Shown here piece by piece: positions 1 to 64,000 of a stretch of DNA of 64,000 bases. Under the pieces are notes generated by a model that saw nothing but the letters and a program-made list of their open reading frames with translations, searched no databases and was not told the DNA's origin. Position 1 is the stretch's first letter. Each line of letters opens with the position of its first letter. Origin of the DNA: Nitrosopumilus sp. K4 (GTDB taxonomy: Archaea; Thermoproteota; Nitrososphaeria; Nitrososphaerales; Nitrosopumilaceae); NCBI RefSeq assembly GCF_018128925.1, contig NZ_CP067007.1:496001-560000 (forward strand), in the 5' to 3' direction. The position numbers were made by a program, and so were the translations under genes.

Positions 1-299
1 CAGATACTCCAGAACTGATTTTAGATTCTACAAAGCATTGGGGTGCCTTAGAGTGGTTTACATCATTTCTGATGATTCCTGTTGCATTCTTAACCTCGTT
101 TCCTGAAATGTCAGTTATTATTGCATCCATAGATCAAAAATTGGATGGTTGGTTGCTGCATTTTTACACTGTAGGCTTTGTCGAATACTTAGAACTATTG
201 GGAATTTTGCTTTTTTATAGGCTACACTTTAGAAAAAAATCTGTTTTTCCAAAGAATTCATTATCTTGCAAATCTTCCATTTTGAAGCATAGGGAATAA
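1..299 (+). CDS. C-terminal end of an unidentified membrane protein (5' truncated)
   Basis: The reading frame is already open at base 3 and stops at 299, so the gene begins before the window; an internal ATG lies at 72. About 98 residues are visible. They contain two hydrophobic stretches (around FTSFLMIPVAFLTSF and YLELLGILLFY) followed by a basic, probably cytosolic tail. I do not recognise the family. It ends 27 bases before the DUF432 gene and may be co-transcribed with it. Confidence 0.5.
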   Translation, partial: DTPELILDSTKHWGALEWFTSFLMIPVAFLTSFPEMSVIIASIDQKLDGWLLHFYTVGFVEYLELLGILLFYRLHFRKKSVFPKNSLSCKSSILKHRE

Positions 300-326
300 A
301 TTCAGGTGTGTTAGACTAATGGTGCT

Positions 327-1076
327 TTGGAAGAAACAACGTCTGAATTTTCTAGTTATGGTGTTTACAAAATAGATGACTCTCTAGAACTTTCATTGCC
401 TAATATAGAAATCCAAATAAAGAAACTGTCTGATAATGTTTTTTCTTATACAAGAAAAGACGCAGAAGACAATGTTGTTGAAAAAATGATTCCTGTCAAA
501 ACAAGTTATTTTGAAATTGAGTTGTGTCCGATTAGACCTTTGAATTATCCTGCAAGAAGAACAAATTACGTGTACTTGGATTTTGAAACTCCTGTATTTT
601 TATCTGAAGGATCTGCAGCTTCGATTTATGTCCGCTGTCCTATTGAAATAGGTATTTTTCTTATTCATGATGGCCACAAGGATTCATTAGATTGGTTTGC
701 ATGTGACCCTGTTCGCTGTAGATTTGGGTTGTATGGTACTCCCGAAAGCGGAACTCTTTGCAAGTACTATAAATCTGATATAGTTGAATCTTATGATGAT
801 TCCATTTCATTTGTTAATGCTGTGATGCAGATTCGTCTTAGAAATGAATTAGGTGAAGGACACTCAATTTCCAAAGTAGTCTTTCCTATATCTAATAATA
901 CGATTTATTATCAAAAATCAAAGGCAATAATTGATTCCCTTGATGCGGTAATGAGGAAAAAACTTACTTTGGAAATATTGGATGTGTATGCTAAAAAATT
1001 AGAGACTGATTGGACTGTGTCTCCTACTTACGAAGTGGCCTCACAAGTAAAAAACGTGGATATGGGTGTTGATTGA
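327..1076 (+). CDS. DUF432 family protein, partner of MscS channel
   Basis: A 249-residue soluble protein. Length and sequence (for example the APIRPLNYPARRTNYVYLDF-like region near residue 70) fit the archaeal DUF432 family, whose genes commonly neighbour mechanosensitive channels; I recognise the family from memory. The only usable start is TTG at 327, because an in-frame TAG lies at 312. Its TGA stop (1074-1076) overlaps the ATG of the mscS-like gene by one base, so the two are translationally coupled. The biochemical role is unknown; a regulatory or accessory role for the channel is inferred from the linkage. Confidence 0.7.
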   Translation: MEETTSEFSSYGVYKIDDSLELSLPNIEIQIKKLSDNVFSYTRKDAEDNVVEKMIPVKTSYFEIELCPIRPLNYPARRTNYVYLDFETPVFLSEGSAASIYVRCPIEIGIFLIHDGHKDSLDWFACDPVRCRFGLYGTPESGTLCKYYKSDIVESYDDSISFVNAVMQIRLRNELGEGHSISKVVFPISNNTIYYQKSKAIIDSLDAVMRKKLTLEILDVYAKKLETDWTVSPTYEVASQVKNVDMGVD

Positions 1077-1900
1077 TGGTATTGGAATTTTTTGATAACT
1101 TGTCTCAAATAGAAATCACAGGTGGTCTCACCTTGCTGTCATTATTGATAGGTGGAATAATTATGGCAGTTGGAATAATTGTTGCTAGGACTGTTCGACT
1201 GCTTTTTACAAAATACTATGGCCCAAAATTGCCTCAAGATACGGCAAAGAATATGGGCAAATTATTATACTTTGGAATAATCATTATCGCATTTTTGGTA
1301 TTTACCTCTTCTACAGGTGTTGATTTATCTGGCCTGCTGGTGGCAGGTGGAATCTTTGGAGTTGTTATAGGATTTGCAACTCAGTCTGTTGTTTCTAATT
1401 TGATTTCAGGGATTTTCCTCATGATTGAAAAGCCTGTAAGGCAGGGAGATTCAGTAGAACTTCCGTCTGATGGGATTTCCGGAACTTTGTTGGATATCAG
1501 TACTTTCTCTGTTCGAATTCGACAGTTTGATGGTACTATAGTTAGAATCCCTAACGAGTCCTTTTTTACTCACAACATAAGATCTCTTACTTCTACACCT
1601 GTCAGGAGATCTGAGGCTGTTGTTGGAATTGCATACAAAGAAGATATCGAAGGTGCCATTTCTGTTTTGGAAAAAGCAATTCAAAAAACAATGCCGTTTG
1701 TTTTAGCTGTACCCCAGCCTGAATTCCGACTAAAGGAACTGGGTGATTCAAGTGTAAATATTGAAATTTTGGTTTGGCACCCTAGAGAAGATTGGGGTGC
1801 AGTGTCTCCAAAATTGCTTATTGTTGCAAAAAATGCTCTTGATGAGGCTGGTATAGAGATTCCATTCCCACAAAGAGTAATCTGGCAAGGAAAGGCGTAA
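1076..1900 (+). CDS. mscS: MscS-family small-conductance mechanosensitive channel
   Basis: A 274-residue integral membrane protein that should release solutes during hypo-osmotic shock. Two N-terminal hydrophobic helices (about residues 15-40 and 65-85) precede the glycine/alanine-rich pore helix (LLVAGGIFGVVIGFATQSVV, about 90-109). The beta domain follows, with the KPVRQGDSVEL signature near 120-135, and then the mixed C-terminal domain. This is the minimal three-helix MscS architecture. The ATG at 1076 is chosen over TTG at 1073 because it overlaps the stop of the DUF432 gene. The two genes form a unit. Confidence 0.9.
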   Translation: MVLEFFDNLSQIEITGGLTLLSLLIGGIIMAVGIIVARTVRLLFTKYYGPKLPQDTAKNMGKLLYFGIIIIAFLVFTSSTGVDLSGLLVAGGIFGVVIGFATQSVVSNLISGIFLMIEKPVRQGDSVELPSDGISGTLLDISTFSVRIRQFDGTIVRIPNESFFTHNIRSLTSTPVRRSEAVVGIAYKEDIEGAISVLEKAIQKTMPFVLAVPQPEFRLKELGDSSVNIEILVWHPREDWGAVSPKLLIVAKNALDEAGIEIPFPQRVIWQGKA

Positions 1901-1920
1901 AGAATTTCATAAAAAAAATT

Positions 1921-2196
1921 CTATGCAGAAATTTCTTCTTTTTTACTGTGTCTCTTTTTTAATAAACTGAACATTATCATGCCCACATTAACAATTGAAA
2001 CAATTTCAATTAGGTCAACACCGTACAAGAACCAATCAATTATGGGGTGAATTCTTGAAACCACTCCTGCTTCTAACATCATATCTGCATTCCACACCAT
2101 GTGTGGAACTTGAATGAATTGAATAACTGCAATAACAATTACGCTGCCAAGAATTTTGTTTTCATACCATTTCCAAAATTTATTCCATGCATTCAT
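1921..2196 (-). CDS. Small hypothetical membrane protein
   Basis: A 91-residue protein with about two membrane helices (ILGSVIVIAVIQFIQV near residues 15-31 and LIEIVSIVNVGMIMFSLL near 62-79) and a charged KKRHSKKEE tail. It is convergent with the mscS gene, 20 bases away. No family is recognised. Expression probably starts in the AT-rich region at 2200-2270, which carries tandem repeats. Confidence 0.55.
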   Translation of the reverse strand: MNAWNKFWKWYENKILGSVIVIAVIQFIQVPHMVWNADMMLEAGVVSRIHPIIDWFLYGVDLIEIVSIVNVGMIMFSLLKKRHSKKEEISA

Positions 2197-2234
2197 GTTC
2201 TTATTTGTAATATGTCGATAATAAACAACTCGAA

Positions 2235-2266
2235 AATTAGATGAAACTAATTAGACTGAACTAATT
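2235..2266. repeat. Two 14-bp tandem repeats with internal inverted repeats
   Basis: Units AATTAGATGAAACT (2235-2248) and AATTAGACTGAACT (2249-2262) are followed by a further AATT. The arrangement also reads as AATTAG-N6-CTAATT twice, sharing the central CTAATTAG. It lies in the divergent promoter region between the genes at 2196 (minus) and 2365 (plus), so an operator is possible. The run of T that follows could alternatively make it a terminator-like element. Confidence 0.4.
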
Positions 2267-2364
2267 TTTTTTATCTCTGAAAAATTACGTTTAACTAAAT
2301 CTTTTTCTTAGCACTAGGTGTTTTCTTGTTGTTTTGTTAAATATCTCAAAATATTTTTTTTATT

Positions 2365-2694
2365 ATGCGTGTATGGGACATCTCTGCAAAAAAACTGTGT
2401 AAAAACCATTTGTTAGGTGAGCACAGAGAACTTCATGCAATTTGGTCTATTATTACAGAACAAAAAAAGGGATATTCACTTCATCCTGAAACTATGCGAT
2501 GGAAAGGAAAATTGAAAGCACTGTATTTTAGACATGAGGAATTGGTTATTGAATTACATAGTAGAGGTTATCGTCATCATAGCTCGCTTGACAAAAGGAA
2601 AGCTATTGGCGCATCAAAACAAAATATTTTGATTGATTCAATCCCTAAACAAATTCAAATTCTAAAACAAAAACGCTGTTCCTGTCAAATCTGA
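2365..2694 (+). CDS. Pyrimidine dimer DNA glycosylase / endonuclease V family protein
   Basis: A 109-residue protein resembling the T4 DenV fold. The N-terminal half matches in pattern: MRVWDISAKKLCKNHLLGEH followed by RELHAIW. Glu22 corresponds to the catalytic Glu23 of T4 endonuclease V. The residue after Met is Arg, not the Thr2 that acts as nucleophile in the phage enzyme, so classical N-terminal-amine glycosylase chemistry is doubtful. Role by homology: repair of UV cyclobutane dimers. The gene overlaps the end of convergent cysS by 10 bases. The ATG at 2365 follows an AT-rich promoter region. Confidence 0.65.
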   Translation: MRVWDISAKKLCKNHLLGEHRELHAIWSIITEQKKGYSLHPETMRWKGKLKALYFRHEELVIELHSRGYRHHSSLDKRKAIGASKQNILIDSIPKQIQILKQKRCSCQI

Positions 2695-4079
2695 TTCTCT
2701 GCCTTGATCTTCTCTTTTCTGATCCAGACTGTTTTTCCTTGATGATCGATAATTTCAATATTCATTTCATTGATTTGATTGCGAATCTCATCTGCTTCTT
2801 CAAATTTTTTCTCTTTTCGCAACTCTTCCCTTTTTTGTATCAATGAACTGATCTGTTCTTTTTCTTGTTGTGATATTTTTGGAATGTCTAATCCTAAAAT
2901 TGTAAGCATTCTCTCAAATTCGGGCATAATTTTTTGGGCATCTGTTTTACTAATACTGCTTTCGGCTGCCATTTTGTTGGTTTCTTTGACTAGTTTGAAA
3001 AATGATGATAACGCTAAGTGTGTGTTGAAATCTGATTCAAGTGCAGCATCAAATTCCTTTCTTGATGTCTCAATTGTATTTTCTACATTGTGATCTTCTT
3101 CTGAATTCGCATGAATTAATTCATAATAACACATTTCAGCTTGACGCCATTTTGTTAAACTCTCTTTAAGTAATCCGTCAGTATAGTCTATTGGTTTTGA
3201 ATAATGACCTGATAAACAAAATAATCTGATGATGTTTGGACCCCAATTTTCTAACACATGTTTTATGGATTTTATGTTCCCTAATGACTTTGACATTTTT
3301 TCGCCATTTATTGTCACCATCCCAACATGCATCCAAATTTTTGCAAATTGTTTTGATGTGAATGATTCTGATTGTGCAATCTCATTTTCATGATGAGGGA
3401 AAATCAGATCTCGTCCTCCACCATGTATGTCAAAATTCTCTCCAAGATACTTGATGCTCATTGTAGAACACTCTATGTGCCATCCTGGTCTGCCTTTCCC
3501 CCAAGGGCTATCCCAAACTGGTTCAATATCTGAAAGTTTCCACAGCGCAAAATCTAATGGATCTTTTTTTGCTTCGTCTACTTCTATTCTTGCTCCTGAT
3601 TGAAGCTCATCAATTTTCTTTTTAGATAATTTTCCATACTCTGGAAATTTATCTACTGCAAAATACACTCCATTTTTTGTTACATATGCAACATTCTTTT
3701 CAATTAATTTTTCAATGAATTCTTGAATATCTTTAATGTGTTCGGTAGCCTTTGGGTAATTTGTTGCACGTTTTACATTTAATGCATCAAAATCAGAAAA
3801 ATAATTTTCAATGTATTTTGTGCTTATTTGCTGAGCAGTTGTGTTCTCTACATTTGCACGTTTTATGATCTTATCATCCACATCTGTAAAATTTTGAATA
3901 AATTCTACATTGATTTTTTTACTTTCCAGGTATTTTCTTAATACATCAAAAACGATAATGGTTCTGGCGTGACCAATATGCGACTCGTCATAGACAGTCA
4001 CCCCACATAGATATACTCTTACTGTTCCTGTAGTTTCTAACTCTTTTTCTGAATTGCTTAATGTATCTTGTAATCTCAT
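2685..4079 (-). CDS. cysS: Cysteinyl-tRNA synthetase
   Basis: A class I aminoacyl-tRNA synthetase of 464 residues charging tRNA-Cys. Visible: the HIGH motif as HIGH in YDESHIGHARTIIVFDV (about residues 30-46), zinc-binding Cys/His residues including GWHIECSTMS and the FPHHENEIAQSE segment, and KMSKS in GEKMSKSLGNIKS. A C-terminal helical anticodon-binding domain ends in a KTVWIRKE-type strand. Length is normal. It lies 2 bases downstream of nadE on the same strand, which suggests co-transcription, and its 3' end overlaps the convergent endonuclease V-like gene. Confidence 0.97.
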   Translation of the reverse strand: MRLQDTLSNSEKELETTGTVRVYLCGVTVYDESHIGHARTIIVFDVLRKYLESKKINVEFIQNFTDVDDKIIKRANVENTTAQQISTKYIENYFSDFDALNVKRATNYPKATEHIKDIQEFIEKLIEKNVAYVTKNGVYFAVDKFPEYGKLSKKKIDELQSGARIEVDEAKKDPLDFALWKLSDIEPVWDSPWGKGRPGWHIECSTMSIKYLGENFDIHGGGRDLIFPHHENEIAQSESFTSKQFAKIWMHVGMVTINGEKMSKSLGNIKSIKHVLENWGPNIIRLFCLSGHYSKPIDYTDGLLKESLTKWRQAEMCYYELIHANSEEDHNVENTIETSRKEFDAALESDFNTHLALSSFFKLVKETNKMAAESSISKTDAQKIMPEFERMLTILGLDIPKISQQEKEQISSLIQKREELRKEKKFEEADEIRNQINEMNIEIIDHQGKTVWIRKEKIKAENQI

Positions 4080-4081
4080 CT

Positions 4082-4873
4082 TTAACTCTCAAATGGTTTT
4101 TGTTGAGGTAGTCTTTTGTGTTGACTCTTAATGTGTAATTGTTGAACTTTTTGTATGGTTTCTTTTCCGATGTTGGTACTCTCTGCTATTTGATCAAGAG
4201 ATAATTTCTTTTCAAACATGCAATACAATATTGAATCAATCTCTTCATATGATATCCCAATTTCTTTTTCTGCACCATGATCTTTCCACAAGTGAGGACT
4301 ACTCTTTTTTTCAATAACATTCTGTGGAACTTCTAGATATCTTGCTATCTCTCTTACTTGTAATTTGTACAGTGAAATTATTGGAATTAAATCTGCTGCA
4401 CCGTCTCCATGTTTTGTAAAGTATCCTATGAGGAATTCACTTTTGTCACTGGAACCTAGAACCAGATAGTTTTTTGCATTGGCATAATAGTACAAAATAT
4501 TTGCTCTTACGCGAGCTCGAAGATTTCCTTTTGCCCAATCATTTGGTTCCAAGTATTTTGAATACTCATTTACAATTGGTTTGATATCGATTAACTTGTA
4601 TTCTATGCCCGTTAATGCAATCATCTTTAATGCATCTTCTGTTTCACTTTTTGGCGTAATGTCTGTGTCTGGCATTAAAAGTGCAAGTGTCTTATCTTTG
4701 ACTACTCTTTTGCAGAGATAAGCTAATACCGCAGAGTCTATTCCACCGCTTAATCCCAAAATTAACCCGTTTGAATTATTTTCCTCTATTTTTTCTAAAA
4801 GAAACTTCTCAATTGTTTTTGTTATTGAAGGATAATCTTGATTCTTTATCTCATCAATGATTTCCTGGTTCAT
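4082..4873 (-). CDS. nadE: NAD+ synthase, ammonia-dependent type
   Basis: A 263-residue N-type ATP-pyrophosphatase that amidates nicotinic acid adenine dinucleotide to NAD+. The PP-loop is GLSGGIDSAVLAYL (about residues 39-52). The conserved GSSDKSEFLIGYFTKHGDGA segment near residue 140 is characteristic of NadE. No N-terminal nitrilase/glutaminase domain is present, so it should use free ammonia, fitting for an ammonia oxidiser. The start is 37 bases from the Rieske gene, and it probably heads an operon with cysS. NadM is also encoded in this window. Confidence 0.95.
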   Translation of the reverse strand: MNQEIIDEIKNQDYPSITKTIEKFLLEKIEENNSNGLILGLSGGIDSAVLAYLCKRVVKDKTLALLMPDTDITPKSETEDALKMIALTGIEYKLIDIKPIVNEYSKYLEPNDWAKGNLRARVRANILYYYANAKNYLVLGSSDKSEFLIGYFTKHGDGAADLIPIISLYKLQVREIARYLEVPQNVIEKKSSPHLWKDHGAEKEIGISYEEIDSILYCMFEKKLSLDQIAESTNIGKETIQKVQQLHIKSQHKRLPQQKPFES

Positions 4874-4910
4874 CTGGATTTTCTAATTTCTGTCAGAATA
4901 AAAATTGTGC

Positions 4911-5213
4911 CTAAATATCTACGTAAATTCCGTCATCTCTTGCTTCTACAGCATATGTCTCTAGTTTTACATCTTTTAGATAATCTGTAAGCTCACCTGT
5001 TTTGATATTATAGTGCCAAAAATGAAGTGGACATTCTACGATATCTCCATCTAGTTTTCCTGGCGCAAGTGAACCATCTTGATGAACGCAAAGGTCATCT
5101 AATGCATGATATCCATCTTGATTAAATATTGCAATCTGTTTTCCGTCTATTTTGAATGCTTTGCCCTTTCCTGCAGCAATCTCTCCTTTATCGGCAATCT
5201 TTTTCCAAGCCAC
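4911..5213 (-). CDS. Rieske [2Fe-2S] ferredoxin-like protein
   Basis: A 100-residue soluble Rieske-domain protein. The two cluster-binding boxes are visible: CVHQDG (Cys and His, about residues 42-47) and CPLHFWHY (Cys and His, about 61-68). It resembles the small ferredoxin subunits of nitrite reductases and dioxygenases (NirD/BphF type); no membrane anchor is seen. It starts with GTG at 5213. The electron-transfer partner cannot be told from context; the neighbours are housekeeping genes. Confidence 0.9.
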   Translation of the reverse strand: MAWKKIADKGEIAAGKGKAFKIDGKQIAIFNQDGYHALDDLCVHQDGSLAPGKLDGDIVECPLHFWHYNIKTGELTDYLKDVKLETYAVEARDDGIYVDI

Positions 5214-5288
5214 TGCTTGTTTGATTGTTTTGTCATTTATTTAGATTCGCATGATAGAGTTTTATTATGTGAGTAGTTGTTTTTTTGT

Positions 5289-6530
5289 GTGAGCAAAGTA
5301 AAGTCTAGTTCAAAACTAATCAAAGATGGAAAACTATCTTATGAATGGGCTAGATCTCATATGCAGATTTTAGATAATACTATTAATCGACTCAAAAAAT
5401 CAAAACCTCTCAAAGGTATAACGTTAGGATTTTGTTTGCATATCACAAAAGAAACATCCGTTCTTTTAATGGGTGCAAAAGAACTTGGTGCAACAGTTGC
5501 GTGTTGTGGTGGCAATCCATTAACTACGCAGGATGATATTGCAGCCTTTTTGGCATCTCAAGGAATTCATGTTTATGCATGGCATGGTCAATCAGTCAAA
5601 GAATATGATTGGTGTATTGATCAGGTTCTAAAACATAAACCCACCATCTTAACTGATGATGGGGCAGACATGAATGTCAAGGCCCACTTTGATAAACGAT
5701 TCAAATCTTTGGAAATTTTAGGTGCAACTGAAGAAACCACTGCAGGTGTTACCCGAATTAGAGCTGTAGAAAATCAAGGCAAGCTTCGCTATCCTGTCAT
5801 CTTGGTAAATGAAGCATATACCAAACATATGTTTGACAATCGTTATGGGACAGGACAAAGTACAATTGATGGTTACCTAAGAGCAATGAATCTGCTCATG
5901 GCATCAAAACGAGTAGTTGTTGTTGGATATGGTTGGGTAGGTCGTGGCGTTGCATCTAGATGTCATGGAATGGGTTCTAAAGTAATTGTTACTGAAATTG
6001 ATCCTGTAAAAGCACTAGAAGCCCATATGGATGGATTTGAAGTAATGCCTATGTCACAAGCTGCAAAAATCGGTGATATCTTTATCACTTGCACTGGAAT
6101 GACTAGTGTGATAAGAAAAGAGCACATCTTACAAATGAAAGAAGGTGCAATTATGGGAAATGTTGGCCACTTTGATGTTGAAATCGACAGTGACTTTTTA
6201 CTGAAAAAATCCAAATCAGTAAAACAAGTTAGACCCAGTCTTGATGAATGTGTTCTTAAAAATGGAAAACGCGTTTATTTGATTGGTGAAGGTAGATTGG
6301 CAAATCTAGTTGCAGCTGAAGGGCATCCTCCAGAAGTTATGGCTCAATCATTTTCAAACCAAATTTTATCCATAATGTACATCTTAAAAAATCACAAGAA
6401 AATGGAAAATAAGATTATCAATGTTCCTGAAGAAATAGATCGTCAAGTTGCTATTGATGCACTAAAAGCTATGGATGTAAAAATTGACAAACTTACTCCT
6501 GAACAAGTAAAGTACATGAATAGTTGGTAA
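5289..6530 (+). CDS. ahcY: S-adenosylhomocysteine hydrolase
   Basis: About 413 residues. It reversibly hydrolyses S-adenosylhomocysteine to adenosine and homocysteine, keeping the methylation cycle running. The NAD-binding Rossmann loop VVVGYGWVGRGVASRCHGMG lies near residues 207-226, and DDGADMN plus EETTAGV belong to the substrate-binding region. The shorter archaeal/bacterial form lacks the plant-type insertion. I choose GTG at 5289 (protein starting MSKVKSSSK) over an upstream TTG at 5277, because the extra residues FFC are unlike the family start. Confidence 0.95.
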   Translation: MSKVKSSSKLIKDGKLSYEWARSHMQILDNTINRLKKSKPLKGITLGFCLHITKETSVLLMGAKELGATVACCGGNPLTTQDDIAAFLASQGIHVYAWHGQSVKEYDWCIDQVLKHKPTILTDDGADMNVKAHFDKRFKSLEILGATEETTAGVTRIRAVENQGKLRYPVILVNEAYTKHMFDNRYGTGQSTIDGYLRAMNLLMASKRVVVVGYGWVGRGVASRCHGMGSKVIVTEIDPVKALEAHMDGFEVMPMSQAAKIGDIFITCTGMTSVIRKEHILQMKEGAIMGNVGHFDVEIDSDFLLKKSKSVKQVRPSLDECVLKNGKRVYLIGEGRLANLVAAEGHPPEVMAQSFSNQILSIMYILKNHKKMENKIINVPEEIDRQVAIDALKAMDVKIDKLTPEQVKYMNSW

Positions 6531-6585
6531 CTCTCAATTTCCTCTCTACAAAACTTCTTAAGATCTCATATTCTCTAGTGTATCA

Positions 6586-8238
6586 ATGAATTCTAAGGCT
6601 ATTATCACAAGTGCGTTGCCTTATGCAAATGGTGAAATTCATCTAGGGCATGTTGCATCTACTTATCTTCCAGCTGATGTGACTACAAGATTTTTGAAAC
6701 TAAACGGCGTTGAGGCATACTATGTTTGTGCTTCTGATGACTTTGGAACTCCCATCCTCATTCAATCTGAAAAAGAAGGAAAAACTCCTTCAGAATATGT
6801 AGCATATTGGAACAAAAGAGACTATGAGGATTTTAAGGCATTTGGCATTGATTTTGATTTTTTTTACAAGACAAGCTCTGATGAAAACATAAAATTTGTT
6901 CAAGATGTTTTCAAAAAATTAAACGATGCCGGACATATCTATGAACAGGAAATAATTCAATTTTATTGTAATAATGATAAGAAATTTCTACCTGATAGAT
7001 ATGTGAAAGGGATCTGCCCTTATTGTAATGCTGAAGATCAATACTCTGATCTTTGTGAAAGCTGTGGACGAGTTCCCGAAGAAATCACCGACCCAAAATG
7101 TTCTATTTGTGGTCAGACTCCAACCAAAGAAAAAACAATGCATTATTTTTTCAAACTCAAAAATTTTGCTGACTCTTTATACAAATGGTTAGATGAAAGT
7201 GAACATCTTCAAAAAGATGTCAAAAAATATGTTCAAAATTGGATCAAGTCTGGTTTGATTGATTGGGATATCACTCGTGATATCACTTGGGGTGTTCCCA
7301 TCCCTCTTGATAATGCAAAAAACAAAGTTTTCTATGGTTGGTTTGATAATCACTTGGCATACATTTCTACTGCATTAAAATTTCTAAATGATAAAGGAAT
7401 TGATGGAAAAGCATTTTGGAACTCCGCAGATATTTATCATTTCATTGGGAAGGATATTGTTTATCATCATTACTTGTTTTTGCCTGCAATGCGATTGGGA
7501 ATTAACAGCGAGTATAAACTTCCTGACTATATCCCCACAAGAGGTCATCTAACACTACAATCTAAGAAAATATCTAAGAGTAGAAATTGGTACATTGGTC
7601 TGAAACAGTTTTTAAATTATTATCCAGCTGACTATCTGCGATACTATCTAGTTGCAATAAATCCTTACTCTCAAGATGATTTGAATTTTGATTGGGATGA
7701 TTTTACAACTAGAATTAATTCTGAGTTAATTGGCAATCTTGGAAATTTTGTAAACCGTGCATTAGGTTTTACCAAAAAAGCATTCAACGGAGTTATCCCA
7801 AAAACTACAACTTTTGATGAAAAAGACAAAGAGGCTGAAGAAAAAATATCTGGTCTATCTTCTGAAATTGGAGATCTGATGAACTCAAACCATCTTGACC
7901 GAGCATTAAAGAAAGTTATGGAGTTTTCATCCTTCTTTAACCAATACTTCCAACATAAGGAACCTTGGAAAAATGGACCTGGAACTGAAAACTGTGTCTA
8001 TTTAGCCGTAAATGCTGCACGAAGCATAGCCATTGCAGTATATCCTTTCATTCCTGAATCTTCACAAAAAATTTGGACTCAATTAGGTTTTAGCGATAAC
8101 GTTAATGATCACAAATGGGATGAAATGTCTGAATTGGCAATTCCAGCAGGTCATATGTTAGGCGAGGCATCTCCTTTGTTTAGTAAAGTAGAAGCAACTG
8201 ATATTGAGAGATACAAGAAACAATTGGGTCCTCAGTAA
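6586..8238 (+). CDS. metG: Methionyl-tRNA synthetase
   Basis: A class I synthetase of 550 residues. The HIGH motif appears as HLGH in YANGEIHLGHVAS (residues 13-25). A double zinc knuckle in the connective peptide has CPYC...CESC and CSIC near 145-180. The KMSKS loop is KKISKSRNW. A C-terminal helical anticodon domain follows, without an EMAP/Arc1-type tRNA-binding extension. Its stop codon shares one base with the ATG of the next gene (8238), so the hydrolase gene is probably in the same transcript. Confidence 0.97.
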   Translation: MNSKAIITSALPYANGEIHLGHVASTYLPADVTTRFLKLNGVEAYYVCASDDFGTPILIQSEKEGKTPSEYVAYWNKRDYEDFKAFGIDFDFFYKTSSDENIKFVQDVFKKLNDAGHIYEQEIIQFYCNNDKKFLPDRYVKGICPYCNAEDQYSDLCESCGRVPEEITDPKCSICGQTPTKEKTMHYFFKLKNFADSLYKWLDESEHLQKDVKKYVQNWIKSGLIDWDITRDITWGVPIPLDNAKNKVFYGWFDNHLAYISTALKFLNDKGIDGKAFWNSADIYHFIGKDIVYHHYLFLPAMRLGINSEYKLPDYIPTRGHLTLQSKKISKSRNWYIGLKQFLNYYPADYLRYYLVAINPYSQDDLNFDWDDFTTRINSELIGNLGNFVNRALGFTKKAFNGVIPKTTTFDEKDKEAEEKISGLSSEIGDLMNSNHLDRALKKVMEFSSFFNQYFQHKEPWKNGPGTENCVYLAVNAARSIAIAVYPFIPESSQKIWTQLGFSDNVNDHKWDEMSELAIPAGHMLGEASPLFSKVEATDIERYKKQLGPQ

Positions 8239-8993
8239 TGTCTAAAATCATACCGAGAATTTCAACTCGAGGATACTATGATCTTACAAATGGTGACACT
8301 CTAAAAAACAATTCATACTTTTTGTATCCGAAAAAAGATTTTGCAAAATTAATTGGTTCTAAAGAACTGACAATCATGATTCATGGACTGAGAAATGATA
8401 ATGCAGGTGCAGTGGCAAAAGTTTTGATTGCAAAAAATAGGCTGAAAAAACTAGGATACTCTTATCCTGTAATTGGTTATAGTTATGACTCAAACACTAC
8501 AGGTGCACATCTTGTAAAATATGCAAAACGTGCACTTTATGCAGGACAAAAAATTGCAAAGAAAAATGGACGAAATCTTTCATTATTTATTCAAGACTTC
8601 AAACAAAAAAGCCCTAAAACAAAAATTAGATTAATAGGTCATTCATTAGGTTCTCAGGTAATTCTTAGTACCATTGAACATCTGTCAAAAAAACCACAAA
8701 ACAAAGGAATTGTGGAGGCCGTGTATCTTTTTGGTGCGTCTATTACTGAGGACATACCATCCTCAAAAAAATATGGTCCATTGCTGAATAAGGTCGTATC
8801 AAAAAAAATTGTTAATTATTTTAGCCCCTCTGATGAGGTTTTGTACTGGGCTAATAGACAAAAATTTGTCAAAGGCCCTCTTGGTCTAAATGGTGCTGTT
8901 GGTAGAACCATTCCAAAATACAAACAAAAATCGGTAAAACCTAAAAATCATAGATTTGCAAGTTATGCTCAGGTCTTGGATCATTTTCCTTAG
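8238..8993 (+). CDS. Alpha/beta hydrolase (DUF900/DUF726-like lipase fold)
   Basis: 251 residues. The nucleophile elbow GHSLGS (about residues 135-140) and the upstream strand TIMIHGLRN (oxyanion-hole region) are typical of alpha/beta hydrolases. A plausible catalytic Asp lies in SPSDEVLYW and a His near the C-terminus (KNHRFASY). There is no signal peptide, so it is probably cytosolic. The substrate is unknown. It overlaps the metG stop by one base, which suggests co-transcription but gives no functional clue. Confidence 0.7.
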   Translation: MSKIIPRISTRGYYDLTNGDTLKNNSYFLYPKKDFAKLIGSKELTIMIHGLRNDNAGAVAKVLIAKNRLKKLGYSYPVIGYSYDSNTTGAHLVKYAKRALYAGQKIAKKNGRNLSLFIQDFKQKSPKTKIRLIGHSLGSQVILSTIEHLSKKPQNKGIVEAVYLFGASITEDIPSSKKYGPLLNKVVSKKIVNYFSPSDEVLYWANRQKFVKGPLGLNGAVGRTIPKYKQKSVKPKNHRFASYAQVLDHFP

Positions 8994-9046
8994 TATGATT
9001 TGTCCGTCATTCTTATATTGTGATTAAATTCATACTTTCTTATAAA

Positions 9047-9151
9047 ATGAATTCATCTCGTATGCCTTATCGAAAATTGATATTGTATCATTTACGTATA
9101 ATTGGTGAGGATAGTGATGATGTTGATGAGTTATCCGAATATCCTTGCTGA
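9047..9151 (+). other. Intergenic small ORF or short RNA candidate
   Basis: The 227-base gap between the hydrolase and the SelB-like gene contains a TATA-like element (TTATAAAA, about 9040-9047) and a 34-codon ORF from ATG 9047 to TGA 9149-9151 with an acidic end (EDSDDVDELSEY). The last part also shows GTGATGA and CTGA, resembling C and D boxes, followed by a T-run at 9152-9158. Box spacing does not fit a standard two-guide C/D sRNA. The TATA lies too close to the ATG for leaderless translation, so an RNA starting near 9070 is as likely as a peptide. Confidence 0.25.
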
Positions 9152-9220
9152 TTTTTTTCTGATTTTGTTGTTCTGATTGTCTGGCGTAACTTCATAAGAC
9201 CATTTCAATGCTGAATCTTG

Positions 9221-10141
9221 TTGGTTAAATCGATTAACTTTGTGGTTTTGGGCAAGCAAGACATTGCCTCAGAATTTGGCAAGAAAGGTACTGTTACAGA
9301 TCTGTCTCTTTATGATAGAAAAGAGTCTGAAATAATTAAAACATGGGTTACTCCAAGTGGATTTCCAGATAAGATTCAACCATTATTTCAGGCAATTAAT
9401 CTTGCAGAATTTGTCATATTTCATGTAGATGCGCTCGATAAATATACTGGGGAGCAAATCATTGCACTTGACTCGTTAAAAAAAGAACATGGTATCTTGT
9501 CTCATACTTTTGATGTTGATGAATCAAGACTGGATGCTATGATAAAGGGAACTGTTGTAGAAAAATATCTCAAAGTAGACCAAGATAAAATTAAAGAAGA
9601 GATGGATAAAATTGAATCTAATTCAGTTGATGGGCCATCTGAAATGGTCATTGATCACTGCTTTGACGTGAAGGGCGTTGGGACTGTAATTTTGGGTAAA
9701 GTTACTTCTGGTAAAATAAAACAATATGACAATTTGAAATTATATCCTGCTGGAGTGGATGTTTTGATAAAATCAATTCAAATGCATGACGACCCTGTAG
9801 AAGAATCTGTATGCCCTGCAAGAGTTGGGTTGGCTGTAAAGGGTGTAAAACCTGATGATGTTGGAAGGGGTGATGTTATTTCTGAAGAGAATGCAGTAAA
9901 CATTGCCACCGAACTACAATTAGATTTTACAAAAAATCCATTTTACAAAGGTGATATTGGTGAAAATCAAGGATGCCTTGTAAGTATTGGACTTCAAATA
10001 AAGGCCGCAAAATTCTCCTCAATATCTCCTCTGAAATTAACTTTTGAAAAACCTGTAATTTTCAAACCTGGTGATATGGCAGTAATTTTGAAACCCGAAT
10101 CTGCTACAGTTAGAATTCTTGGAAGTGGACCTATCCAATAG
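9221..10141 (+). CDS. SelB-like translation factor with degenerate GTPase domain (aSelBL type)
   Basis: About 306 residues. Domains 2 and 3 of an EF-Tu/SelB-type factor are clear: VKGVGTVILGKVTSGKI near 147-163 is the signature of domain 2, and the C-terminal barrel ends in EKPVIFKPGDMAVI...ESATVRILGSGPI. The N-terminal 120 residues align with a G domain but carry no P-loop GHVDHGKT, no DTPGH and no NKxD. The C-terminal SECIS-binding domain of SelB is missing. This matches the archaeal aSelBL family, already noted in Thaumarchaeota. The start is TTG (9218 or 9221); an in-frame stop at 9212 excludes anything longer. Confidence 0.75.
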   Translation: MVKSINFVVLGKQDIASEFGKKGTVTDLSLYDRKESEIIKTWVTPSGFPDKIQPLFQAINLAEFVIFHVDALDKYTGEQIIALDSLKKEHGILSHTFDVDESRLDAMIKGTVVEKYLKVDQDKIKEEMDKIESNSVDGPSEMVIDHCFDVKGVGTVILGKVTSGKIKQYDNLKLYPAGVDVLIKSIQMHDDPVEESVCPARVGLAVKGVKPDDVGRGDVISEENAVNIATELQLDFTKNPFYKGDIGENQGCLVSIGLQIKAAKFSSISPLKLTFEKPVIFKPGDMAVILKPESATVRILGSGPIQ

Positions 10142-10175
10142 ACTGATTTAATAAAATCTTGATTGTACTTTGTAT

Positions 10176-10706
10176 ATGCGTGCATTAATGATGGGTAGGT
10201 TTCAGCCTTTTCATCTAGGTCATCTAGATTTAGTGGAAAAAATTCTGGATGAATGTGATGAGGTTATAATAGCAGTCACCAGTTCTCAATTCAATTATTT
10301 AGAAAAAGATCCATTTACGGCAGGTGAAAGAATCGAAATGATTCACAACTCCATAAATGATTCTCAAATTGATTTATCCCGATGTTTTATTGTGGGTATT
10401 GAAAATCAGTTTAATGTTGCAACTTGGTCTGCATATCTTAGGTCTGCATTACCTCATTTTGATAAAGTGTACAGCGGAAACGATTATGTAAAAATGCTTT
10501 TAGCTGATTCTGGAATTGACGTTGTTACTCCAAAATTTCTTGATAGGGCAACATACAATGCAACAAAAATTCGTAAGATGATGATTTCTGGAGAGAATTG
10601 GGAATCATTTGTTCCCAAGGCTGTAGTTGATTACATCAAAAACATTAATGGCGAAAATAGACTAAAAGTAATATCTCAATCTGATACAAAACCTACTGAA
10701 CACTGA
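10176..10706 (+). CDS. nadM: Nicotinamide-nucleotide adenylyltransferase, archaeal type
   Basis: 176 residues. A nucleotidyltransferase that joins NMN (or nicotinate mononucleotide) and ATP to give NAD+ or its deamido form. The GRFQPFHLGHLDLV segment (from residue 6) holds the HxGH-type motif, and the C-terminal ATYNATKIRKMM corresponds to the ISSTxxR phosphate-binding motif. ATG at 10176 is chosen over TTG at 10170. With nadE in this window it covers the last two steps of NAD synthesis. TGATG overlap at 10704-10708 couples it to a 39-residue zinc-ribbon gene. Confidence 0.93.
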   Translation: MRALMMGRFQPFHLGHLDLVEKILDECDEVIIAVTSSQFNYLEKDPFTAGERIEMIHNSINDSQIDLSRCFIVGIENQFNVATWSAYLRSALPHFDKVYSGNDYVKMLLADSGIDVVTPKFLDRATYNATKIRKMMISGENWESFVPKAVVDYIKNINGENRLKVISQSDTKPTEH

Positions 10707-10825
10707 TGGAACCTGTACGTGCATGTCCTATTTGCCCAAATTGTGGTTCAAAGAGATTTGTCCGGCTTCCTAGGGAAAAAGTACTTGTCAAATGTCGTTC
10801 TTGTGACAAAATTATTGAAATATAG
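10706..10825 (+). CDS. 39-residue zinc-ribbon protein
   Basis: A very short ORF beginning with an ATG that overlaps the nadM stop (TGATG) and ending with TAG at 10823. It encodes CPICPNC near residues 7-13 and CRSC near 30-33, a plausible treble/zinc-ribbon pair (CxxCxxC...CxxC), in a basic, compact sequence. Translational coupling to nadM and the cysteine spacing argue that it is a real gene. It may be a nucleic-acid-binding or transcription-factor-like ribbon; the function is unknown. Confidence 0.65.
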   Translation: MEPVRACPICPNCGSKRFVRLPREKVLVKCRSCDKIIEI

Positions 10826-10863
10826 ATTTCATAGTTAATATTTGCAATATTTTTATCAAATTC

Positions 10864-11862
10864 ATGGCAAAAACATGGAAAGATAACGATATCAGTCTAG
10901 ACCCAATAAAGGATCAAACAGTAGCTGTTATTGGATATGGAATCCAAGGTGATGCCCAAGCAAATAACATGAAAGACTCTGGTCTAAATGTTGTAATCGG
11001 ACTAAAAGAAGGCGGTAATAGCTGGAAAAAAGCCGAAGCTGATGGTCACAAAGTAATGTCAGTTGCAGATGCAACAAAACAAGCAGACATTATTCACATC
11101 CTTATTCCGGACATGATTCAGGGTCAGGTATACAAAGATGAAATCGGACCAAATCTTTCTGAAGGAAAAGCATTGTCATTTTCTCATGCAGCTGCAATCT
11201 ATTGGAAATGGATTGAAGCCCCAAACAATGTTGATCTTATTATGGTTGCACCTAAAGGACCTGGTTCTAAAGTAAGAGAAACTTATCTTGATAATTTTGG
11301 AACTCCTTCAATTGTTGCAGTCGAACAAGATTATACTGGCAAAGCTTGGGATAGAACCTTAGGAATTGCAAAAGCAATTGGAAGTGCTCGCGCTGGACTG
11401 ATTCAAACTACTTTCAAAGAAGAAGTCGAAACTGATTGGTTTGGAGAACAAGCCGACTTATGTGGTGGAGCATCTTCTATGATTACCAATGCATTTGAAA
11501 CACTTGTTGAAGCAGGTTACCAACCAGAAATTGCATACTTTGAGGTACTACATGAACTAAAACTCATTGTAGATATGATTCAAAGATATGGAATCAACGG
11601 AATGTGGAGACGTGTCAGTGAAACTGCTAGATATGGCGGTTTGACTCGTGGACCTATGGTAATGGATGGTTCAAATAAAGAGAATATGAAAAAAGTTCTT
11701 ACCATGATTCAAGATGGTACATTCAACAACGAATGGATTTCAGAATACCAGAAAAATGGTAAAGATGCATTTGACAAATACATGAAAGAATATGATGCAC
11801 ACCAAATTGAAAAAGTTGGTAAAGAAATGCGCAAAATGATGTGGCCTGATTCCACAGAATAA
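10864..11862 (+). CDS. ilvC: Ketol-acid reductoisomerase
   Basis: 332 residues, class I length. Catalyses NADPH-dependent isomeroreduction of acetolactate and acetohydroxybutyrate in valine, leucine and isoleucine synthesis. The Rossmann motif is VIGYGIQGDAQANNMKDSG (about residues 22-40). The catalytic knotted domain includes SFSHAAAIYW, APKGPGSKVRETY, EVETDWFGEQADLCGG (Mg-binding Asp/Glu) and SETARYGG. An AT-rich leader of 38 bases separates it from the zinc-ribbon gene. No other ilv or leu genes are in the window. Confidence 0.96.
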   Translation: MAKTWKDNDISLDPIKDQTVAVIGYGIQGDAQANNMKDSGLNVVIGLKEGGNSWKKAEADGHKVMSVADATKQADIIHILIPDMIQGQVYKDEIGPNLSEGKALSFSHAAAIYWKWIEAPNNVDLIMVAPKGPGSKVRETYLDNFGTPSIVAVEQDYTGKAWDRTLGIAKAIGSARAGLIQTTFKEEVETDWFGEQADLCGGASSMITNAFETLVEAGYQPEIAYFEVLHELKLIVDMIQRYGINGMWRRVSETARYGGLTRGPMVMDGSNKENMKKVLTMIQDGTFNNEWISEYQKNGKDAFDKYMKEYDAHQIEKVGKEMRKMMWPDSTE

Positions 11863-11908
11863 TCTTTTCTTTTATTTTTAATTGAACACTTAACTAAGAA
11901 AACAATCA

Positions 11909-12103
11909 ATGAAAAATATGACTGAAATTACCAAATCCAAAATTGAAAATTCTGAACTTTCTACTAAGGAATTGATTGCTCATTTTAGAGAAAAATGCAA
12001 GATTTGTGGCCATCATAGAATAATGCATGATGAAAATGGAAAATGTGAGGGTGTGATGAATAAACCTTGTAATTCTGGTTGTGATTTGTTTAGTTCTGAA
12101 TGA
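11909..12103 (+). CDS. Small cysteine-rich protein, probable zinc binder
   Basis: 64 residues with an N-terminal helical half and a C-terminal metal-binding pattern: CKICGHHRIMH, then C, then CNSGCDLF. Five cysteines plus the His pair suggest one zinc site. No family is recognised; short proteins of this type are common in Thaumarchaeota. Its stop (TGA, 12101-12103) directly abuts the stop of the convergent B12-subunit gene. Confidence 0.6.
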   Translation: MKNMTEITKSKIENSELSTKELIAHFREKCKICGHHRIMHDENGKCEGVMNKPCNSGCDLFSSE

Positions 12104-12526
12104 CTAAATTTTTCTTAATTTTGATACGCCTAATGTGATGTGATCAATTATGGTAGGTAATGGCGTTCCTGGACCAAACACATGATCTACTCCTGATTTA
12201 ATTAGATCTTTATGATCAATTTCTGGAATGACTCCTCCTCCTACAACTAGGACATCTTTGATTCCTTTCTTTTTTAGCGCCTTTACAACTCTTGGAAACA
12301 ATGTTCCATGTGCGCCGTTTAATAGACTCATTGCAATGGCGTCTACATCTTCATCTTCTGCAATCTGTGCCACTCTTTCGGGAGTTGCAAACAATCCTGA
12401 ATAAATTACTTCCATTCCTGCGTCTCTAAATGCCCTACAGAGGACTAATGCTCCTCTATCGTGACCGTCTAATCCTAATTTTGCTACTAAAATTTTGATA
12501 TTCCTTGATGCTGCCTTTTGCTTCAT
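12104..12526 (-). CDS. mcmB: Methylmalonyl-CoA mutase, cobalamin-binding (small) subunit
   Basis: A 140-residue free-standing B12-binding domain. The signature DGHDRGA (DxHxxG, His as lower cobalt ligand) is near residue 20, followed by SLLNGAH and VVGGGVIPEID, as in MutB/McmA C-terminal domains. It partners the catalytic subunit at 16.5-18.1 kb to convert methylmalonyl-CoA to succinyl-CoA. It is transcribed away from that cluster and separated from it by an aminopeptidase gene, yet only about 3 kb away, suggesting an ancestral cluster. Confidence 0.93.
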   Translation of the reverse strand: MKQKAASRNIKILVAKLGLDGHDRGALVLCRAFRDAGMEVIYSGLFATPERVAQIAEDEDVDAIAMSLLNGAHGTLFPRVVKALKKKGIKDVLVVGGGVIPEIDHKDLIKSGVDHVFGPGTPLPTIIDHITLGVSKLRKI

Positions 12527-12617
12527 GACTATCTTACGTTATTTTAGATATTTTAAAGCATTTATTTGATTTTCTAATCTGTAAAGCAAATCAAAAAAAT
12601 GATTTAGAATAGAAAAT

Positions 12618-12626
12618 CTACATAAA
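12618..12626 (+). promoter_or_regulatory. TATA-like element of the M1 aminopeptidase gene
   Basis: CTACATAAA is centred about 27 bases before the GTG at 12649. That is the spacing expected if transcription starts at or next to the start codon, so the gene is likely leaderless. No Shine-Dalgarno sequence precedes the GTG. Confidence 0.5.
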
Positions 12627-12648
12627 GCCTTACTTTCAAACTTCAAAT

Positions 12649-15150
12649 GTGGATACGATTCCTTTAAACTATCAACTTACTTTTGAACCTGATCTTAAGA
12701 AATTTACTTTTGATGGTAATGAGGCTATTACAGTAGAATGCAAAAAACTCACGAATACAATCTCTATGAATTGTGCTGAAATCAAAATCAAATCCCTTCA
12801 TATCCAACAGGGAAAAACATGCGTTAATGCAACTGCAAAAACAAGTGAGAAAAAAGAACAATTAGAAATTAAACTTGAAAAGAAAATCAAAGGAAAGGCT
12901 ACAATTCACATTGAATTTGAAGGAATTCTAAATGATCGTCTATTGGGATTCTATCGTAGCCAATACACCCAAAATGGAAAAACAAAATATCTTGCAACTA
13001 CCCAATTTGAAGCAGCCGATGCAAGACGTGCTTTTCCTTGCTGGGATGAACCTGAAGCAAAAGCAACTTTTGAAATATCTATAATTGCAGATAATCGATT
13101 CTCAGCTATTTCAAACATGCCTGTTGAATCCAAAAAGAAAATGGGTTCCAAAACACTTTACAAATTTGGCAAAACTCCTATTGTTTCAACTTATCTGATT
13201 TATCTTGGTGTTGGAGAATTTGAATATCTTTCAGGTAAAGTTGGAAAAATTCAGATTAGAGTAGTAACTACAAAAGGAAACAAATCAAAGGGGAAGTTTT
13301 CACTAGCATTAGGAAAACAACTTTTAACTTCATATGAAAAATATTTTGGAATAAAATACCCATTACCAAAACTTGACTTGATTGCAGTTCCTGACTTTGC
13401 AGCAGGTGCAATGGAAAATTGGGGTGCTATTACATTTAGAGAGACCATCTTACTTTATGATCCAAAAACATCTTCAACTAGAACAAAACAGTTCATTGCA
13501 GAAGTCATATCACATGAAATTGCACATCAATGGTTTGGAAATCTTGTAACTATGAAGTGGTGGAATGACTTGTGGCTAAATGAAAGCTTTGCAACTTTTA
13601 TGGCAACAAAATTTGTAGATAAATTTTATCCTGAATGGGATTTATGGAATCAATTTGTTGAAGATGCAATGAATGTTGCAATGGGTCTTGACTCTCTTAA
13701 AACAACACATCCAATTGATGTGAAAGTAAATTCTCCTGCTGAAATCAGGGAAATTTTTGATGCAATTTCATATGATAAAGGAGGATGTGTTTTGCGAATG
13801 CTTGAGCATTACGTGGGTGAGCCTAATTTTAGGAAGGGCCTCAGGCAATATCTTACAAAATTCAAATACAAAAATGCAAAGGGACAAGATTTATGGAATG
13901 AAATTGGAACTGCCTCTAAAATGCCAGTCAGCTCCATGGTGAATTCATGGCTGAAACAACCAGGTTTTCCACTTGTAGAAATAGATCAGAATGGAAATTC
14001 TCTGTCGCTAAAACAGAAAAGATACTTGTTAGAACCAGATAAAAAACATGCAAAAGGACTGTGGATGATTCCGCTTTCAATTGGATTGTATGATGAAATC
14101 TCTAAAAAGATGTTTTCAAAAAAATCCATGTCTGTAAAACTTCCTAAACATACAATTGGATTCGTTGCAAATTTTGGTAGGAAAGGATTCTACCGTGTAA
14201 AATACTCTGAAGGAATATTGCTTGATTTGAAAATGCTAGTTGATCAAAAAAGAATTCCTGAAATTGATAGGTGGGCCATTCAAAATGACTTGTTCTCTCT
14301 TTGTGTTTCTGGGGATGAAAATGTCCGAAATTATCTTGATTTTTCAGATGCGTACTATGAAGAAGATAGTTATCTTGCATCTGTTAATGTTGCACATAAC
14401 TTGGCATCTCTATACTTTCGTGCGTATGATGAGAAATTTTCTGAGGAAATTCGTGGATATGCAATTAATTACTTTAGAAAAATTTTATTTGAACTTGGTT
14501 GGGAACCTCAAAAAACAGACAAACATACTGATGCATTACTTCGTTCATTTGTGATTTCTACCTTGGGTAAAATGGATGATGAAGAAGTTTTAGAAGAAGC
14601 TCAGAAACGTTACAAAAAATTCCTCAAATCTCCAAAATCCCTTCACCCTGATTTGGTTGAGGCTATTTGTTCAATTGCTGCATGGACTGGTAACTCAAAA
14701 ACTCATAATGATCTCATAAAATTATACAAGACTTCAAAAACCATGGAAGAAAAATTACGATTTTTGGGTGCGATGTGTAGCTTTAAAGATAAAAAATTAC
14801 TTGAAAAATCACTGAATTTCTCTCAGACTTCTCAGGTACGCTCACAAAACATGCAATTGCCTATAATGAAAGTTGCATCTAACCCTTATGGAAAACAAAT
14901 TCTTTGGCCTTGGCTTAAGAAGAATTGGAAAAAATTAAACAAAAAAGTTGGCCATGGAAACCCTCTCTTTAATAGAATAGTTGCAAGTATATCTTCAGTT
15001 GCAGACGATTCTATGGAAAAAGAAATAAAACAATTTTTCAAAAAGAACCCTACTCCTGGAACTGAGAGAACTCAAGCTCAAACCCTTGAAAGAATCAGAA
15101 TTAACTCTAAATTTTTGCGAAGGATGAGAAAAGAATTCAAAAATGCCTAA
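12649..15150 (+). CDS. M1 family aminopeptidase (tricorn-interacting factor F2/F3-like)
   Basis: 833 residues. A zinc metallopeptidase that removes N-terminal residues from peptides, probably downstream of the proteasome. The substrate-binding GAMENWG motif is near residues 256-262, and the zinc site HEIAHQWFGN plus the downstream ESFATFMA Glu are near 286-312. An N-terminal beta domain with QFEAADARRAFPCWDEP and a long helical C-terminal ERAP1-like domain complete the M1 architecture. No signal peptide. GTG start supported by the TATA spacing. The 3' end overlaps the next gene by 8 bases. Confidence 0.94.
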   Translation: MDTIPLNYQLTFEPDLKKFTFDGNEAITVECKKLTNTISMNCAEIKIKSLHIQQGKTCVNATAKTSEKKEQLEIKLEKKIKGKATIHIEFEGILNDRLLGFYRSQYTQNGKTKYLATTQFEAADARRAFPCWDEPEAKATFEISIIADNRFSAISNMPVESKKKMGSKTLYKFGKTPIVSTYLIYLGVGEFEYLSGKVGKIQIRVVTTKGNKSKGKFSLALGKQLLTSYEKYFGIKYPLPKLDLIAVPDFAAGAMENWGAITFRETILLYDPKTSSTRTKQFIAEVISHEIAHQWFGNLVTMKWWNDLWLNESFATFMATKFVDKFYPEWDLWNQFVEDAMNVAMGLDSLKTTHPIDVKVNSPAEIREIFDAISYDKGGCVLRMLEHYVGEPNFRKGLRQYLTKFKYKNAKGQDLWNEIGTASKMPVSSMVNSWLKQPGFPLVEIDQNGNSLSLKQKRYLLEPDKKHAKGLWMIPLSIGLYDEISKKMFSKKSMSVKLPKHTIGFVANFGRKGFYRVKYSEGILLDLKMLVDQKRIPEIDRWAIQNDLFSLCVSGDENVRNYLDFSDAYYEEDSYLASVNVAHNLASLYFRAYDEKFSEEIRGYAINYFRKILFELGWEPQKTDKHTDALLRSFVISTLGKMDDEEVLEEAQKRYKKFLKSPKSLHPDLVEAICSIAAWTGNSKTHNDLIKLYKTSKTMEEKLRFLGAMCSFKDKKLLEKSLNFSQTSQVRSQNMQLPIMKVASNPYGKQILWPWLKKNWKKLNKKVGHGNPLFNRIVASISSVADDSMEKEIKQFFKKNPTPGTERTQAQTLERIRINSKFLRRMRKEFKNA

Positions 15151-15550
15151 AAAAATAATTTCAACCATTTCTCTTGGATTGATTACTGTTTTTGCAATAT
15201 TGTTTTTGATTTCTGGTGGAGATGATGATAAAGAAATTCTAAAAGAGACTTTTCAGATAGAAGCTGTTTACTATGATTCAGGTCATATTGAAATTTCATA
15301 TTTAGACAAATCATCAGAAACAAACTCTGTGGTATTGGAAATTTTAGGAATGGAAAATAGTTTTCAAAAAACATTTGATAACTCTGAATTTATTGAGATA
15401 ATTCCGTTCCCAAATATTCCAAAATATGGTTGGGCAATCCATCCAGTGATTTTTAATATTGACCATAAGGAATTTGGAAATATTCAACTAAAGACTGAAA
15501 TTCATGAATTAGGTCAACCACTACCTCCAGTGATTTATGGCATTCCGTAG
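15143..15550 (+). CDS. Hypothetical membrane-anchored extracytoplasmic protein
   Basis: 135 residues: a basic start (MPKK), one hydrophobic helix (about residues 6-26, IISTISLGLITVFAILFLIS), then a roughly 105-residue beta-rich domain without cysteines. Topology suggests an N-terminally anchored domain outside the membrane. It overlaps the aminopeptidase gene by 8 bases and is likely translated from the same message. No family is recognised. Confidence 0.6.
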   Translation: MPKKIISTISLGLITVFAILFLISGGDDDKEILKETFQIEAVYYDSGHIEISYLDKSSETNSVVLEILGMENSFQKTFDNSEFIEIIPFPNIPKYGWAIHPVIFNIDHKEFGNIQLKTEIHELGQPLPPVIYGIP

Positions 15551-15591
15551 ATCTTGCACAAGATTTTATTGCAGGTTGTAACTGATTTCTT

Positions 15592-16512
15592 GTGTTGGAT
15601 TTAATTGTTGATCTAAAAAAAGGAAAACGTGGAGCAATTGCAAAAGCAATCACACTTGTTGAAAACGATCAGCCTGAAGCTAAAAAATTACTAAAGAAAA
15701 TTTTCAAAGATACTGGAAAATCTATGATCATAGGAATTACTGGACCTGCTGGTGCTGGAAAAAGCTCTTTGATTAACAAAACTGCGGTTGCACTGAGAAA
15801 ATTAAAAACAAAACCTGCGGTGCTGGCTGTAGATCCTACCAGTCATGTGACTGGTGGTGCAATTTTAGGTGATAGAGTTAGAATGAGTGAGTCTACTGAC
15901 TCTGGAACCTATATTCGAAGCATTGCATCTAGAGGTGCAACAGGTGCTGTATCTCGTTCATTGAGAAACAGTGTTAGAATTTTAGAATATGCTGGATTTA
16001 ATCCAATAATTATAGAAAGTGTTGGTGCAGGTCAGACTGAGGTTGAAATCTCAAATATTGCTGATATCACCGTAGTTGTTTTTAACCCTCATACTGGTGA
16101 TAGTATACAAACTATCAAAGCTGGATTGACTGAAATTGGAGATATCTATCTGGTAAACAAAAGTGACCTAGATGGCACAAATCAACTATTTGATGCAGTA
16201 CGGGATTTTATTGGTGCATCCGAACGAAACCCTGTAATTTTGAAAACATCTGTGAAGAAAAATAGTGGAATATCAGAATTTGCTAAAACTTTGAAAAAAA
16301 TGATGGCAGACAAGAAAAAACTCAAAAAAGAAAAAGATCTGGAGAGACTTGAAACTGAACTAAAAGATATCGTTTTAAATAACATAAAAGAAAAGATGGA
16401 TGAAATGCTCGATTCTGATAAGACATTTTCAAAATATCTAAAAAAACTACAAACAAAAGATATTGACCCTTTTGAAGCAGCTGATAAGATTACTAAATCT
16501 TTGGTAAAGTGA
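15592..16512 (+). CDS. meaB: MeaB/ArgK-type GTPase, methylmalonyl-CoA mutase chaperone
   Basis: 306 residues. A G3E-family P-loop GTPase that loads and protects cobalamin on methylmalonyl-CoA mutase. The P-loop GITGPAGAGKSSLIN is near residues 48-62, followed by AVDPTSHVTGGAILGDRVRM and the ESVGAGQTEVEI switch region, then NKSD for guanine specificity. The C-terminal helical part is lysine-rich. Start GTG at 15592 or TTG at 15595. It overlaps the mutase reading frame, forming an operon with mcmA and the epimerase. Confidence 0.93.
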   Translation: MLDLIVDLKKGKRGAIAKAITLVENDQPEAKKLLKKIFKDTGKSMIIGITGPAGAGKSSLINKTAVALRKLKTKPAVLAVDPTSHVTGGAILGDRVRMSESTDSGTYIRSIASRGATGAVSRSLRNSVRILEYAGFNPIIIESVGAGQTEVEISNIADITVVVFNPHTGDSIQTIKAGLTEIGDIYLVNKSDLDGTNQLFDAVRDFIGASERNPVILKTSVKKNSGISEFAKTLKKMMADKKKLKKEKDLERLETELKDIVLNNIKEKMDEMLDSDKTFSKYLKKLQTKDIDPFEAADKITKSLVK

Positions 16513-16517
16513 GAAAA

Positions 16518-18116
16518 ATGACGGCAAAAAAACCAAAATCAAAACAACCTGAAAAGAAAATCTTCACTGATTCCAATTTTCCTGTAAAGCGAATTTATCA
16601 AAAGTCATCAAAAAAGAGACCTGTTGAAGACTCTGGTAAATATCCTTTCACTCGAGGAATTCATCCTGGAATGTACAGAGATCGATTTTGGACCATGCGT
16701 CAATATTCTGGATTTGGAGACGCAAAATTAACAAATGAACGTTTCAAGTTTATGCTTGAAAAAGGGCAAACAGGTCTTAGCATGGCATTTGATCTTCCAA
16801 CTCAGATAGGATATGATGCTGATTCTCCACAAGCAGAAGGCGAAGTTGGAAAAGTTGGCGTGTCTATCACGTCATTAAAAGATATGATGATTGCATTTGA
16901 TGGAATTCCTTTGGGCAAAGTTAGTTCTTCTATGACCATTAACTCGACGGCCTCTACACTTTTGGCATATTACATCGCAGTTGGTGAATCACAAGGCTTC
17001 AAAAGTGAACAACTTCGAGGAACTACTCAAAATGATATTCTTAAAGAATACATTGCAAGAAATACGTACATCTATCCTCCTCAACCTTCGATGAGATTGA
17101 TTGGTGACATGATTGGATATTGTGCACAAAAAGTCCCATCATGGTATCCTGTTTCTATCTCTGGTTATCATATGAGAGAAGCTGGTTGTACTGCAACTCA
17201 GGAGGTTGCATTTACCCTTGCAAATGCTATTGCATATATTCAAACATGTCTGGATAGGGGACTTAAAATTGATGACTTTGCACCGCGCCTTTCATTTTTC
17301 TTCTGTTGTACAATAGAGTTCTTTGAAGAAGTTGCAAAGTTTAGAGTTGCAAGAAAAGTATATGCAAAAATTCTCAAAGAAATGTTCCATGCAAAAGATC
17401 CAAAATCAATGCAATTAAAATTCCACACGCAAACAAGTGGTGAATCTCTTACCGCACAACAACCTGATAACAACATTGTACGTGTTGCAATTCAAACAAT
17501 GGCTGCAGTGCTGGGTGGAACTCAATCCTTACACACCAATTCTAGAGATGAGGCCCTTGCATTACCTACTCAGGAATCTGCAAAAATTGCTCTTAGGACT
17601 CAGCAAATTGTTGCTCATGAAAGCGGTGTGACTAAAACCGCTGATCCTATGGCTGGTTCTTATTATCTTGAAGAATTATGTGACCAAATTGAAGACGGTG
17701 TCTGGAAATATCTCAAAAAAATTCAAAAGATGGGGGGTGCTGTAAAAGCAATTGAGAAAGGATTCTTCCAGTCTGAAATTAGGCAAAACGCGTATCGCTT
17801 AAAGAAGGAAACTGATGATGGTGACAGAATCATTGTAGGTGTAAACAAGTATTCTGAAAAAGAAAAACAGCCAGAACTGCTCAGAATTGATGATAGGATT
17901 GAAATCCAACAAAAGAAAGCCCTCAAAAAATTACGCTCAGAACGCGATTCTAAAAAAGTTGAAAAAGCATTGTCTGCAATGAAAAGTGCTGCTGATACTG
18001 ATGAGAATTTGATGCCATACATTATCACTGCTGCCAAAGCATATGCAACAACTGGTGAAATTAGCAATACCTTCAGAGAGGTATTTGGCGAATACCGTCC
18101 AAAAGAGGTCTTTTAG
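16518..18116 (+). CDS. mcmA: Methylmalonyl-CoA mutase, catalytic (large) subunit
   Basis: About 532 residues. The TIM-barrel catalytic subunit without a B12 domain, which is encoded separately at 12.1-12.5 kb. Recognisable segments are GMYRDRFWTMRQYSGFGDA, MAFDLPTQIGYD, RNTYIYPPQPSMRLIGDM and GGTQSLHTNSRDEALALPT. It converts (R)-methylmalonyl-CoA to succinyl-CoA in the carbon-fixation cycle expected for this lineage. ATG at 16518 is chosen; GTG at 16509 would overlap the meaB stop. The epimerase gene starts immediately after the stop. Confidence 0.95.
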   Translation: MTAKKPKSKQPEKKIFTDSNFPVKRIYQKSSKKRPVEDSGKYPFTRGIHPGMYRDRFWTMRQYSGFGDAKLTNERFKFMLEKGQTGLSMAFDLPTQIGYDADSPQAEGEVGKVGVSITSLKDMMIAFDGIPLGKVSSSMTINSTASTLLAYYIAVGESQGFKSEQLRGTTQNDILKEYIARNTYIYPPQPSMRLIGDMIGYCAQKVPSWYPVSISGYHMREAGCTATQEVAFTLANAIAYIQTCLDRGLKIDDFAPRLSFFFCCTIEFFEEVAKFRVARKVYAKILKEMFHAKDPKSMQLKFHTQTSGESLTAQQPDNNIVRVAIQTMAAVLGGTQSLHTNSRDEALALPTQESAKIALRTQQIVAHESGVTKTADPMAGSYYLEELCDQIEDGVWKYLKKIQKMGGAVKAIEKGFFQSEIRQNAYRLKKETDDGDRIIVGVNKYSEKEKQPELLRIDDRIEIQQKKALKKLRSERDSKKVEKALSAMKSAADTDENLMPYIITAAKAYATTGEISNTFREVFGEYRPKEVF

Positions 18117-18512
18117 ATGAAAATTGATCATATTGCAATTGCAGTAAATGATGTTGAGGAGTCTGCCAAAGTGTACAAAGATGCATTAGGTGTTGACAAT
18201 GTCGAATTTGAAACTGTTGAAACTGAAGGTGTTAAAGTTGCAATTATTCATCTTGAAAATGGCCGCATAGAATTGATGCAACCAACAAATGAAAACAGCC
18301 CAATCAAGAAATTCTTGGAGAAAAAAGGTCCTGGATTACATCACATGGCATTAGAAACTGATAACATTGAAGGTGAAGTATCAAGAATGGAAGGATGTGG
18401 TATTCAATTTCTAGGTCAAATTAGGCCTGGTTCTGCTGGAACAAAGGTTACTTTCATTCATCCAAAATCATTACATGGTGTACTAGCTGAGCTTTGCTCA
18501 CATCCAAAATAA
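18117..18512 (+). CDS. mce: Methylmalonyl-CoA epimerase
   Basis: 131 residues, vicinal-oxygen-chelate/glyoxalase fold. Interconverts the S and R forms of methylmalonyl-CoA ahead of the mutase. Metal ligands expected in the family are visible: His in MKIDHIAIAV, Gln/Glu in RIELMQPTNENSP, His in GPGLHHMALET, and Glu in GVLAELC. It follows the mutase stop with no gap (TAG-ATG), so the meaB-mcmA-mce order forms one functional operon. Confidence 0.94.
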   Translation: MKIDHIAIAVNDVEESAKVYKDALGVDNVEFETVETEGVKVAIIHLENGRIELMQPTNENSPIKKFLEKKGPGLHHMALETDNIEGEVSRMEGCGIQFLGQIRPGSAGTKVTFIHPKSLHGVLAELCSHPK

Positions 18513-18521
18513 TCTTTAAAC

Positions 18522-19079
18522 TCATTCCATCATTTTCAAAGTATCTGAAGCTGTAATGATTCCAATTATTTTTGATTTTTTAGACACTAGAATACATTTT
18601 GAATATCGAATCAATGGAACAAGAACATTTGCCGGTGTGCTAAAATCTACTATTGGTGGTACTGGTTCCATTGTATCTGCTAGTTTTGCATTTTTCAATT
18701 CTGCTTCTCCTACATCTGCTAGATGTTTTACAATCCCGTCTTCAGAAACAACTCCTACCAAGTCTTGTCCACTAAAAACTGGAATTTGACTAATTGATAA
18801 TTCATGCATTTTTTTAATTGCATCATGAAGTGTATTGTTTGGTTTTAGTTTGACAATATCCTTACTGCAGAAATCCCCTGCTGTATGAGATGATGATTTT
18901 CCTTCAAGATTTGCAAGACTGTCAAAAATTCTTTTTGCTGTCTCGTAACTTGGCTGACTTCTTCCTGATTCAATTTGATTGATCATAGATGTACTAACCC
19001 CTGTCATTGTAGCTAGTTTTTTTTGAGTGATGCCTATTTTTTGCCTCATCTGTTTTATGGCGTCAATTCTAGGAAGCAA
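18522..19079 (-). CDS. Transcriptional regulator: XRE-type HTH plus CBS domain pair
   Basis: 185 residues. An N-terminal helix-turn-helix (GITQKKLATMTGVSTSMINQ, about residues 16-35, then IESGRSQPS) is followed by two CBS motifs (KPNNTLHDAIKKMHE... and MEPVPPIVDFSTPANVL...IGIITASDTLKMME). CBS pairs bind adenosyl ligands such as AMP or SAM, so it may sense energy or methyl status. Convergent with the epimerase gene with a 9-base gap. The target is unknown. Confidence 0.85.
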   Translation of the reverse strand: MLPRIDAIKQMRQKIGITQKKLATMTGVSTSMINQIESGRSQPSYETAKRIFDSLANLEGKSSSHTAGDFCSKDIVKLKPNNTLHDAIKKMHELSISQIPVFSGQDLVGVVSEDGIVKHLADVGEAELKNAKLADTMEPVPPIVDFSTPANVLVPLIRYSKCILVSKKSKIIGIITASDTLKMME

Positions 19080-19124
19080 TTTGAAATGAGATGGTTTTTC
19101 CTTGTTTTAAAATATGCTGTGTGA

Positions 19125-21836
19125 CTACTTTTTCTTTTTTGATGCTTTCTTTGAACTGCTTTTCTTGGCTGTTTTCTTTTTTCCGGCCTTTTTTGGCTGC
19201 TCTATTGCTGCCTGAGCTGCTGCAACTATGGCGATTGGGATTCTATGTGGTGATGCACTCACATAACTTAAACCCGCCCCATGGCAGAATTTTATTGAGT
19301 TAGGATCTCCTCCATGTTCTCCACAAATTCCTATCTCCATGTTTGATTTGATACTGCGACCGTTGGCAATTCCTATCTTCATCAAACTACCTACACCGTT
19401 GACATCAATTGACTGGAATGGGTTTCTTTCCAGAATCTCTTTTTCCATGTATTCTGGAAGGAATTTGCCTTCTACATCCTCACGACTAAAACTAAATGTT
19501 CCTTGAGTTAGGTCATTAGTTCCAAAACTAAAGAATTCTGCAGTAGTTGCAAGTTCATTTGCAGTTAATGCCGCTCTTACAACTTCAATCATCGTTCCAA
19601 AGTTTATTTTTAATTTCATCTTGTATTTTGCCTCCATTTCTTTTTTGATTCCATCATAAATGCTCTTGATATGGTTTAATTCTGCAATACTGCTAATCTG
19701 TGGAATCATGATTTGTGGATGTGTATCTGCTTTCTTTTTGGCAAGTTCTGCTGCAGCTTCAAACACTGCACGAATTTGCATCTCGTAGATTTCAGGATAT
19801 GTAATTCCTACTCTGACCCCCCTGTGTCCCATCATTGGGTTTATTTCAGCTAATTCTCTTGCTCTTTTGAGTACTATCTTTGCTTTTTCTAATTCTTCTT
19901 TTTCATTTCTTGATTCTAATTTGTGAATTCTCTCTGCAAGTTCTTCTGGGTTTGGAAGGAATTCGTGCAGTGGTGGGTCTAATAATCTGATAGTTACGGG
20001 ATAGCCTTTCATTGCTTGCAAAATTTCAATGAAATCACTTTTTTGTAATTCTCCTAATTTGTTCAAGACTTTTTTTCTATCCTCGACAGTTTCTGCCATG
20101 ATCATATCTACAAAAAGACCTATTCTGTCACTTCCATTGAACATTCTTTCTGTTCTACATAATCCAATTCCCTCACCACCAAATTCTCGTGCAAGTTTTG
20201 CCCCTTCTGGGGTGTCTGCATTTGCTCTAATGCCTATCTTCTTTGCCTTTTTAGCCCATTCTAGAATAGTCTTAAAATCTTGTGTTATTTCAGGTTCAAT
20301 GGTTGGAATTTCTCCTATGTATACTGCTCCTGTACTGCCATCAATTGTGATGGCGTCTCCTTCGTATACTGATTTGCCATCTACACTGCATTGCTTGTTA
20401 TCATAATCTATTTTCAAGTCAGAACATCCAACAATACATGGTTTGCCCATTCCTCTTGCAACTACTGCTGCATGGGACGTCTTTCCGCCCCTGCTGGTTA
20501 AGATTCCAACTGATTCAAAAAATGCTGGTACGTCTTCTGGCTTTGTCTCTTCTCTGATTAGGATTACCTTGGCACCATTTTCTCCCATCATCGTTGCTCT
20601 CTTGACATCAAAAACTGCAACTCCGCTTGCTGCACCTGGTGATGCTGCTATGCCTTTTGCAAGTTGCACATGGTTTTTGATTGCGTTTGAATCAATTCTC
20701 TTATGCAATAATTGTTCTAATTGTTCTGCTTGGAGCCTTGTTAATGCTTTATTCTTGTTAATCAGTCTCTCTTTAACCATATCCACTGATGTCTTTACCA
20801 TTCCAGATGCATTCATCTTTGCGTTTCTTGTTTGCAATAAATAGAATCTTCCTTGTTCAATTGTAAATTCAATATCTTGTGGTTCTTTGTAGTGTTTTTC
20901 CAATCTTTGGCATGTTTTTACTAGTTGCTTGTATGATTCGGGTAATTCTTTTTTCATTTCGTCTACTTGCTTTCCTGTTCTAACCCCTGCTACAACATCT
21001 TCGCCTTGTGCATTGACCAAATATTCACCGTAAATGTGATGTGACCCATCTCCTGGATTTCTTGTAAACACAACACCTGTGGCGCTATCGTTCCCCATAT
21101 TTCCAAATGCCATGGATACTACATTGACTGCAGTTCCATCTGCAATGTCTTTTGTAATGTTGTTTTTGTCTCTGTACACAAGTGCTCTTTCTCCCATCCA
21201 GCTTCCAAAAACTGCTTTTATTGCAAGCTCTAATTGCTCAGTAGGCTCTGCTGGGAATTTTCTACCTGTGTGATTTTCACAAATTTCCTTGTATTGTTTT
21301 ACAACTTCTTTTAGTGATTGTTCGTTTAAGTCACTGTCTGCCTCTACATTTTGTTTTTTCTTTGCTGCTTCTAATACATCATCAAATTTCTTGTCTTCAA
21401 CTCCAAAGACCACTTTGCCAAATAATTGAACAAATCTACGATATGAGTCCCATGCAAATCTTGGATTGTTGCTTTTCTCAGATAATCCTAATACTGTTTG
21501 ATCGTTTAATCCTAAATTCAAAATAGTATCCATCATACCTGGCATGGAAATTGCAGCACCAGATCTTACCGATACTAGAAGGGGGTTTGACTTGGAATTC
21601 CATTTTTTGCCCGTTCTTTTCTCAATTTTTGATATGTTCTTTTTTACTTCTGCCATGAGTGTTTTTGGCAATTTTTTGTTATTTTCATAATATTTTTTGC
21701 AGACCTCCGTAGTTATTGTAAATCCTGGTGGGACTGGCAGCTTTAACCTGGTCATTTCACATAGGCCTGCCCCTTTCCCTCCTAGGAGTTTCTTGTTTTT
21801 GCCGTCTCCTTCATCATAAAAATAAACTTGCTTCAT
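19125..21836 (-). CDS. ppdK: Pyruvate, phosphate dikinase
   Basis: 903 residues. Interconverts pyruvate + ATP + Pi and PEP + AMP + PPi, probably feeding gluconeogenesis from fixed carbon. The ATP-grasp domain starts with LLGGKGAGLCEMTRL; the swivelling phosphohistidine domain has LTSRGGKTSHAAVVARGMG with the catalytic His near residue 460; the PEP/pyruvate barrel contains MGHRGVRVGI and GTNDLTQ, ending with ICGEHGGDP. Unusual feature: a lysine/serine-rich tail of about 25 residues (KKAGKKKTAKKSSSKKASKK). Next to tpiA on the same strand. Confidence 0.95.
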   Translation of the reverse strand: MKQVYFYDEGDGKNKKLLGGKGAGLCEMTRLKLPVPPGFTITTEVCKKYYENNKKLPKTLMAEVKKNISKIEKRTGKKWNSKSNPLLVSVRSGAAISMPGMMDTILNLGLNDQTVLGLSEKSNNPRFAWDSYRRFVQLFGKVVFGVEDKKFDDVLEAAKKKQNVEADSDLNEQSLKEVVKQYKEICENHTGRKFPAEPTEQLELAIKAVFGSWMGERALVYRDKNNITKDIADGTAVNVVSMAFGNMGNDSATGVVFTRNPGDGSHHIYGEYLVNAQGEDVVAGVRTGKQVDEMKKELPESYKQLVKTCQRLEKHYKEPQDIEFTIEQGRFYLLQTRNAKMNASGMVKTSVDMVKERLINKNKALTRLQAEQLEQLLHKRIDSNAIKNHVQLAKGIAASPGAASGVAVFDVKRATMMGENGAKVILIREETKPEDVPAFFESVGILTSRGGKTSHAAVVARGMGKPCIVGCSDLKIDYDNKQCSVDGKSVYEGDAITIDGSTGAVYIGEIPTIEPEITQDFKTILEWAKKAKKIGIRANADTPEGAKLAREFGGEGIGLCRTERMFNGSDRIGLFVDMIMAETVEDRKKVLNKLGELQKSDFIEILQAMKGYPVTIRLLDPPLHEFLPNPEELAERIHKLESRNEKEELEKAKIVLKRARELAEINPMMGHRGVRVGITYPEIYEMQIRAVFEAAAELAKKKADTHPQIMIPQISSIAELNHIKSIYDGIKKEMEAKYKMKLKINFGTMIEVVRAALTANELATTAEFFSFGTNDLTQGTFSFSREDVEGKFLPEYMEKEILERNPFQSIDVNGVGSLMKIGIANGRSIKSNMEIGICGEHGGDPNSIKFCHGAGLSYVSASPHRIPIAIVAAAQAAIEQPKKAGKKKTAKKSSSKKASKKKK

Positions 21837-21869
21837 TTTTTACGATTATCAATTCTGAAAAAGGGGGTA

Positions 21870-22526
21870 TTAAACCATTGACTTGGCAAATTCTGAGATT
21901 ATTTTATTCCAGTCTTTTGCTTTGATAATCCCACTTGCAACAAGGATTCCTTTGGAACCTAATTCTTTTGCTTTTGAAACATCTTCTCCTGATACGATTC
22001 CTGCACCGCAGAGCAATTTTGTATTGTTTTTGGCACTTTTGACAGCATTTACAGCTTTTGTGATTAGTTCTGGCTTTTCTTTTGAAACTGCTTTTCCTGA
22101 TCCGATTAATTCAGGTGGCTCTATTGCGATATAGTCTGGGTTTAATTTAACATATTTTTTGACTTCTGCTACATCTTTTACACATAACACTGAGATCATC
22201 TTCAATTCTTTTAATTTTAAAATCAATTTCTCAATTTCTTTGCTAGATATTCTATGTTCACTGTGATTGATAAGAGATCCTTTCACTTTTGATCTCTTTA
22301 ATAATTCTGGAACAATAAAACCTGTAGTGCTTCCGATTTTAGAGTCATCAATATGTTGAGCAAAAATTGGGGTTGAACTATTTGACACTGCTCCTATTAG
22401 ATGCTGAGGTGGGGCTATTGCAATTTTTACTTTGTATTTTTTTGAAACTTTTTCAGCAGTTTTCACAAATTTGATAATTTTTTCACCTGCAATTTCTTCA
22501 TAATTTTTACAGTTAATGATGAACAT
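21870..22526 (-). CDS. tpiA: Triosephosphate isomerase, short archaeal type
   Basis: 218 residues. Interconverts dihydroxyacetone phosphate and glyceraldehyde 3-phosphate. The archaeal form is about 30 residues shorter than the bacterial one. The INCKNY start contains the catalytic Lys-like segment, NHSEHR carries the catalytic His (near residue 90), and AIEPPELIGSGKAVS carries the catalytic Glu (near 140). The phosphate-binding end is GAGIVSG...GILVASGIIKA. It lies 33 bases upstream of ppdK, so both gluconeogenic genes may share a transcript. Confidence 0.95.
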   Translation of the reverse strand: MFIINCKNYEEIAGEKIIKFVKTAEKVSKKYKVKIAIAPPQHLIGAVSNSSTPIFAQHIDDSKIGSTTGFIVPELLKRSKVKGSLINHSEHRISSKEIEKLILKLKELKMISVLCVKDVAEVKKYVKLNPDYIAIEPPELIGSGKAVSKEKPELITKAVNAVKSAKNNTKLLCGAGIVSGEDVSKAKELGSKGILVASGIIKAKDWNKIISEFAKSMV

Positions 22527-22565
22527 TCCTTTTTTGAGACTATTGTATTCTATTTAACCCTTGAT

Positions 22566-22850
22566 TCAATTTACGTATTTTACTTTTTCATATCTCTGTT
22601 TCATTACAAGCACTATCATCATTAGAATTATTGCTGTAACATTTGTGCCTATAATAAACACGTCAGAAACAATAACTCCATAAACAAGCCAAAGTGTTGC
22701 TCCTCCAGAAATAAGGATCATTAGGTATTTTGAGACATCTTTGAGACTTTTTGTTCTGTACCCTTTGATGATTTGCTCTATCCATCCAGATAGAATTAAC
22801 ACTCCGGCAGCAACTCCTATTATTGTTAATAATGTCCCATCTACTTCCAT
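22566..22850 (-). CDS. SemiSWEET / MtN3-like small transporter
   Basis: 94 residues with three hydrophobic helices (about 7-25, 40-60, 64-85). The first helix and loop contain the GWIEQIIKGYRTKSLKDVS segment typical of PQ-loop/SWEET repeats. The third contains GTNVTAIILMMIVL, with the conserved Asn. SemiSWEETs dimerise to form a sugar or small-solute facilitator. It sits between polB (11 bases) and tpiA on the same strand; the substrate cannot be inferred from the neighbours. Confidence 0.75.
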   Translation of the reverse strand: MEVDGTLLTIIGVAAGVLILSGWIEQIIKGYRTKSLKDVSKYLMILISGGATLWLVYGVIVSDVFIIGTNVTAIILMMIVLVMKQRYEKVKYVN

Positions 22851-22861
22851 ATCTTTTCACA

Positions 22862-25417
22862 TTAATTCCAGAAAAATTCATCCAATCCTGTTTGTTTTGG
22901 TTTCCCTAGCATTGTATCAAAATCTAAATCCATTGATGATGTAATTTGCTCAAGTGTAGATTCCATAAACTCCATGTATTTCTTTGAATCAATCTCTTCT
23001 TTCTTTGCCATTTCAACTGGTTTTACTCCTGGCTTGTTGAGAATTTTGACATATGATATCTTGTCTCCTTTTTTGACTTCTCTTATTGTCTCAAGCAGTT
23101 TTGCTGCTCTGATGTGTTGTGGTATGGTTTTGACGTATTCTGAGGGGGCCTTACTAATCATTACATTAAATGTCAGATCTTCTAACGGTATTTCCTTTTC
23201 TTCTACTTTTTTCGCACAAGTTGCTATCTTGTCTGAAATTTGTTTTTTCGCACGTTCAAAGTCTTCAATAGTTTGAACCTTTGATAACACGTCTAGTAAT
23301 TCATAAAATAATTTTTTGATAAATGGCGGAGTGTGTGATTTTTTTCCAGTTAATCCCTTTACATCCACCTTTCCCTCTTTTGTCACTCCTAGATAGTTTT
23401 TCTTTCTGTTACTAAGCACACAATATCTGTAGACTTTATCAATTTCTAAATCAACACCGTGATCTTTTTTAGCTTGTTCAATCACTGTCTTGATTTGTTC
23501 TTCTGTTGGATTTTTTATGAAAAGAGAATCTGTGTCTCCGTATAGTACTTCGATTCCAGTACCTTCACATTTTTTGATTGTCTCTAAAATTGTGTGTCTT
23601 CCTATTGCAGTTGTTGCTTCAGCTGCTGGAAGAAAATACAGAGGAAATATTTCTGCACCCATAACCCCATAACTTGCATTCAGAATTACCTTAAGTGCTT
23701 GACTGACTACTGTGTATTGCTGCCTCTGCTGTTCTGTTAATGTCTCTTTTTTTGAAAGACTCTTGTAATAATTTACTCTCAAATCTCTTAGTGAGCCTAT
23801 GATTAATGCTGTCATGCCATTTACCTTTGAACACGTCCAGTGATTTGTCTGTGGGATTGTATTTTTTTTACATTCATCATGAGAACATCTTACGGTCTCA
23901 TATGAGAGATTTCTTACTTTGATTATGCTTGGATACAGACTTGCAAAGTCCATTACAACTACGTTAAAATGAATTCCCTCTTTTGGTTCAACCACTAGAC
24001 CTCCTCTGTATTTTTTATCTTTGATCACTGCATCTGACATGACTCCTTCTGATCTTCTTTGCAACTCCTCTCTTTTCGGAATGAGTGCATTTCTTTGTCT
24101 ATGTTCATAATACATCAAACTGCGAATCCATTGCGATACCCCCATTCTCGCAATATCGTCTATTGGCATTCTTCCGATTCTTGCAATGATTACAAGCAAA
24201 TTCATCAGCAAATCGTTATTGAAACTTGTTAACTCGTATGTTAGAAGCGAGTCATTGTAACAATAATTTGCAGTTTGATAAAGTGTCATCACGTCAAAGT
24301 CGATTCCGTAATCGATTTTTTCTTTACCTAAAAGTGCTTTAGAGACACTGTTTAATGAAAAATCAGTATACTTTTGACTGAATGCATAAATCTGAAATGA
24401 ACGATTTGAAAGAGTTCTGTATAAATCCAGATGCACTCCATGCTTTAATGTTGCAGAATCTCTCATCATGTACAGTGGATTGTCTTCATTTTTGATTCCA
24501 AGTTTTTCTGCCCTGTTGTACAGGTATGGCAAATCAAATTCATCTCCATTGTATGTAATTAAGAACGGGAAATCCTGAATGATTTTAAACGCATCTAAAA
24601 TCATTTCCTTTTCTTTATCTTGATCGTAAAATACCACTTTGACGTTTGAGTCTAACTCATTTTTCCCTTCTTCTGTACCTTCTGTTCGTAAAACAAAAAT
24701 CTGATCAAAATCGGTCCCTTTGAACCCTACTGCTGTAACTTTTTTTTCAGCAAGCTTTGGGTCTGGGATTCTTCCGATTTCAGCTTCAACTTCTATATCT
24801 ATGCTTAATCTTTTGATGTTTGGAATTGGCTGGTTGAGTAAATCTGCCCATTCTGAAATAAACTCTTTGAATTCATTTGCATCTACCATGCTTTTACTGT
24901 CTACTTTGTCCCAGAGCAGACTTTTCAAAGCAATTTTTACCTCATCAGAAATTTCCAAGTCATGTGGTTTGATTTTTCCCCCAATCACTTCATAGTATTT
25001 TCCTACGATTAGTGATCTATCGTATAGATAATTTTCATAATACTTGATATCTGATTCCCATGTTTCTATGATGTTTCTGATACTTTTGTCTCCTGTGGTT
25101 CCGCCAATTGCTAACGGATCTGCCACAACAATTTTTGACATGTCAATTTGTTCATCTTTCATCAAATCATGTCTTTTGACCGTTTCAATACTTAGTATGT
25201 CATCTCTTTCCTGAAGAAAATCTAATTCCTCTGGTGCAAGTCTAGAATAACAATAAGGCTTGTGGTTTGTTTCATCTTTCCATAAAATTATTTTTTGTGA
25301 TTTTGGTTCATAAAATTTCAAAACTGCAGATTTTGTGATGTTGTCATATGTTGCTGATACCAACATTGATGCCGGCATTCTATCTGGATTTTCTGATTGT
25401 GCTACTTTGACTTGCAT
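22862..25417 (-). CDS. polB: Family-B DNA polymerase
   Basis: 851 residues. A replicative or repair polymerase with 3'-5' exonuclease. Exo I is LSIDIEVEAEIG (near 205), followed by exo II around FLITYNGDEFDLPYL. Polymerase motif A is VVMDFASLYPSII (near 490), motif B is QALKVILNASYGVMGAE, and motif C is LYGDTDSLFIK. The C-terminal end GLDEFF resembles a PCNA-interacting peptide. No intein interrupts the motifs. It lies 4 bases downstream of the dCMP deaminase gene, linking dNTP supply to DNA synthesis. Confidence 0.96.
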   Translation of the reverse strand: MQVKVAQSENPDRMPASMLVSATYDNITKSAVLKFYEPKSQKIILWKDETNHKPYCYSRLAPEELDFLQERDDILSIETVKRHDLMKDEQIDMSKIVVADPLAIGGTTGDKSIRNIIETWESDIKYYENYLYDRSLIVGKYYEVIGGKIKPHDLEISDEVKIALKSLLWDKVDSKSMVDANEFKEFISEWADLLNQPIPNIKRLSIDIEVEAEIGRIPDPKLAEKKVTAVGFKGTDFDQIFVLRTEGTEEGKNELDSNVKVVFYDQDKEKEMILDAFKIIQDFPFLITYNGDEFDLPYLYNRAEKLGIKNEDNPLYMMRDSATLKHGVHLDLYRTLSNRSFQIYAFSQKYTDFSLNSVSKALLGKEKIDYGIDFDVMTLYQTANYCYNDSLLTYELTSFNNDLLMNLLVIIARIGRMPIDDIARMGVSQWIRSLMYYEHRQRNALIPKREELQRRSEGVMSDAVIKDKKYRGGLVVEPKEGIHFNVVVMDFASLYPSIIKVRNLSYETVRCSHDECKKNTIPQTNHWTCSKVNGMTALIIGSLRDLRVNYYKSLSKKETLTEQQRQQYTVVSQALKVILNASYGVMGAEIFPLYFLPAAEATTAIGRHTILETIKKCEGTGIEVLYGDTDSLFIKNPTEEQIKTVIEQAKKDHGVDLEIDKVYRYCVLSNRKKNYLGVTKEGKVDVKGLTGKKSHTPPFIKKLFYELLDVLSKVQTIEDFERAKKQISDKIATCAKKVEEKEIPLEDLTFNVMISKAPSEYVKTIPQHIRAAKLLETIREVKKGDKISYVKILNKPGVKPVEMAKKEEIDSKKYMEFMESTLEQITSSMDLDFDTMLGKPKQTGLDEFFWN

Positions 25418-25421
25418 TATA

Positions 25422-26033
25422 TCACGCAGACTTCTCGTATTTGCTTACTAGTTCTTTTGCCCATCTTGCAATTTTATTTTTATCAAGCGTTACTACTTCC
25501 ACTCCTGCTTCTTTCAGTAAATCAAAATTAGTTTCAGGATACGAATCCAAACAAACAAATTTTCTAATGCCTATTGTTATTGCCATTTTTGTACATTCTA
25601 AGCATGGAACAAATGTTGTGTATAGGATTGCACCTTTGATTCCTGCCTCTATTCCTAAAATTGCACAATGCATGATTGCATTTGCTTCTGCATGGTTGCA
25701 AAGACATCGATCTAACGATGCTCCTGATTCTATCTTTCCTTCTATTCGAAGCTTGCATCTGGTACAACCTCCCTCAAAGCAATTTTTTATTCCAGGCGGA
25801 GTTCCGTTGTAGCCTGTTGCTAACTGCCTATTATTACGAACAATCACTGCACCTACTTGTCTGGTCATACAGTTCGATCGAAGTTTTGCAAGTTCAGCTT
25901 GAAGCATAAAATATTCATCCCAATTTGGCCTGTCAAAAGAATTACTCACAAAATTGTTGATTCTCTGTTCAATATATGGATTCAACCTGATCGCAATTAT
26001 TTTGATAATTGATTCACAAACTTCTTTAGACAT
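25422..26033 (-). CDS. Deoxycytidylate deaminase family protein
   Basis: About 203 residues with ATG at 26033; a longer open frame extends upstream but its first 45 residues are low-complexity and cover the neighbouring promoter region. Zinc motif: CNHAEANAIM (HAE) and PCLECT (PCxxC), typical of dCMP deaminases and ComEB. Additional cysteines in CFEGGCTRCKLR may form a second zinc site, as in T4 dCMP deaminase. It should supply dUMP for dTMP synthesis. Directly upstream of polB in the same direction. Confidence 0.85.
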   Translation of the reverse strand: MSKEVCESIIKIIAIRLNPYIEQRINNFVSNSFDRPNWDEYFMLQAELAKLRSNCMTRQVGAVIVRNNRQLATGYNGTPPGIKNCFEGGCTRCKLRIEGKIESGASLDRCLCNHAEANAIMHCAILGIEAGIKGAILYTTFVPCLECTKMAITIGIRKFVCLDSYPETNFDLLKEAGVEVVTLDKNKIARWAKELVSKYEKSA

Positions 26034-26051
26034 TACGTGTTTTGTTATTTG

Positions 26052-26240
26052 ATGGCAAGTTATACAGCCCAAGTAAACACCATTCATAAAAAATTCAACA
26101 ACGCTGTAAAAAAAGCAAAAACGAAAAAATCCCTTAACAAAGCATACAGCGTTCACAAAAAAGAACATGAACGTTTACTGAAAAAACATCTCAAAGAAGA
26201 GATGGCAATGATTAACAAAGCAAAGAAGAAGCTTGATTGA
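26052..26240 (+). CDS. Small basic coiled-coil protein
   Basis: 62 residues from ATG 26052 (an upstream start at 26037 is less likely). Rich in Lys, with heptad-like helical pattern (HKKFNNAVKKAKTKKSLNKA ... ERLLKKHLKEEMAMINKAKK). No family is recognised. Only 18 bases separate its ATG from that of the divergent dCMP deaminase, so each gene's promoter must lie inside the other gene: TTTAGA at about 26024 for this gene, and TATAA on the opposite strand at about 26060. Confidence 0.6.
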   Translation: MASYTAQVNTIHKKFNNAVKKAKTKKSLNKAYSVHKKEHERLLKKHLKEEMAMINKAKKKLD

Positions 26241-26373
26241 TTCTTTTACATGTGGCCCTTCTTGGAGCCTTTTTTTCTTTCACCTTTCAATTTTTGTGAT
26301 CGAAATTGAGTAATGGATAGTTTTTGACTACACGAAAGCATAAAATCAATTAATTTGATTTGTAACTAGAGAA

Positions 26374-27882
26374 TTGTTCGAATTTCTTGAAAAAAAATAC
26401 GTGAAAAAAGACTCTATAGAAAAAAGGGATTATCAAGTAAATCTTGCAAATCAGGCAATCAAAGAAAATTGCATTGTTGTTCTTCCTACTGGACTTGGGA
26501 AAACAGCTATTGCTCTAAATGTTATTGCCGAATATTTGGCAAAAGGAACAGGCGGTATTTTGTTTTTAGCTCCTACTAGAGTATTGGTGAATCAACATTT
26601 TGAATTTTTAAAAAATAATTTAACCTTAGATGATATTTCTCTAATTACCGGCGAAGACCCTATTGTAAAAAGAACAAAACTCTGGAACAATAGTGTAGTT
26701 TGTGCCACTCCTGAAATTGCCAAAAATGATTTAGACCGACAAATTGTAAAACCAGAGCAATTCAGTCTTGTTGTTTTTGATGAGGTACACCGAACAATCG
26801 GTGATTATGCATATTCTGGCATTGCTCAACGTTTTGAAAACTCTGATGTAAGAATTTTAGGCATGACTGCAACTTTGCCAAGTGAAAAAGACAAAGCAAC
26901 TGAAATTTTAACAAAACTTCGAATTGCAAGTGTTGCAGAAAGAACAGAGGATAGCCCTGATGTGAAACCATACACTCAAGAGACAAATACGGAATGGATT
27001 AATGTTGAACTTCCTCCTGAAATGAAATCAATTCAAACTTTGCTTAAACTTGCATTAGATGAACGATATGATGTTCTGAAGAAAAATGGAATTAAACTTG
27101 CTGAACAACAATCTCTTTCTGCCTTATTGAGGATTAGACAATTTGTGTTGAATCAAAATAGGCGTTCTGCAAAACCTTTGTTTACTGCAATTCGAATTCA
27201 CTATGCTTTGAATATTTTAGAAGCACATGGCATTACCCCCTTTTTGAAATTTTGTGAAAGAGCACAGGCAAAAAAAGGGGTTGGTGTAAAAGAACTCTTT
27301 GAAGTTGATCCAAATTTTACAAAGGCAATTAATCTTGCAAAAGAAGCTCAATCGAGAGGAATTGAACACTCAAAAATATCTAAACTAAAACAAGTGATTG
27401 AATCTGTCCCTGGAAAAGCCTTGATATTTACAAGTTATAGAGATTCAGTTGATGTTATCTACAACAAGCTAACTGAGATGGGTATATCTGCAGGAATTTT
27501 AATTGGTAAAGCAGGAGAGACAGGTCTTAAACAGAAAAAGCAAATTGAAACTGTTCGACAATTCAGGGATGGATTGTTTAGAGTTCTTGTTGCAACTCGT
27601 GTTGGAGAAGAGGGACTTGATATTGCTGAGGTAAACCAAGTTATTTTTTACGATAACGTCCCTAGCTCCATACGTTATGTCCAAAGACGAGGGAGAACAG
27701 GAAGAAAAGATACTGGAAAACTGGTTGTTCTTATTGCAAAAAACACAATTGATGAGACATACTATTGGATTGGCAAGAGAAAGATGTCTGCTGCAAAGTC
27801 TATGGGTGAGAAAATGACCAAAGTATTGCAAAAGAATAACGGTGTTGAATCCCAGAAAACTGGTCTTGATGCATTTATTTAG
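26374..27882 (+). CDS. Hef-like SF2 helicase without nuclease domain
   Basis: 502 residues. A superfamily 2 helicase of the Hef/Mph1/FANCM group, acting on stalled forks and branched DNA. Motif I is LPTGLGKTAIALNV (near 40), motif II is VFDEVHR, and motif III is GMTATLP. The FANCM-type helical insertion follows, then motifs IV-VI with IFTSYRDSVDVI, ATRVGEEGLDI and QRRGRTGRKDTGK. The XPF-type nuclease domain of euryarchaeal Hef is absent. The short C-terminal end KTGLDAFI could be a PCNA-binding peptide. TTG start with a TATA-like AATTAATTT 25 bases upstream. Confidence 0.9.
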   Translation: MFEFLEKKYVKKDSIEKRDYQVNLANQAIKENCIVVLPTGLGKTAIALNVIAEYLAKGTGGILFLAPTRVLVNQHFEFLKNNLTLDDISLITGEDPIVKRTKLWNNSVVCATPEIAKNDLDRQIVKPEQFSLVVFDEVHRTIGDYAYSGIAQRFENSDVRILGMTATLPSEKDKATEILTKLRIASVAERTEDSPDVKPYTQETNTEWINVELPPEMKSIQTLLKLALDERYDVLKKNGIKLAEQQSLSALLRIRQFVLNQNRRSAKPLFTAIRIHYALNILEAHGITPFLKFCERAQAKKGVGVKELFEVDPNFTKAINLAKEAQSRGIEHSKISKLKQVIESVPGKALIFTSYRDSVDVIYNKLTEMGISAGILIGKAGETGLKQKKQIETVRQFRDGLFRVLVATRVGEEGLDIAEVNQVIFYDNVPSSIRYVQRRGRTGRKDTGKLVVLIAKNTIDETYYWIGKRKMSAAKSMGEKMTKVLQKNNGVESQKTGLDAFI

Positions 27883-28136
27883 ATTTTTTCAAGCACGCTT
27901 GCTTTTTTTTGAATAACTGTGTTTTTCATACCTGATTCTAGATGGTGAATACTGCTCTTTTTTGTCTGAAGCATATTTTCTAATCTGATGTCAAATTGCT
28001 CTGAAAGAAAATCTTTGATGTTGCTAGTTTCGTTTTGAAATTCTGCATTCTCTTTAATTTGATTTGACAAGTTCATGATAGAATTTTCTAAGTATTCTAA
28101 AATTTCATCTAGTGTTTTTTCATTAATTATTACCAT
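27879..28136 (-). CDS. Hypothetical helical protein
   Basis: 85 residues, predicted almost entirely helical with charged heptads, no cysteine, no membrane segment. No family is recognised. Its stop interlocks with that of the helicase gene on TTAG (27879-27882). It lies 14 bases downstream of the parvulin gene on the same strand and is probably co-transcribed with it. Confidence 0.55.
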   Translation of the reverse strand: MVIINEKTLDEILEYLENSIMNLSNQIKENAEFQNETSNIKDFLSEQFDIRLENMLQTKKSSIHHLESGMKNTVIQKKASVLEKI

Positions 28137-28150
28137 GATGTGTTGTTACG

Positions 28151-28429
28151 TTAACCATATCTCTTAATGATGTGATATCCAAACTCTGATTTTATTGGGT
28201 CTGACATTTCTCCAATTTGGAGCTTGAATGCTGCTTCTTCAAACGGTTTGACCATCATTCCTTTAGTAAAATATCCTAAATTTCCATCTTTTTTTGCACT
28301 ACCTGAATCAATTGATAATTCTTTTGCTAGTTTTCCAAATTTTTCTCCTTTTTTTATTCTCTCAACTATTTCTAATGCTTCACTTTGTTTTTGTACTAAA
28401 ATATGTGAACATTTTATTTTATTTGACAT
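28151..28429 (-). CDS. Parvulin-type peptidyl-prolyl cis-trans isomerase
   Basis: 92 residues: a single stand-alone parvulin domain of the mini type characterised in Nitrosopumilus maritimus and Cenarchaeum symbiosum (NmPin, CsPinA). Signature parts: KCSHILVQKQSEA with the active-site His, GKLAKELSIDSGSAKKDGNL, GYFTKGMMVKPFEEAAF, and GYHIIKRYG with the C-terminal His. No signal peptide. The basic surface patch fits reported membrane association of NmPin. Confidence 0.93.
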   Translation of the reverse strand: MSNKIKCSHILVQKQSEALEIVERIKKGEKFGKLAKELSIDSGSAKKDGNLGYFTKGMMVKPFEEAAFKLQIGEMSDPIKSEFGYHIIKRYG

Positions 28430-28584
28430 TGGTTATTCCTTTCAATTCATGTCTTTATTTGTTAGGATTGATTTTTGATCATTTCCAGTTTAACTGAGTG
28501 GCGTTTTTTTATCTGATCGATGTCAAAAAGTTTGTTCATCTGCGCACACTAATTTTTATGAGTATTTTTGTTATTTCATATTGT

Positions 28585-28947
28585 GTGAAGATAATTCATA
28601 TCGAAGACACTCCTGAGATAAGCAAAATCTTTTCAGATATCCTGACTACGAAAAATCATGATTTTGACAGTGCATCTGATGGTAGAAAAGGATTGGAATT
28701 AGTAGTGGCCAACAACTATGATTTGATCCTTCTTGACATGTGTATGCCAAATTACAGTGGAATGGATTTTCTTTTGGATTTGAAAGATAGGAGATCCTCT
28801 GAAATTAAAAAAGTGGTTGTGATCAGCGCACTTGAACTGGATCGATACCAACGCAATTTTTTGATGAATTTAGGCGTATCTTCTATTCATAAAAAGCCTA
28901 TATCTGTTCAAAATTTAATTTCCCAGATTGAACAACATGTTGCTTGA
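28585..28947 (+). CDS. Stand-alone CheY-like response regulator
   Basis: About 120 residues from GTG 28585 (MKIIHIEDTPEI); a longer open frame from 28498 adds an unlikely hydrophobic leader. Acidic pair at IEDT, phospho-acceptor Asp in DLILLDMCMP (near 51), Ser in VVVISAL and Lys in HKKPIS complete the receiver active site. No output domain. TATA-like TTTTTAT centred about 29 bases before the GTG suggests a leaderless message. No histidine kinase is nearby, so the partner is encoded elsewhere. Confidence 0.88.
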   Translation: MKIIHIEDTPEISKIFSDILTTKNHDFDSASDGRKGLELVVANNYDLILLDMCMPNYSGMDFLLDLKDRRSSEIKKVVVISALELDRYQRNFLMNLGVSSIHKKPISVQNLISQIEQHVA

Positions 28948-28954
28948 TAAATCA

Positions 28955-29350
28955 CTATGTTCCCCAACTAACTTTAGTTTTGGGAATTATTTTTAAAAAT
29001 GGTGCCTCATTTTCTTTCCATGGCTCTTTTCGAACCCATGCAAATTTCTCAAAAAAAACATCGTAGATTTTTTTGAATTCTTCTCCCTTCTCAATGATTT
29101 CTGTAACTCCTTGAATGCACACAGCTTTGTGTTCTCCTGATTTGTACACATCAATTGATATGGCAACATTTGGGTTTTTCTTTAAATTTTGTAATGTTCT
29201 TGTTCCATAATCTGTTGCAACAAAAATAAAACTATTCAAGAAAACATATGATACTGGTTTTACATGTGGGATGTCGTTATGTGATGTTGCAATTCTAGAT
29301 TCTTCTAATGATTCCAAAAATTTTCTTTCATTATGTGTAAATTCAATCAA
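28955..29350 (-). CDS. Pyridoxamine 5'-phosphate oxidase-like FMN/F420-binding protein
   Basis: 131 residues, split-barrel flavin-binding fold. Typical elements are ESRIATSHNDIPHVKPVSYVF-like strands (residues 16-36), an ATDYGTRTLQNLKKNPNVAI segment and a C-terminal LKIIPKTKVSWG strand. The cofactor may be FMN or F420 and cannot be decided from sequence alone. Its start overlaps the stop of the upstream 92-residue gene (ATGA type, 29347-29350), so they are coupled. Confidence 0.8.
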   Translation of the reverse strand: MIEFTHNERKFLESLEESRIATSHNDIPHVKPVSYVFLNSFIFVATDYGTRTLQNLKKNPNVAISIDVYKSGEHKAVCIQGVTEIIEKGEEFKKIYDVFFEKFAWVRKEPWKENEAPFLKIIPKTKVSWGT

Positions 29351-29625
29351 CTGAAAATCCTTTCTCTAATCTCTGGTATGTGTTTGTATACGATGTCTCT
29401 AACTTTCATTTGATCTTCTGGGGTGGGTGTTTCTTTTTGTGCACTGAGTAGTGCTCCGCTCATTCCTAATGCCATTCCCATTACCATGCCATACACAAAT
29501 TCTTCCGGTTTTTCTACCTTTAGTGTTTCTTTGTTTTGTTTAATTTCTTCCAAATATGCTGGAATCGTACTAATTGCACCGTTGATAGTTTGAGTAATTA
29601 GGAATTCTAATTCTTCTTCACTCAT
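29347..29625 (-). CDS. Hypothetical helical protein
   Basis: 92 residues from ATG 29625; the longer frame from 29679 adds a basic stretch overlapping the likely promoter. One glycine/alanine/methionine-rich, weakly hydrophobic helix (YGMVMGMALGMSGALLSA) lies between charged segments. No family is recognised. It overlaps the flavoprotein gene by four bases, suggesting a shared function. Confidence 0.55.
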   Translation of the reverse strand: MSEEELEFLITQTINGAISTIPAYLEEIKQNKETLKVEKPEEFVYGMVMGMALGMSGALLSAQKETPTPEDQMKVRDIVYKHIPEIRERIFS

Positions 29626-29697
29626 ATGGTGAATTGAATAATGTTTCTTAATAAATCTGCACCTAAGATTTTTAATCAAGACTAGGCTGGAAAAATT

Positions 29698-30099
29698 ATG
29701 TTCTCGTATTTTACCACATCTGAAGCCAATCAGGCATTGCCTGATGTTATTAAAAAATTTGAGTTTGCATTAGCAAAAAAGAATGATGTCTCAAAACTAG
29801 AACATGAGCTTCAGATCAGCCTATCTACAAATAACAAATTTGAAGAATATGTTACTTTGAAACAAAAACTAAATTCTGCTATTACTAAATTTTATGAATC
29901 TGTGGAGATTCTTGAAAGTACTGGTGTTGTCGTAAAGAGTATAGAGCAAGGATTACTTGATTTCCCTTCTAAAAGATTTGATGAAGAGGTTTGGCTTTGT
30001 TGGAAATATGGTGAAACTGAGATAAAATTTTGGCATGAAAAGGATTCTGGATTTATGGGAAGAAAACCCATTGAAGTAAATGATGAATCACTAGTCTGA
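29698..30099 (+). CDS. DUF2203 family protein
   Basis: 133 residues. The start FSYFTTSEANQALPDV, the central helical section and the end (GLLDFPSKRFDEEVWLCWK, then GETEIKFWHE and GFMGRKPI) match the DUF2203 family, small cytosolic proteins of unknown function in bacteria and archaea. TTTTTAATC about 26 bases upstream of the ATG is a good TATA candidate. The stop abuts that of the convergent TrmB gene. Confidence 0.75.
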   Translation: MFSYFTTSEANQALPDVIKKFEFALAKKNDVSKLEHELQISLSTNNKFEEYVTLKQKLNSAITKFYESVEILESTGVVVKSIEQGLLDFPSKRFDEEVWLCWKYGETEIKFWHEKDSGFMGRKPIEVNDESLV

Positions 30100-30966
30100 T
30101 TAGGCTGATTTTGAATTTTTTATGTAATTTTTGACATTCAAAGTCTCTAGTGGTTGAGCAGTTTGCCATAATAAACTACACAAACTGTGTATGTTGCTGA
30201 CCATTTCTGAGGAATTTGTGCATAATGAAAAATCTGTCTCTGAATTTGTAGACATGTTGCTTCCTACTGCAGAGTCTGACATTATCATTTGTTTTTCTTT
30301 TTCAACTACCATCCTTCCTTTTGATGGTAACTTACAGATTTTAGTTTCTGTAGCATTGAATCTTTTTACAAATGGTATCAGTTTTGTATCATCTAACTCG
30401 ACAAGTAATCGCACCTGACCTCCTCTTTTCTCACATATCATGATTTTTTCAGGTATTGCACTATGATACATTCTAGAAATATCTTCTAACGTTGTAGATA
30501 TGTAAATAATCCCTGATGAATTTTCGATCATCTGTGCTATGTCTGCATAGATGTTTGTTCTTCCCTGTACTACTCTAAATGTAGGTACATTGGTGCCTTG
30601 TTTTGTTGTGATCTCATTGTTGATTCTTTCAATAATTTTTTCTCCACTTTTTTTGATTCTATTGACTTCGTCTTCTTTTTTTCTTAATGCAATTTTCAAT
30701 GCTTCTTCTGGTTCTGCAGCAATGCATAATTTTGGACTAGAAAGTGTTGTTGAAACAATATTTCTACTAACTAGTTTATCGACAGTTCTATACATTCTTG
30801 CTCTGTCTATGTCTAGATCTTTTGCCAATGCACTTGCCGTTATTGGTCCTGTTCGCAGTAAACTAAGATAAATTTTGGCTTCTAGTTCATCTAAATCTAG
30901 AATTCCTTCTAATTCGATGGCAATTGAATTTACTTGATCCTGGTATGACATCATTTTAGTTTGCAT
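30100..30966 (-). CDS. TrmB-family transcriptional regulator
   Basis: 288 residues. N-terminal winged helix (LDELEAKIYLSLLRTGPITA, then ALAKDLDIDRARMYRTVDKL, about 25-65), a coiled coil near 85-120, then a phospholipase-D-like sensor region (VVQGRTNIYADIAQMI...) as in TrmB. Such regulators in archaea respond to sugars or other metabolites. Its promoter region (30967-31144) holds the inverted repeat at 31100-31123 and directly follows the pilus assembly genes, so it may control itself or the pilus locus. Confidence 0.82.
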   Translation of the reverse strand: MQTKMMSYQDQVNSIAIELEGILDLDELEAKIYLSLLRTGPITASALAKDLDIDRARMYRTVDKLVSRNIVSTTLSSPKLCIAAEPEEALKIALRKKEDEVNRIKKSGEKIIERINNEITTKQGTNVPTFRVVQGRTNIYADIAQMIENSSGIIYISTTLEDISRMYHSAIPEKIMICEKRGGQVRLLVELDDTKLIPFVKRFNATETKICKLPSKGRMVVEKEKQMIMSDSAVGSNMSTNSETDFSLCTNSSEMVSNIHSLCSLLWQTAQPLETLNVKNYIKNSKSA

Positions 30967-31099
30967 TCCTCCATTCCTTGAGTTCGTTTAGGCTTATTCC
31001 TTTTAGTATTTGCGTAGAATTACTAAGTAAGGTATGATCATATGATGTTGCCCACTCTCTTGTCATGTATTGTATAGATTTTGTTAGCACTAAAACCTC

Positions 31100-31123
31100 T
31101 GTGTGTTAGAACGATTACACACA
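31100..31123. promoter_or_regulatory. Inverted repeat TGTGTGT-N10-ACACACA
   Basis: Perfect 7-bp arms at 31100-31106 and 31117-31123 around TAGAACGATT. It lies downstream of the last secretion gene (minus strand, stop at 31145) and upstream of TrmB. It could be an operator or the terminator hairpin of the pilus operon; an A-run follows on the plus strand (31123-31128). Confidence 0.4.
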
Positions 31124-31144
31124 AAAAATGTCTATAATGTGAAC

Positions 31145-32044
31145 CTAAAATGCATTAAATGCAATTATTGCTGCAATTATCATTGCTACGACATGTTTTG
31201 TGCCTGCTACATAAGATCCTGAACCAATTTTTCCAGCAGCCAGTCCTCCAAATATTGCTTCAATAATTGCCATGTTAAACAGTGCTGCTTCTAAGGATGC
31301 AACATCCATACTTGCAAGAGAACCAAACAAACTATCTGCCCCTGCACCTGAGGCAAGTAGCCCTTCTTGCACTTTGGCAATTTCTGTAAAGAAACTTGTT
31401 GTAAGCAATACTGCAACTGCCAAAAAAACCCCAAACGATATGTAAATTGTATATGTGTATGGTTGTAATGCTGATTTTCTACTCTTTTCGATGTTTTGCA
31501 TTTCTGAAACATGTTTTTGTATCATTTCTAGATTTTCTGTAACATCCCCTCCGATCTTCATTGCCATTTCTAACAGTACAGTCACACGTCTTGAGACTCT
31601 AGTTCCTGTTCTTTGAGCAAAATTCTCAAAAGCATCTTCAATTGGGATTCCCCAACTAATATTTGCCTTGAGGTTTTTTAGTTCGGGAGTAAGGGCACCA
31701 AGATTTCTATCTGCTGCTTGCTCTATTGCTCTGATTAAATTGGCTCCACTCTGAACAGAACTCAACAATGCCAACAGAAAAACTGGAAGATTTCTATCTA
31801 TGTTATCTCTTCTTTGAACCTCTCTTAGCTGATAAACTGTTAATGGGATGATTCCTACCATGATGCCAAAAATTAATCCTATGTCTCTAATTGACGTTGA
31901 TTCTGAAAACTCTGCTATCTCAAAGCTTATTGCAATAACACTAATTGAACCAATTAAAGCAAAAATCATTGTTCTTAAAATTTGGTTTTCAAAAAGTGAT
32001 TTTTTTGGTTTAATCTCAAATGGTTTTTTATCTGATTTTTGCAT
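31145..32044 (-). CDS. GspF/ArlJ-type pilus assembly membrane protein (second copy)
   Basis: 299 residues. Two N-terminal helices, a cytosolic T2SSF domain (LLALLSSVQSGANLIRAIEQ near 90-109, then GIPIEDAFENFAQRTGT and LLEMAMKIGG), and helices near 205-225, 260-280 and at the C-terminus. It should form the inner-membrane platform for pilin assembly. Follows its paralogue by 6 bases. Two separate single-domain F proteins replace the one two-domain protein of many archaea. Confidence 0.88.
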   Translation of the reverse strand: MQKSDKKPFEIKPKKSLFENQILRTMIFALIGSISVIAISFEIAEFSESTSIRDIGLIFGIMVGIIPLTVYQLREVQRRDNIDRNLPVFLLALLSSVQSGANLIRAIEQAADRNLGALTPELKNLKANISWGIPIEDAFENFAQRTGTRVSRRVTVLLEMAMKIGGDVTENLEMIQKHVSEMQNIEKSRKSALQPYTYTIYISFGVFLAVAVLLTTSFFTEIAKVQEGLLASGAGADSLFGSLASMDVASLEAALFNMAIIEAIFGGLAAGKIGSGSYVAGTKHVVAMIIAAIIAFNAF

Positions 32045-32050
32045 CTTTTA

Positions 32051-32974
32051 TTACCTCTTTGGAACCATGGTGTCCATCATTACAAGCATCAAAACTCCGC
32101 TTAGTGGAATAACTGCAAAAGTCAAAATGTTCATTAGTGTTAAAAGATCAAATCCTGCCAAATCTGGGCTCATGATGCCCATAATCGATAACATGATTAC
32201 TGCTAATAGTGGAAATACTATCAAAAGTATGGTGTAAATTTCTGCGACAGATCCGAGTGATTCTGTTGTTTTCTTTAAAAGCATCTTTTTTTCTTCAAGT
32301 TGAACCTTTGCTGTTGCGTTAAAGTATTCTTTAAGGTCTCCCCCTGACTGGGTTGTGACTATTGCTCCTTCTAATAATTCAGAATAGGGACCTGTAGGTG
32401 TTCTGTTAATCAGATCTTTGATGGCAGTGATCAAATCCATTCCTAAAATATCGATATTTCTTGTAATGTAGCGTGCATCCTTTACAATGTCTTCATCAGT
32501 TTCTTCTTTTGCTATTGCTTTGAAAATATCTTCTAATGATAATCCACTTGTTGCCAGTGTTGACATGTATCCAATAAAATGAGGTATTTCTTCTAACAGC
32601 TTAGCTGCCCTGTTTTTTACTCTCATTGGAGGAATCACTTGTAAAATGCCAAAAGTCATTCCCATCAATGCCAATCCTGAAATTATTGGTAGCATCATTC
32701 CAACAATGGCAGGTTGAATGTTGATGAATTGTGTTGCAACGATTCCCATAATACCGCCGCAAACTCCTGCAATCAAACTAAAAAATACCATACTCGATAC
32801 ATACACCTCAAATGGTATTGGCATCATTGCTTGTTTGATTGACTTGTCGAGTGAACCTAATATTGGATAAAGAAACTTAATGTGTTCATTTAGTATTTTG
32901 TAACTGAAAACATGAATTGCTCCTACTGATTCTTCCTGAAATTTTTGTTTTTGTTTTGCTGTTCTAAATTCCAT
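32051..32974 (-). CDS. GspF/ArlJ-type pilus assembly membrane protein (first copy)
   Basis: 307 residues, T2SSF domain with helices near 60-80, 85-115 and two C-terminal spans (IYTILLIVFPLLAVIMLSIM and LMNILTFAVIPLSGVLMLVM). The conserved cytosolic section reads PHFIGYMSTLATSGLSLEDI and TTQSGGDLKEYF. It directly follows the ATPase gene (stop and start adjoin at 32974/32975), so ATPase and platform are translated together. Confidence 0.88.
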   Translation of the reverse strand: MEFRTAKQKQKFQEESVGAIHVFSYKILNEHIKFLYPILGSLDKSIKQAMMPIPFEVYVSSMVFFSLIAGVCGGIMGIVATQFINIQPAIVGMMLPIISGLALMGMTFGILQVIPPMRVKNRAAKLLEEIPHFIGYMSTLATSGLSLEDIFKAIAKEETDEDIVKDARYITRNIDILGMDLITAIKDLINRTPTGPYSELLEGAIVTTQSGGDLKEYFNATAKVQLEEKKMLLKKTTESLGSVAEIYTILLIVFPLLAVIMLSIMGIMSPDLAGFDLLTLMNILTFAVIPLSGVLMLVMMDTMVPKR

Positions 32975-34585
32975 TTAGATCTCCAGCCTCTTTCTTTCAT
33001 AGAATCTTTCAGGATCTGCATAATAGTCCATAATATTTGATGTAACTTCTTTATGATCACGAATGTTGTTTTTTACCATCCAATCAAGTGCAAGTTTTCG
33101 TTTTGTTAATTCATAATTGATCTTTTCTTGATTGTCCCCGTCTCTTTCTTTGATTTTTTCAAACACTACGCTGTTTCCCATAAATTCATGTGTATCCTCT
33201 CTTGGATTCCATTTGAAAATCTCATGAGTTTTGATGTTTCCTGTAGTTTCATCAATTCCATTAATTTCTGAAACCTGAATGATTCTTCTAGCTGATTTAT
33301 CCCCTACTCTCACCTTCAATTGAAGGGTAATCAAATCAAGACTATTTGCAATAAGTGATTTAGGAACATCCATTGGAGATGACGTTAATCTTGTTAATGT
33401 TGCATCCACTGAATCTGCATGTATTGATGAAAAACCTCCATGGCCTGTTGCCATTGCCTGAAACAAGGTGTATGCCTCTCTACCTCTAGTCTCTCCAACA
33501 ATTATGATATCTGGTCTTTGTCTTAGTGCTGCTCTTAGGAGATCGAATTGATTGATTTCTCCAATCTGCGTATCTGTGAAATTCTGCCTAGATACTGCAG
33601 GGATCCAGTTTTCATGAGGTAAGTTTAGTTCTTGTGTGTCTTCTATGCTGACAACCTTTTGGCCTGGCTTGATAAATGACGCAAGTGCATTCAGTGCTGT
33701 TGTTTTTCCACTGGCAGTACCTCCTGCAATAAGCATTGTTGCCCTTTTCTCAGCAAGATACCACATGAATGCTGCAATATCAATTGAAACCGTTCCAAAT
33801 TTTATCAAATCTATAATGGTAATTGGATCTGCTCTGAATCTTCTGATAGTAAACGTGCTTCCTCTTTTTGTAATTTCATGACCTAGTGTTAGATTGATTC
33901 TACTTCCATCTGGAAGAGATGCATCTATGATTGGATCTGCAACCGAAACATGTTTGCCACATACATATGCCATTTTTCTTGCAAAATTATTCAACTCTGA
34001 ATCTTTTTCAAAAATAATGTTTGTGGGCATTGATTCATGCTCTCTATGCCATATGTAGATTGGTATGTTTGTCCCATCACAAGAAATTTCTTCAATCATG
34101 TGATCTCTCATTAGAGGCTCAATTCTTCCGAGATATACAAAATCTCTAATTGCAAAATAATTTATTTTTTCAATATTTTTTGGAGGAATTTTTAGTCTGT
34201 ATTTTTTGATCATTGTTGCAATTTTCTTTTTGAGCCTTTTTTCTGCATCTTTTTTCGTTTTGATTTCTCCTAATGATACTGATAATTCTGTCATCAGAAG
34301 TTTTTTTATAATTTCAAATGCTTTTAGGTCTCTTTCTGATAACGCTGGTTCTATTACCTGGTATCTGAGACCTCCTTTTGCAGTGGGATCTTTTATTATT
34401 CCTGCATGAATTTCGTTATTGTCCCAATCTAATTTTGACAATGTCATGAACTGTGGGATCTTTTTTTCATCCGAATTTTGCTGAATTTCTGTATTTTTTT
34501 GAATCTTGTTTGATTTTAGGAACTTACTATCTGATGAAACTTTTTGTAATGATGAAATCTTGTCCTTGAAAATTTTTAGCCTCAT
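32975..34585 (-). CDS. Type II/IV secretion (GspE/ArlI-like) ATPase for pilus assembly
   Basis: About 536 residues from ATG 34585 (TTG at 34594 also possible). Walker A GGTASGKTTALNAL (near 291-304), Asp box IEDTQELNLPHENW, Walker B RPDIIIVGETRGREAY and His box GFSSIHADS. The N-terminal 60 residues are charged and probably disordered. It powers assembly of the class-III-signal pilins encoded divergently. The order ATPase-F-F and the absence of archaellum genes FlaG/F/H favour a pilus rather than an archaellum. Confidence 0.93.
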   Translation of the reverse strand: MRLKIFKDKISSLQKVSSDSKFLKSNKIQKNTEIQQNSDEKKIPQFMTLSKLDWDNNEIHAGIIKDPTAKGGLRYQVIEPALSERDLKAFEIIKKLLMTELSVSLGEIKTKKDAEKRLKKKIATMIKKYRLKIPPKNIEKINYFAIRDFVYLGRIEPLMRDHMIEEISCDGTNIPIYIWHREHESMPTNIIFEKDSELNNFARKMAYVCGKHVSVADPIIDASLPDGSRINLTLGHEITKRGSTFTIRRFRADPITIIDLIKFGTVSIDIAAFMWYLAEKRATMLIAGGTASGKTTALNALASFIKPGQKVVSIEDTQELNLPHENWIPAVSRQNFTDTQIGEINQFDLLRAALRQRPDIIIVGETRGREAYTLFQAMATGHGGFSSIHADSVDATLTRLTSSPMDVPKSLIANSLDLITLQLKVRVGDKSARRIIQVSEINGIDETTGNIKTHEIFKWNPREDTHEFMGNSVVFEKIKERDGDNQEKINYELTKRKLALDWMVKNNIRDHKEVTSNIMDYYADPERFYERKRLEI

Positions 34586-34628
34586 TTTAAGCAAACATGG
34601 TGCAGATTATGTGTTTTAACGCTTGTTC

Positions 34629-34640
34629 GTTCATATGAAC
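34629..34640. promoter_or_regulatory. Perfect 12-bp palindrome in the divergent pilus promoter region
   Basis: GTTCATATGAAC is self-complementary and is flanked by TTGTTC and AA, giving an overlapping TTGTTC-N8-GAACAA arrangement (34623-34642). It sits between the ATPase operon (minus) and the TackOD1-pilin operon (plus), about 44 and 83 bases from the starts, well placed for an operator controlling both. Confidence 0.45.
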
Positions 34641-34707
34641 AACCTTTTGCTTTTAGTTTTCTTTTTGGCAAAAAAACCACCATGGTAAGTAACGGAATAT
34701 TGTATGT

Positions 34708-34716
34708 GGAGGTGAT
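34708..34716 (+). promoter_or_regulatory. Strong Shine-Dalgarno sequence before the TackOD1 gene
   Basis: GGAGGTGAT lies six bases before the GTG at 34723 and is an almost perfect anti-16S match. Most starts in this window lack any such sequence and look leaderless, so this gene must carry a leader. It fixes the GTG as the start. Confidence 0.8.
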
Positions 34717-34722
34717 TTTGTA

Positions 34723-35868
34723 GTGTTTGGTAGGAAATCTGCTTCAAAATCTGATAAGAAACCACAATCTGAACAAAAACCCTCAGGCCTTGATCATCTG
34801 ACATCTTTTCTAAAACGAGATTCAGTCCCTGAACCTATAGACGAGATCCCTGAAATTATCTCCGAAAATGAAATCCTGCCTGATTTACCAAAATCTTCAA
34901 ACAGTAAATCTGTAAAATTAATACAAGAAGTTCAAAAATTAGATGACAAAACGATTCGACCCTTCTTGGATTACAATGAGGGTATGTTATTTTATCCAAT
35001 ATTGTCTAAGGTTGGAGAACCCCAAGATAACTTTGCATATCTAGAAGGATTAGTTGCAGATGGAATTTTAGAAAAAAAAATCTATGAAAAATTAATCGTA
35101 TGCCCAATACACCCTAAGACGTTTTCCTCTAGTATGCGATTGTATTGTCCTAAATGCAATTCAATGAACGTTGAAAAATTAAATTTATTTGAACACAAAA
35201 AATGTGGATATATCACCGAAAGTAAAAATTTTGAATTTTCAGACGAAGTGAAATCCCAATGTCCCTCATGCAAAAAAGAAATTAAAAATTTTGAAAAAGA
35301 AATCAGAGTTCCAGCAATGTGGTATCAATGTGAAGATTGTCATGAAAAATTTGACAATGCTACGATTAAACTACATTGTAGAAAACATGAACATGATTTT
35401 GACACAAATTCGGGACAATTCATTACAACTTATTCGTACAAATTAAAAAATTCTGAAATCTCTATAAATTCTGACACTGCTCAAATTAAAGAAGAATTGG
35501 TCAATCTTCTAAATGGATTTAATTTTGATGCTGAAGTTAACTGTTCTGTAAAAGGTAAAACAGGAAATATGCATGAAATTCCTATTTATGCAAAAAGTAA
35601 GACCTCTGATATTTCTATATTGATTTTTATCAAAAATCAAATTGGAGGTATTGATGAATCTGTAATGAATTCTATCTTGGTTCCTAAGTTGGATATTGAA
35701 CCAAAAAACACATTGTTGGTAACAATTTCAGATGTAAATGAGAGCATTGAGAATCTTGCCCATCACTATGGAATTATACTGATATCTAATCCTGATTTTT
35801 CTAAAATTATCTCCAAGGTTGAAGAATTTGTTTCTGACTGGTATACGAGAGATGGTGGTAGCAAATGA
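34723..35868 (+). CDS. TackOD1-like zinc protein with C-terminal nuclease-fold-like domain
   Basis: 381 residues. Residues 1-65 are charged and probably disordered. Residues about 70-240 carry a cysteine-rich module (Cys127; CPKC 142-145; Cys161 in HKKCGYI; CPSC 180-183; CEDC 203-206; Cys219) matching the pattern of TackOD1, an output domain known from thaumarchaeal signalling proteins. Residues about 250-370 resemble an Mrr/restriction-endonuclease-like fold (EELVNLLNGFNFDAEVN, VKGKTGNMHEI), but the acidic catalytic residues are not evident. First gene of the pilin operon; overlaps the next by 4 bases. Probably a cytosolic regulator or adaptor of pilus assembly. Confidence 0.65.
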   Translation: MFGRKSASKSDKKPQSEQKPSGLDHLTSFLKRDSVPEPIDEIPEIISENEILPDLPKSSNSKSVKLIQEVQKLDDKTIRPFLDYNEGMLFYPILSKVGEPQDNFAYLEGLVADGILEKKIYEKLIVCPIHPKTFSSSMRLYCPKCNSMNVEKLNLFEHKKCGYITESKNFEFSDEVKSQCPSCKKEIKNFEKEIRVPAMWYQCEDCHEKFDNATIKLHCRKHEHDFDTNSGQFITTYSYKLKNSEISINSDTAQIKEELVNLLNGFNFDAEVNCSVKGKTGNMHEIPIYAKSKTSDISILIFIKNQIGGIDESVMNSILVPKLDIEPKNTLLVTISDVNESIENLAHHYGIILISNPDFSKIISKVEEFVSDWYTRDGGSK

Positions 35869-36377
35869 AATGTTTGTTCACAAAAAGACCTCCTAAATCT
35901 AGGCGTGCAGTTAGTCAGATAATGGGCAGTGTTGTAATTCTGGGTGTGGTGACATCCATAGGCTCTGTGATCATGTTTAATGGCATGCATGAAATCAATG
36001 CATTCACTTATGATTTGACATTTCATGACAAAGCAAAAAATGAAGCATTTAGAGAGGATTTGATTTTTGAGCATGTGAGATTTGAACCGAACACAAATGA
36101 TATGACTATTCATCTGGCAAATATTGGTACGATAAATTCTGTTGTTGAAAGCTTGTCTGTTGTGAAGATTGACACTCAGGAAATATTAGTAAATTGGGCT
36201 GATACAAATGCATCCATTTTGATTAAGGATGACATATCGATTCCGCTTTCTGCAAATCTTTCTGTAGGGAATTTTACTTGGAATGATGCATATTATCTGG
36301 ATTCTGAATACAAAATTTCACTAACTACTTCTAAAGGAAATTTCTTTACCACTGTTGCAAGTCCGTTTAATACATAG
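35865..36377 (+). CDS. Type IV pilin-like protein (class III signal), minor pilin
   Basis: 170 residues. Basic start, then a prepilin signal KSRRA|VSQIMGSVVILGVV with likely cleavage after Ala15 and a following hydrophobic helix. The rest is a beta-rich extracellular domain. Probably processed by a PibD/EppA-like peptidase encoded elsewhere. ATGA overlap with the TackOD1 gene, and 6 bases to the next pilin. Confidence 0.8.
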   Translation: MKCLFTKRPPKSRRAVSQIMGSVVILGVVTSIGSVIMFNGMHEINAFTYDLTFHDKAKNEAFREDLIFEHVRFEPNTNDMTIHLANIGTINSVVESLSVVKIDTQEILVNWADTNASILIKDDISIPLSANLSVGNFTWNDAYYLDSEYKISLTTSKGNFFTTVASPFNT

Positions 36378-36383
36378 AGGAAA

Positions 36384-37091
36384 ATGAAAAAAAATTCTTT
36401 CAAAAAATCAAACAATTCAAAACTTTTTGGCTCTAAGAGACGTGGAATTACTGATATTATTGGTACAATGATGTTAATGGCTGTCACTGTTACTGGCGCT
36501 GCTACATTGACTTATTTTGTAAATGATGTTTTTGTAACTGGAAATATTGCAACAGCTTCCACATTGGATTCTTCTACAAAATCTTTTCAACTAATGGCAT
36601 ATGACACAAGGGACTCTTCTACTCTCTTGACAATATCTAATTTGGATAATAATTTTGATGGAAAACTATGCGGTGTTTCGTGTAGTGGTACAAATGACCT
36701 TCCTTTATCTGGTGGCTCTGAATTTATAGTGTTGAAAATAAAAAACAAGAGTTTTGAGTCTGTATTTTTAGAAGACATTAAGATAAACAATGTAGAACAT
36801 GAGTGGGATGCAAAAACTGCCGGTATTACTTTAAACACTATGACGCCTGATTTTAATGATTCTGATGGAAGAAATTATCCTGCTGACGGTAAATTTTCCA
36901 TTATTGATGAAAATCCAATTCCCCTGCAATCAACAAGTAATGAAATCCCAACTGGAGAAACAGTAAATATTTTGATTAAATTTGGAGCAGATGATCAGGA
37001 TCTTCTATTGAGTAAGGGGATGCAACTTTCATTAAATGTTGGTACTATGACGCCTACGGAATTCTTGCTTGAAAGTGGTGAGGTACGTTGA
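36384..37091 (+). CDS. Type IV pilin-like protein (class III signal), minor pilin
   Basis: 235 residues. Prepilin signal GSKRRG|ITDIIGTMMLMAV with predicted cleavage after Gly near residue 21, followed by an assembly helix, then a C-terminal beta domain containing CGVSC, a possible disulfide. AGAGG five bases before the ATG is a ribosome binding site. Overlaps the next gene by 4 bases. Confidence 0.82.
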   Translation: MKKNSFKKSNNSKLFGSKRRGITDIIGTMMLMAVTVTGAATLTYFVNDVFVTGNIATASTLDSSTKSFQLMAYDTRDSSTLLTISNLDNNFDGKLCGVSCSGTNDLPLSGGSEFIVLKIKNKSFESVFLEDIKINNVEHEWDAKTAGITLNTMTPDFNDSDGRNYPADGKFSIIDENPIPLQSTSNEIPTGETVNILIKFGADDQDLLLSKGMQLSLNVGTMTPTEFLLESGEVR

Positions 37092-38863
37092 TACGAAATA
37101 TTTCTAATTCAAGACGTGGAGTGTCTTCTGTAGTTGGAGCTCTGCTATTTACTGTATTGATGATTGCAGCATTTTCTGTCTTGAGTTTGGCATTGGATGC
37201 TCAAACAGATATTGTGTCTACTCAAAGATTAGTTGCTGACGTTGAATTAAAAAAACAACAAGAAAGATTCAGCATCGTTGCATCCTCTGATACTAATGAC
37301 ATGCTTCAAATCAATGTGAATAATCGAGGGCAAAACCCAATCGAAATTTCTAGTTTCTGGATTATTAACAAGACTCTATCTGAACAACCTTCTACTAGGT
37401 TTTCTGTTCCTTCTGATTCCTCTTACATTCCTGGAGGTCATGGTTCTCAGATTCTAAATTCTCAGACATTGCATATGGTTCCTGGCACTTATGACGTTAA
37501 AGTAATTTCCACACTTGGTACTATTGAAACATATGAAATGGTGGTTGGTACAGGTGCATCTTCTGGAGGCTTGCGTGCAGAAATGATTGCTGATCCTCCT
37601 GATGTGATTATTGGACAAAATGTTACAGTTGCAATGGTTGTTACAAACACTGGCCTTGAATTAATCAAAGATGTTTCTCCAAATGCATTAACTGTGACTC
37701 CTGCTTCTGCTGTGGTGTCTTCTTCTCCTCATTTTCCATCTGCAGTTGATCTTATCTCTGGTGAATCTGTAATGTTTACCTGGGATTACACTCTGACTGG
37801 AAATAGTGGTGAAGACATTACATTTTCTTCTTGGGCCACTGGGACTTTTAATTCACTTCCTGAAGATAGTAATGTAGTATCTGATGTTAGTACGATGAGA
37901 TTGCCTACTGATGGTGGTGATGTCCCTGATCCTGATATACTTGCAGATGAATTACTTGCACGACCTCAATTGTTTTTTGTAATTCCTTCCTCTCAAGGAA
38001 AATCTGCCAACGCAGAAGCACTATGGGGTCTAAATGTTGTTAATCCAATAAATGCTGATATGCAAGTAAGCAAACTTGTAATAACTGCATTTGCACCAGG
38101 TGCAAATAACAACGACAAGCTTTTTGAGAGAGGTGGAGGATCATGTGTTTTTAATCCTGTTTCCCCCATTGCTGGACCTGACTCAAATTGGTCATGTCCT
38201 TCAGAAAATGCGTTAATGTGGCAAAGTGATACTCCTGTAACTGTTCCCGGAAACTCTACAAAATCATTTCTCACTAAAGTTGAACCTGGTAAACCTTCTG
38301 GAACTGCATCATTAGAATCTATAATTGTTCAGGGTTCTGTTTTTACAAACTTGGGTTCATTTGGAAAATCTGGATACCAATCCGCCATGTCGGGAACATC
38401 TTCTTCAATCATAAACATCTATCTGACAAATAACACTGCTTCACCTAGAAATGATAATAACATCCAATCGTCTAGAGTTGGAATTTTACCCAATTCTGTT
38501 CAAACATTTCATGCTGTTCTTGCTGATATGGATCTTGATTCTTCAACTACTTTGAATTCAGGAGCACAATTGATCATAAACGTTCCAAAAGGTTGGACTC
38601 AAGTTACAGTTACAGATGATTCGGGCTTTGTTGGTACTCCTTCTGTTACTACTCTTGGAGATACTTCTAATCAAATTATAGGCGTCACTGAAAGTCCCTT
38701 AGGTGATGCTACCAATGATTTTGGAACGATATCCTTTACTGCACGAGCTCCAAATGTGAGTTCTGATCAGCTTTATGTGATGTATGTTTTAGGCCAAGGA
38801 ACTACGTCCTCAAACTTTTCTGTAGGGCCTTTAGCTGAAGTTGTTTTGCAAGTTGACGGATAG
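37088..38863 (+). CDS. Large pilin-like surface protein (class III signal)
   Basis: 591 residues, far longer than usual pilins. Prepilin signal NSRRG|VSSVVGALLFTVLMIAAF, then an extended extracellular region with at least one CARDB/DUF11-like beta domain (VIIGQNVTVAMVVTNTG near 175-191) and Cys pair GGSCVFN...WSCPS (near 345-370). It may form a tip adhesin or specialised fibre subunit. TTG start at 37088 overlaps the upstream stop. Followed by 97 bases before the probable major pilin. Confidence 0.78.
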   Translation: MIRNISNSRRGVSSVVGALLFTVLMIAAFSVLSLALDAQTDIVSTQRLVADVELKKQQERFSIVASSDTNDMLQINVNNRGQNPIEISSFWIINKTLSEQPSTRFSVPSDSSYIPGGHGSQILNSQTLHMVPGTYDVKVISTLGTIETYEMVVGTGASSGGLRAEMIADPPDVIIGQNVTVAMVVTNTGLELIKDVSPNALTVTPASAVVSSSPHFPSAVDLISGESVMFTWDYTLTGNSGEDITFSSWATGTFNSLPEDSNVVSDVSTMRLPTDGGDVPDPDILADELLARPQLFFVIPSSQGKSANAEALWGLNVVNPINADMQVSKLVITAFAPGANNNDKLFERGGGSCVFNPVSPIAGPDSNWSCPSENALMWQSDTPVTVPGNSTKSFLTKVEPGKPSGTASLESIIVQGSVFTNLGSFGKSGYQSAMSGTSSSIINIYLTNNTASPRNDNNIQSSRVGILPNSVQTFHAVLADMDLDSSTTLNSGAQLIINVPKGWTQVTVTDDSGFVGTPSVTTLGDTSNQIIGVTESPLGDATNDFGTISFTARAPNVSSDQLYVMYVLGQGTTSSNFSVGPLAEVVLQVDG

Positions 38864-38960
38864 TGTTCATTTTACACAAAAACTGGACACAACAATGAAT
38901 TGTAGTCCATTTTGAACACAAATTCCTTTAACATCTTTTTTGATTTTAAGAAGTTCAGAA

Positions 38961-39599
38961 ATGACAAACATTCAGTCAAAAGAACGAAAGCTGTCGTCAA
39001 GAAGAGCAGTTGCACCCGTAATTGCTACTCTCTTGTTAGTGGCTATCGCTGTCGTAGGTGGAAGTATTGTCTTTGTGTTCTCACAAGGATTCTTCAGTCA
39101 AGCTCAAGTAAGTGGTACTCCCACTATTGAGTCATTGAAGTTCATTGGATATGATGGACGAGATGGTGCTCAACTCACTGTACACGATGGTGTCACATTA
39201 GCTGCTATGGCTGGAAATGCCACAGACGGTCTTAACACTGGTGAAAGACTTGCTATTTATGTACAAAATCAAGGTGTACAAAAGGCAACTCTTTCAGAAG
39301 TGCGCTTTGCTGGAACCGTATACGACTACATTGGCTCAGATACTTCCCTACCTGCATTGACTGCAGGTAGAGGTGATGCTGCCGATGATGGTGGTTTCTG
39401 GATTCTTACACAGAGCTCAGGCACTGGTGGTGTTTTGACACAATCTACTGCAGCTGAACTACAACCTGGACAACAGGCAACCATCGTCTTACAATTAGGC
39501 GAGAATGTCAAAGTTGGTAGAGATGCACAAATGAAACTCACAACAAGTAACGGTGCAGTCTTTGTCGGAACAGTTGTTACAGGACAACAAAGTGGATAA
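38961..39599 (+). CDS. Probable major pilin / archaellin-like protein
   Basis: 212 residues from ATG 38961. Signal SSRRA|VAPVIATLLLVAIAVVGG, helix ending IVFVFSQGFF, then a glycine/threonine-rich domain (FIGYDGRDGAQLTVHDGVTL). Base composition differs from its neighbours: more GC and evenly chosen codons, as expected for a highly expressed structural subunit. It has its own promoter region (38864-38960). It resembles archaellins at the N-terminus, but no archaellum accessory genes are nearby. Confidence 0.82.
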   Translation: MTNIQSKERKLSSRRAVAPVIATLLLVAIAVVGGSIVFVFSQGFFSQAQVSGTPTIESLKFIGYDGRDGAQLTVHDGVTLAAMAGNATDGLNTGERLAIYVQNQGVQKATLSEVRFAGTVYDYIGSDTSLPALTAGRGDAADDGGFWILTQSSGTGGVLTQSTAAELQPGQQATIVLQLGENVKVGRDAQMKLTTSNGAVFVGTVVTGQQSG

Positions 39600-39650
39600 C
39601 TCCACCCTTTTTTCATTTTTATGAAAAATAAATGGAGTAAAAATTGAAAA

Positions 39651-42299
39651 ATGGAGAAAAAAATGAAATCAAAAAAATCAACAATCTTCCTTTTGTCTCT
39701 GATCATGCTAATGGCATTAAATTTACAGACTTCATATGGACAAAACCTTTCAAATCTTTCTGACTATTCTGTACATTTGGGGATTTCACCTCCTCATATT
39801 GAAAGCGGTCTGTCTAGTCATCCTGTTGGATATGTTTATGTTTTAAACAAAAATGAAGTACCAATTACTTCAACATATGATGTAGAAATTAGCCTTACTT
39901 CTGATGATCCTCAAATTGCATCTGTGCCTGAAAAAATTATTCTTGAAGCAAATTCTGAATATGCTACATTTGACATTAAAACTGGAATCTTGAGCGGAAC
40001 TACGACTATCACTGCTGAACTTAATGGTAAAATTGATTTTAAAGAAATTGAAATTGGAACAGAATCAACACAACTTCCTGATGATATGGTTTTGGAATTA
40101 AACTTGCCTACAGACAAAATGCATGTTAATTCGGAAATGCCTTTTTCTGTATATCTCAAAACCTTAGATGGGTATGTTATTCGTGCCCCTTATGATGTTG
40201 AAGTCATAATTGATTATGAAAAAACTCTTGCAATTCCTGATTCTGATAAACTTGTGATCAAAAAAGGTGATTATTATGCATGGGGTATATTGAAAACAAA
40301 TAACAAAGTAGGAAACACCTTTTTGCGTGCAATACAGGTTGAAAATCAATTAGATACTGCAAAAAGCATTCATGTGTCTTCTACCTTACCAACTTCATTA
40401 AGCATCTCAGTATTTCCAAAATTAATTCCTGCTGAAATCGATAGAACTGTAAATATTTTTGTTAGTCTGTTGGATTCTGACGGAAATCCTGCAGTGGCTG
40501 CACATGACATTCCTTTGAAGTTTTTTTCAAATGAACAAAACAAAATAGGTGATAAACTTGATAGTATGATGAAAGAAATTAAGCCTGTAATTAAGAAAGG
40601 GGAATTTGGTTTTAACTTAAAGCAAAAAATTGATGTTTTTGATTTAGTTGCAAATGATTTGATGATTGGTGTTAGCTCTGAAGGATATGGTGTTGCAACA
40701 GATACTTTCTTTACTGCTGGCGATACCATCAACATTGAGAGTTCAGAAATCAATAGTAGGGGTGTGAAAATTTTTGGTTTGGAAAAAATTCCTAGTAACG
40801 CAACAGCAACTATTGTCTATCAAATTAGCACTATAGAAGAAGATGATGACGATCCTGATGTTGATGAAGACGGACGTGAAATTGAATCAATCGATCTTGA
40901 AGAACGATATAGCAAAGAATACGGTGAAGAAAAAGACGATGATGATTATCTCTTGATTTATGGATTGGATCACTTGTCTGATAATGAGTACTATCCTATT
41001 TTGGCAAATGATAATTACCATTCAACGGACTATTCTCAATTACTAAGCATCGTGTCTGGTGATGAAAGTATAGTAAAAATAAAAAATTCAGGCAAACTCG
41101 AGAGTGGGTATTCTTATGGTACTGCAACAATTAGTAGCACTCAAAAAAGTGGTGAGGTCTTAGTTTCTGCAAATATCAAGGGCGTTGGCTCTGATTCTAT
41201 ACTTACAAAAGTAGTAAACTCATTACAACAAAAAGAGGTCCGTCTCTTTTCTCCAACTGGTAGTGATACTATATTGTTTGAACGTGATGGTTCATTTGAT
41301 ATTTTCTTGGTAGCTTTGGATGCACAAAAACGACCAAAGATGCTAGAAAACAATTCCAAATACCTTATCACTCCTACAAATGGGTTGGTTGAAATCAAAA
41401 AAGATTCTTCATTTGCATTTGCAAATCTAAAAAGTGACTCTTTCTCAATCGCTGATTCTTCAACTGTAACTCTAAGTGTTACTCCTATTGGAGAAGATGC
41501 TGATTTATCTTTAGATTCCTCAAAACAATTCACTGCTCAACCTTCTTCTAAAATGCTAATCCATTTGCCTACTGACATTGTTAATAATAATCAATTTGAC
41601 AATATTGGTGTAGTCCAAATTGTCGATTTGCAGAATAATCCGATTATCCCTTCACACGATATTAGAACAAAAATTATCTCTTCTAATAATGGAATTTTGA
41701 GAACTATTTCTGATGCCGTGATTCCTGCCGGCAAGTCTTATTCTTCGTTTCCCATTAACCCAACAGGTACTCTTGGAGATACTTTAATCTCTGCAAGTGC
41801 AAAAGGAGTTATCCCAAGTGACTCAAAACTAACCTCTGCATCAGCATTAACAAAATTGAAAATATTCACGACTGGATTGGATCAAGAAATTCCTGTAGAT
41901 GAACAAGTTGAAGTCAAATTGTACATTGATGATGAAAATGCTGAATCTGTATCTGGAGCGTCAATCCAAATAATGACTGATGGTAACTCTACTGTGACTC
42001 CTGATGTTATCCGTACTGGGCCTGACGGTGGTGCATCATTTACAGTCAAGGCATTGACAGGTCCCATTATTTCCTTGGATGTGATTGCAACTGCTGAAGG
42101 ATATGTGGATGGTCAAGACACAATTACGATTAATGTTGATGCTCCTGAAAATACATTATCTGTGGCAAATTTGGAATTGCCTGAATGGATTGGACCAATA
42201 ATAATAGTTGCACTTTTGTTGATTGCAGTACTTGTAGTCTTATTCCTCAGAAAATCAAAAGCTCCTATTGAAGAAGAATGGGAAGAGGAGGAAATTTAA
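39651..42299 (+). CDS. Large membrane-anchored surface protein
   Basis: 882 residues (or 878 from ATG 39663). Signal peptide with hydrophobic core TIFLLSLIMLMALNL and likely cleavage after SYG or GQ. The long ectodomain of repeated beta-sandwich modules resembles invasin/BIG-type repeats (for example DAQKRPKMLENNSKYLITPT). A very acidic insert (EEDDDDPDVDEDG and EEKDDDD) lies near residues 395-432. C-terminal helix GPIIIVALLLIAVLVVLFL and acidic tail. It probably decorates the cell surface next to the pilus; the acidic insert could bind cations such as Ca2+. Confidence 0.75.
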   Translation: MEKKMKSKKSTIFLLSLIMLMALNLQTSYGQNLSNLSDYSVHLGISPPHIESGLSSHPVGYVYVLNKNEVPITSTYDVEISLTSDDPQIASVPEKIILEANSEYATFDIKTGILSGTTTITAELNGKIDFKEIEIGTESTQLPDDMVLELNLPTDKMHVNSEMPFSVYLKTLDGYVIRAPYDVEVIIDYEKTLAIPDSDKLVIKKGDYYAWGILKTNNKVGNTFLRAIQVENQLDTAKSIHVSSTLPTSLSISVFPKLIPAEIDRTVNIFVSLLDSDGNPAVAAHDIPLKFFSNEQNKIGDKLDSMMKEIKPVIKKGEFGFNLKQKIDVFDLVANDLMIGVSSEGYGVATDTFFTAGDTINIESSEINSRGVKIFGLEKIPSNATATIVYQISTIEEDDDDPDVDEDGREIESIDLEERYSKEYGEEKDDDDYLLIYGLDHLSDNEYYPILANDNYHSTDYSQLLSIVSGDESIVKIKNSGKLESGYSYGTATISSTQKSGEVLVSANIKGVGSDSILTKVVNSLQQKEVRLFSPTGSDTILFERDGSFDIFLVALDAQKRPKMLENNSKYLITPTNGLVEIKKDSSFAFANLKSDSFSIADSSTVTLSVTPIGEDADLSLDSSKQFTAQPSSKMLIHLPTDIVNNNQFDNIGVVQIVDLQNNPIIPSHDIRTKIISSNNGILRTISDAVIPAGKSYSSFPINPTGTLGDTLISASAKGVIPSDSKLTSASALTKLKIFTTGLDQEIPVDEQVEVKLYIDDENAESVSGASIQIMTDGNSTVTPDVIRTGPDGGASFTVKALTGPIISLDVIATAEGYVDGQDTITINVDAPENTLSVANLELPEWIGPIIIVALLLIAVLVVLFLRKSKAPIEEEWEEEEI

Positions 42300-42323
42300 C
42301 TAGAAAACATTCTGATAGAATAA

Positions 42324-43217
42324 TTGAATCTGTCTGTTTGGTTTCGTGTAATTCGAATTAGATTTCTATTAGCATCAGTCATTGCAGTGTCTGTTGGACT
42401 TGCCATAAATTGGTGGCAAAATTCAACTATTGGAATTTTTGAAGCAACACTTACTTTTGGTGGTGTAATGGCATTGCATGCTAGTGTTGATTTACTAAAT
42501 GATTATTGGGATTATAAACGAGGAATTGACACTAAAACAAAAAGGACAAAGATGAGTGGAGGAACAGGCGTCTTGCCTGAAGGTCTCTTAAAACCTACAT
42601 CTGTTTATCGTGCAGGTATTGCATTTTTGATAATTGGTTCTGCAATAGGCGGTTTTTTTGTAATTACTGATGGAATAGTAATTGCAATAATTTTGGCATT
42701 TGCAATTCTTTCAATCTATTTTTACTCTACAAAAATTGTCGATTCTGGACTTGCTGAATTTTTTGTTGCAGTAAAAGGTTCCATGATTGTTTTTGGAACT
42801 TATTTTATTCAATCAAATCAATTAACAGTTGAATCTGTGTTTGGAGGAGTCGTTGTGGGTGTATTATCCTCGTTGGTTCTTTTTATTGCCTCTTTTCCTG
42901 ATCATGATGCTGACAAATCAAAAGGAAGAAAAACTTTGGTCATTGCAATTGGAAAACAAAAAGCAACAAAGATTTTTTGGTTATTTCCTATTATTTCGTA
43001 TTCTTTGATTTTATTTGGCGTTTTTTTGGGGTTCTTCCCTATCTTTTCTCTGATGACATTCTTGAGCATTCCTTTGTTGATTAAAGGGGGGTTAGGATTG
43101 AAACAAAATTATGATTCAGTTGATGACTTGGTTCCTTTTATGGGTGCCACATTGATGTTTAGTAGGATTACTGGGGCATTGTTTGTATTGAGTTTCTTAA
43201 TATCTTCTTTGATCTAG
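42324..43217 (+). CDS. UbiA-family prenyltransferase (MenA-like)
   Basis: 297 residues, about eight membrane helices. The two Asp-rich motifs are NDYWDYKRGID (near 67-77) and DHDADKSKGRKTL (near 192-204), binding prenyl diphosphate through Mg2+. Resembles 1,4-dihydroxy-2-naphthoate prenyltransferases, so it may make a menaquinone-like respiratory quinone; thaumarchaea do contain menaquinones. A TTG start at 42324. Only 24 bases after the surface protein gene but functionally unrelated to it. Confidence 0.85.
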   Translation: MNLSVWFRVIRIRFLLASVIAVSVGLAINWWQNSTIGIFEATLTFGGVMALHASVDLLNDYWDYKRGIDTKTKRTKMSGGTGVLPEGLLKPTSVYRAGIAFLIIGSAIGGFFVITDGIVIAIILAFAILSIYFYSTKIVDSGLAEFFVAVKGSMIVFGTYFIQSNQLTVESVFGGVVVGVLSSLVLFIASFPDHDADKSKGRKTLVIAIGKQKATKIFWLFPIISYSLILFGVFLGFFPIFSLMTFLSIPLLIKGGLGLKQNYDSVDDLVPFMGATLMFSRITGALFVLSFLISSLI

Positions 43218-43247
43218 AAATAAATGATGTAATGTACTACTTTTTAC

Positions 43248-44348
43248 ATGATTTCTGGATTTGCCACTTCTGAAGGTACAAAAAGATTTGCAGAAAACTC
43301 TGATGCATTAATATCGAATTTTAAAACAATTGATTCACTAACATTGTCTAATGTTGGAATGGGAACGTACCTTGGCAATGCTGATGATAATACTGACACT
43401 CTTGTAAAAAATGCATTAAAAAAATCTATCTTGTCTGGAATTAATGTTGTTGACACTGCCATTAATTACAGGGCACAAAAAGCAGAACGTGCAGTAGGAA
43501 AGGCGATCTCTGAACTAATACAAGAAAAAAAAATTTCACGTGATCAAATTTTTGTAAGTACTAAAAACGGATATGTCACAAATGACGCTGACATAAAACA
43601 AGATTTTTGGGAATATGTAAAAAATGAGTATGCCTCAAAAGGTGTTATAAAAGAAGGAGACATAACATCTGGATATCATTGTATGACGATACCTTATCTT
43701 GAAGATCAACTTAATCGTAGTATGAAGAATTTAGGCCTTGATTGCATTGATTTAATGTATCTACATAATGCTGTGGAAGGACAGATAAAAGACACATCGA
43801 AGGCAAATTTTTTAGAAAATCTAAAAAATTCTTTTGAATTTTTTGAAAGGAAACGAGACGAAGGAAAAATAAGATACTATGGAATGGCAACATGGGAATG
43901 TTTTAGGGTTTCATCTGACAATCCCCAATATCTGTCATTAAAAGAGACTTTTGATATGGCTAAAGACATTGGCGGCGAACACCATGGTTTCAAATTCATT
44001 CAACTACCTTACAATCTATATTATGACCAAGCTCTTTTGGCAAAAAATCAATTGTTTGATGGAGAAAAAATTTCAATATTAGAATCTGCTCATAGGCTTG
44101 GAATTGGTGTTTTTACAAGTGTGCCTTTAATGCAAGGGCGTTTGTTGAATCCTGGTGTCATGCCTGAATTTTACAATTTGAAGTCTTCTCTACGAGCTTT
44201 GCAGTTTATCCGTTCTTCTCCGGGTGTTTTGTCTCCGTTGGTGGGTCATAAATCCCCTGAACATGTATCTGAAAATTTAGAGGTAATGAAAATTCCTCCA
44301 ATTCCTGAAGATGAATTTTTAGCATTAGTTAAGAAATTAACCTCGTAA
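43248..44348 (+). CDS. Aldo/keto reductase family oxidoreductase
   Basis: 366 residues. TIM-barrel NAD(P)H-dependent reductase. Visible: NVGMGTYLGNADD, GINVVDTAINYRAQKAERAV with catalytic Asp/Tyr, STKNGYV with the catalytic Lys, and DCIDLMYLHNAV with His. A C-terminal GVLSPLVGHKSPEHVSENL binds the cofactor phosphate. Slightly longer than typical 320-residue members. Substrate unknown; neighbouring prenyltransferase is on the same strand 30 bases upstream. Confidence 0.88.
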   Translation: MISGFATSEGTKRFAENSDALISNFKTIDSLTLSNVGMGTYLGNADDNTDTLVKNALKKSILSGINVVDTAINYRAQKAERAVGKAISELIQEKKISRDQIFVSTKNGYVTNDADIKQDFWEYVKNEYASKGVIKEGDITSGYHCMTIPYLEDQLNRSMKNLGLDCIDLMYLHNAVEGQIKDTSKANFLENLKNSFEFFERKRDEGKIRYYGMATWECFRVSSDNPQYLSLKETFDMAKDIGGEHHGFKFIQLPYNLYYDQALLAKNQLFDGEKISILESAHRLGIGVFTSVPLMQGRLLNPGVMPEFYNLKSSLRALQFIRSSPGVLSPLVGHKSPEHVSENLEVMKIPPIPEDEFLALVKKLTS

Positions 44349-44423
44349 TTTTTTCATCTTGTTCACAAATGTTGAATTTTTGTAAAAAGCTAATAAGAGG
44401 GATCGCTGGAGATATTCCGTAAC

Positions 44424-44792
44424 TTGTCCTCAAAAATTTATGATTATACTAAGATTTGTGACTCCATTAAATCTATGGATTCTAAGATTAGATTTGCTGG
44501 TGTAATCAATGAGCGAGGAAGACTTGTTGCAGGTGGAATGAAAGAAAATGTTGAACCACTTGAAAATGAAAAAGACGATGAAATGATTTTCATGGAACTT
44601 GCTTTGCGTGTTAAAATGAGAAAAGAGTTTGACAAGCAATTGGGTCCTGTAAATTTTGCACTTGCTTCTAGGGAAAGAGCACTAGCAATTAGTTTTCTTG
44701 TTGGTGAGGATATCTTATACGTTGTATCTGAACCTGATGCCGATTATGGTGTTTTGCCAAAAAAAATTATTGAAATAATTGAAAAATCTTAA
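44424..44792 (+). CDS. Hypothetical protein, DUF6659-like
   Basis: 122 residues with alternating strands and helices (IRFAGVINERGRLVAGGMKE, then LGPVNFALASRERALAISFL and ILYVVSEPDADYG). I recall similar short proteins in Thaumarchaeota grouped as DUF6659; a roadblock/profilin-like sensor fold is a guess. TTG start at 44424. Confidence 0.55.
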   Translation: MSSKIYDYTKICDSIKSMDSKIRFAGVINERGRLVAGGMKENVEPLENEKDDEMIFMELALRVKMRKEFDKQLGPVNFALASRERALAISFLVGEDILYVVSEPDADYGVLPKKIIEIIEKS

Positions 44793-44818
44793 TTCTTCAT
44801 TGTTGATATTTCTCAATC

Positions 44819-44826
44819 TATAAATA
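44819..44826 (+). promoter_or_regulatory. TATA box of the YHS mini-gene
   Basis: TATAAATA centred 26 bases before GTG 44848, the spacing for a leaderless transcript. It supports both the reality and the start of the very short YHS gene. Confidence 0.6.
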
Positions 44827-44847
44827 GAAACATCTAGTGGAAAATCT

Positions 44848-44991
44848 GTGCCAGTTGATCCTGTTTGTGGAATAGAACTTGACAAAGAATTAGCTCTTGA
44901 ACATGAGCATGATGGAAAAAAATTCTATTTCTGTTGTAATGGATGTAGAAGAATATTCATTAAAAAACCACGAAAGTACAAGAATGACTAG
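44848..44991 (+). CDS. 47-residue YHS-domain metal-binding protein
   Basis: The short ORF MPVDPVCGIELDKE..., then FYFCCNGCRRIF, ending KKPRKYKND. PVCG followed by FCCNGC is the TRASH/YHS metal-binding pattern, usually for copper or other heavy metals; free-standing YHS proteins are copper-related in archaea. GTG start fixed by the TATA box at 44819. The TAG stop interlocks with the opposite gene's TAG on CTAG (44988-44991). Confidence 0.75.
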   Translation: MPVDPVCGIELDKELALEHEHDGKKFYFCCNGCRRIFIKKPRKYKND

Positions 44992-45932
44992 ATGGGAAAA
45001 GCCCCGCACATTCTACAAAACTTTGAATTTTCTGTACTGTGTTTGCAATAGGGACATACATTCTTTGATTTACTGGCAGGATTGCCGTACTCTCTTCTAA
45101 AAATCTCATAGTAATGCATGGATTCCTTCGTTCTAATTACTACCCCGTCTGATTTTTCAACCTCCTTTTTCTGCTCTTCAAATCTTTCATCACTAATTAT
45201 CGAATCAAAAAGATTTGTCAATCCAACTGTCCCAGATCCGTCTTGCATCGGTGATTTTTCCCTCCATGCAATTTGTTTTGGAATTTTTTCTTCAAATGTT
45301 TTTCTTATGATCCATTTTCCGTGACGTTTTTCACCTTCTTCTCTTACTTTGAATTCTGGTGGTATGTTCTTTGCAAATTCAATAATTTTTTTGTCAAGAA
45401 ATGGTGATTCTACTTTTATTCCAAGTGCTTTTCCGATTTCTTGTGTTGGAAAATGCATTACAGAACATACTCTTTGAATTTCTTTTTCAAGTTCTGTTTT
45501 TTTCTTTTTTACAAGAAAACTATATCCAGCAAATAATTCGTCTGCCCCGTCTCCTGTGATGATGCCTTTTTCACCCCTTTCTTTTATCCATTTCATGGCA
45601 AGATACATTACGACATTATTTCGAATCTCAATATCGTTAAAATTTCTAAGAATTTTTATCGTTTCTTCAATACATGTTAAAATTTCAGCTGTATCGACAT
45701 TATGGATTTTCAGGGGAATCTCGAATTGTTTTGATACCATTTGGCAATATGTAAGATCGTTTGCAACAAAATCTTGTGCAATTACTGCTATTCCTTTTGG
45801 TTTTCTTTCTTTTAATAAATATGCAATTACTGTACTATCTAATCCTCCTGATAACGCAATTGTCTTTGATTTACAGGACTCACATGACTCCTTTAGCAAC
45901 TTGTACAGGTTTTTGGAAATATCTTCCAACAA
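44988..45932 (-). CDS. Asparagine synthetase-like ATP-pyrophosphatase without glutaminase domain
   Basis: 314 residues. PP-loop ALSGGLDSTVIAYL (near 25-38) and GDGADELFAGYSF (near 126-138) are hallmarks of the AsnB synthetase domain; the N-terminal Cys-glutaminase domain is absent. The C-terminus carries a zinc ribbon CPYC...CRMC (last 25 residues). It probably activates a carboxylate with ATP and may use free ammonia or a protein-bound substrate. Possibly an amidotransferase for a small molecule or tRNA. Divergent from an HTH regulator gene. Confidence 0.82.
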   Translation of the reverse strand: MLEDISKNLYKLLKESCESCKSKTIALSGGLDSTVIAYLLKERKPKGIAVIAQDFVANDLTYCQMVSKQFEIPLKIHNVDTAEILTCIEETIKILRNFNDIEIRNNVVMYLAMKWIKERGEKGIITGDGADELFAGYSFLVKKKKTELEKEIQRVCSVMHFPTQEIGKALGIKVESPFLDKKIIEFAKNIPPEFKVREEGEKRHGKWIIRKTFEEKIPKQIAWREKSPMQDGSGTVGLTNLFDSIISDERFEEQKKEVEKSDGVVIRTKESMHYYEIFRREYGNPASKSKNVCPYCKHSTENSKFCRMCGAFPI

Positions 45933-46039
45933 GTCTATTCCTTTATCAACGGTATAATATTTTAGCCTGTTTTTTTATTTTTTAGCGCTACATGAAAACA
46001 TTGCAAACTTTAAATCCTTTATCGAATCCTTGTGGATTA

Positions 46040-46456
46040 ATGCTACTCCCAGCTGAAATTGAATCTAAAACGCTAATCCCTGCTCTAAGAGCTATTCTTG
46101 CAAAAAAATTAGCTGAAGACCACAATATTCGTGAAGATGAAATTTCCAAAATGTTGGGTGTTACTCAAGCTGCAGTTAGTAATTACATTAGGGGTACACG
46201 TGGTGATCCTTCTCTTATTGCAAAACTCTTGGCTGAAAAACAAGTCGCAACACTAATTGATGAGCTAAGTGAAAACCTTTCCTCTGACATGGCATATACT
46301 CCATCCAGTCTTTCCAAATTCATAGGCCTTTGTAATTATATCAAATCAAGTCTTCTAATATGTGAGATTCATCATAATTTAGAATCTGACATTGATGAAA
46401 AAGTCTGTAAAGAATGTGAAAATATGCTTCTAAAAGGCCCTGGTAGCGTTTACTAA
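46040..46456 (+). CDS. HTH transcriptional regulator with C-terminal cysteine-containing domain
   Basis: 138 residues from ATG 46040, supported by CTTTAAATC about 28 bases upstream; an in-frame ATG at 45992 would add 16 residues. Helix-turn-helix: REDEISKMLGVTQAAVSNYI near 30-50. The C-terminal domain has ICEIHHNL...VCKECENM, a possible metal or redox site. Similar HTH regulators in archaea have been linked to vitamin biosynthesis, but the target is unknown. Its stop interlocks with Alba's on CTAA (46453-46456). Confidence 0.75.
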   Translation: MLLPAEIESKTLIPALRAILAKKLAEDHNIREDEISKMLGVTQAAVSNYIRGTRGDPSLIAKLLAEKQVATLIDELSENLSSDMAYTPSSLSKFIGLCNYIKSSLLICEIHHNLESDIDEKVCKECENMLLKGPGSVY

Positions 46457-46758
46457 ATTTTATTTAAGATTATTTCAATTGTAGATAACATTCTTCCAAT
46501 TCCCGGCTCGTTTTCTGTGTCTAGTTTTATTTTTTCAACTTTTGAATTACCTTTTAGCATTTTTTCTGTTATGATGTTTGCAACTGCTACTGCATTGGGA
46601 ATTGAATTTCCTTTAGCACGTAAAACTATCTTTTCTTTTTGACCAAATAGGGATAATACGTCTACAGCTGATTGCATTACTGGGTCGTTTCGAATGTAAA
46701 CAATGGAATCATCAGTTTTGATCTGCTCTTGACCATTCCGTTCCTTTGTCTCTTCCAT
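46453..46758 (-). CDS. albA: Alba DNA/RNA-binding chromatin protein
   Basis: 101 residues from ATG 46758 (46764 also possible). Signature IRNDPVMQSAVDVL and KAKGNSIPNAVAVANII-type segment with the nucleic-acid-binding region, plus KIKLDTE and a hairpin. About 20 acidic/polar residues precede the fold. Alba coats DNA and RNA in archaea and can be regulated by acetylation. The gene lies 61 bases downstream of rpo6 on the same strand. Confidence 0.92.
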   Translation of the reverse strand: MEETKERNGQEQIKTDDSIVYIRNDPVMQSAVDVLSLFGQKEKIVLRAKGNSIPNAVAVANIITEKMLKGNSKVEKIKLDTENEPGIGRMLSTIEIILNKI

Positions 46759-46819
46759 GAGCATTATTCAACAATCAGCAATTTTTTGTTCTTTTAAGTT
46801 TTATCGACGATTGGTCCAC

Positions 46820-47320
46820 TTAATCAAAATAATCTATTGGGATGTTTTGAAAATCGCCATTTGGCAATACTCTTCTAATTGTGATTGGGATCACTCTTTG
46901 TTCAAGCTCTTCCATTGCGATGTCTAGTGAGATTCTTGCAGTTTTTGGAATTGGAATAAATGGTGGTGCTCCTTGTGATAGCTGCAGTGCCCTTGCACCC
47001 ATAATTCTTGCTTTTTCAAATCGTGTTAATGTTGGTGGTCCTATTGTGATTTTTCCTTTTTCACATGGGATTTCAATTGGTTCATGTTCTTCGATGGTTT
47101 CTACAACTTCTCTACTTTCAATTTCTTTAATTCTCTTCTCAAGATTCTCTTGTTCTTTCTCACTTAGTGGTTCTTTACCGTCTTTTTTCTCAATTAATTT
47201 TCTATATGTGTCCAGTGCCTTGTTTAATCCAGCATTTACTTCTGGTTCAACCTCTCCTGCTTCGATATCTGTGGTCTCTTCAACAGGCTCTACTAACTCA
47301 GTTTCGTTTGCATCAGACAA
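46820..47320 (-). CDS. rpo6: DNA-directed RNA polymerase subunit Rpo6 (RpoK/omega)
   Basis: 166 residues from TTG 47320. The C-terminal 75 residues are the omega/RPB6 fold (GPPTLTRFEKARIMGARALQ, near 95-114, ending RVIPITIRRVLPNGDF). The N-terminal 90 residues are acidic and helical (EPVEETTDIEAGEVEPEV...), longer than the minimal archaeal RpoK. A TATA box centred 26.5 bases upstream shows the TTG is the real start; upstream residues in the open frame are antisense to the cyclophilin-like gene. Confidence 0.9.
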   Translation of the reverse strand: MSDANETELVEPVEETTDIEAGEVEPEVNAGLNKALDTYRKLIEKKDGKEPLSEKEQENLEKRIKEIESREVVETIEEHEPIEIPCEKGKITIGPPTLTRFEKARIMGARALQLSQGAPPFIPIPKTARISLDIAMEELEQRVIPITIRRVLPNGDFQNIPIDYFD

Positions 47321-47342
47321 GTACCAAAACGTTCTCAAAGCG

Positions 47343-47350
47343 TTATATAA
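47343..47350. promoter_or_regulatory. Palindromic TATA box shared by two divergent leaderless genes
   Basis: TTATATAA is self-complementary. Its edges are exactly 23 bases from the TTG of rpo6 (47320, minus) and 23 bases from the TTG of the cyclophilin-like gene (47373, plus). The complete symmetry suggests one TBP site that fires in both directions, the choice being set by flanking BRE/TFB contacts. Confidence 0.65.
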
Positions 47351-47372
47351 TCCAATATTTTTAAAGTACGAA

Positions 47373-47759
47373 TTGAGTTCACCATCAGTCTCACGAAAGC
47401 AGCTTATTTTGGAAATTAGGGGGAAAACAAAGATCAAATGTGATCTAAAACGACATCTTTCACCTAGAACCGTTGGTACTATCATGAGATCATTGCCATT
47501 AGAAGGAAATGCCCATCTTCTGGGAAAAAGTATTGCATATTTTGAGACAGCAGTTGATTCTGGAATTGAGCGAGCAAGAACGGAATTCAAAAAAGGTGAC
47601 ATTGCATTTTTACCCTCATCTGGCAGCATCTGTTTTTTTATTGGAAATGCTGAACCTGGTAAATCTATGACTCCAATTGGTAAGGTTATTGAAAATATTG
47701 AAGGATTAGGTGATGTAAAATCTGGAGATATTTTTTGTCTCTATGAGGAGACTGCTTGA
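47373..47759 (+). CDS. Cyclophilin-like fold protein
   Basis: 128 residues from TTG 47373 (MSSPSVSRKQ). An open frame extends far upstream but is the shadow of rpo6. Sequence features LKRHLSPRTVGTIMRSLPLE, GKSIAYFET, KGDIAFLPSSGSICFFIGN and PIGKVIENIEGL fit the archaeal/bacterial cyclophilin-like (DUF369/PF04126) family, which has the barrel but usually not prolyl isomerase residues. Overlaps convergent S25e by 19 bases. Confidence 0.82.
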   Translation: MSSPSVSRKQLILEIRGKTKIKCDLKRHLSPRTVGTIMRSLPLEGNAHLLGKSIAYFETAVDSGIERARTEFKKGDIAFLPSSGSICFFIGNAEPGKSMTPIGKVIENIEGLGDVKSGDIFCLYEETA

Positions 47760-48028
47760 TAGATGTAATGTCCACTGTAACCGCCAACACGTTTTACAGT
47801 TCCTTTTTTTGTTGCATCTCTTAGAAATGCATTTGCTGCAGAAATTTTAACCCCTGTCTGTCTTGCTAATTCTTGGATAGTTACAACTTTTGCATTTTTG
47901 ATAATTTTCATTGCTTGATCTTCTTTTACCATAACTGTGATTTCTGCTTTTGGCGAACCACCCTCTCCTTTGTCTTTCTTTCCTTTAGAACCTGATTTCT
48001 CTTGATTAGGTTTTTTAGCTCCTGCCAT
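47741..48028 (-). CDS. rps25e: Ribosomal protein S25e
   Basis: 95 residues from ATG 48028. The lysine/glycine-rich N-terminus (MAGAKKPNQEKSGSKGKKDK) precedes the winged-helix fold with VVTIQELARQTGVKISAANA and GTVKRVGGYSGHYIYQ. S25e is an archaeal/eukaryotic small-subunit protein. The frame is open 30 residues further upstream, but the conserved start is at MAGAKK. It overlaps the convergent cyclophilin-like gene at its 3' end. Confidence 0.93.
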   Translation of the reverse strand: MAGAKKPNQEKSGSKGKKDKGEGGSPKAEITVMVKEDQAMKIIKNAKVVTIQELARQTGVKISAANAFLRDATKKGTVKRVGGYSGHYIYQAVSS

Positions 48029-48135
48029 ATTTCCTCTGAAAAATATTCCTCTTATAAACGATGAACCAATCTGAAACTGGCTGAAAACAAATGATTGATT
48101 TTCAAATATAAATAACATTGCTTCTCTCTCAAATC

Positions 48136-48348
48136 ATGGGTATTGTTTCAAAAGGAGCTAAATGCAATGTTGAAGGTTGTGATAAGGATGGCACACGTTC
48201 ACTAAATACTACTAAAGTTGAAAATGCTGGACTGCGTGTAAATTCCACAGGTAAAAAAACAGTCCTTTGTAAAGATCATTATAAAGAATACAAAAAAGAA
48301 TCTAAAGATGACCGAGATCTAGAACGTGCTAGATATGATAAATTTTAG
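48136..48348 (+). CDS. Small cysteine-containing hypothetical protein
   Basis: 70 residues from ATG 48136. Cys pair AKCNVEGCDKDG and a later LCKDHYKEY suggest a zinc finger of C2-CH type. The tail is charged (KKESKDDRDLERARYDKF). It resembles short conserved thaumarchaeal proteins; function unknown. The stop interlocks with that of deoxyhypusine synthase on TTAG (48345-48348). Confidence 0.65.
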   Translation: MGIVSKGAKCNVEGCDKDGTRSLNTTKVENAGLRVNSTGKKTVLCKDHYKEYKKESKDDRDLERARYDKF

Positions 48349-49574
48349 TTCTTTTTTACTTTCTTTAATTTACTTCTAGTAATTCCCGGAGTTTTGAAAT
48401 AATCTTTGCTAAGTTTTTCATAATACTTGTCTAGTTTTTTGTAAAGTCTCTTTGGCTTTCTTGCCTTTTGGTTACTCAGAACATACAATGCTAAAATTGG
48501 AAATGCAATAGTAGCATCCGCATAAACTGTAATCATGTCATGATGTGCATCTTGTACTTTACCCCAACTTTTTCCTTCTTGCAAAGTAGCTCCTGAAAGA
48601 CCCCCTGTGTCTGGCCTTGCATCTGTGATTTGTATTACGTAATCTTGTCCTCCGTCATCTCTTCTTAAAATCTGGTCAAGTAATGGTCCTGTTTGCTGTG
48701 CTGTGTTTTTTGGAACACCTCCTCCAAGTTCTAAGATTCCTGATTTTTTTGAATTATACAAAATTGATGCCTGCTCTATTATTTCTTTGACAAAATCCAA
48801 ACTATACACTTTGTTTTGCAGTCTATGTACTGCCAAATTTAACGCAAGTGATGAATCCTTCATTGTTGAGATGTACACTGGGACATCATATTCGTATGCT
48901 GCAGTAATAAAGCTCTTTTCTGGATGCTTTGCTTTTTCTTTACTTATTTTTCCCATCATATTACAAAATTCTGCAGTTGTAAATGGCTTGTCAGTGAACT
49001 TATCTTCAAACATTTTTTGAATAATTTGATCTTCTGCTTCTAATGTTTCATAGAATTTTATGTATATGTCTCTAATTCTAACAATTTCGTTCTCATAAAG
49101 TTTCATATCATCTACATCAAAATGCCCTTGCTTTACTGGTAATCCCCATGCAAAATGATCTTCATGATAAACATTTGCCCCTGTTGTGATAATCCAATCA
49201 ATGAATCCTCGCTCGATTAATGTTTTGATAATTCCTCCAAATCCTACTGGCGTCATTGCACCTGAAACTGTAAGGCAAATAGTTGCATCATCTTTGATCA
49301 TTTTTGCAAATAATTTCGCTGCTTCTCCTAACTGCCTTCCATTATATCCTGAACTTGCAAAAACATCTACAAGTTGCTCGATTGTCATTTTAGGGTCTAG
49401 TTTAATGTGAGGTATGTTTTTACCATGAAATTTGTGTGGGTCCACTTTGTCAAATAAAAAATCCGAGTAAATATTGCTTGTGATTGGTTTTTTAAAATTT
49501 AATTTTACACTTGAAAAATATAATGTCTTAAACCCATTTCTTCTTTCTAAAATAGCCGTATAACGCAAATGCAA
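48345..49574 (-). CDS. dys: Deoxyhypusine synthase
   Basis: Up to 409 residues. Transfers the butylamine of spermidine to a lysine of aIF5A. NAD-binding GILELGGGVPKNTAQQTGP and QITDARPDTGGLSGA; catalytic Lys in GKSWGK (near 340). Family similarity begins around KPITSNIYSDF (residue about 29). The only recognised start codons upstream are TTGs at 49574 and 49568, which lie inside the end of the CorA-like gene; the real start may be a rarer codon closer to 49500. Confidence 0.9.
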   Translation of the reverse strand: MHLRYTAILERRNGFKTLYFSSVKLNFKKPITSNIYSDFLFDKVDPHKFHGKNIPHIKLDPKMTIEQLVDVFASSGYNGRQLGEAAKLFAKMIKDDATICLTVSGAMTPVGFGGIIKTLIERGFIDWIITTGANVYHEDHFAWGLPVKQGHFDVDDMKLYENEIVRIRDIYIKFYETLEAEDQIIQKMFEDKFTDKPFTTAEFCNMMGKISKEKAKHPEKSFITAAYEYDVPVYISTMKDSSLALNLAVHRLQNKVYSLDFVKEIIEQASILYNSKKSGILELGGGVPKNTAQQTGPLLDQILRRDDGGQDYVIQITDARPDTGGLSGATLQEGKSWGKVQDAHHDMITVYADATIAFPILALYVLSNQKARKPKRLYKKLDKYYEKLSKDYFKTPGITRSKLKKVKKN

Positions 49575-51171
49575 TAACTGACATTAAAATTAGAACCAAT
49601 GGATATGCTACAGGTGATGACAATTCGGGCATATGTTGAAAATTCATTCCATATACGCCTGCCACAAATGTGATTGGAATGAAGATTGATGCAATTATAG
49701 TCAATGTTTTCATTACTTCATTCATCTTATTGCTAACACTTGATAGATAAGTGTCTAGCATTCCTCCTACGACATCTCGTAATCCTTCAATTGTATCTAT
49801 TACTTGAACAATGTGATTATAGGAATCTCTGAGATATGTTTTGGTCTCTTCTTGTATCAGCTCATTGGTGCTTCTTTGTAGATTGTCTAGTACTTCTCTT
49901 GCAGGCCAAATTGATTTTCTAAGTAAAATCATCTGCCTTTTTAGTAATTGGAGGCTTTGCAGTGTCTTTGGTGTGGGGTTTGTCATAAGTTCATCTTCTA
50001 ACCCTTCAGAAATATCACTAATTTTCTCTAACACCAAAAAATAACTGTCTACGACTGCATCAAGTAGTGCATATGTTAGATAATCACTCTTTCTTTGTCT
50101 GATTGTTCCTATGTTATCTCTTATTCTTTTTCTGATTTGTTCAAAAAAGTCTTGTTCTATCTCTTGAAAAGAAACAATGTGATCTTTAGATAATATGAAT
50201 GAAATTTGCTCCAGTTCGATTTTACCTTTTTCTTCATTAAAATGTGGCATTTTTAACATCAAGAAAATATACTCTTCTGATGTTTCAATTGATGGCCTAA
50301 GGTCTGTATTCATGATGTTTGCTTGATGTAGGGCATGTAATTCCATCGCATCTCCAAATTTTTTGATAATTTCTGGATCATGTATTCCGATTACGTTTAT
50401 CCACGATACATTGGATTTTACTTTTGATTCTAAACATCTTTCAATTGTTGTATCTTGTTCTTCAGAGATGTTTTCTTTATCATATTCGATTAAATCTATT
50501 CTGATTTTTTCAACTTTTCTTTCCCCTATGTGAACTAATTCTCCTGGTCGTAATCCTATTGTATCTGCTATTGTTGTTCTTTCTGATTTATTTTTACTGA
50601 GGATTTTTGAAATTCGTGTGATGTCACTAACTCCAAACTCCTTTGTAATTTCTGAAACTTTTGCAATTTTAGATGATACTCCAACTATGATGAACCCTGT
50701 GATTATTGAAAATATTATGCTAAAGTAAAATGGAATGAAATTTCCTTCGATTGCAGATTCATAAATTGCCTGAACATCAGCCGCTGTGTTCTGTGGGATG
50801 AATAACCCTATGATTGTATCTGTTAAGAAAAACATTACAGAAATTATTGCACCTATGACAATTGCAGTTACAATTGAAATTTTTGGCGGGATGTTGATAT
50901 TCTCTTCTTTCCTATACGGAGAGAAAAATTTTTTATTTTTTACAATCAACAAAGCTATTCCGGTTATGATGATTGTTGATATTATCCACCATGTAATCAG
51001 TAATACTCCTTCTGAATCTGCTTTTTCAAGACCTAAAAAAAGATCTGATATGTTACCTGTTAATGGAATTGACAAAATTGATGTAGCAATTGCCACTACG
51101 ATTTGATATATGAATGCAAAAAGAAATCCTATTGAGAGCCGATTAATTATAATTCCTACAGTGCTGTTCAA
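49528..51171 (-). CDS. corA: CorA-like Mg2+/divalent cation channel with extra N-terminal membrane domain
   Basis: 547 residues. Residues about 200-547 are CorA: cytosolic funnel (GLRPGELVHIGERKVEKI..., WINVIGIHDPEIIKKFG), two C-terminal helices and the pore signature YGMNF near residue 515. Residues 1-190 add four hydrophobic helices (about 10-33, 55-78, 95-118, 145-170) not found in normal CorA. An even number keeps the funnel cytosolic. The start lies 33 bases downstream of the CNNM-type gene stop... reading direction places both in one operon. Confidence 0.88.
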   Translation of the reverse strand: MNSTVGIIINRLSIGFLFAFIYQIVVAIATSILSIPLTGNISDLFLGLEKADSEGVLLITWWIISTIIITGIALLIVKNKKFFSPYRKEENINIPPKISIVTAIVIGAIISVMFFLTDTIIGLFIPQNTAADVQAIYESAIEGNFIPFYFSIIFSIITGFIIVGVSSKIAKVSEITKEFGVSDITRISKILSKNKSERTTIADTIGLRPGELVHIGERKVEKIRIDLIEYDKENISEEQDTTIERCLESKVKSNVSWINVIGIHDPEIIKKFGDAMELHALHQANIMNTDLRPSIETSEEYIFLMLKMPHFNEEKGKIELEQISFILSKDHIVSFQEIEQDFFEQIRKRIRDNIGTIRQRKSDYLTYALLDAVVDSYFLVLEKISDISEGLEDELMTNPTPKTLQSLQLLKRQMILLRKSIWPAREVLDNLQRSTNELIQEETKTYLRDSYNHIVQVIDTIEGLRDVVGGMLDTYLSSVSNKMNEVMKTLTIIASIFIPITFVAGVYGMNFQHMPELSSPVAYPLVLILMSVIAFALYGYFRKKKWV

Positions 51172-51203
51172 TCTGTTTTATGATGATTCTGGATGTTAAA
51201 AAA

Positions 51204-52223
51204 CTAAGATTTTGTCTCAGGCTGGCTTTGCTGCTTTGATTCTCCCATGATGTCTCCCACAATTTCTTCTAATAGATCCTCTATTGTGACAAGTCCCACT
51301 GTTTTGTTATTTTTATCATGCACAATTGCCATATGTAGATCCTTCTTCTTTAGTTCTACTAACAAATTACTGATTCTGTTCTTTGAATTTACAAAAAATG
51401 GTTTTCGTGCAATTTGCTTTAATTTGGTATTTTTGTATTCTTTTTCTGGTAGATGTGAGATGTCCCAAATGTGTATTATTCCTATAATGTCTTCTGATGT
51501 CTGTTCAAAAATTGGAATTCTTGAAAATCCTTTTTCTTTGATCTCTGAGATCACTTTTGATACTGTTAGTTCTCCATCAAGTGAAAAAATTTGGCTCTTT
51601 GGAGTCATTACGTCTTTGATTGGCTGATCATCAAATTCTAATGCATTTCTAACCAGTTCAAATTCTTCTTTTTCGATTGCTTTTTCTTCATATCCTAGTT
51701 CTGCCACTTCTTTGATTTCTTCTTCAGTAATTGGTCTTGGCTTTACTATGTGACCTCCAGAAAATCTCAATATTCCTCTGATGATTAACTCTAAAATTTT
51801 TACAAATGGGTACATCAAATAGGTAAATACTAAAAGCACTCCTGAAAATTTTAGTGATATTTTTTCTGGATTTACATTAGAGTATGTTTTTGGGAGAATT
51901 TCTCCAAATAACAAAATTACAAATGTCATCACTCCTATTGCTATTCCTACCCCTTGATCCCCTAGTAATTTTATTGCAACATCGGCAGCTAGTATTGAAG
52001 ATGCAACATTTACCAATGTATTTCCAAGATTTACACTGGCAGTCATCATTCCTGGATTCATCTTTAGTTTGTAAAGTGGAGATGCTCCTGGAACTTTCTT
52101 TTTGTAAAGCCTGATTACTTTTGAGCGTCTAACTCCTACGATTGCAATTTCTAAACCACTGAATAATGCATATAATCCTATGAGAATTACGATGAGAATT
52201 ATCTCAATTTGAACAAGTTCCAA
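51204..52223 (-). CDS. CNNM/CorC-type transporter (DUF21 plus CBS pair)
   Basis: 339 residues. DUF21 membrane domain with four hydrophobic segments (LVQIEIILIVILIGLYALF ... VLLVFTYLMYPFVKIL, residues 1-150), then an acidic helix, then CBS motifs (VMTPKSQIFSLDGELTVSKV, and HDKNNKTVGLVTIEDLLEEI, near 205-325). It lacks the CorC/HlyC C-terminal domain. CNNM proteins export Mg2+ or regulate Mg transport. It precedes the CorA-like gene in the same direction, suggesting a Mg-homeostasis pair. Confidence 0.88.
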   Translation of the reverse strand: MELVQIEIILIVILIGLYALFSGLEIAIVGVRRSKVIRLYKKKVPGASPLYKLKMNPGMMTASVNLGNTLVNVASSILAADVAIKLLGDQGVGIAIGVMTFVILLFGEILPKTYSNVNPEKISLKFSGVLLVFTYLMYPFVKILELIIRGILRFSGGHIVKPRPITEEEIKEVAELGYEEKAIEKEEFELVRNALEFDDQPIKDVMTPKSQIFSLDGELTVSKVISEIKEKGFSRIPIFEQTSEDIIGIIHIWDISHLPEKEYKNTKLKQIARKPFFVNSKNRISNLLVELKKKDLHMAIVHDKNNKTVGLVTIEDLLEEIVGDIMGESKQQSQPETKS

Positions 52224-52267
52224 CTACTGGCATTTACTTTGAGAGAAGTTAAATGATTTTTTGAATT

Positions 52268-53047
52268 TCATTGTTGAAAATATTGAGAACAAAACAACTC
52301 TAATGATTTTTCAAAATTTTTGTTTAATTTTTTGAGGTGTGATGGATCGATTATTCTTTTGGTTTCATTGAACCATGGTTTATTTAAATACAGACTCCTG
52401 TTCATCTCTATTTGTATCCATGGAATGGGATTGTTTCCGTATGTTCTTGTAATATATCCTCCTTGAAAAGGGTCGTTTAAGAAAATCTCTTTTCTTTCAA
52501 TTGAAAATGATTTTGAAATACAGTCTGCTAAAAAATTAATCATTTCGTTTGACGCTGTTTTGCCATCTTGATTTGAAATACAAAAAAGAGGCCGTTCTTT
52601 TTTGTCTCCGTCTGGAGAAATATCTGGAGCAACTGCTGCCATAGAATGACAATCCAAACATAGTTTTAGATCTTTGTCTTTGATACTTTTCAAAATTAAT
52701 TTATGGTATGGCTTGTAATATGTTTCAATCAATACTCTTCTTAATTCTTCATCTGGTTCTTTTCTTTTTGAATAAATTGGTTTTTGATAACAAGTTGAAC
52801 TTTTAATTACTCCGTCAGGATTATTTGGCGGTAAGTCTTCTGGTGCGCGATTAAGATCAACAAATGCTCTTGCAATGTCTGTCTTTATTACTTTCTTTAC
52901 TTTGTCCTTCAAATCATAAATCTCTATTACAAATGGGTCTGAATCGTTAAAGAGATCCTTGTCAGTTATGCATAGATTGTTTATGATCTCTTTTGGCTTT
53001 GTTGCTCCTCCATGTGGAATGGAAAGTAGGATTGGAAGTTTTTTCAT
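52268..53047 (-). CDS. N-formylglutamate amidohydrolase family protein
   Basis: 259 residues. PILLSIPHGG start, DIARAFVDLNRAPEDLPPNN and LCLDCHSMAAV carry the metal-binding/catalytic His and Glu/Asp residues of the PF05013 fold, and the end FQGGYITRTYGNNPIPWIQI is conserved. Known members remove formyl or similar groups from glutamate. Last of a five-gene minus-strand operon; it directly follows the GGT-like gene (one base). Confidence 0.83.
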   Translation of the reverse strand: MKKLPILLSIPHGGATKPKEIINNLCITDKDLFNDSDPFVIEIYDLKDKVKKVIKTDIARAFVDLNRAPEDLPPNNPDGVIKSSTCYQKPIYSKRKEPDEELRRVLIETYYKPYHKLILKSIKDKDLKLCLDCHSMAAVAPDISPDGDKKERPLFCISNQDGKTASNEMINFLADCISKSFSIERKEIFLNDPFQGGYITRTYGNNPIPWIQIEMNRSLYLNKPWFNETKRIIDPSHLKKLNKNFEKSLELFCSQYFQQ

Positions 53048-54679
53048 TTATATTCCTTCAGATGTTCCGTCTCTTCTTACTTCTGCTACTCCTTGAAATC
53101 CATCTTGAGTTTGACATTTCATTGTTGCATGTATTGCTCCGTGATAAAATGAAAAACGTTCTTTTTTAGAAATTTTGTAACCAATACTACTTAGATAATT
53201 GACTGTGTTTTCATTAAACCCTCCTTCTTCTATGCTTAGGATTCCTGAAATTGAACAATGAAATCGTGGTCTTTGAATTGCTTCATTCATTGGCAAATTT
53301 CCATCGATAATCCTTGATAGAAAATGGCTTATCGCAGAAAATATTCTCTGGCTTCCAGGACTGCCAATAACCATCCATAATCTGTTGTCATGAAATACTA
53401 ATGCTGGGCTTACTGAAGTCCATGGATTTGAATTTGGTCTAATATAATATGGGTGATTCATGTTTTTGTATTCAAAGGCAGACATGTAATTATTGTAAAG
53501 GAACCCAAATCCTTCCGCAGCTGCCTTTGAACCGTATGCTAATTCTATTGATTGTGTAATCCCGACTGCATTCCCATCTTTGTCCATTGTTGAAAGATGG
53601 GTTGTGTCTTCACCCCCAATATATTCTGGTTCTTCCATTGGCAGTGTTGCATCCATGTTGTTGCTAATTGATTCTGATAATTGTTTGGCAAATGATCTCT
53701 GGAGATGTAGTTTGTCTTGAATTTGATGATATGTGTGTGGATTAAATGGACGCTGAACTCTGTGTAGAAATGCTTTACGGAAAGTTTCAGCTACAAAATG
53801 ATATGATTCTGGAGATGAACTCCTAAGAAATTTTGATGGTAGGTGGTTTAACATCATTAAAACCAACAATAGTGTTCTTCCAGCTGCTGGTGGTGGAGGG
53901 GTATGAACTACAAAATGTCTGTATGCTCTATGAATTGTTGGTCTCTCTATTGGTTCTGGAATCCAAGAAAGATCTTCTTCTCTGATTAATCCTTTGTTGT
54001 TTATCATGTCTTGATGAATTTTTTTTGCAATCTGCCCGTGATAGAAAGATCGATATCCATGTGATGATACTGTTTCTAACATTTCGGCTAATTCTTCTTG
54101 AACAAATCGATCCCCGATATCATATGGCACAAGACTGTCTTTGAGAAAATATTTTGCTCCTGATTTTGATTTAACTTTGAAAAAATTTTCCAATTCTCTT
54201 ACTTGTAAATTGTGCTGAAGTTTTGTGATTTTGTATCCTCTCTTTGCAATTCTAATTGATGGGGCAACTATTTTCTGCCATTCTAATCTCCCGTATCTTT
54301 CATGCAAATACCCGATAACTGCAAGTGTACTGGGTACAGTCGTTGCTCTGTACCCTATTAACCTTGAACGTTTCTTTGAGAATCTTGATGAATTTGCAAG
54401 TGATGGTGATCTACTTGAGCCGTCAATTGCAATGGGTTTTTTGTTAATATGTAAAATGGCCATTGATTGACCTCCTATTCCTGACGCCTGAGGTTCGCAT
54501 ACACCAAGAGCTAATGCTGTGGCACATGCAGCATCGACTGCATTCCCATCTTTCTTTAGCATTTCAACCCCTGCTTTTGTTGCATCCGGGAATGCACTGG
54601 ATACAATTCCCTGTTTTGAAACTGATGCTTTTTTGTCAAGTGACGGTGTGAATGTTTTTTCTATTTTTTCAAGATTCAT
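53048..54679 (-). CDS. Gamma-glutamyltransferase-like Ntn hydrolase
   Basis: 543 residues from ATG 54679. The N-terminal half matches GGT (GNAVDAACATALALGVCEPQ, ASGIGGQSM). The autoprocessing site is GGEDTTHLSTMDKDGNAVG with nucleophile Thr359. The oxyanion loop reads GSPGSQRI instead of GSPGGSRI. No signal peptide is visible, so it is probably cytosolic, unlike secreted GGTs. It may transfer or hydrolyse gamma-glutamyl or related amide bonds. Overlaps the upstream ATP-grasp/M20 gene by 11 bases. Confidence 0.88.
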   Translation of the reverse strand: MNLEKIEKTFTPSLDKKASVSKQGIVSSAFPDATKAGVEMLKKDGNAVDAACATALALGVCEPQASGIGGQSMAILHINKKPIAIDGSSRSPSLANSSRFSKKRSRLIGYRATTVPSTLAVIGYLHERYGRLEWQKIVAPSIRIAKRGYKITKLQHNLQVRELENFFKVKSKSGAKYFLKDSLVPYDIGDRFVQEELAEMLETVSSHGYRSFYHGQIAKKIHQDMINNKGLIREEDLSWIPEPIERPTIHRAYRHFVVHTPPPPAAGRTLLLVLMMLNHLPSKFLRSSSPESYHFVAETFRKAFLHRVQRPFNPHTYHQIQDKLHLQRSFAKQLSESISNNMDATLPMEEPEYIGGEDTTHLSTMDKDGNAVGITQSIELAYGSKAAAEGFGFLYNNYMSAFEYKNMNHPYYIRPNSNPWTSVSPALVFHDNRLWMVIGSPGSQRIFSAISHFLSRIIDGNLPMNEAIQRPRFHCSISGILSIEEGGFNENTVNYLSSIGYKISKKERFSFYHGAIHATMKCQTQDGFQGVAEVRRDGTSEGI

Positions 54680-56864
54680 TTTTTGCTTCCTCGTTGGAAA
54701 GTTTTGCACATTTGTTTAAAGTAAGTGCTAATAACAACCCTCTGTCTATCAAACTATCTCGAAGAATGTGTTCGTTTGGAGTTCTATGATCACTTCCGAT
54801 TGGACCCATCGACCCAATTATTGGTTTATCGTCCATTACGTCACAAATACTGGATGTTGCAAAGCGGTGTTCTGATTTTATTTTTATTTCAGACTGCTTT
54901 GCTAATTTTTGAATTATTAAAAAAAATTGCTCTATATTATCTGTTTTTTCTACAGGCTCTCTTACAACATGTTTTAGCAAATGTGTGTCTATTTTAGAAT
55001 CTGTTTTCTTTTTTGCAATCTTTCTGATTTCTGAATCAAACATTTTCCCTTGTTCTGTGTTTGCATATCTTGATTCAAGTGACAATCTTCCGTAATCTGG
55101 TGCTTTACCAAATGATGTTTTTGCATTAAAATCTGATATCGTAATCCTAGCGTCGTGATGATCATGAGAAATTTTTTTCCATGTGATTACTTTTCTACAC
55201 ATTTCAGGTATGACGTCCTTTATAGATTCATCATGTCGTCTAACATGAATCATATCAATTTGGTATCGTGTTACTCCTGAACAAGATGTGGCGACACCTC
55301 CATTTGGAAATCCCCACTTTAGGTCCATGATGTATTTTGAATTTTCCGATATGCTGTGAACAAGTTTCTTACTATATTTGCCACCTAGAAAGTCATCTGA
55401 TGTCAATATGATTCCACACTTGATTTTTTTCAGTTTTCTAGAAAATCTCAATGACTGTAGTGCTGAAATCATAACAGCTATGCCTCCTTTACTCTCTGCA
55501 ATGCCTGAGCCAAAAAGTCGATTTCCTACCTTGTAAAACGGTGTGAAATCCTTATTGTCATACCAAGTATCTAAGTGGCTTAAAAGCAAAACATCATTTT
55601 CTTCTGCATTGTGGTTTTTCAGATATATGATATTGCCCACATCAAATTCATGATACACTTGCGAATTGAATCCTAGATGCTCTAGTCTTTTGGAAATAAA
55701 CTGACCTAACTTGTTGATGTCTTCTATGTTGGTTATGCTAGAGTTGATGTTTACCATATGTTCTAACATTTTTTCATTTGATGTTAAATGACTCCTAAGA
55801 AAACTTCTGATTATTGTCCTTAATGGTTGTGCTTCTATTTGTTCCTGGGATTCTTCTTGTGGGTGAAGATAAGATTCCCCAAAATATCTCATTGCGCCTA
55901 CTTCTAAAATTTTGTTTACTAGTGAATCGTATGTGTATCCTGCAGCTTTTGCTGCATGAAAATAAGATCCAGTAACTCCTAAACTTGCCATCGAATTTAA
56001 TTCTAAAATGTAAACTTTTCCTTCTTCATCCATTCTAATGTCGACTCGAGCGAAATCATTCAAGCCTAATTTACGAAAAGATTCTAGACAAATCTTCTTG
56101 ATTTCTTTTTTCTGATCATCTGTTAATTTTGCAGGACAGATTTTGTCCAATGGGCTACTTTTTTTTTCAGTAATTGTTTGAATCTTGTTTGGATCCCCTC
56201 CTAAATCGATTTCTACAATTGGTAAAATCTCTACATTGGAACCGTTTCCTAGCAATCCTACTGCAAATTCTCTTCCTGGTATGAATTGTTCTACTAGAAT
56301 ATCTTGTGAAAATTTTTCTATCTGTTTTGCAACCGCTTCTCTGAGGTCTTTCCAGTTATCTACAACTTCCATTCCCATTGATGTTGATTCCATTTTTGGC
56401 TTTACAATCACGGGAAAAATTAGATCTTCATATTGATCATCTGGAGTGGAAAACACCCAAAAACCCGGCGTAGGAATATTGTTCTTTTGGAGCACAATTT
56501 TTGTCATTACTTTATCTTGTACAACTGCATGTGTTTCAGGGCCTGAACCGACATAAGGTATTCCTAACATTTCAAGCATTGCTGGAACATGAGTGTAACG
56601 GTTTTGTCCTTGAATTCCATATGCCATATTGAATACCATTCCTGGTCTTTCACCTGTAACGACTCTTGGCATGAAATCCTTCATCTCGTCAATGAAATTC
56701 ATTCCTCCTTCGATTATTTTGACAGAGTGTCCTCCTTTTTCTAATGCTTTTGCAACTTTTTCCACTGTTTTTGGACTATAGTGTTCTTTTGTCATCATTC
56801 CGAAAACATTGATGACATCATTTTCATCAATAGTTTTTTTGTTATACACTATAGCTATTTTCAA
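54669..56864 (-). CDS. Fusion: D-Ala-D-Ala-ligase-like ATP-grasp plus M20 peptidase
   Basis: About 731 residues from TTG 56864 (MKIAIVYNKK). Residues 1-325 are an ATP-grasp of the Ddl type: PYVGSGPETHAVVQDK, PVIVKPKMESTSMGM, and the metal-binding VYILELNSMASLGVTGSY. Residues about 345-731 are an M20 domain with metal-site remnants SHLDTW, GIAESKGG (E for the usual D), TSDD (for EE) and DHRTPNEH. Ligase and hydrolase in one chain suggest making and trimming a peptide-like bond. Archaea lack peptidoglycan, so cell-wall use is excluded. Adjacent GGT and FGase homologues imply a common pathway. Confidence 0.82.
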   Translation of the reverse strand: MKIAIVYNKKTIDENDVINVFGMMTKEHYSPKTVEKVAKALEKGGHSVKIIEGGMNFIDEMKDFMPRVVTGERPGMVFNMAYGIQGQNRYTHVPAMLEMLGIPYVGSGPETHAVVQDKVMTKIVLQKNNIPTPGFWVFSTPDDQYEDLIFPVIVKPKMESTSMGMEVVDNWKDLREAVAKQIEKFSQDILVEQFIPGREFAVGLLGNGSNVEILPIVEIDLGGDPNKIQTITEKKSSPLDKICPAKLTDDQKKEIKKICLESFRKLGLNDFARVDIRMDEEGKVYILELNSMASLGVTGSYFHAAKAAGYTYDSLVNKILEVGAMRYFGESYLHPQEESQEQIEAQPLRTIIRSFLRSHLTSNEKMLEHMVNINSSITNIEDINKLGQFISKRLEHLGFNSQVYHEFDVGNIIYLKNHNAEENDVLLLSHLDTWYDNKDFTPFYKVGNRLFGSGIAESKGGIAVMISALQSLRFSRKLKKIKCGIILTSDDFLGGKYSKKLVHSISENSKYIMDLKWGFPNGGVATSCSGVTRYQIDMIHVRRHDESIKDVIPEMCRKVITWKKISHDHHDARITISDFNAKTSFGKAPDYGRLSLESRYANTEQGKMFDSEIRKIAKKKTDSKIDTHLLKHVVREPVEKTDNIEQFFLIIQKLAKQSEIKIKSEHRFATSSICDVMDDKPIIGSMGPIGSDHRTPNEHILRDSLIDRGLLLALTLNKCAKLSNEEAKNES

Positions 56865-56933
56865 CACAATCAAAAGTTGAAACAAGTTAAAAAACTAATC
56901 TGTATACTTGCTTTTTCTATACATTGTCATACA

Positions 56934-57734
56934 CTAGGAAATTTTGAATAATTCTTTTGCATTTTTGTACATAAATCTGTCGCGGTATTCTTTTTTGATT
57001 TTTAATTTTGCAACAAAGTTAAGGTATGAATCCATACTGCTTATTGGCCAGTCTGTTCCGTAGAGCAAGTATTTTGGTTCTCCTGCATAATTTATCAATT
57101 CTGCAACTTTTTCTTTGATCATCTTCTCAAAAAAGTGATCAAAAGAACCTACTACTAATCCTGAAACATCTGCAAAAACATTTTTGTTTTTGTAAATAAC
57201 TTCTTGTGCATCTTGAATCCATGGATTTCCTAGATGACACATTACCATTTTTAATTCGGGATTGTCTACAGCTACTTCGTCAAGATTTAATGGTCTTGCA
57301 AAGCGTAATTTTCCTTTTTCAGAATACGTATCACCTGTATGAAACATTACTGGAATACCAAATTCGATACATGTGTCATAGACTCTCTGATAACGTTCAT
57401 CATATGGGTAATAATGTTCATACCCTGAGTATATTTTCAGTGCTTTGATTTTCCCATCCTTGATCCATTTTCTATAGTTTCTAAAATCCTCATCAGTGTG
57501 ATTGTCGATTGTTACGCCAGCAGCAACGCCTAGGTTATCATATTTTTTTATGGAATCAATGATTTGTTTTGTTGATGGCCTTTCTGAATTTACTTTGTAT
57601 GATGATAAAATTATGGCATAATCTACATTATTGCTTATCATTTCTGTTTGGAGCATCTCTAGTCTTTCCTCTAATGTGGGAATGTTTTGAAGCAATTCGT
57701 ATTGATTTACATGCACGTGACAATCAATGATCAT
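56934..57734 (-). CDS. Metal-dependent amidohydrolase (amidohydrolase_2 / TIM-barrel)
   Basis: 266 residues from ATG 57734; an upstream start at 57761 would overlap the GNAT gene further. HxH metal site in IIDCHVHV at the start, His in PVMFHTGDT, His in MVMCHLGNPW, Asp in LLYGTDWPI. This is the PF04909-type fold of decarboxylases and lactonases. ATGA-type overlap (57731-57734) with the GNAT gene indicates coupling. The substrate is probably a carboxylate or amide from the same pathway as the neighbours. Confidence 0.85.
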   Translation of the reverse strand: MIIDCHVHVNQYELLQNIPTLEERLEMLQTEMISNNVDYAIILSSYKVNSERPSTKQIIDSIKKYDNLGVAAGVTIDNHTDEDFRNYRKWIKDGKIKALKIYSGYEHYYPYDERYQRVYDTCIEFGIPVMFHTGDTYSEKGKLRFARPLNLDEVAVDNPELKMVMCHLGNPWIQDAQEVIYKNKNVFADVSGLVVGSFDHFFEKMIKEKVAELINYAGEPKYLLYGTDWPISSMDSYLNFVAKLKIKKEYRDRFMYKNAKELFKIS

Positions 57735-58381
57735 TTCTCTATAAAACGTGGATTTTTCCATTCAATAAAAGTTGCATAGTTTAATGATCTGGGATCTTTC
57801 AAATAGTTGGGAAGAATTTTGATAAATTTAAAGCCATTTCTAAGTTGAAATGATAACACTGGTTCTTTTATCTCTCTACGTTTGACTTTTTTTACATATT
57901 CTGTTGGTGAAAGATCTTTTGCAAAATTACAATAATTAAAGATTCTACCACCAGCAATAATTCTTCGCAAATTCAATTTTATGGCAAGATCTTTTCTTGC
58001 ATTGTACAATTTTGTTGCAACTCCTAATCTTCTATAATCTGGATGTGTTGATACATCTGCTCCATAAAGAGAATCTCCTTTAGGATTGTGGTTCTTGAAC
58101 TTGCTATTTCCACATGCTTGTATCCATGTGTGTTCTTTGTATTCTGGTTCAAATTTTACAATCAAGCTACTGCATGAGCCTATGATTTTTCCGTGGTATT
58201 CTGCAACAAATTGCCCTTCAGGAAATATTTTGAGGTGTTCTTTTAGTTGTTCTGGTTTCCAGTATACTCCTTCTGCTGCCATTTGGGGAAATGATGCTTT
58301 TTGTAATTCTACAATGTATGGAATGTCGTCTAAGGTCATAGTGCGAATTTTTACGGTGCTTTCACGAGTTTTACTTGACAT
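57731..58381 (-). CDS. GNAT-family acyltransferase
   Basis: 216 residues. Acetyl-CoA-binding motif is DVSTHPDYRRLGVATKLYNA (near 110-130), followed by LNLRRIIAGGRIFNY and VLSFQLRNGFKF. This subtype is commonly fused to a carbon-nitrogen hydrolase (nitrilase) domain in bacteria and archaea, but here the chain ends after the GNAT part. First gene of the five-gene operon and probably its promoter-proximal member; an AT-rich inverted repeat lies at 58456-58473 upstream. Confidence 0.85.
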   Translation of the reverse strand: MSSKTRESTVKIRTMTLDDIPYIVELQKASFPQMAAEGVYWKPEQLKEHLKIFPEGQFVAEYHGKIIGSCSSLIVKFEPEYKEHTWIQACGNSKFKNHNPKGDSLYGADVSTHPDYRRLGVATKLYNARKDLAIKLNLRRIIAGGRIFNYCNFAKDLSPTEYVKKVKRREIKEPVLSFQLRNGFKFIKILPNYLKDPRSLNYATFIEWKNPRFIEK

Positions 58382-58455
58382 ACTTTCACTTGAAATTATT
58401 TGTTAATTCAGGATCAAACTTGATACTTTTTTGTTTTATTTTTTTCCTCAACGTT

Positions 58456-58473
58456 GATAAAATTATTTTTATC
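58456..58473. promoter_or_regulatory. Inverted repeat GATAAAA-TTAT-TTTTATC
   Basis: Perfect 7-bp arms in the 221-base gap (58382-58602) between the GNAT operon and the next gene. It lies about 75-92 bases upstream of the GNAT start. Possible operator; AT-richness makes chance occurrence plausible. Otherwise the gap shows T-runs and TATA-like stretches but no further gene. Confidence 0.3.
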
Positions 58474-58602
58474 GTATTTGTTACCTCTTGGAATTCTTAT
58501 TTATGTGTGAATTCGATATTTTAACTTAGTGCATATCCAATCTTAGATCTTTGTTTTTAAAATGAAATCCTTTTAGGATACCTATGGACACAGCAAAACA
58601 GA

Positions 58603-58773
58603 TTGGCTGGATATCTGGGAGATTTGTCAACTATGATTGTACATCATTTGGCAAATATGAAACCTGAATGTAATGTCTATGAGATTCAAATTAAAAATAA
58701 GATGTACTTTACACCTGATTCTTTGGATAATGCAAAGTCAAAGAATTTTACACCTTGTAAGTTTTGTATCTAA
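58603..58773 (+). CDS. Possible 56-residue Ada-like zinc-domain protein
   Basis: ORF from TTG 58603 (or ATG 58633) to TAA 58771. The C-terminal part, VHHLANMKPECNVYEIQIK then YFTPDSLDNAKSKNFTPCKF and C, follows the pattern of the Ada N-terminal metal-binding domain: H/C in the first half, an aromatic/Ala stretch, then FxPCxxC. TTTTAGG about 29 bases upstream may be its TATA box. Coding reality is unproven; the motif pattern is the main support. Confidence 0.45.
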   Translation: MAGYLGDLSTMIVHHLANMKPECNVYEIQIKNKMYFTPDSLDNAKSKNFTPCKFCI

Positions 58774-58888
58774 AATAGCAATTTTGTATATTTTTTGATT
58801 TTTAGAGTTCTAGTTTTGATAAAGTTTAGAACCATGAATGAGAATCAGAAATGTTGTAATATAGTCTGTAAATTAAAATATTCTTACT

Positions 58889-60223
58889 ATGGATATCGTT
58901 TCTTTCAAACATCCTATCCCTCAGATCACCTATCTAGTCAAAAAAAAACTGTGGGCACAAGTAATCCTTGCCTTGTTTTTAGGACTTGTTCTGGGTGTTG
59001 TCTTGGGTCCAGAGGCAGGATTTGTTGAAAAAGAAACAGCTGAACTAGTGACTGATTGGTTATCCATACCTGCCAATCTCTTTCTAAAGGTGATTCAAAT
59101 GATTATTGTTCCCCTTATTTTTGCATCTATTATTCGCGGTCTTACTTCCTCAGGTAGTCTAGAACAATTACAAAAACTTGGCCTTGGTGTTGCAATTTAT
59201 TTTGTTATTACCACTGCTATTGCCTTAACAATTGGAATCACTGTTGCGACAACAATTGCCCCTGGAAACTTTATTGATAGTGAACTTATTAGAGAAAGCT
59301 TTGATTTGCAGGATGTTGAGGTTATCGAACACACCGAACTTTCACTACATGATATTCCGCAAAGCATTGTTGGGATAATTCCTAGCAACCCTCTGGCATC
59401 ATTCATGTCTGGAGAGATGATGAGCATCATTGTCTTTGCGTTGATCGTTGGTGTCTCTATGATCACTTTGCCTTCTAAAAGCTCAAAACCTATTCTTGAC
59501 TTACTGGAGTCTGTCCAAAACATCACCATGAAGGTGGTATCATGGGCCATGCGTTTGGCGCCGTTTGCCGCATTTGGTTTGATGGCGGGGATTACATCAA
59601 AAGTTGGACTGTCTGCACTAACTGGACTAGGAGCTTATATGGTAACTGTGGTTGTAGGGTTGTTTATCATGATGTTAGTCTACATAATCATTATCAAATT
59701 TCTTGCAAAACGACCTTTGTCATCTACACTTGCAATAATGAAAGAACCACAACTGCTAGCATTTTCAACATCTAGTTCTGCAGCTGTGATGCCCGTATCT
59801 ATCAAAACAGCTGAAGAAAAGATGAATGTCAAGCCAAAAGTATCTCAATTTGTAATTCCGCTTGGAGCCACAATTAACATGGATGGGACCGCCTTGTATC
59901 AGATCATCGCTGTCTTTTTTTTGGCACAATTATTTGATATCAATTTGGGTTTTACTACCATCATTCTCATTTCCTTGACTGCCCTTGCAGCATCCATAGG
60001 TGCTCCTTCTGCACCTGGAACTGGAATTGTTATTTTGTCTACTATCTTGATTGCCGCTGGGGTGCCTCCTGTTGGTGTTGTGCTTTTGCTTGGTGTTGAC
60101 AGAGTTTTGGATATGACTAGGACCATGGTCAATGTAACTGGGGATTTGACTGCGTGTCTTTTCTTTGATAGGCGAACTAAAGATAAAGACCTTCCAGAGG
60201 TCAAAAAACCTGCGTCTGATTAA
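58889..60223 (+). CDS. Dicarboxylate/amino acid:cation symporter (DAACS family)
   Basis: 444 residues, about eight membrane helices and two hairpins. The serine-rich hairpin is FSTSSSAAVMPVS (near 291-303), NMDGTALYQ binds Na+/substrate, and SIGAPSAPGTGIV is the second hairpin. Related to GltP/DctA. It would import C4-dicarboxylates or glutamate/aspartate by Na+ or H+ symport, which is notable for a mainly autotrophic lineage. Monocistronic with its own promoter region 58774-58888. Confidence 0.92.
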   Translation: MDIVSFKHPIPQITYLVKKKLWAQVILALFLGLVLGVVLGPEAGFVEKETAELVTDWLSIPANLFLKVIQMIIVPLIFASIIRGLTSSGSLEQLQKLGLGVAIYFVITTAIALTIGITVATTIAPGNFIDSELIRESFDLQDVEVIEHTELSLHDIPQSIVGIIPSNPLASFMSGEMMSIIVFALIVGVSMITLPSKSSKPILDLLESVQNITMKVVSWAMRLAPFAAFGLMAGITSKVGLSALTGLGAYMVTVVVGLFIMMLVYIIIIKFLAKRPLSSTLAIMKEPQLLAFSTSSSAAVMPVSIKTAEEKMNVKPKVSQFVIPLGATINMDGTALYQIIAVFFLAQLFDINLGFTTIILISLTALAASIGAPSAPGTGIVILSTILIAAGVPPVGVVLLLGVDRVLDMTRTMVNVTGDLTACLFFDRRTKDKDLPEVKKPASD

Positions 60224-60251
60224 ACTTTAAACCGTCATTTGTTTTACCACG

Positions 60252-60602
60252 ATGTATCTGATGTCTGAGGAAAATTCATTTGGTTTAACAGAATTCCAAT
60301 TGTCTGATTTGTTAAAGACCAATCCTAAAGTCACAATCTGTGATTTAAGAAAGAAAGAAGACTTTGCAAAAGGCCACATAAAAAAATCCCTTCTTGCCAA
60401 ATTTGATGAAGAAAAACTACTAGATGTCTCGCAAACCTCTAAAGTTGTTTTGGTGAGTTATGATGAAAAACAAGCAAAAGAGATGGCATCTGCATTACGT
60501 TCACACGGTTTTGATACGTATTATTTGATTGGAGGTATGAGGAATTGGACCCTTGGACTTTATTGCACAAACGTATCTTATGTTGGAACTGGTTATCCGT
60601 AG
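60252..60602 (+). CDS. Rhodanese-like domain protein lacking the catalytic cysteine
   Basis: 116 residues. CDLRKKEDFAKGHIKKSLLA matches the rhodanese N-terminal signature, and GFDTYYLIGGMRNWTLG the C-terminal one. The active-site loop that normally starts with Cys reads VSYDEKQAKEMA, without cysteine, so sulfurtransferase activity is unlikely; it may act as a binding or phosphatase-like domain. The next gene starts immediately after its stop. Confidence 0.8.
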   Translation: MYLMSEENSFGLTEFQLSDLLKTNPKVTICDLRKKEDFAKGHIKKSLLAKFDEEKLLDVSQTSKVVLVSYDEKQAKEMASALRSHGFDTYYLIGGMRNWTLGLYCTNVSYVGTGYP

Positions 60603-60944
60603 ATGAACATAATCGACTTACATAACCCTAGCAGAATAGATAAAATGCCTGATGCAGTCAAAGTACTTTTTTCATCAGGGGATTTCAAGCAAGAAGGTTT
60701 CACTGTTAAAAAAGTTGAATTGCGACACTATGTTGAAAAAAATAACGATAAACTAGGGCCTTATTCTCTAATAACTTCGTTTGTTGAAACTGACAAGGGG
60801 ACAATCGAGATGCTTTACGATGAAGGATTTCGTGGAGAGGATGCGCTAAACAGAACCGTCACTTTTTTGGTTTCTAATTTGGGTGTGTCTGGTTTGATTT
60901 TACGTGCCCTGATTTCTCTAAAAGAACACCTTGAAAACTCATGA
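60603..60944 (+). CDS. Hypothetical protein
   Basis: 113 residues, soluble, mixed alpha/beta (VKVLFSSGDFKQEGFTVKKV, LITSFVETDKGTIEML). No family is recognised. It directly follows the rhodanese-like gene (60602/60603), so the two are coupled. Its stop interlocks with that of the convergent antiporter on TCATGA (60939-60944). Confidence 0.6.
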   Translation: MNIIDLHNPSRIDKMPDAVKVLFSSGDFKQEGFTVKKVELRHYVEKNNDKLGPYSLITSFVETDKGTIEMLYDEGFRGEDALNRTVTFLVSNLGVSGLILRALISLKEHLENS

Positions 60945-62150
60945 TTCTGATTTGAATGAATTTCTGACTAGGATAGGGGCTATGAATATTGTTGCCATTA
61001 TGACAAAAATAATTGTAGAATAAATCTCGTCTGAAATAACGCTAAATGTAAGTCCAATTCCTGCTACGATAAATGCTACTTCTCCTCTTGGGATCATTCC
61101 GTACCCTATTCGTAATCCGCTTTGCTTACTCCTCAATAACACAGCTGCTGGAATTCCGCATCCTGCAATCTTGGAAAATACGCCTACTGCCAAAATCACT
61201 CCAAATAATATCCAGTTGATGGATGGTATCAGTGAAACGTCTACATGTGCACCGATTAACGCAAAAAATAACGGCGCAACGATAATCTTGAGTCTGTCTA
61301 CAAACCCTCTTACTTGTATGGCAAGTTTTGAGCCTGCTAGACCCATTCCTGCCGCAAATGCTCCTACGATTGGATTGAGTCCTACACTTGCAGCAATAGC
61401 TGCCAAACCAAACGCTGACCCTAAAGCCACTCCTTGTTTTGTAGCTCTTGCTTCAAGTGTTCTTGGCGAAGTTTGAGCTACTGCATGAACAATCTTTGGT
61501 AGTAAATACACTGCGGCAAGCAAAATCAAAAACCAAAATCCTATTTCTGTAACTGTTGTAAAGATTACAGATTCAATTGTTGGAATTGTTTTTAATGTTA
61601 TCAAAGATATTATTGCCGAAAGAATTGCAAGCCCTAACACATCATCTAGTACTGCTGCGTTTACCAGGATGTTACCTTCCTTTGATTTCTCTTTTCCTAT
61701 CTCTTCTAAAATGACAACTGAAATTGCAATACTTGTTGCACTCATCGTTGTCCCAACAATTATTGCAACTGTCCATTCAAGTCCCATCCAAATTGAAACG
61801 AAATATCCCAAAACAAGTGGGATTACTACTCCGCATATTCCGATTATTGCAGATTTTGGTCCTGCCTTGATCAAATCATGAAATGTGAAATGAAGTCCCG
61901 CTGAAAACAAAATTATGATTCCGGAAATTTGCCACAATCCCATCATCATTGCATTTAGTTCTACTATGGGTTTTCCAAAAATTGGTATTACTCCGCCTAA
62001 TGCAGTGGGGCCTAAAATAATCCCTGCTGCAACAAATCCTATAATTTCTGGAATTTTTAGACGTGTACATAACTTTCCTAAAAGTAGTGCGGGAATGACC
62101 AAAAACAGTACCCCTATGATTGTGGGTACTACATCAAAATCTGACACCAT
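60939..62150 (-). CDS. CPA2-type cation/proton antiporter (KefB-like)
   Basis: 403 residues, about 12-13 hydrophobic helices. GFVAAGIILGPTALGG, TMSATSIAISVVILEEIG and AVLDDVLGLAILSAI (ND/DD-type ion-binding motif near 160) are typical of the Na+/H+ exchanger fold. No C-terminal RCK/TrkA-N domain. Likely role: Na+/H+ or K+/H+ exchange for pH and salt homeostasis in a marine cell. Confidence 0.9.
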   Translation of the reverse strand: MVSDFDVVPTIIGVLFLVIPALLLGKLCTRLKIPEIIGFVAAGIILGPTALGGVIPIFGKPIVELNAMMMGLWQISGIIILFSAGLHFTFHDLIKAGPKSAIIGICGVVIPLVLGYFVSIWMGLEWTVAIIVGTTMSATSIAISVVILEEIGKEKSKEGNILVNAAVLDDVLGLAILSAIISLITLKTIPTIESVIFTTVTEIGFWFLILLAAVYLLPKIVHAVAQTSPRTLEARATKQGVALGSAFGLAAIAASVGLNPIVGAFAAGMGLAGSKLAIQVRGFVDRLKIIVAPLFFALIGAHVDVSLIPSINWILFGVILAVGVFSKIAGCGIPAAVLLRSKQSGLRIGYGMIPRGEVAFIVAGIGLTFSVISDEIYSTIIFVIMATIFIAPILVRNSFKSES

Positions 62151-62221
62151 TTTTGTTAACTTGTATTCATTACAAAAAAACGTTAATCTCTATTTACATG
62201 TGTGATATTCTTGATCATGGT

Positions 62222-62265
62222 CGTAGTTTGGCTTAAAACCCTGCAGGCTATATGCCTGATCTACG
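62222..62265. other. Nested inverted repeats upstream of thrS
   Basis: Outer arms CGTAG (62222-62226) and CTACG (62261-62265) enclose GTTT/AAAC (62226-62239 region) and CAGGC-TATAT-GCCTG (62244-62258). The 174-base gap between the antiporter and thrS holds nothing else recognisable. The structure lies upstream of the probable thrS promoter (TTTAATT near 62295), so it is more likely a small RNA or an operator than a leader. It lacks tRNA signatures. Confidence 0.3.
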
Positions 62266-62324
62266 TAAAAATCCCTCAATAAGCAGCCAAAGATTTAATT
62301 CAATTATTAATCGAGTTTCAAACT

Positions 62325-64000
62325 GTGCGAATATTACAACTTCACTGTGACAGCATAGAGTACACCCCTACAAAAAAAGAAATCAAAAGTGCTGAAGACA
62401 TTGTACCTGAAACAAAAAAACTAGAAGAAATTGTAGTTGCATTTGTGGCCATTGAAGATGGGGATGATTCGTCTGTTGCCCAAGATGCAATATCACAAAT
62501 TAAAAATTCTATGGAAAAAATCGGCTGCAAAAAATTATTGCTATATCCATATGCCCACCTAAGCTCAAATTTGGCAGCCCCCTCAATTGCTATGGCTTTA
62601 CTAAAGGAGATGGAATCTGCCGCATCTGACCTTGACGTGTCTCATTCTCCTTTCGGATGGACCAAGTCTTACAATGTTCAGGTAAAAGGCCACCCTCTAG
62701 CTGAAAGCTCCAAAGTAATCACAAAGGAATCTGGTGATGGAAAAGAAAAAGAGATTACTTCTGAAGCACTAAAAGGAGAATCTAAAATAAAATCATACTG
62801 GAAAATTTTATCCCCTGATGGAACAATGACTGATGTTTCAGAATTTAATTTTGCCAAGCATAAGAAACTAGAAATTCTTGCAAAATATGAATCTGCAAAA
62901 AAACGAAGTGTTGATGAACCTCCACCTCATGTTGCATTGATGAAAAAGATGGCTATTGCTGATTATGAACCTGCATCAGATTCTGGTAACATGAGATTTT
63001 TCCCAAATGGTCGTTTGATTAAATCCCTAATTGAAAGATATGTCACTGATAGAGTAAAAGAATATGGTGGATATGAGGTTGAAACCCCGATTATGTATGA
63101 CTCTCACCATCCGAGTATGGTTAGTTACTTTAACCGATTCCCTGCTAGGCAATACAATATTGACTCTGAAGGGAAGAAACTCTTCTTGAGGTTTGCTGCT
63201 TGCTTTGGGCAATTTCTAATGGCAAATGAATTCCAAATGTCTTACAAGAATTTGCCATATCGGCTCTATGAGCTAACTCGCTACAGCTTTAGACGTGAAC
63301 AATCTGGTGAACTCGTGGGTTTGAGAAGACTACGTGCATTTACCATGCCTGATTGTCATGCCTTCTGTAAAGATTTGAATCAGGCCATTGATGAAATTAA
63401 AGTTCGTTTTGACTTGTCTCGTGATGTTCTAAAAAATCTAGGGATTGAAGATTCTGATTATGAAATGGCAATTAGATTTACTGAAGACTTTTACAATGAT
63501 AACCATTCCTCGATTGAAGAATTAGTGAAAAAACACGGCAAACCAGTCTTAGTTGAAATGTGGAAAGAGAAATTCTTTTACTTTGTTTTAAAATGGGAAT
63601 TTAATTATGTAGATAATCTAGGAAAGGCATCGGCACTTTCTACTGATCAAATAGATGTAGAGAATGGAAATAGGTATGGGATAGAATTTGTAGATGAGAA
63701 CAACATTACTAAAAACCCCATAATATTGCATAATTCTCCTAGCGGTGCAATAGAACGAATAATCTATGCATTATTAGAAAAAGCAGCCAAAGATTCCAAA
63801 GAAGGAAAAAAACCACAGTTGCCATTGTGGCTTGCCCCTACACAAGTAAGGATTATTCCGTTAAAAGAAGAATTCTTTGATTTTTGCAATCAACTCTCAC
63901 AAAAAATATCTTCTCAAAATATTCGTGTAGACATTGATGATAGAAATGAAAGTATTGGTAAGAGGATTCGAGAAGCTGAAAAAGAATGGGTTCGTTATAT
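62325..64000 (+). CDS. thrS: Threonyl-tRNA synthetase, archaeal type (3' truncated by window end)
   Basis: 558 residues visible from GTG 62325; the gene continues past 64000. The N-terminal 140 residues (MRILQLHCDSIEYTPTKKEI..., LLYPYAHLSSNLA, SHSPFGWTKSYNV) are the archaeal DTD-like editing domain. The class II core follows: motif 2 LTRYSFRREQSGEL, MPDCHAFC and LWLAPTQVRIIP at the start of the anticodon domain. Motif 3 region around LHNSPSGAIERIIYALLE. Start: TTTAATT centred about 28 bases upstream, suggesting a leaderless message. Confidence 0.95.
   Translation, partial: MRILQLHCDSIEYTPTKKEIKSAEDIVPETKKLEEIVVAFVAIEDGDDSSVAQDAISQIKNSMEKIGCKKLLLYPYAHLSSNLAAPSIAMALLKEMESAASDLDVSHSPFGWTKSYNVQVKGHPLAESSKVITKESGDGKEKEITSEALKGESKIKSYWKILSPDGTMTDVSEFNFAKHKKLEILAKYESAKKRSVDEPPPHVALMKKMAIADYEPASDSGNMRFFPNGRLIKSLIERYVTDRVKEYGGYEVETPIMYDSHHPSMVSYFNRFPARQYNIDSEGKKLFLRFAACFGQFLMANEFQMSYKNLPYRLYELTRYSFRREQSGELVGLRRLRAFTMPDCHAFCKDLNQAIDEIKVRFDLSRDVLKNLGIEDSDYEMAIRFTEDFYNDNHSSIEELVKKHGKPVLVEMWKEKFFYFVLKWEFNYVDNLGKASALSTDQIDVENGNRYGIEFVDENNITKNPIILHNSPSGAIERIIYALLEKAAKDSKEGKKPQLPLWLAPTQVRIIPLKEEFFDFCNQLSQKISSQNIRVDIDDRNESIGKRIREAEKEWVRY

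Follow-up and report, generated by a model that had tools for sequence, protein, structure and literature searches.

Three adjacent genes of the ammonia-oxidising archaeon Nitrosopumilus sp. K4 are an undescribed unit that is also found in unrelated microbes, most of them marine or estuarine. The genes encode a fusion of a Ddl-like ATP-grasp ligase with a dead M20 domain, a γ-glutamyltranspeptidase (GGT)-like Ntn hydrolase, and a hydrolase of the N-formylglutamate amidohydrolase (FGase) family. In the reading that we favour, to which we would give a probability of about 45%, this trio, with a GNAT acetyltransferase and an amidohydrolase (AMH) as an optional pair, would form a cytoplasmic module for the synthesis and turnover of a predicted peptide-like solute in salinity or osmotic adaptation. 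No description of the set was found in the literature searched; a mention in the amidoligase survey of Iyer et al. (2009) is possible.

The window, i.e. the whole stretch of K4 DNA analysed, is 64,000 nucleotides long. Open reading frames and Pfam matches confirmed five minus-strand genes (GNAT, AMH, fusion, GGT-like and FGase-like) within 52268-58381, all where an earlier, sequence-only reading had placed them, and each name is backed by a Pfam match. The tight packing then described was confirmed, with one correction. The GNAT and AMH genes overlap by four bases (ATGA), the fusion and GGT genes overlap by 11 (ATGAATCTTGA), and the FGase ATG directly abuts the GGT stop codon TAA; the GGT gene itself starts at the ATG at 54679, an upstream GTG not being used. 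The run is not unbroken, however, as a gap of about 66 bp, previously unmentioned, lies between the AMH stop and the GTG or TTG start of the fusion. This gap splits the five genes into two and three, and the split coincides with that seen in the comparative data. Nor does the run end at 52268, as had been supposed: a CNNM gene follows on the same strand after 44 bp and a CorA gene after a further 32 bp.

Table 1 Features of the locus in the K4 window
Feature	Position	Strand	Remarks
Fusion, 732 aa, core gene 1	54669..56867	-	Ddl-like ATP-grasp ligase with C-terminal CPG2-like M20 pseudo-enzyme; start GTG 56867 or TTG 56864
ATP-grasp domain of fusion, about residues 1-335	55863..56867	-	Conserved ATP-site residues
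Pseudo-M20 domain of fusion, about residues 346-732	54669..55832	-	Catalytic residues replaced
GGT-like Ntn hydrolase, 543 aa, core gene 2	53048..54679	-	Pfam, residue comparison
FGase-family hydrolase (N-formylglutamate amidohydrolase-like), 259 aa, core gene 3	52268..53047	-	Pfam, motif residues
Amidohydrolase PF04909, 266 aa, second gene of GNAT-AMH accessory pair	56934..57734	-	Pfam
GNAT acetyltransferase, 216 aa, first gene of accessory pair	57731..58381	-	Pfam
CNNM (CorB-like) divalent-cation transporter	51204..52223	-	CNNM-type genes recur near module
Long CorA-type protein	49528..51171	-	Module-associated in family
SDF-family dicarboxylate/amino-acid symporter	58889..60223	+	Divergent to GNAT gene
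Na+/H+ exchanger	60939..62150	-	Family recurs near module in other genomes

Among 121 genomes of the host family, the fusion and GGT genes occur in an identical 22 and in none elsewhere (Fisher 1e-24), and the FGase gene is present in 21 of those 22 and in no other. Within genera the trio is all or none, even where the genes fall on two contigs; the linkage of the three exceeds chance. The GNAT (Pfam match 6e-10) and AMH (Amidohydro_2, 1e-28) genes form a strict pair in 31 genomes, of which 13 also have the fusion. As the remaining 18 have the pair without the fusion, the pair is independent and the five genes are not one unit. The idea that all five are conserved together was thus upheld strictly for the trio but not for the pair, and a single five-gene operon is ruled out. 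The pair lies repeatedly beside the trio, an adjacency that is frequent but far from universal, and K4 GNAT shares 36% identity with the corresponding half of a GNAT-CN_hydrolase protein beside the fusion in Draconibacterium.

The trio is not thaumarchaeal but is spread over bacteria and archaea. The order FUS-GGT-FGase, mostly with 4-base overlaps, is also found in Nitrospinaceae, Nitrosomonas, Binatia, Chloroflexi and ANME-2c archaea, and tree-distance correlations among the three are 0.83/0.73/0.80. The trio has been inherited together and in order, and its spread has been both ancient and horizontal. Named isolates or complete genomes were used for lineage claims wherever they were available. 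Many named hosts are marine or estuarine (Nitrosomonas aestuarii, Propionigenium maris, Draconibacterium aestuarii, Nitrospina), habitat being judged from record titles and for positives only. Three MAG labels (Planctomycetota OFTM43, KSB1 CS3-K085 and Woeseiaceae OFTM48) appear to be mis-binned.

The fusion was modelled with AF2 from 46 sequences (mean pLDDT 86), replacing a model from 21 sequences in which the ATP-grasp half was poor (pLDDT 69). This half matched Dala_Dala_lig_C in Pfam (6e-34), and Foldseek matched the model to DdlB (1iow) with TMt 0.83. The ATP-site residues K119, K156, E193, D276, E289 and N291 are invariant, as is E28, the equivalent of Ddl E15. The ligase half therefore has the ATP-grasp fold, the ATP/Mg residues and the E15-equivalent of Ddl/Van enzymes. 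It was nevertheless too far from them to keep the Ddl-type identity first given to it: it scored 163 bits against a curated cut-off of 243, below every curated Ddl cut-off, and the Nitrosomonas homologue (162 bits on the Ddl family profile) likewise fell short of 243. The Ddl motifs NTxPGMT and HGxxGEDGxxQG are replaced by NSMASLG and YGIQGxxRYTHxPA, and the ligase is joined to an M20 domain. A role as a cell-wall ligase is disfavoured; the host family, as already remarked in the sequence-only reading, is without peptidoglycan.

The match of the C-terminal half to Peptidase_M20 was weak (25.1 bits, cut-off 24.6), and Foldseek gave TMt 0.77 against 1cg2. The fold is that of carboxypeptidase G2 (CPG2) and the M20 family, but the metal and catalytic residues are gone from all 75 fusion homologues, a canonical M20 protein of the same genome serving as the control. 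In K4 the replacements (CPG2 residue first) are D141 to E458, E175 to D492, E176 to F493, E200 to K517 and H385 to R695. No homologue has E at position 176 (0/75) or D/E at 200 (0/75); D141 is kept in 3/75, E175 in 16/75 and H112 in 47/75. Judged by these residues, the M20 half is shown to be a pseudo-enzyme in 75/75 sequences. Calling the protein a ligase joined to a peptidase was therefore misleading, and a bifunctional ligase-peptidase is ruled out, as M20 catalytic residues are missing in every homologue checked.

The GGT-like protein matched G_glu_transpept in Pfam (2e-111) but scored 348 against the NCBIfam GGT cut-off of 358. It shares with γ-glutamyltranspeptidases the fold, the GSPG motif and the autocleavage/catalytic N-terminal Thr of the small subunit (Thr359 in K4; kept in 61/61 homologues). 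It differs in the residues that bind the γ-glutamyl α-carboxylate and amine (E. coli numbering): R114, N411 and Q430 are S, E and Y in 60/61, and the D433 position is A/S/C/N in 58/61. The sole canonical pocket among the 61 belongs to a second, signal-bearing GGT in one locus (L186), whereas no signal peptide is apparent in the K4 protein. The earlier proposal of a γ-glutamyl compound had rested on the GGT name; with the pocket lost and no thiol-biosynthesis neighbours among the module loci examined, a γ-glutamyl or glutathione-like thiol pathway is disfavoured. The FGase-like protein is a clear member of PF05013 (1e-44; 153.6 bits, cut-off 28.9), with conserved H12, D64, D132, H134 and E214 and the PHxG, DxNR and DxHS motifs in common with HutG. 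It is distant from the HutG N-formylglutamate deformylases themselves (98 bits against an equivalog cut-off of 279), and no hut genes were seen among the neighbours examined.

Within the family, the long CorA type is present in 20/22 fusion-positive but 5/99 fusion-negative genomes, and true ectoine synthase is enriched (7/22 against 2/99 of the others). MscS adjoins the module in Binatia, Nitrospinaceae, Nitrosomonas and Draconibacterium and is nearby in Melioribacter; a voltage-type ion channel is also among the typical neighbours, besides MscS and Na+/H+ exchangers. In 80 loci CorA was counted 16 times, MgtE 15 and Na+/H+ exchangers 10, these being raw counts without a genomic background rate. 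A small peptide-like compound, with an osmolyte among the options, had been offered at the outset and gives the best fit to these ion and mechanosensitive-channel neighbourhoods. A wider role in ion homeostasis is possible, because Mg2+ transporters are as frequent beside the module as osmotic channels.

In our best reading the solute would be small, N-capped or amidated, and peptide-like. The ATP-grasp domain would activate one carboxylate as an acyl phosphate and join it to a second amine (an amino acid or ammonia). Carboxypeptidase G2 grips N-acyl-glutamate, and from this kinship it is proposed that the dead M20 domain holds an N-acyl amino acid, positioning substrate or product and/or dimerising the enzyme, without cutting. 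The GGT-like Ntn enzyme and the FGase-like metallo-hydrolase may deacylate or transacylate the product, recovering amino acids from the solute when salinity drops, and GNAT could cap a free amine.

A second locus type, in which a glutamine amidotransferase (GATase) and once also a GNAT-nitrilase replaces GGT and FGase beside the fusion, invites comparison with NAGGN. The GATase is of class I (PF00117, GMP-synthase-like) and was found in five loci only; none was seen at the K4 locus. In one locus (L208) GATase, GNAT-CN_hydrolase, MscS and CorA surround the fusion. NAGGN is an osmolyte dipeptide amide, the locus of which (asnO, the GNAT-ATP-grasp gene ngg and a glutamyl aminopeptidase; PA3459-PA3461) joins an ATP-grasp ligase, an N-acyltransferase, an amidotransferase and an aminopeptidase-type protein (PMC8070244). 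The GATase-type loci likewise combine GNAT with GATase, and in L206 an M42 peptidase lies close by. Their GATase may provide the ammonia for amidating the end of the product, the part that AsnO plays in NAGGN synthesis. The module is nevertheless not a NAGGN locus, as two defining features are missing, the bifunctional GNAT-ATP-grasp Ngg and the adjacent AsnB-type amidotransferase: here GNAT is separate, the Ddl-like ligase is fused to a pseudo-M20 domain and the GATase is of class I. GGT and FGase have no NAGGN counterpart.

The FGase, GGT and PF04909 families are more often catabolic, which counts against solute synthesis. The module could instead serve salvage, the GGT- and FGase-like enzymes cutting imported or internal N-acyl or isopeptide-linked dipeptides and the fusion re-ligating or detoxifying the fragments, so that nitrifiers recover nitrogen. 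Two of the three core genes are indeed hydrolases with intact catalytic residues, many hosts are nitrifiers, and the SDF symporter that flanks the K4 operon recurs near the module (L040-L042, L050, L149, L155). We consider salvage unlikely, however: the ATP-consuming ligase is retained in every locus, including GATase loci without GGT/FGase, non-nitrifiers also have the module, the GGT is without an apparent secretion signal, and ion and mechanosensitive channels, rather than uptake systems, predominate around it. Somewhat less probable again is that the product is a small peptide-like ligand or counter-ion for Mg2+ or transition metals, handled with CorA, CNNM, MgtE and CDF transporters. Three unrelated Mg2+-type transporter families adjoin the module in archaea and bacteria, and the CorA co-occurrence points the same way, but MscS, the voltage-type channel and Na+/H+ exchangers are just as typical of its surroundings, and no metal-specific binding protein or regulator is found at the window and several bacterial loci. 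It is improbable that the ligase attaches amino acids to a protein or a surface polymer of the cell, to be taken off again by the hydrolases. The Ddl fold is a cell-wall ligase fold, and in some Nitrospinaceae and Nitrosomonas the module has RimK/RimB/AspA or CP_ATPgrasp/alpha-E clusters nearby; however, the module is common to archaea without peptidoglycan and to diverse bacteria, a glycosyltransferase or surface protein is never a constant neighbour, and all three core proteins seem cytoplasmic. That the genes are unlinked and co-directional by accident, as the largely independent GNAT-AMH pair might suggest, is scarcely credible, and for the core trio it has been refuted by their (near-)perfect co-occurrence and cross-domain synteny.

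Returning to the solute reading, we would go further only tentatively, and propose that the product may be a new class of compatible solute (N-capped or amidated, dipeptide-like), made by a Ddl-like ligase with a dead peptidase as its substrate-binding module. The solute would be common to many marine ammonia oxidisers (archaea and Nitrosomonas), nitrite-oxidising Nitrospina, ANME archaea and other hosts, among which the three genes would have been transferred as a unit. The hosts include major marine nitrifiers. A shared, undescribed amino-acid-derived solute would, if real, account for a substantial pool of dissolved organic nitrogen and would mark the salinity niche. The module would also be a clean example of a dead peptidase retained within a biosynthetic ligase. 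The routine annotations Ddl, M20 peptidase and GGT are all wrong across this one widespread family.

The genome is complete (1,645,909 bp), and the five minus-strand genes described in the sequence-only reading were all present as stated in gene positions, Pfam assignments and sequence. Read from the sequence, the GNAT and amidohydrolase (AMH, PF04909) genes share an ATGA overlap, and about 66 bp separate AMH from the gene for the fusion protein, a Ddl-like ATP-grasp ligase with a C-terminal M20 half. The fusion gene overlaps that of a GGT-like Ntn hydrolase (GGT) by 11 bp, and the latter directly contacts the gene for an N-formylglutamate-amidohydrolase-like hydrolase (FGase). Two genes of divalent-cation transporter type follow downstream on the same strand, CNNM within 44 bp and then CorA within 32 bp.

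Coordinates of the window and of features near module genes
Feature	Position	Observation
Window	bases 496001-560000 of the genome	
CorA and deoxyhypusine-synthase-like gene	window 48345-51171	the latter follows CorA; apparent ORF overlap 49528-49574
SDF-family dicarboxylate/amino-acid symporter	window 58889-60223	
Second GGT copy	G091:C1:922471-924094	broken by frameshift/stop; beside FGase
53-codon match to fusion N-terminus	G033:C10:30957-31115	just upstream of GGT-FGase pair; intact fusion on other contig

Among 121 family genomes the fusion was found in 22 and GGT in the identical 22; FGase occurred in 21 of these and in none elsewhere, and in the single fusion-positive genome without it the locus stops at a contig border. 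Within the mixed-state genera (g1, g11, g15 and g18) the three genes were gained or lost jointly. The expectation that the genes are conserved together was thus borne out for this trio. It did not hold for the five genes as one unit: GNAT and AMH are a strict pair of their own, adjacent in 30/30 AMH loci examined, and the fusion is absent from 18 of the 31 genomes that have the pair. GNAT-AMH lies close to the trio in the window, L035, L040, L155 and L157, and about 1 kb from GGT in L059 and L061; as it is near the trio in several genomes, it is considered accessory rather than accidental. The gene order in L040 and L155 is GNAT-AMH-fusion-CorA-GGT-FGase, with an ion channel (c4) additionally between CorA and GGT in L040. 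Long CorA was found in 20/22 fusion-positive and 5/99 fusion-negative genomes, and c4 in 17/22 and 2/99 respectively. The Fisher values for co-occurrence take no account of phylogeny and serve as description; the stronger case rests on the within-genus pattern, in which the genes are all present or all absent. In one genome the fusion is surrounded by three GGT genes of the module type (L046, G070:C9). The match in G033 probably remains from a fusion gene that was duplicated or relocated.

Scanning named genomes yielded 176 relatives, of which 80 were kept. Full-length fusion, GGT and FGase in that order, mostly overlapping by 4 bases, were found in Nitrospinaceae, Binatia, Chloroflexi, ANME-2c and Nitrosomonas (N. 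aestuarii Nm36 among them); in Nitrosomonas L205 and in end-truncated loci the trio is visible in part only. Tree distances among the three core proteins correlated at 0.83, 0.73 and 0.80. Sequences from Nitrosomonas are interspersed at three or more positions among those of Nitrospina type, suggesting that the trio moved horizontally as a unit. Five bacterial MAG contigs (L144, L152, L175, L179 and L182) carry fusions that group with other lineages, in several cases within Nitrosopumilus or Nitrospinaceae; these are likely mis-binned contigs or very recent transfers.

The module neighbours in unrelated lineages were MscS channels, MgtE, CorA, CNNM, CDF and Na+/H+ exchangers. An MscS-MgtE(-MgtE) block lies on one side or the other of the trio in Binatia and Nitrospinaceae, and an MscS-type gene (n45; Pfam check for L196) directly precedes the fusion in three Nitrosomonas loci. 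Ectoine synthase was present in 7/22 fusion-positive and 2/99 fusion-negative archaeal genomes, and many named hosts, judged by titles only, are marine or estuarine. Further amidoligase systems also occur nearby in Nitrospinaceae and Nitrosomonas (L181, L183, L205, L212; also L188, L190, L198), either CP_ATPgrasp with alpha-E, accompanied in L181 by proteasome-like and transglutaminase genes, or RimK with RimB-like retropepsin and AspA/AstE.

A structural model of the fusion from 46 sequences had a mean pLDDT of 86, with uncertain domain orientation (pTM 0.56), and Foldseek matched one half to Ddl and the other to carboxypeptidase G2 (CPG2). Of the CPG2 residues, the HxD aspartate is retained in the M20 half but D141, E175, E176, E200 and H385 are replaced; among 75 homologues, the E176 position is Glu in none and the E200 position acidic in none. 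An intact M20 protein of the same genome, aligned as a control, has the canonical residues. Judged by its residues, the M20 half is a pseudo-enzyme, which may serve in substrate binding or dimerisation. The ATP-grasp half keeps the ATP-site residues and a glutamate like Ddl E15, but lacks the Ddl substrate motifs and scored below every curated Ddl cut-off.

In GGT the catalytic Thr is conserved (61/61 sequences), whereas R114, N411 and Q430 of E. coli GGT are Ser, Glu and Tyr in 60/61 and the D433 position is mostly not Asp. No hydrophobic stretch was seen in the 23 N-terminal residues of the module GGT; the L186 GGT, an internal control, is canonical and signal-bearing. All FGase motif residues are retained.

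On sequence grounds, the existence of the module and its pseudo-peptidase is regarded as established. With its ligase, acyl/amide hydrolases and, in variants, amidotransferase and GNAT, placed among osmotic/ionic transport genes in microbes of salt water, the module most resembles in its working the locus for the osmolyte dipeptide amide NAGGN (PMC8070244). Membership of that pathway was rejected, as two defining features, the GNAT-ATP-grasp Ngg and an adjacent AsnO-type amidotransferase, failed. We propose that the module makes and recycles a small solute that is peptide-like and either N-capped or amidated, with a confidence of 0.45. No description of the gene set was found in the literature searched, which did not extend to the main survey of amidoligase neighbourhoods, and novelty is claimed with that reserve. 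As in the window, an SDF-family symporter gene is found at most about 10 kb from the module in L040, L041, L042, L050, L149 and L155; its product is possibly a precursor importer.

A second locus type has a class-I glutamine amidotransferase, with catalytic Cys and His-x-Glu present, adjoining the fusion and no GGT or FGase (Melioribacter L194, Propionigenium maris L206, Draconibacterium aestuarii L208, Bacteroidetes L209 and Latescibacter L168). L208 additionally contains CorA, two MscS genes and a GNAT-CN_hydrolase fusion, the GNAT half of which shares 36% identity with the window GNAT. In L206, an M42 aminopeptidase gene is found at a distance of about 0.8 kb.
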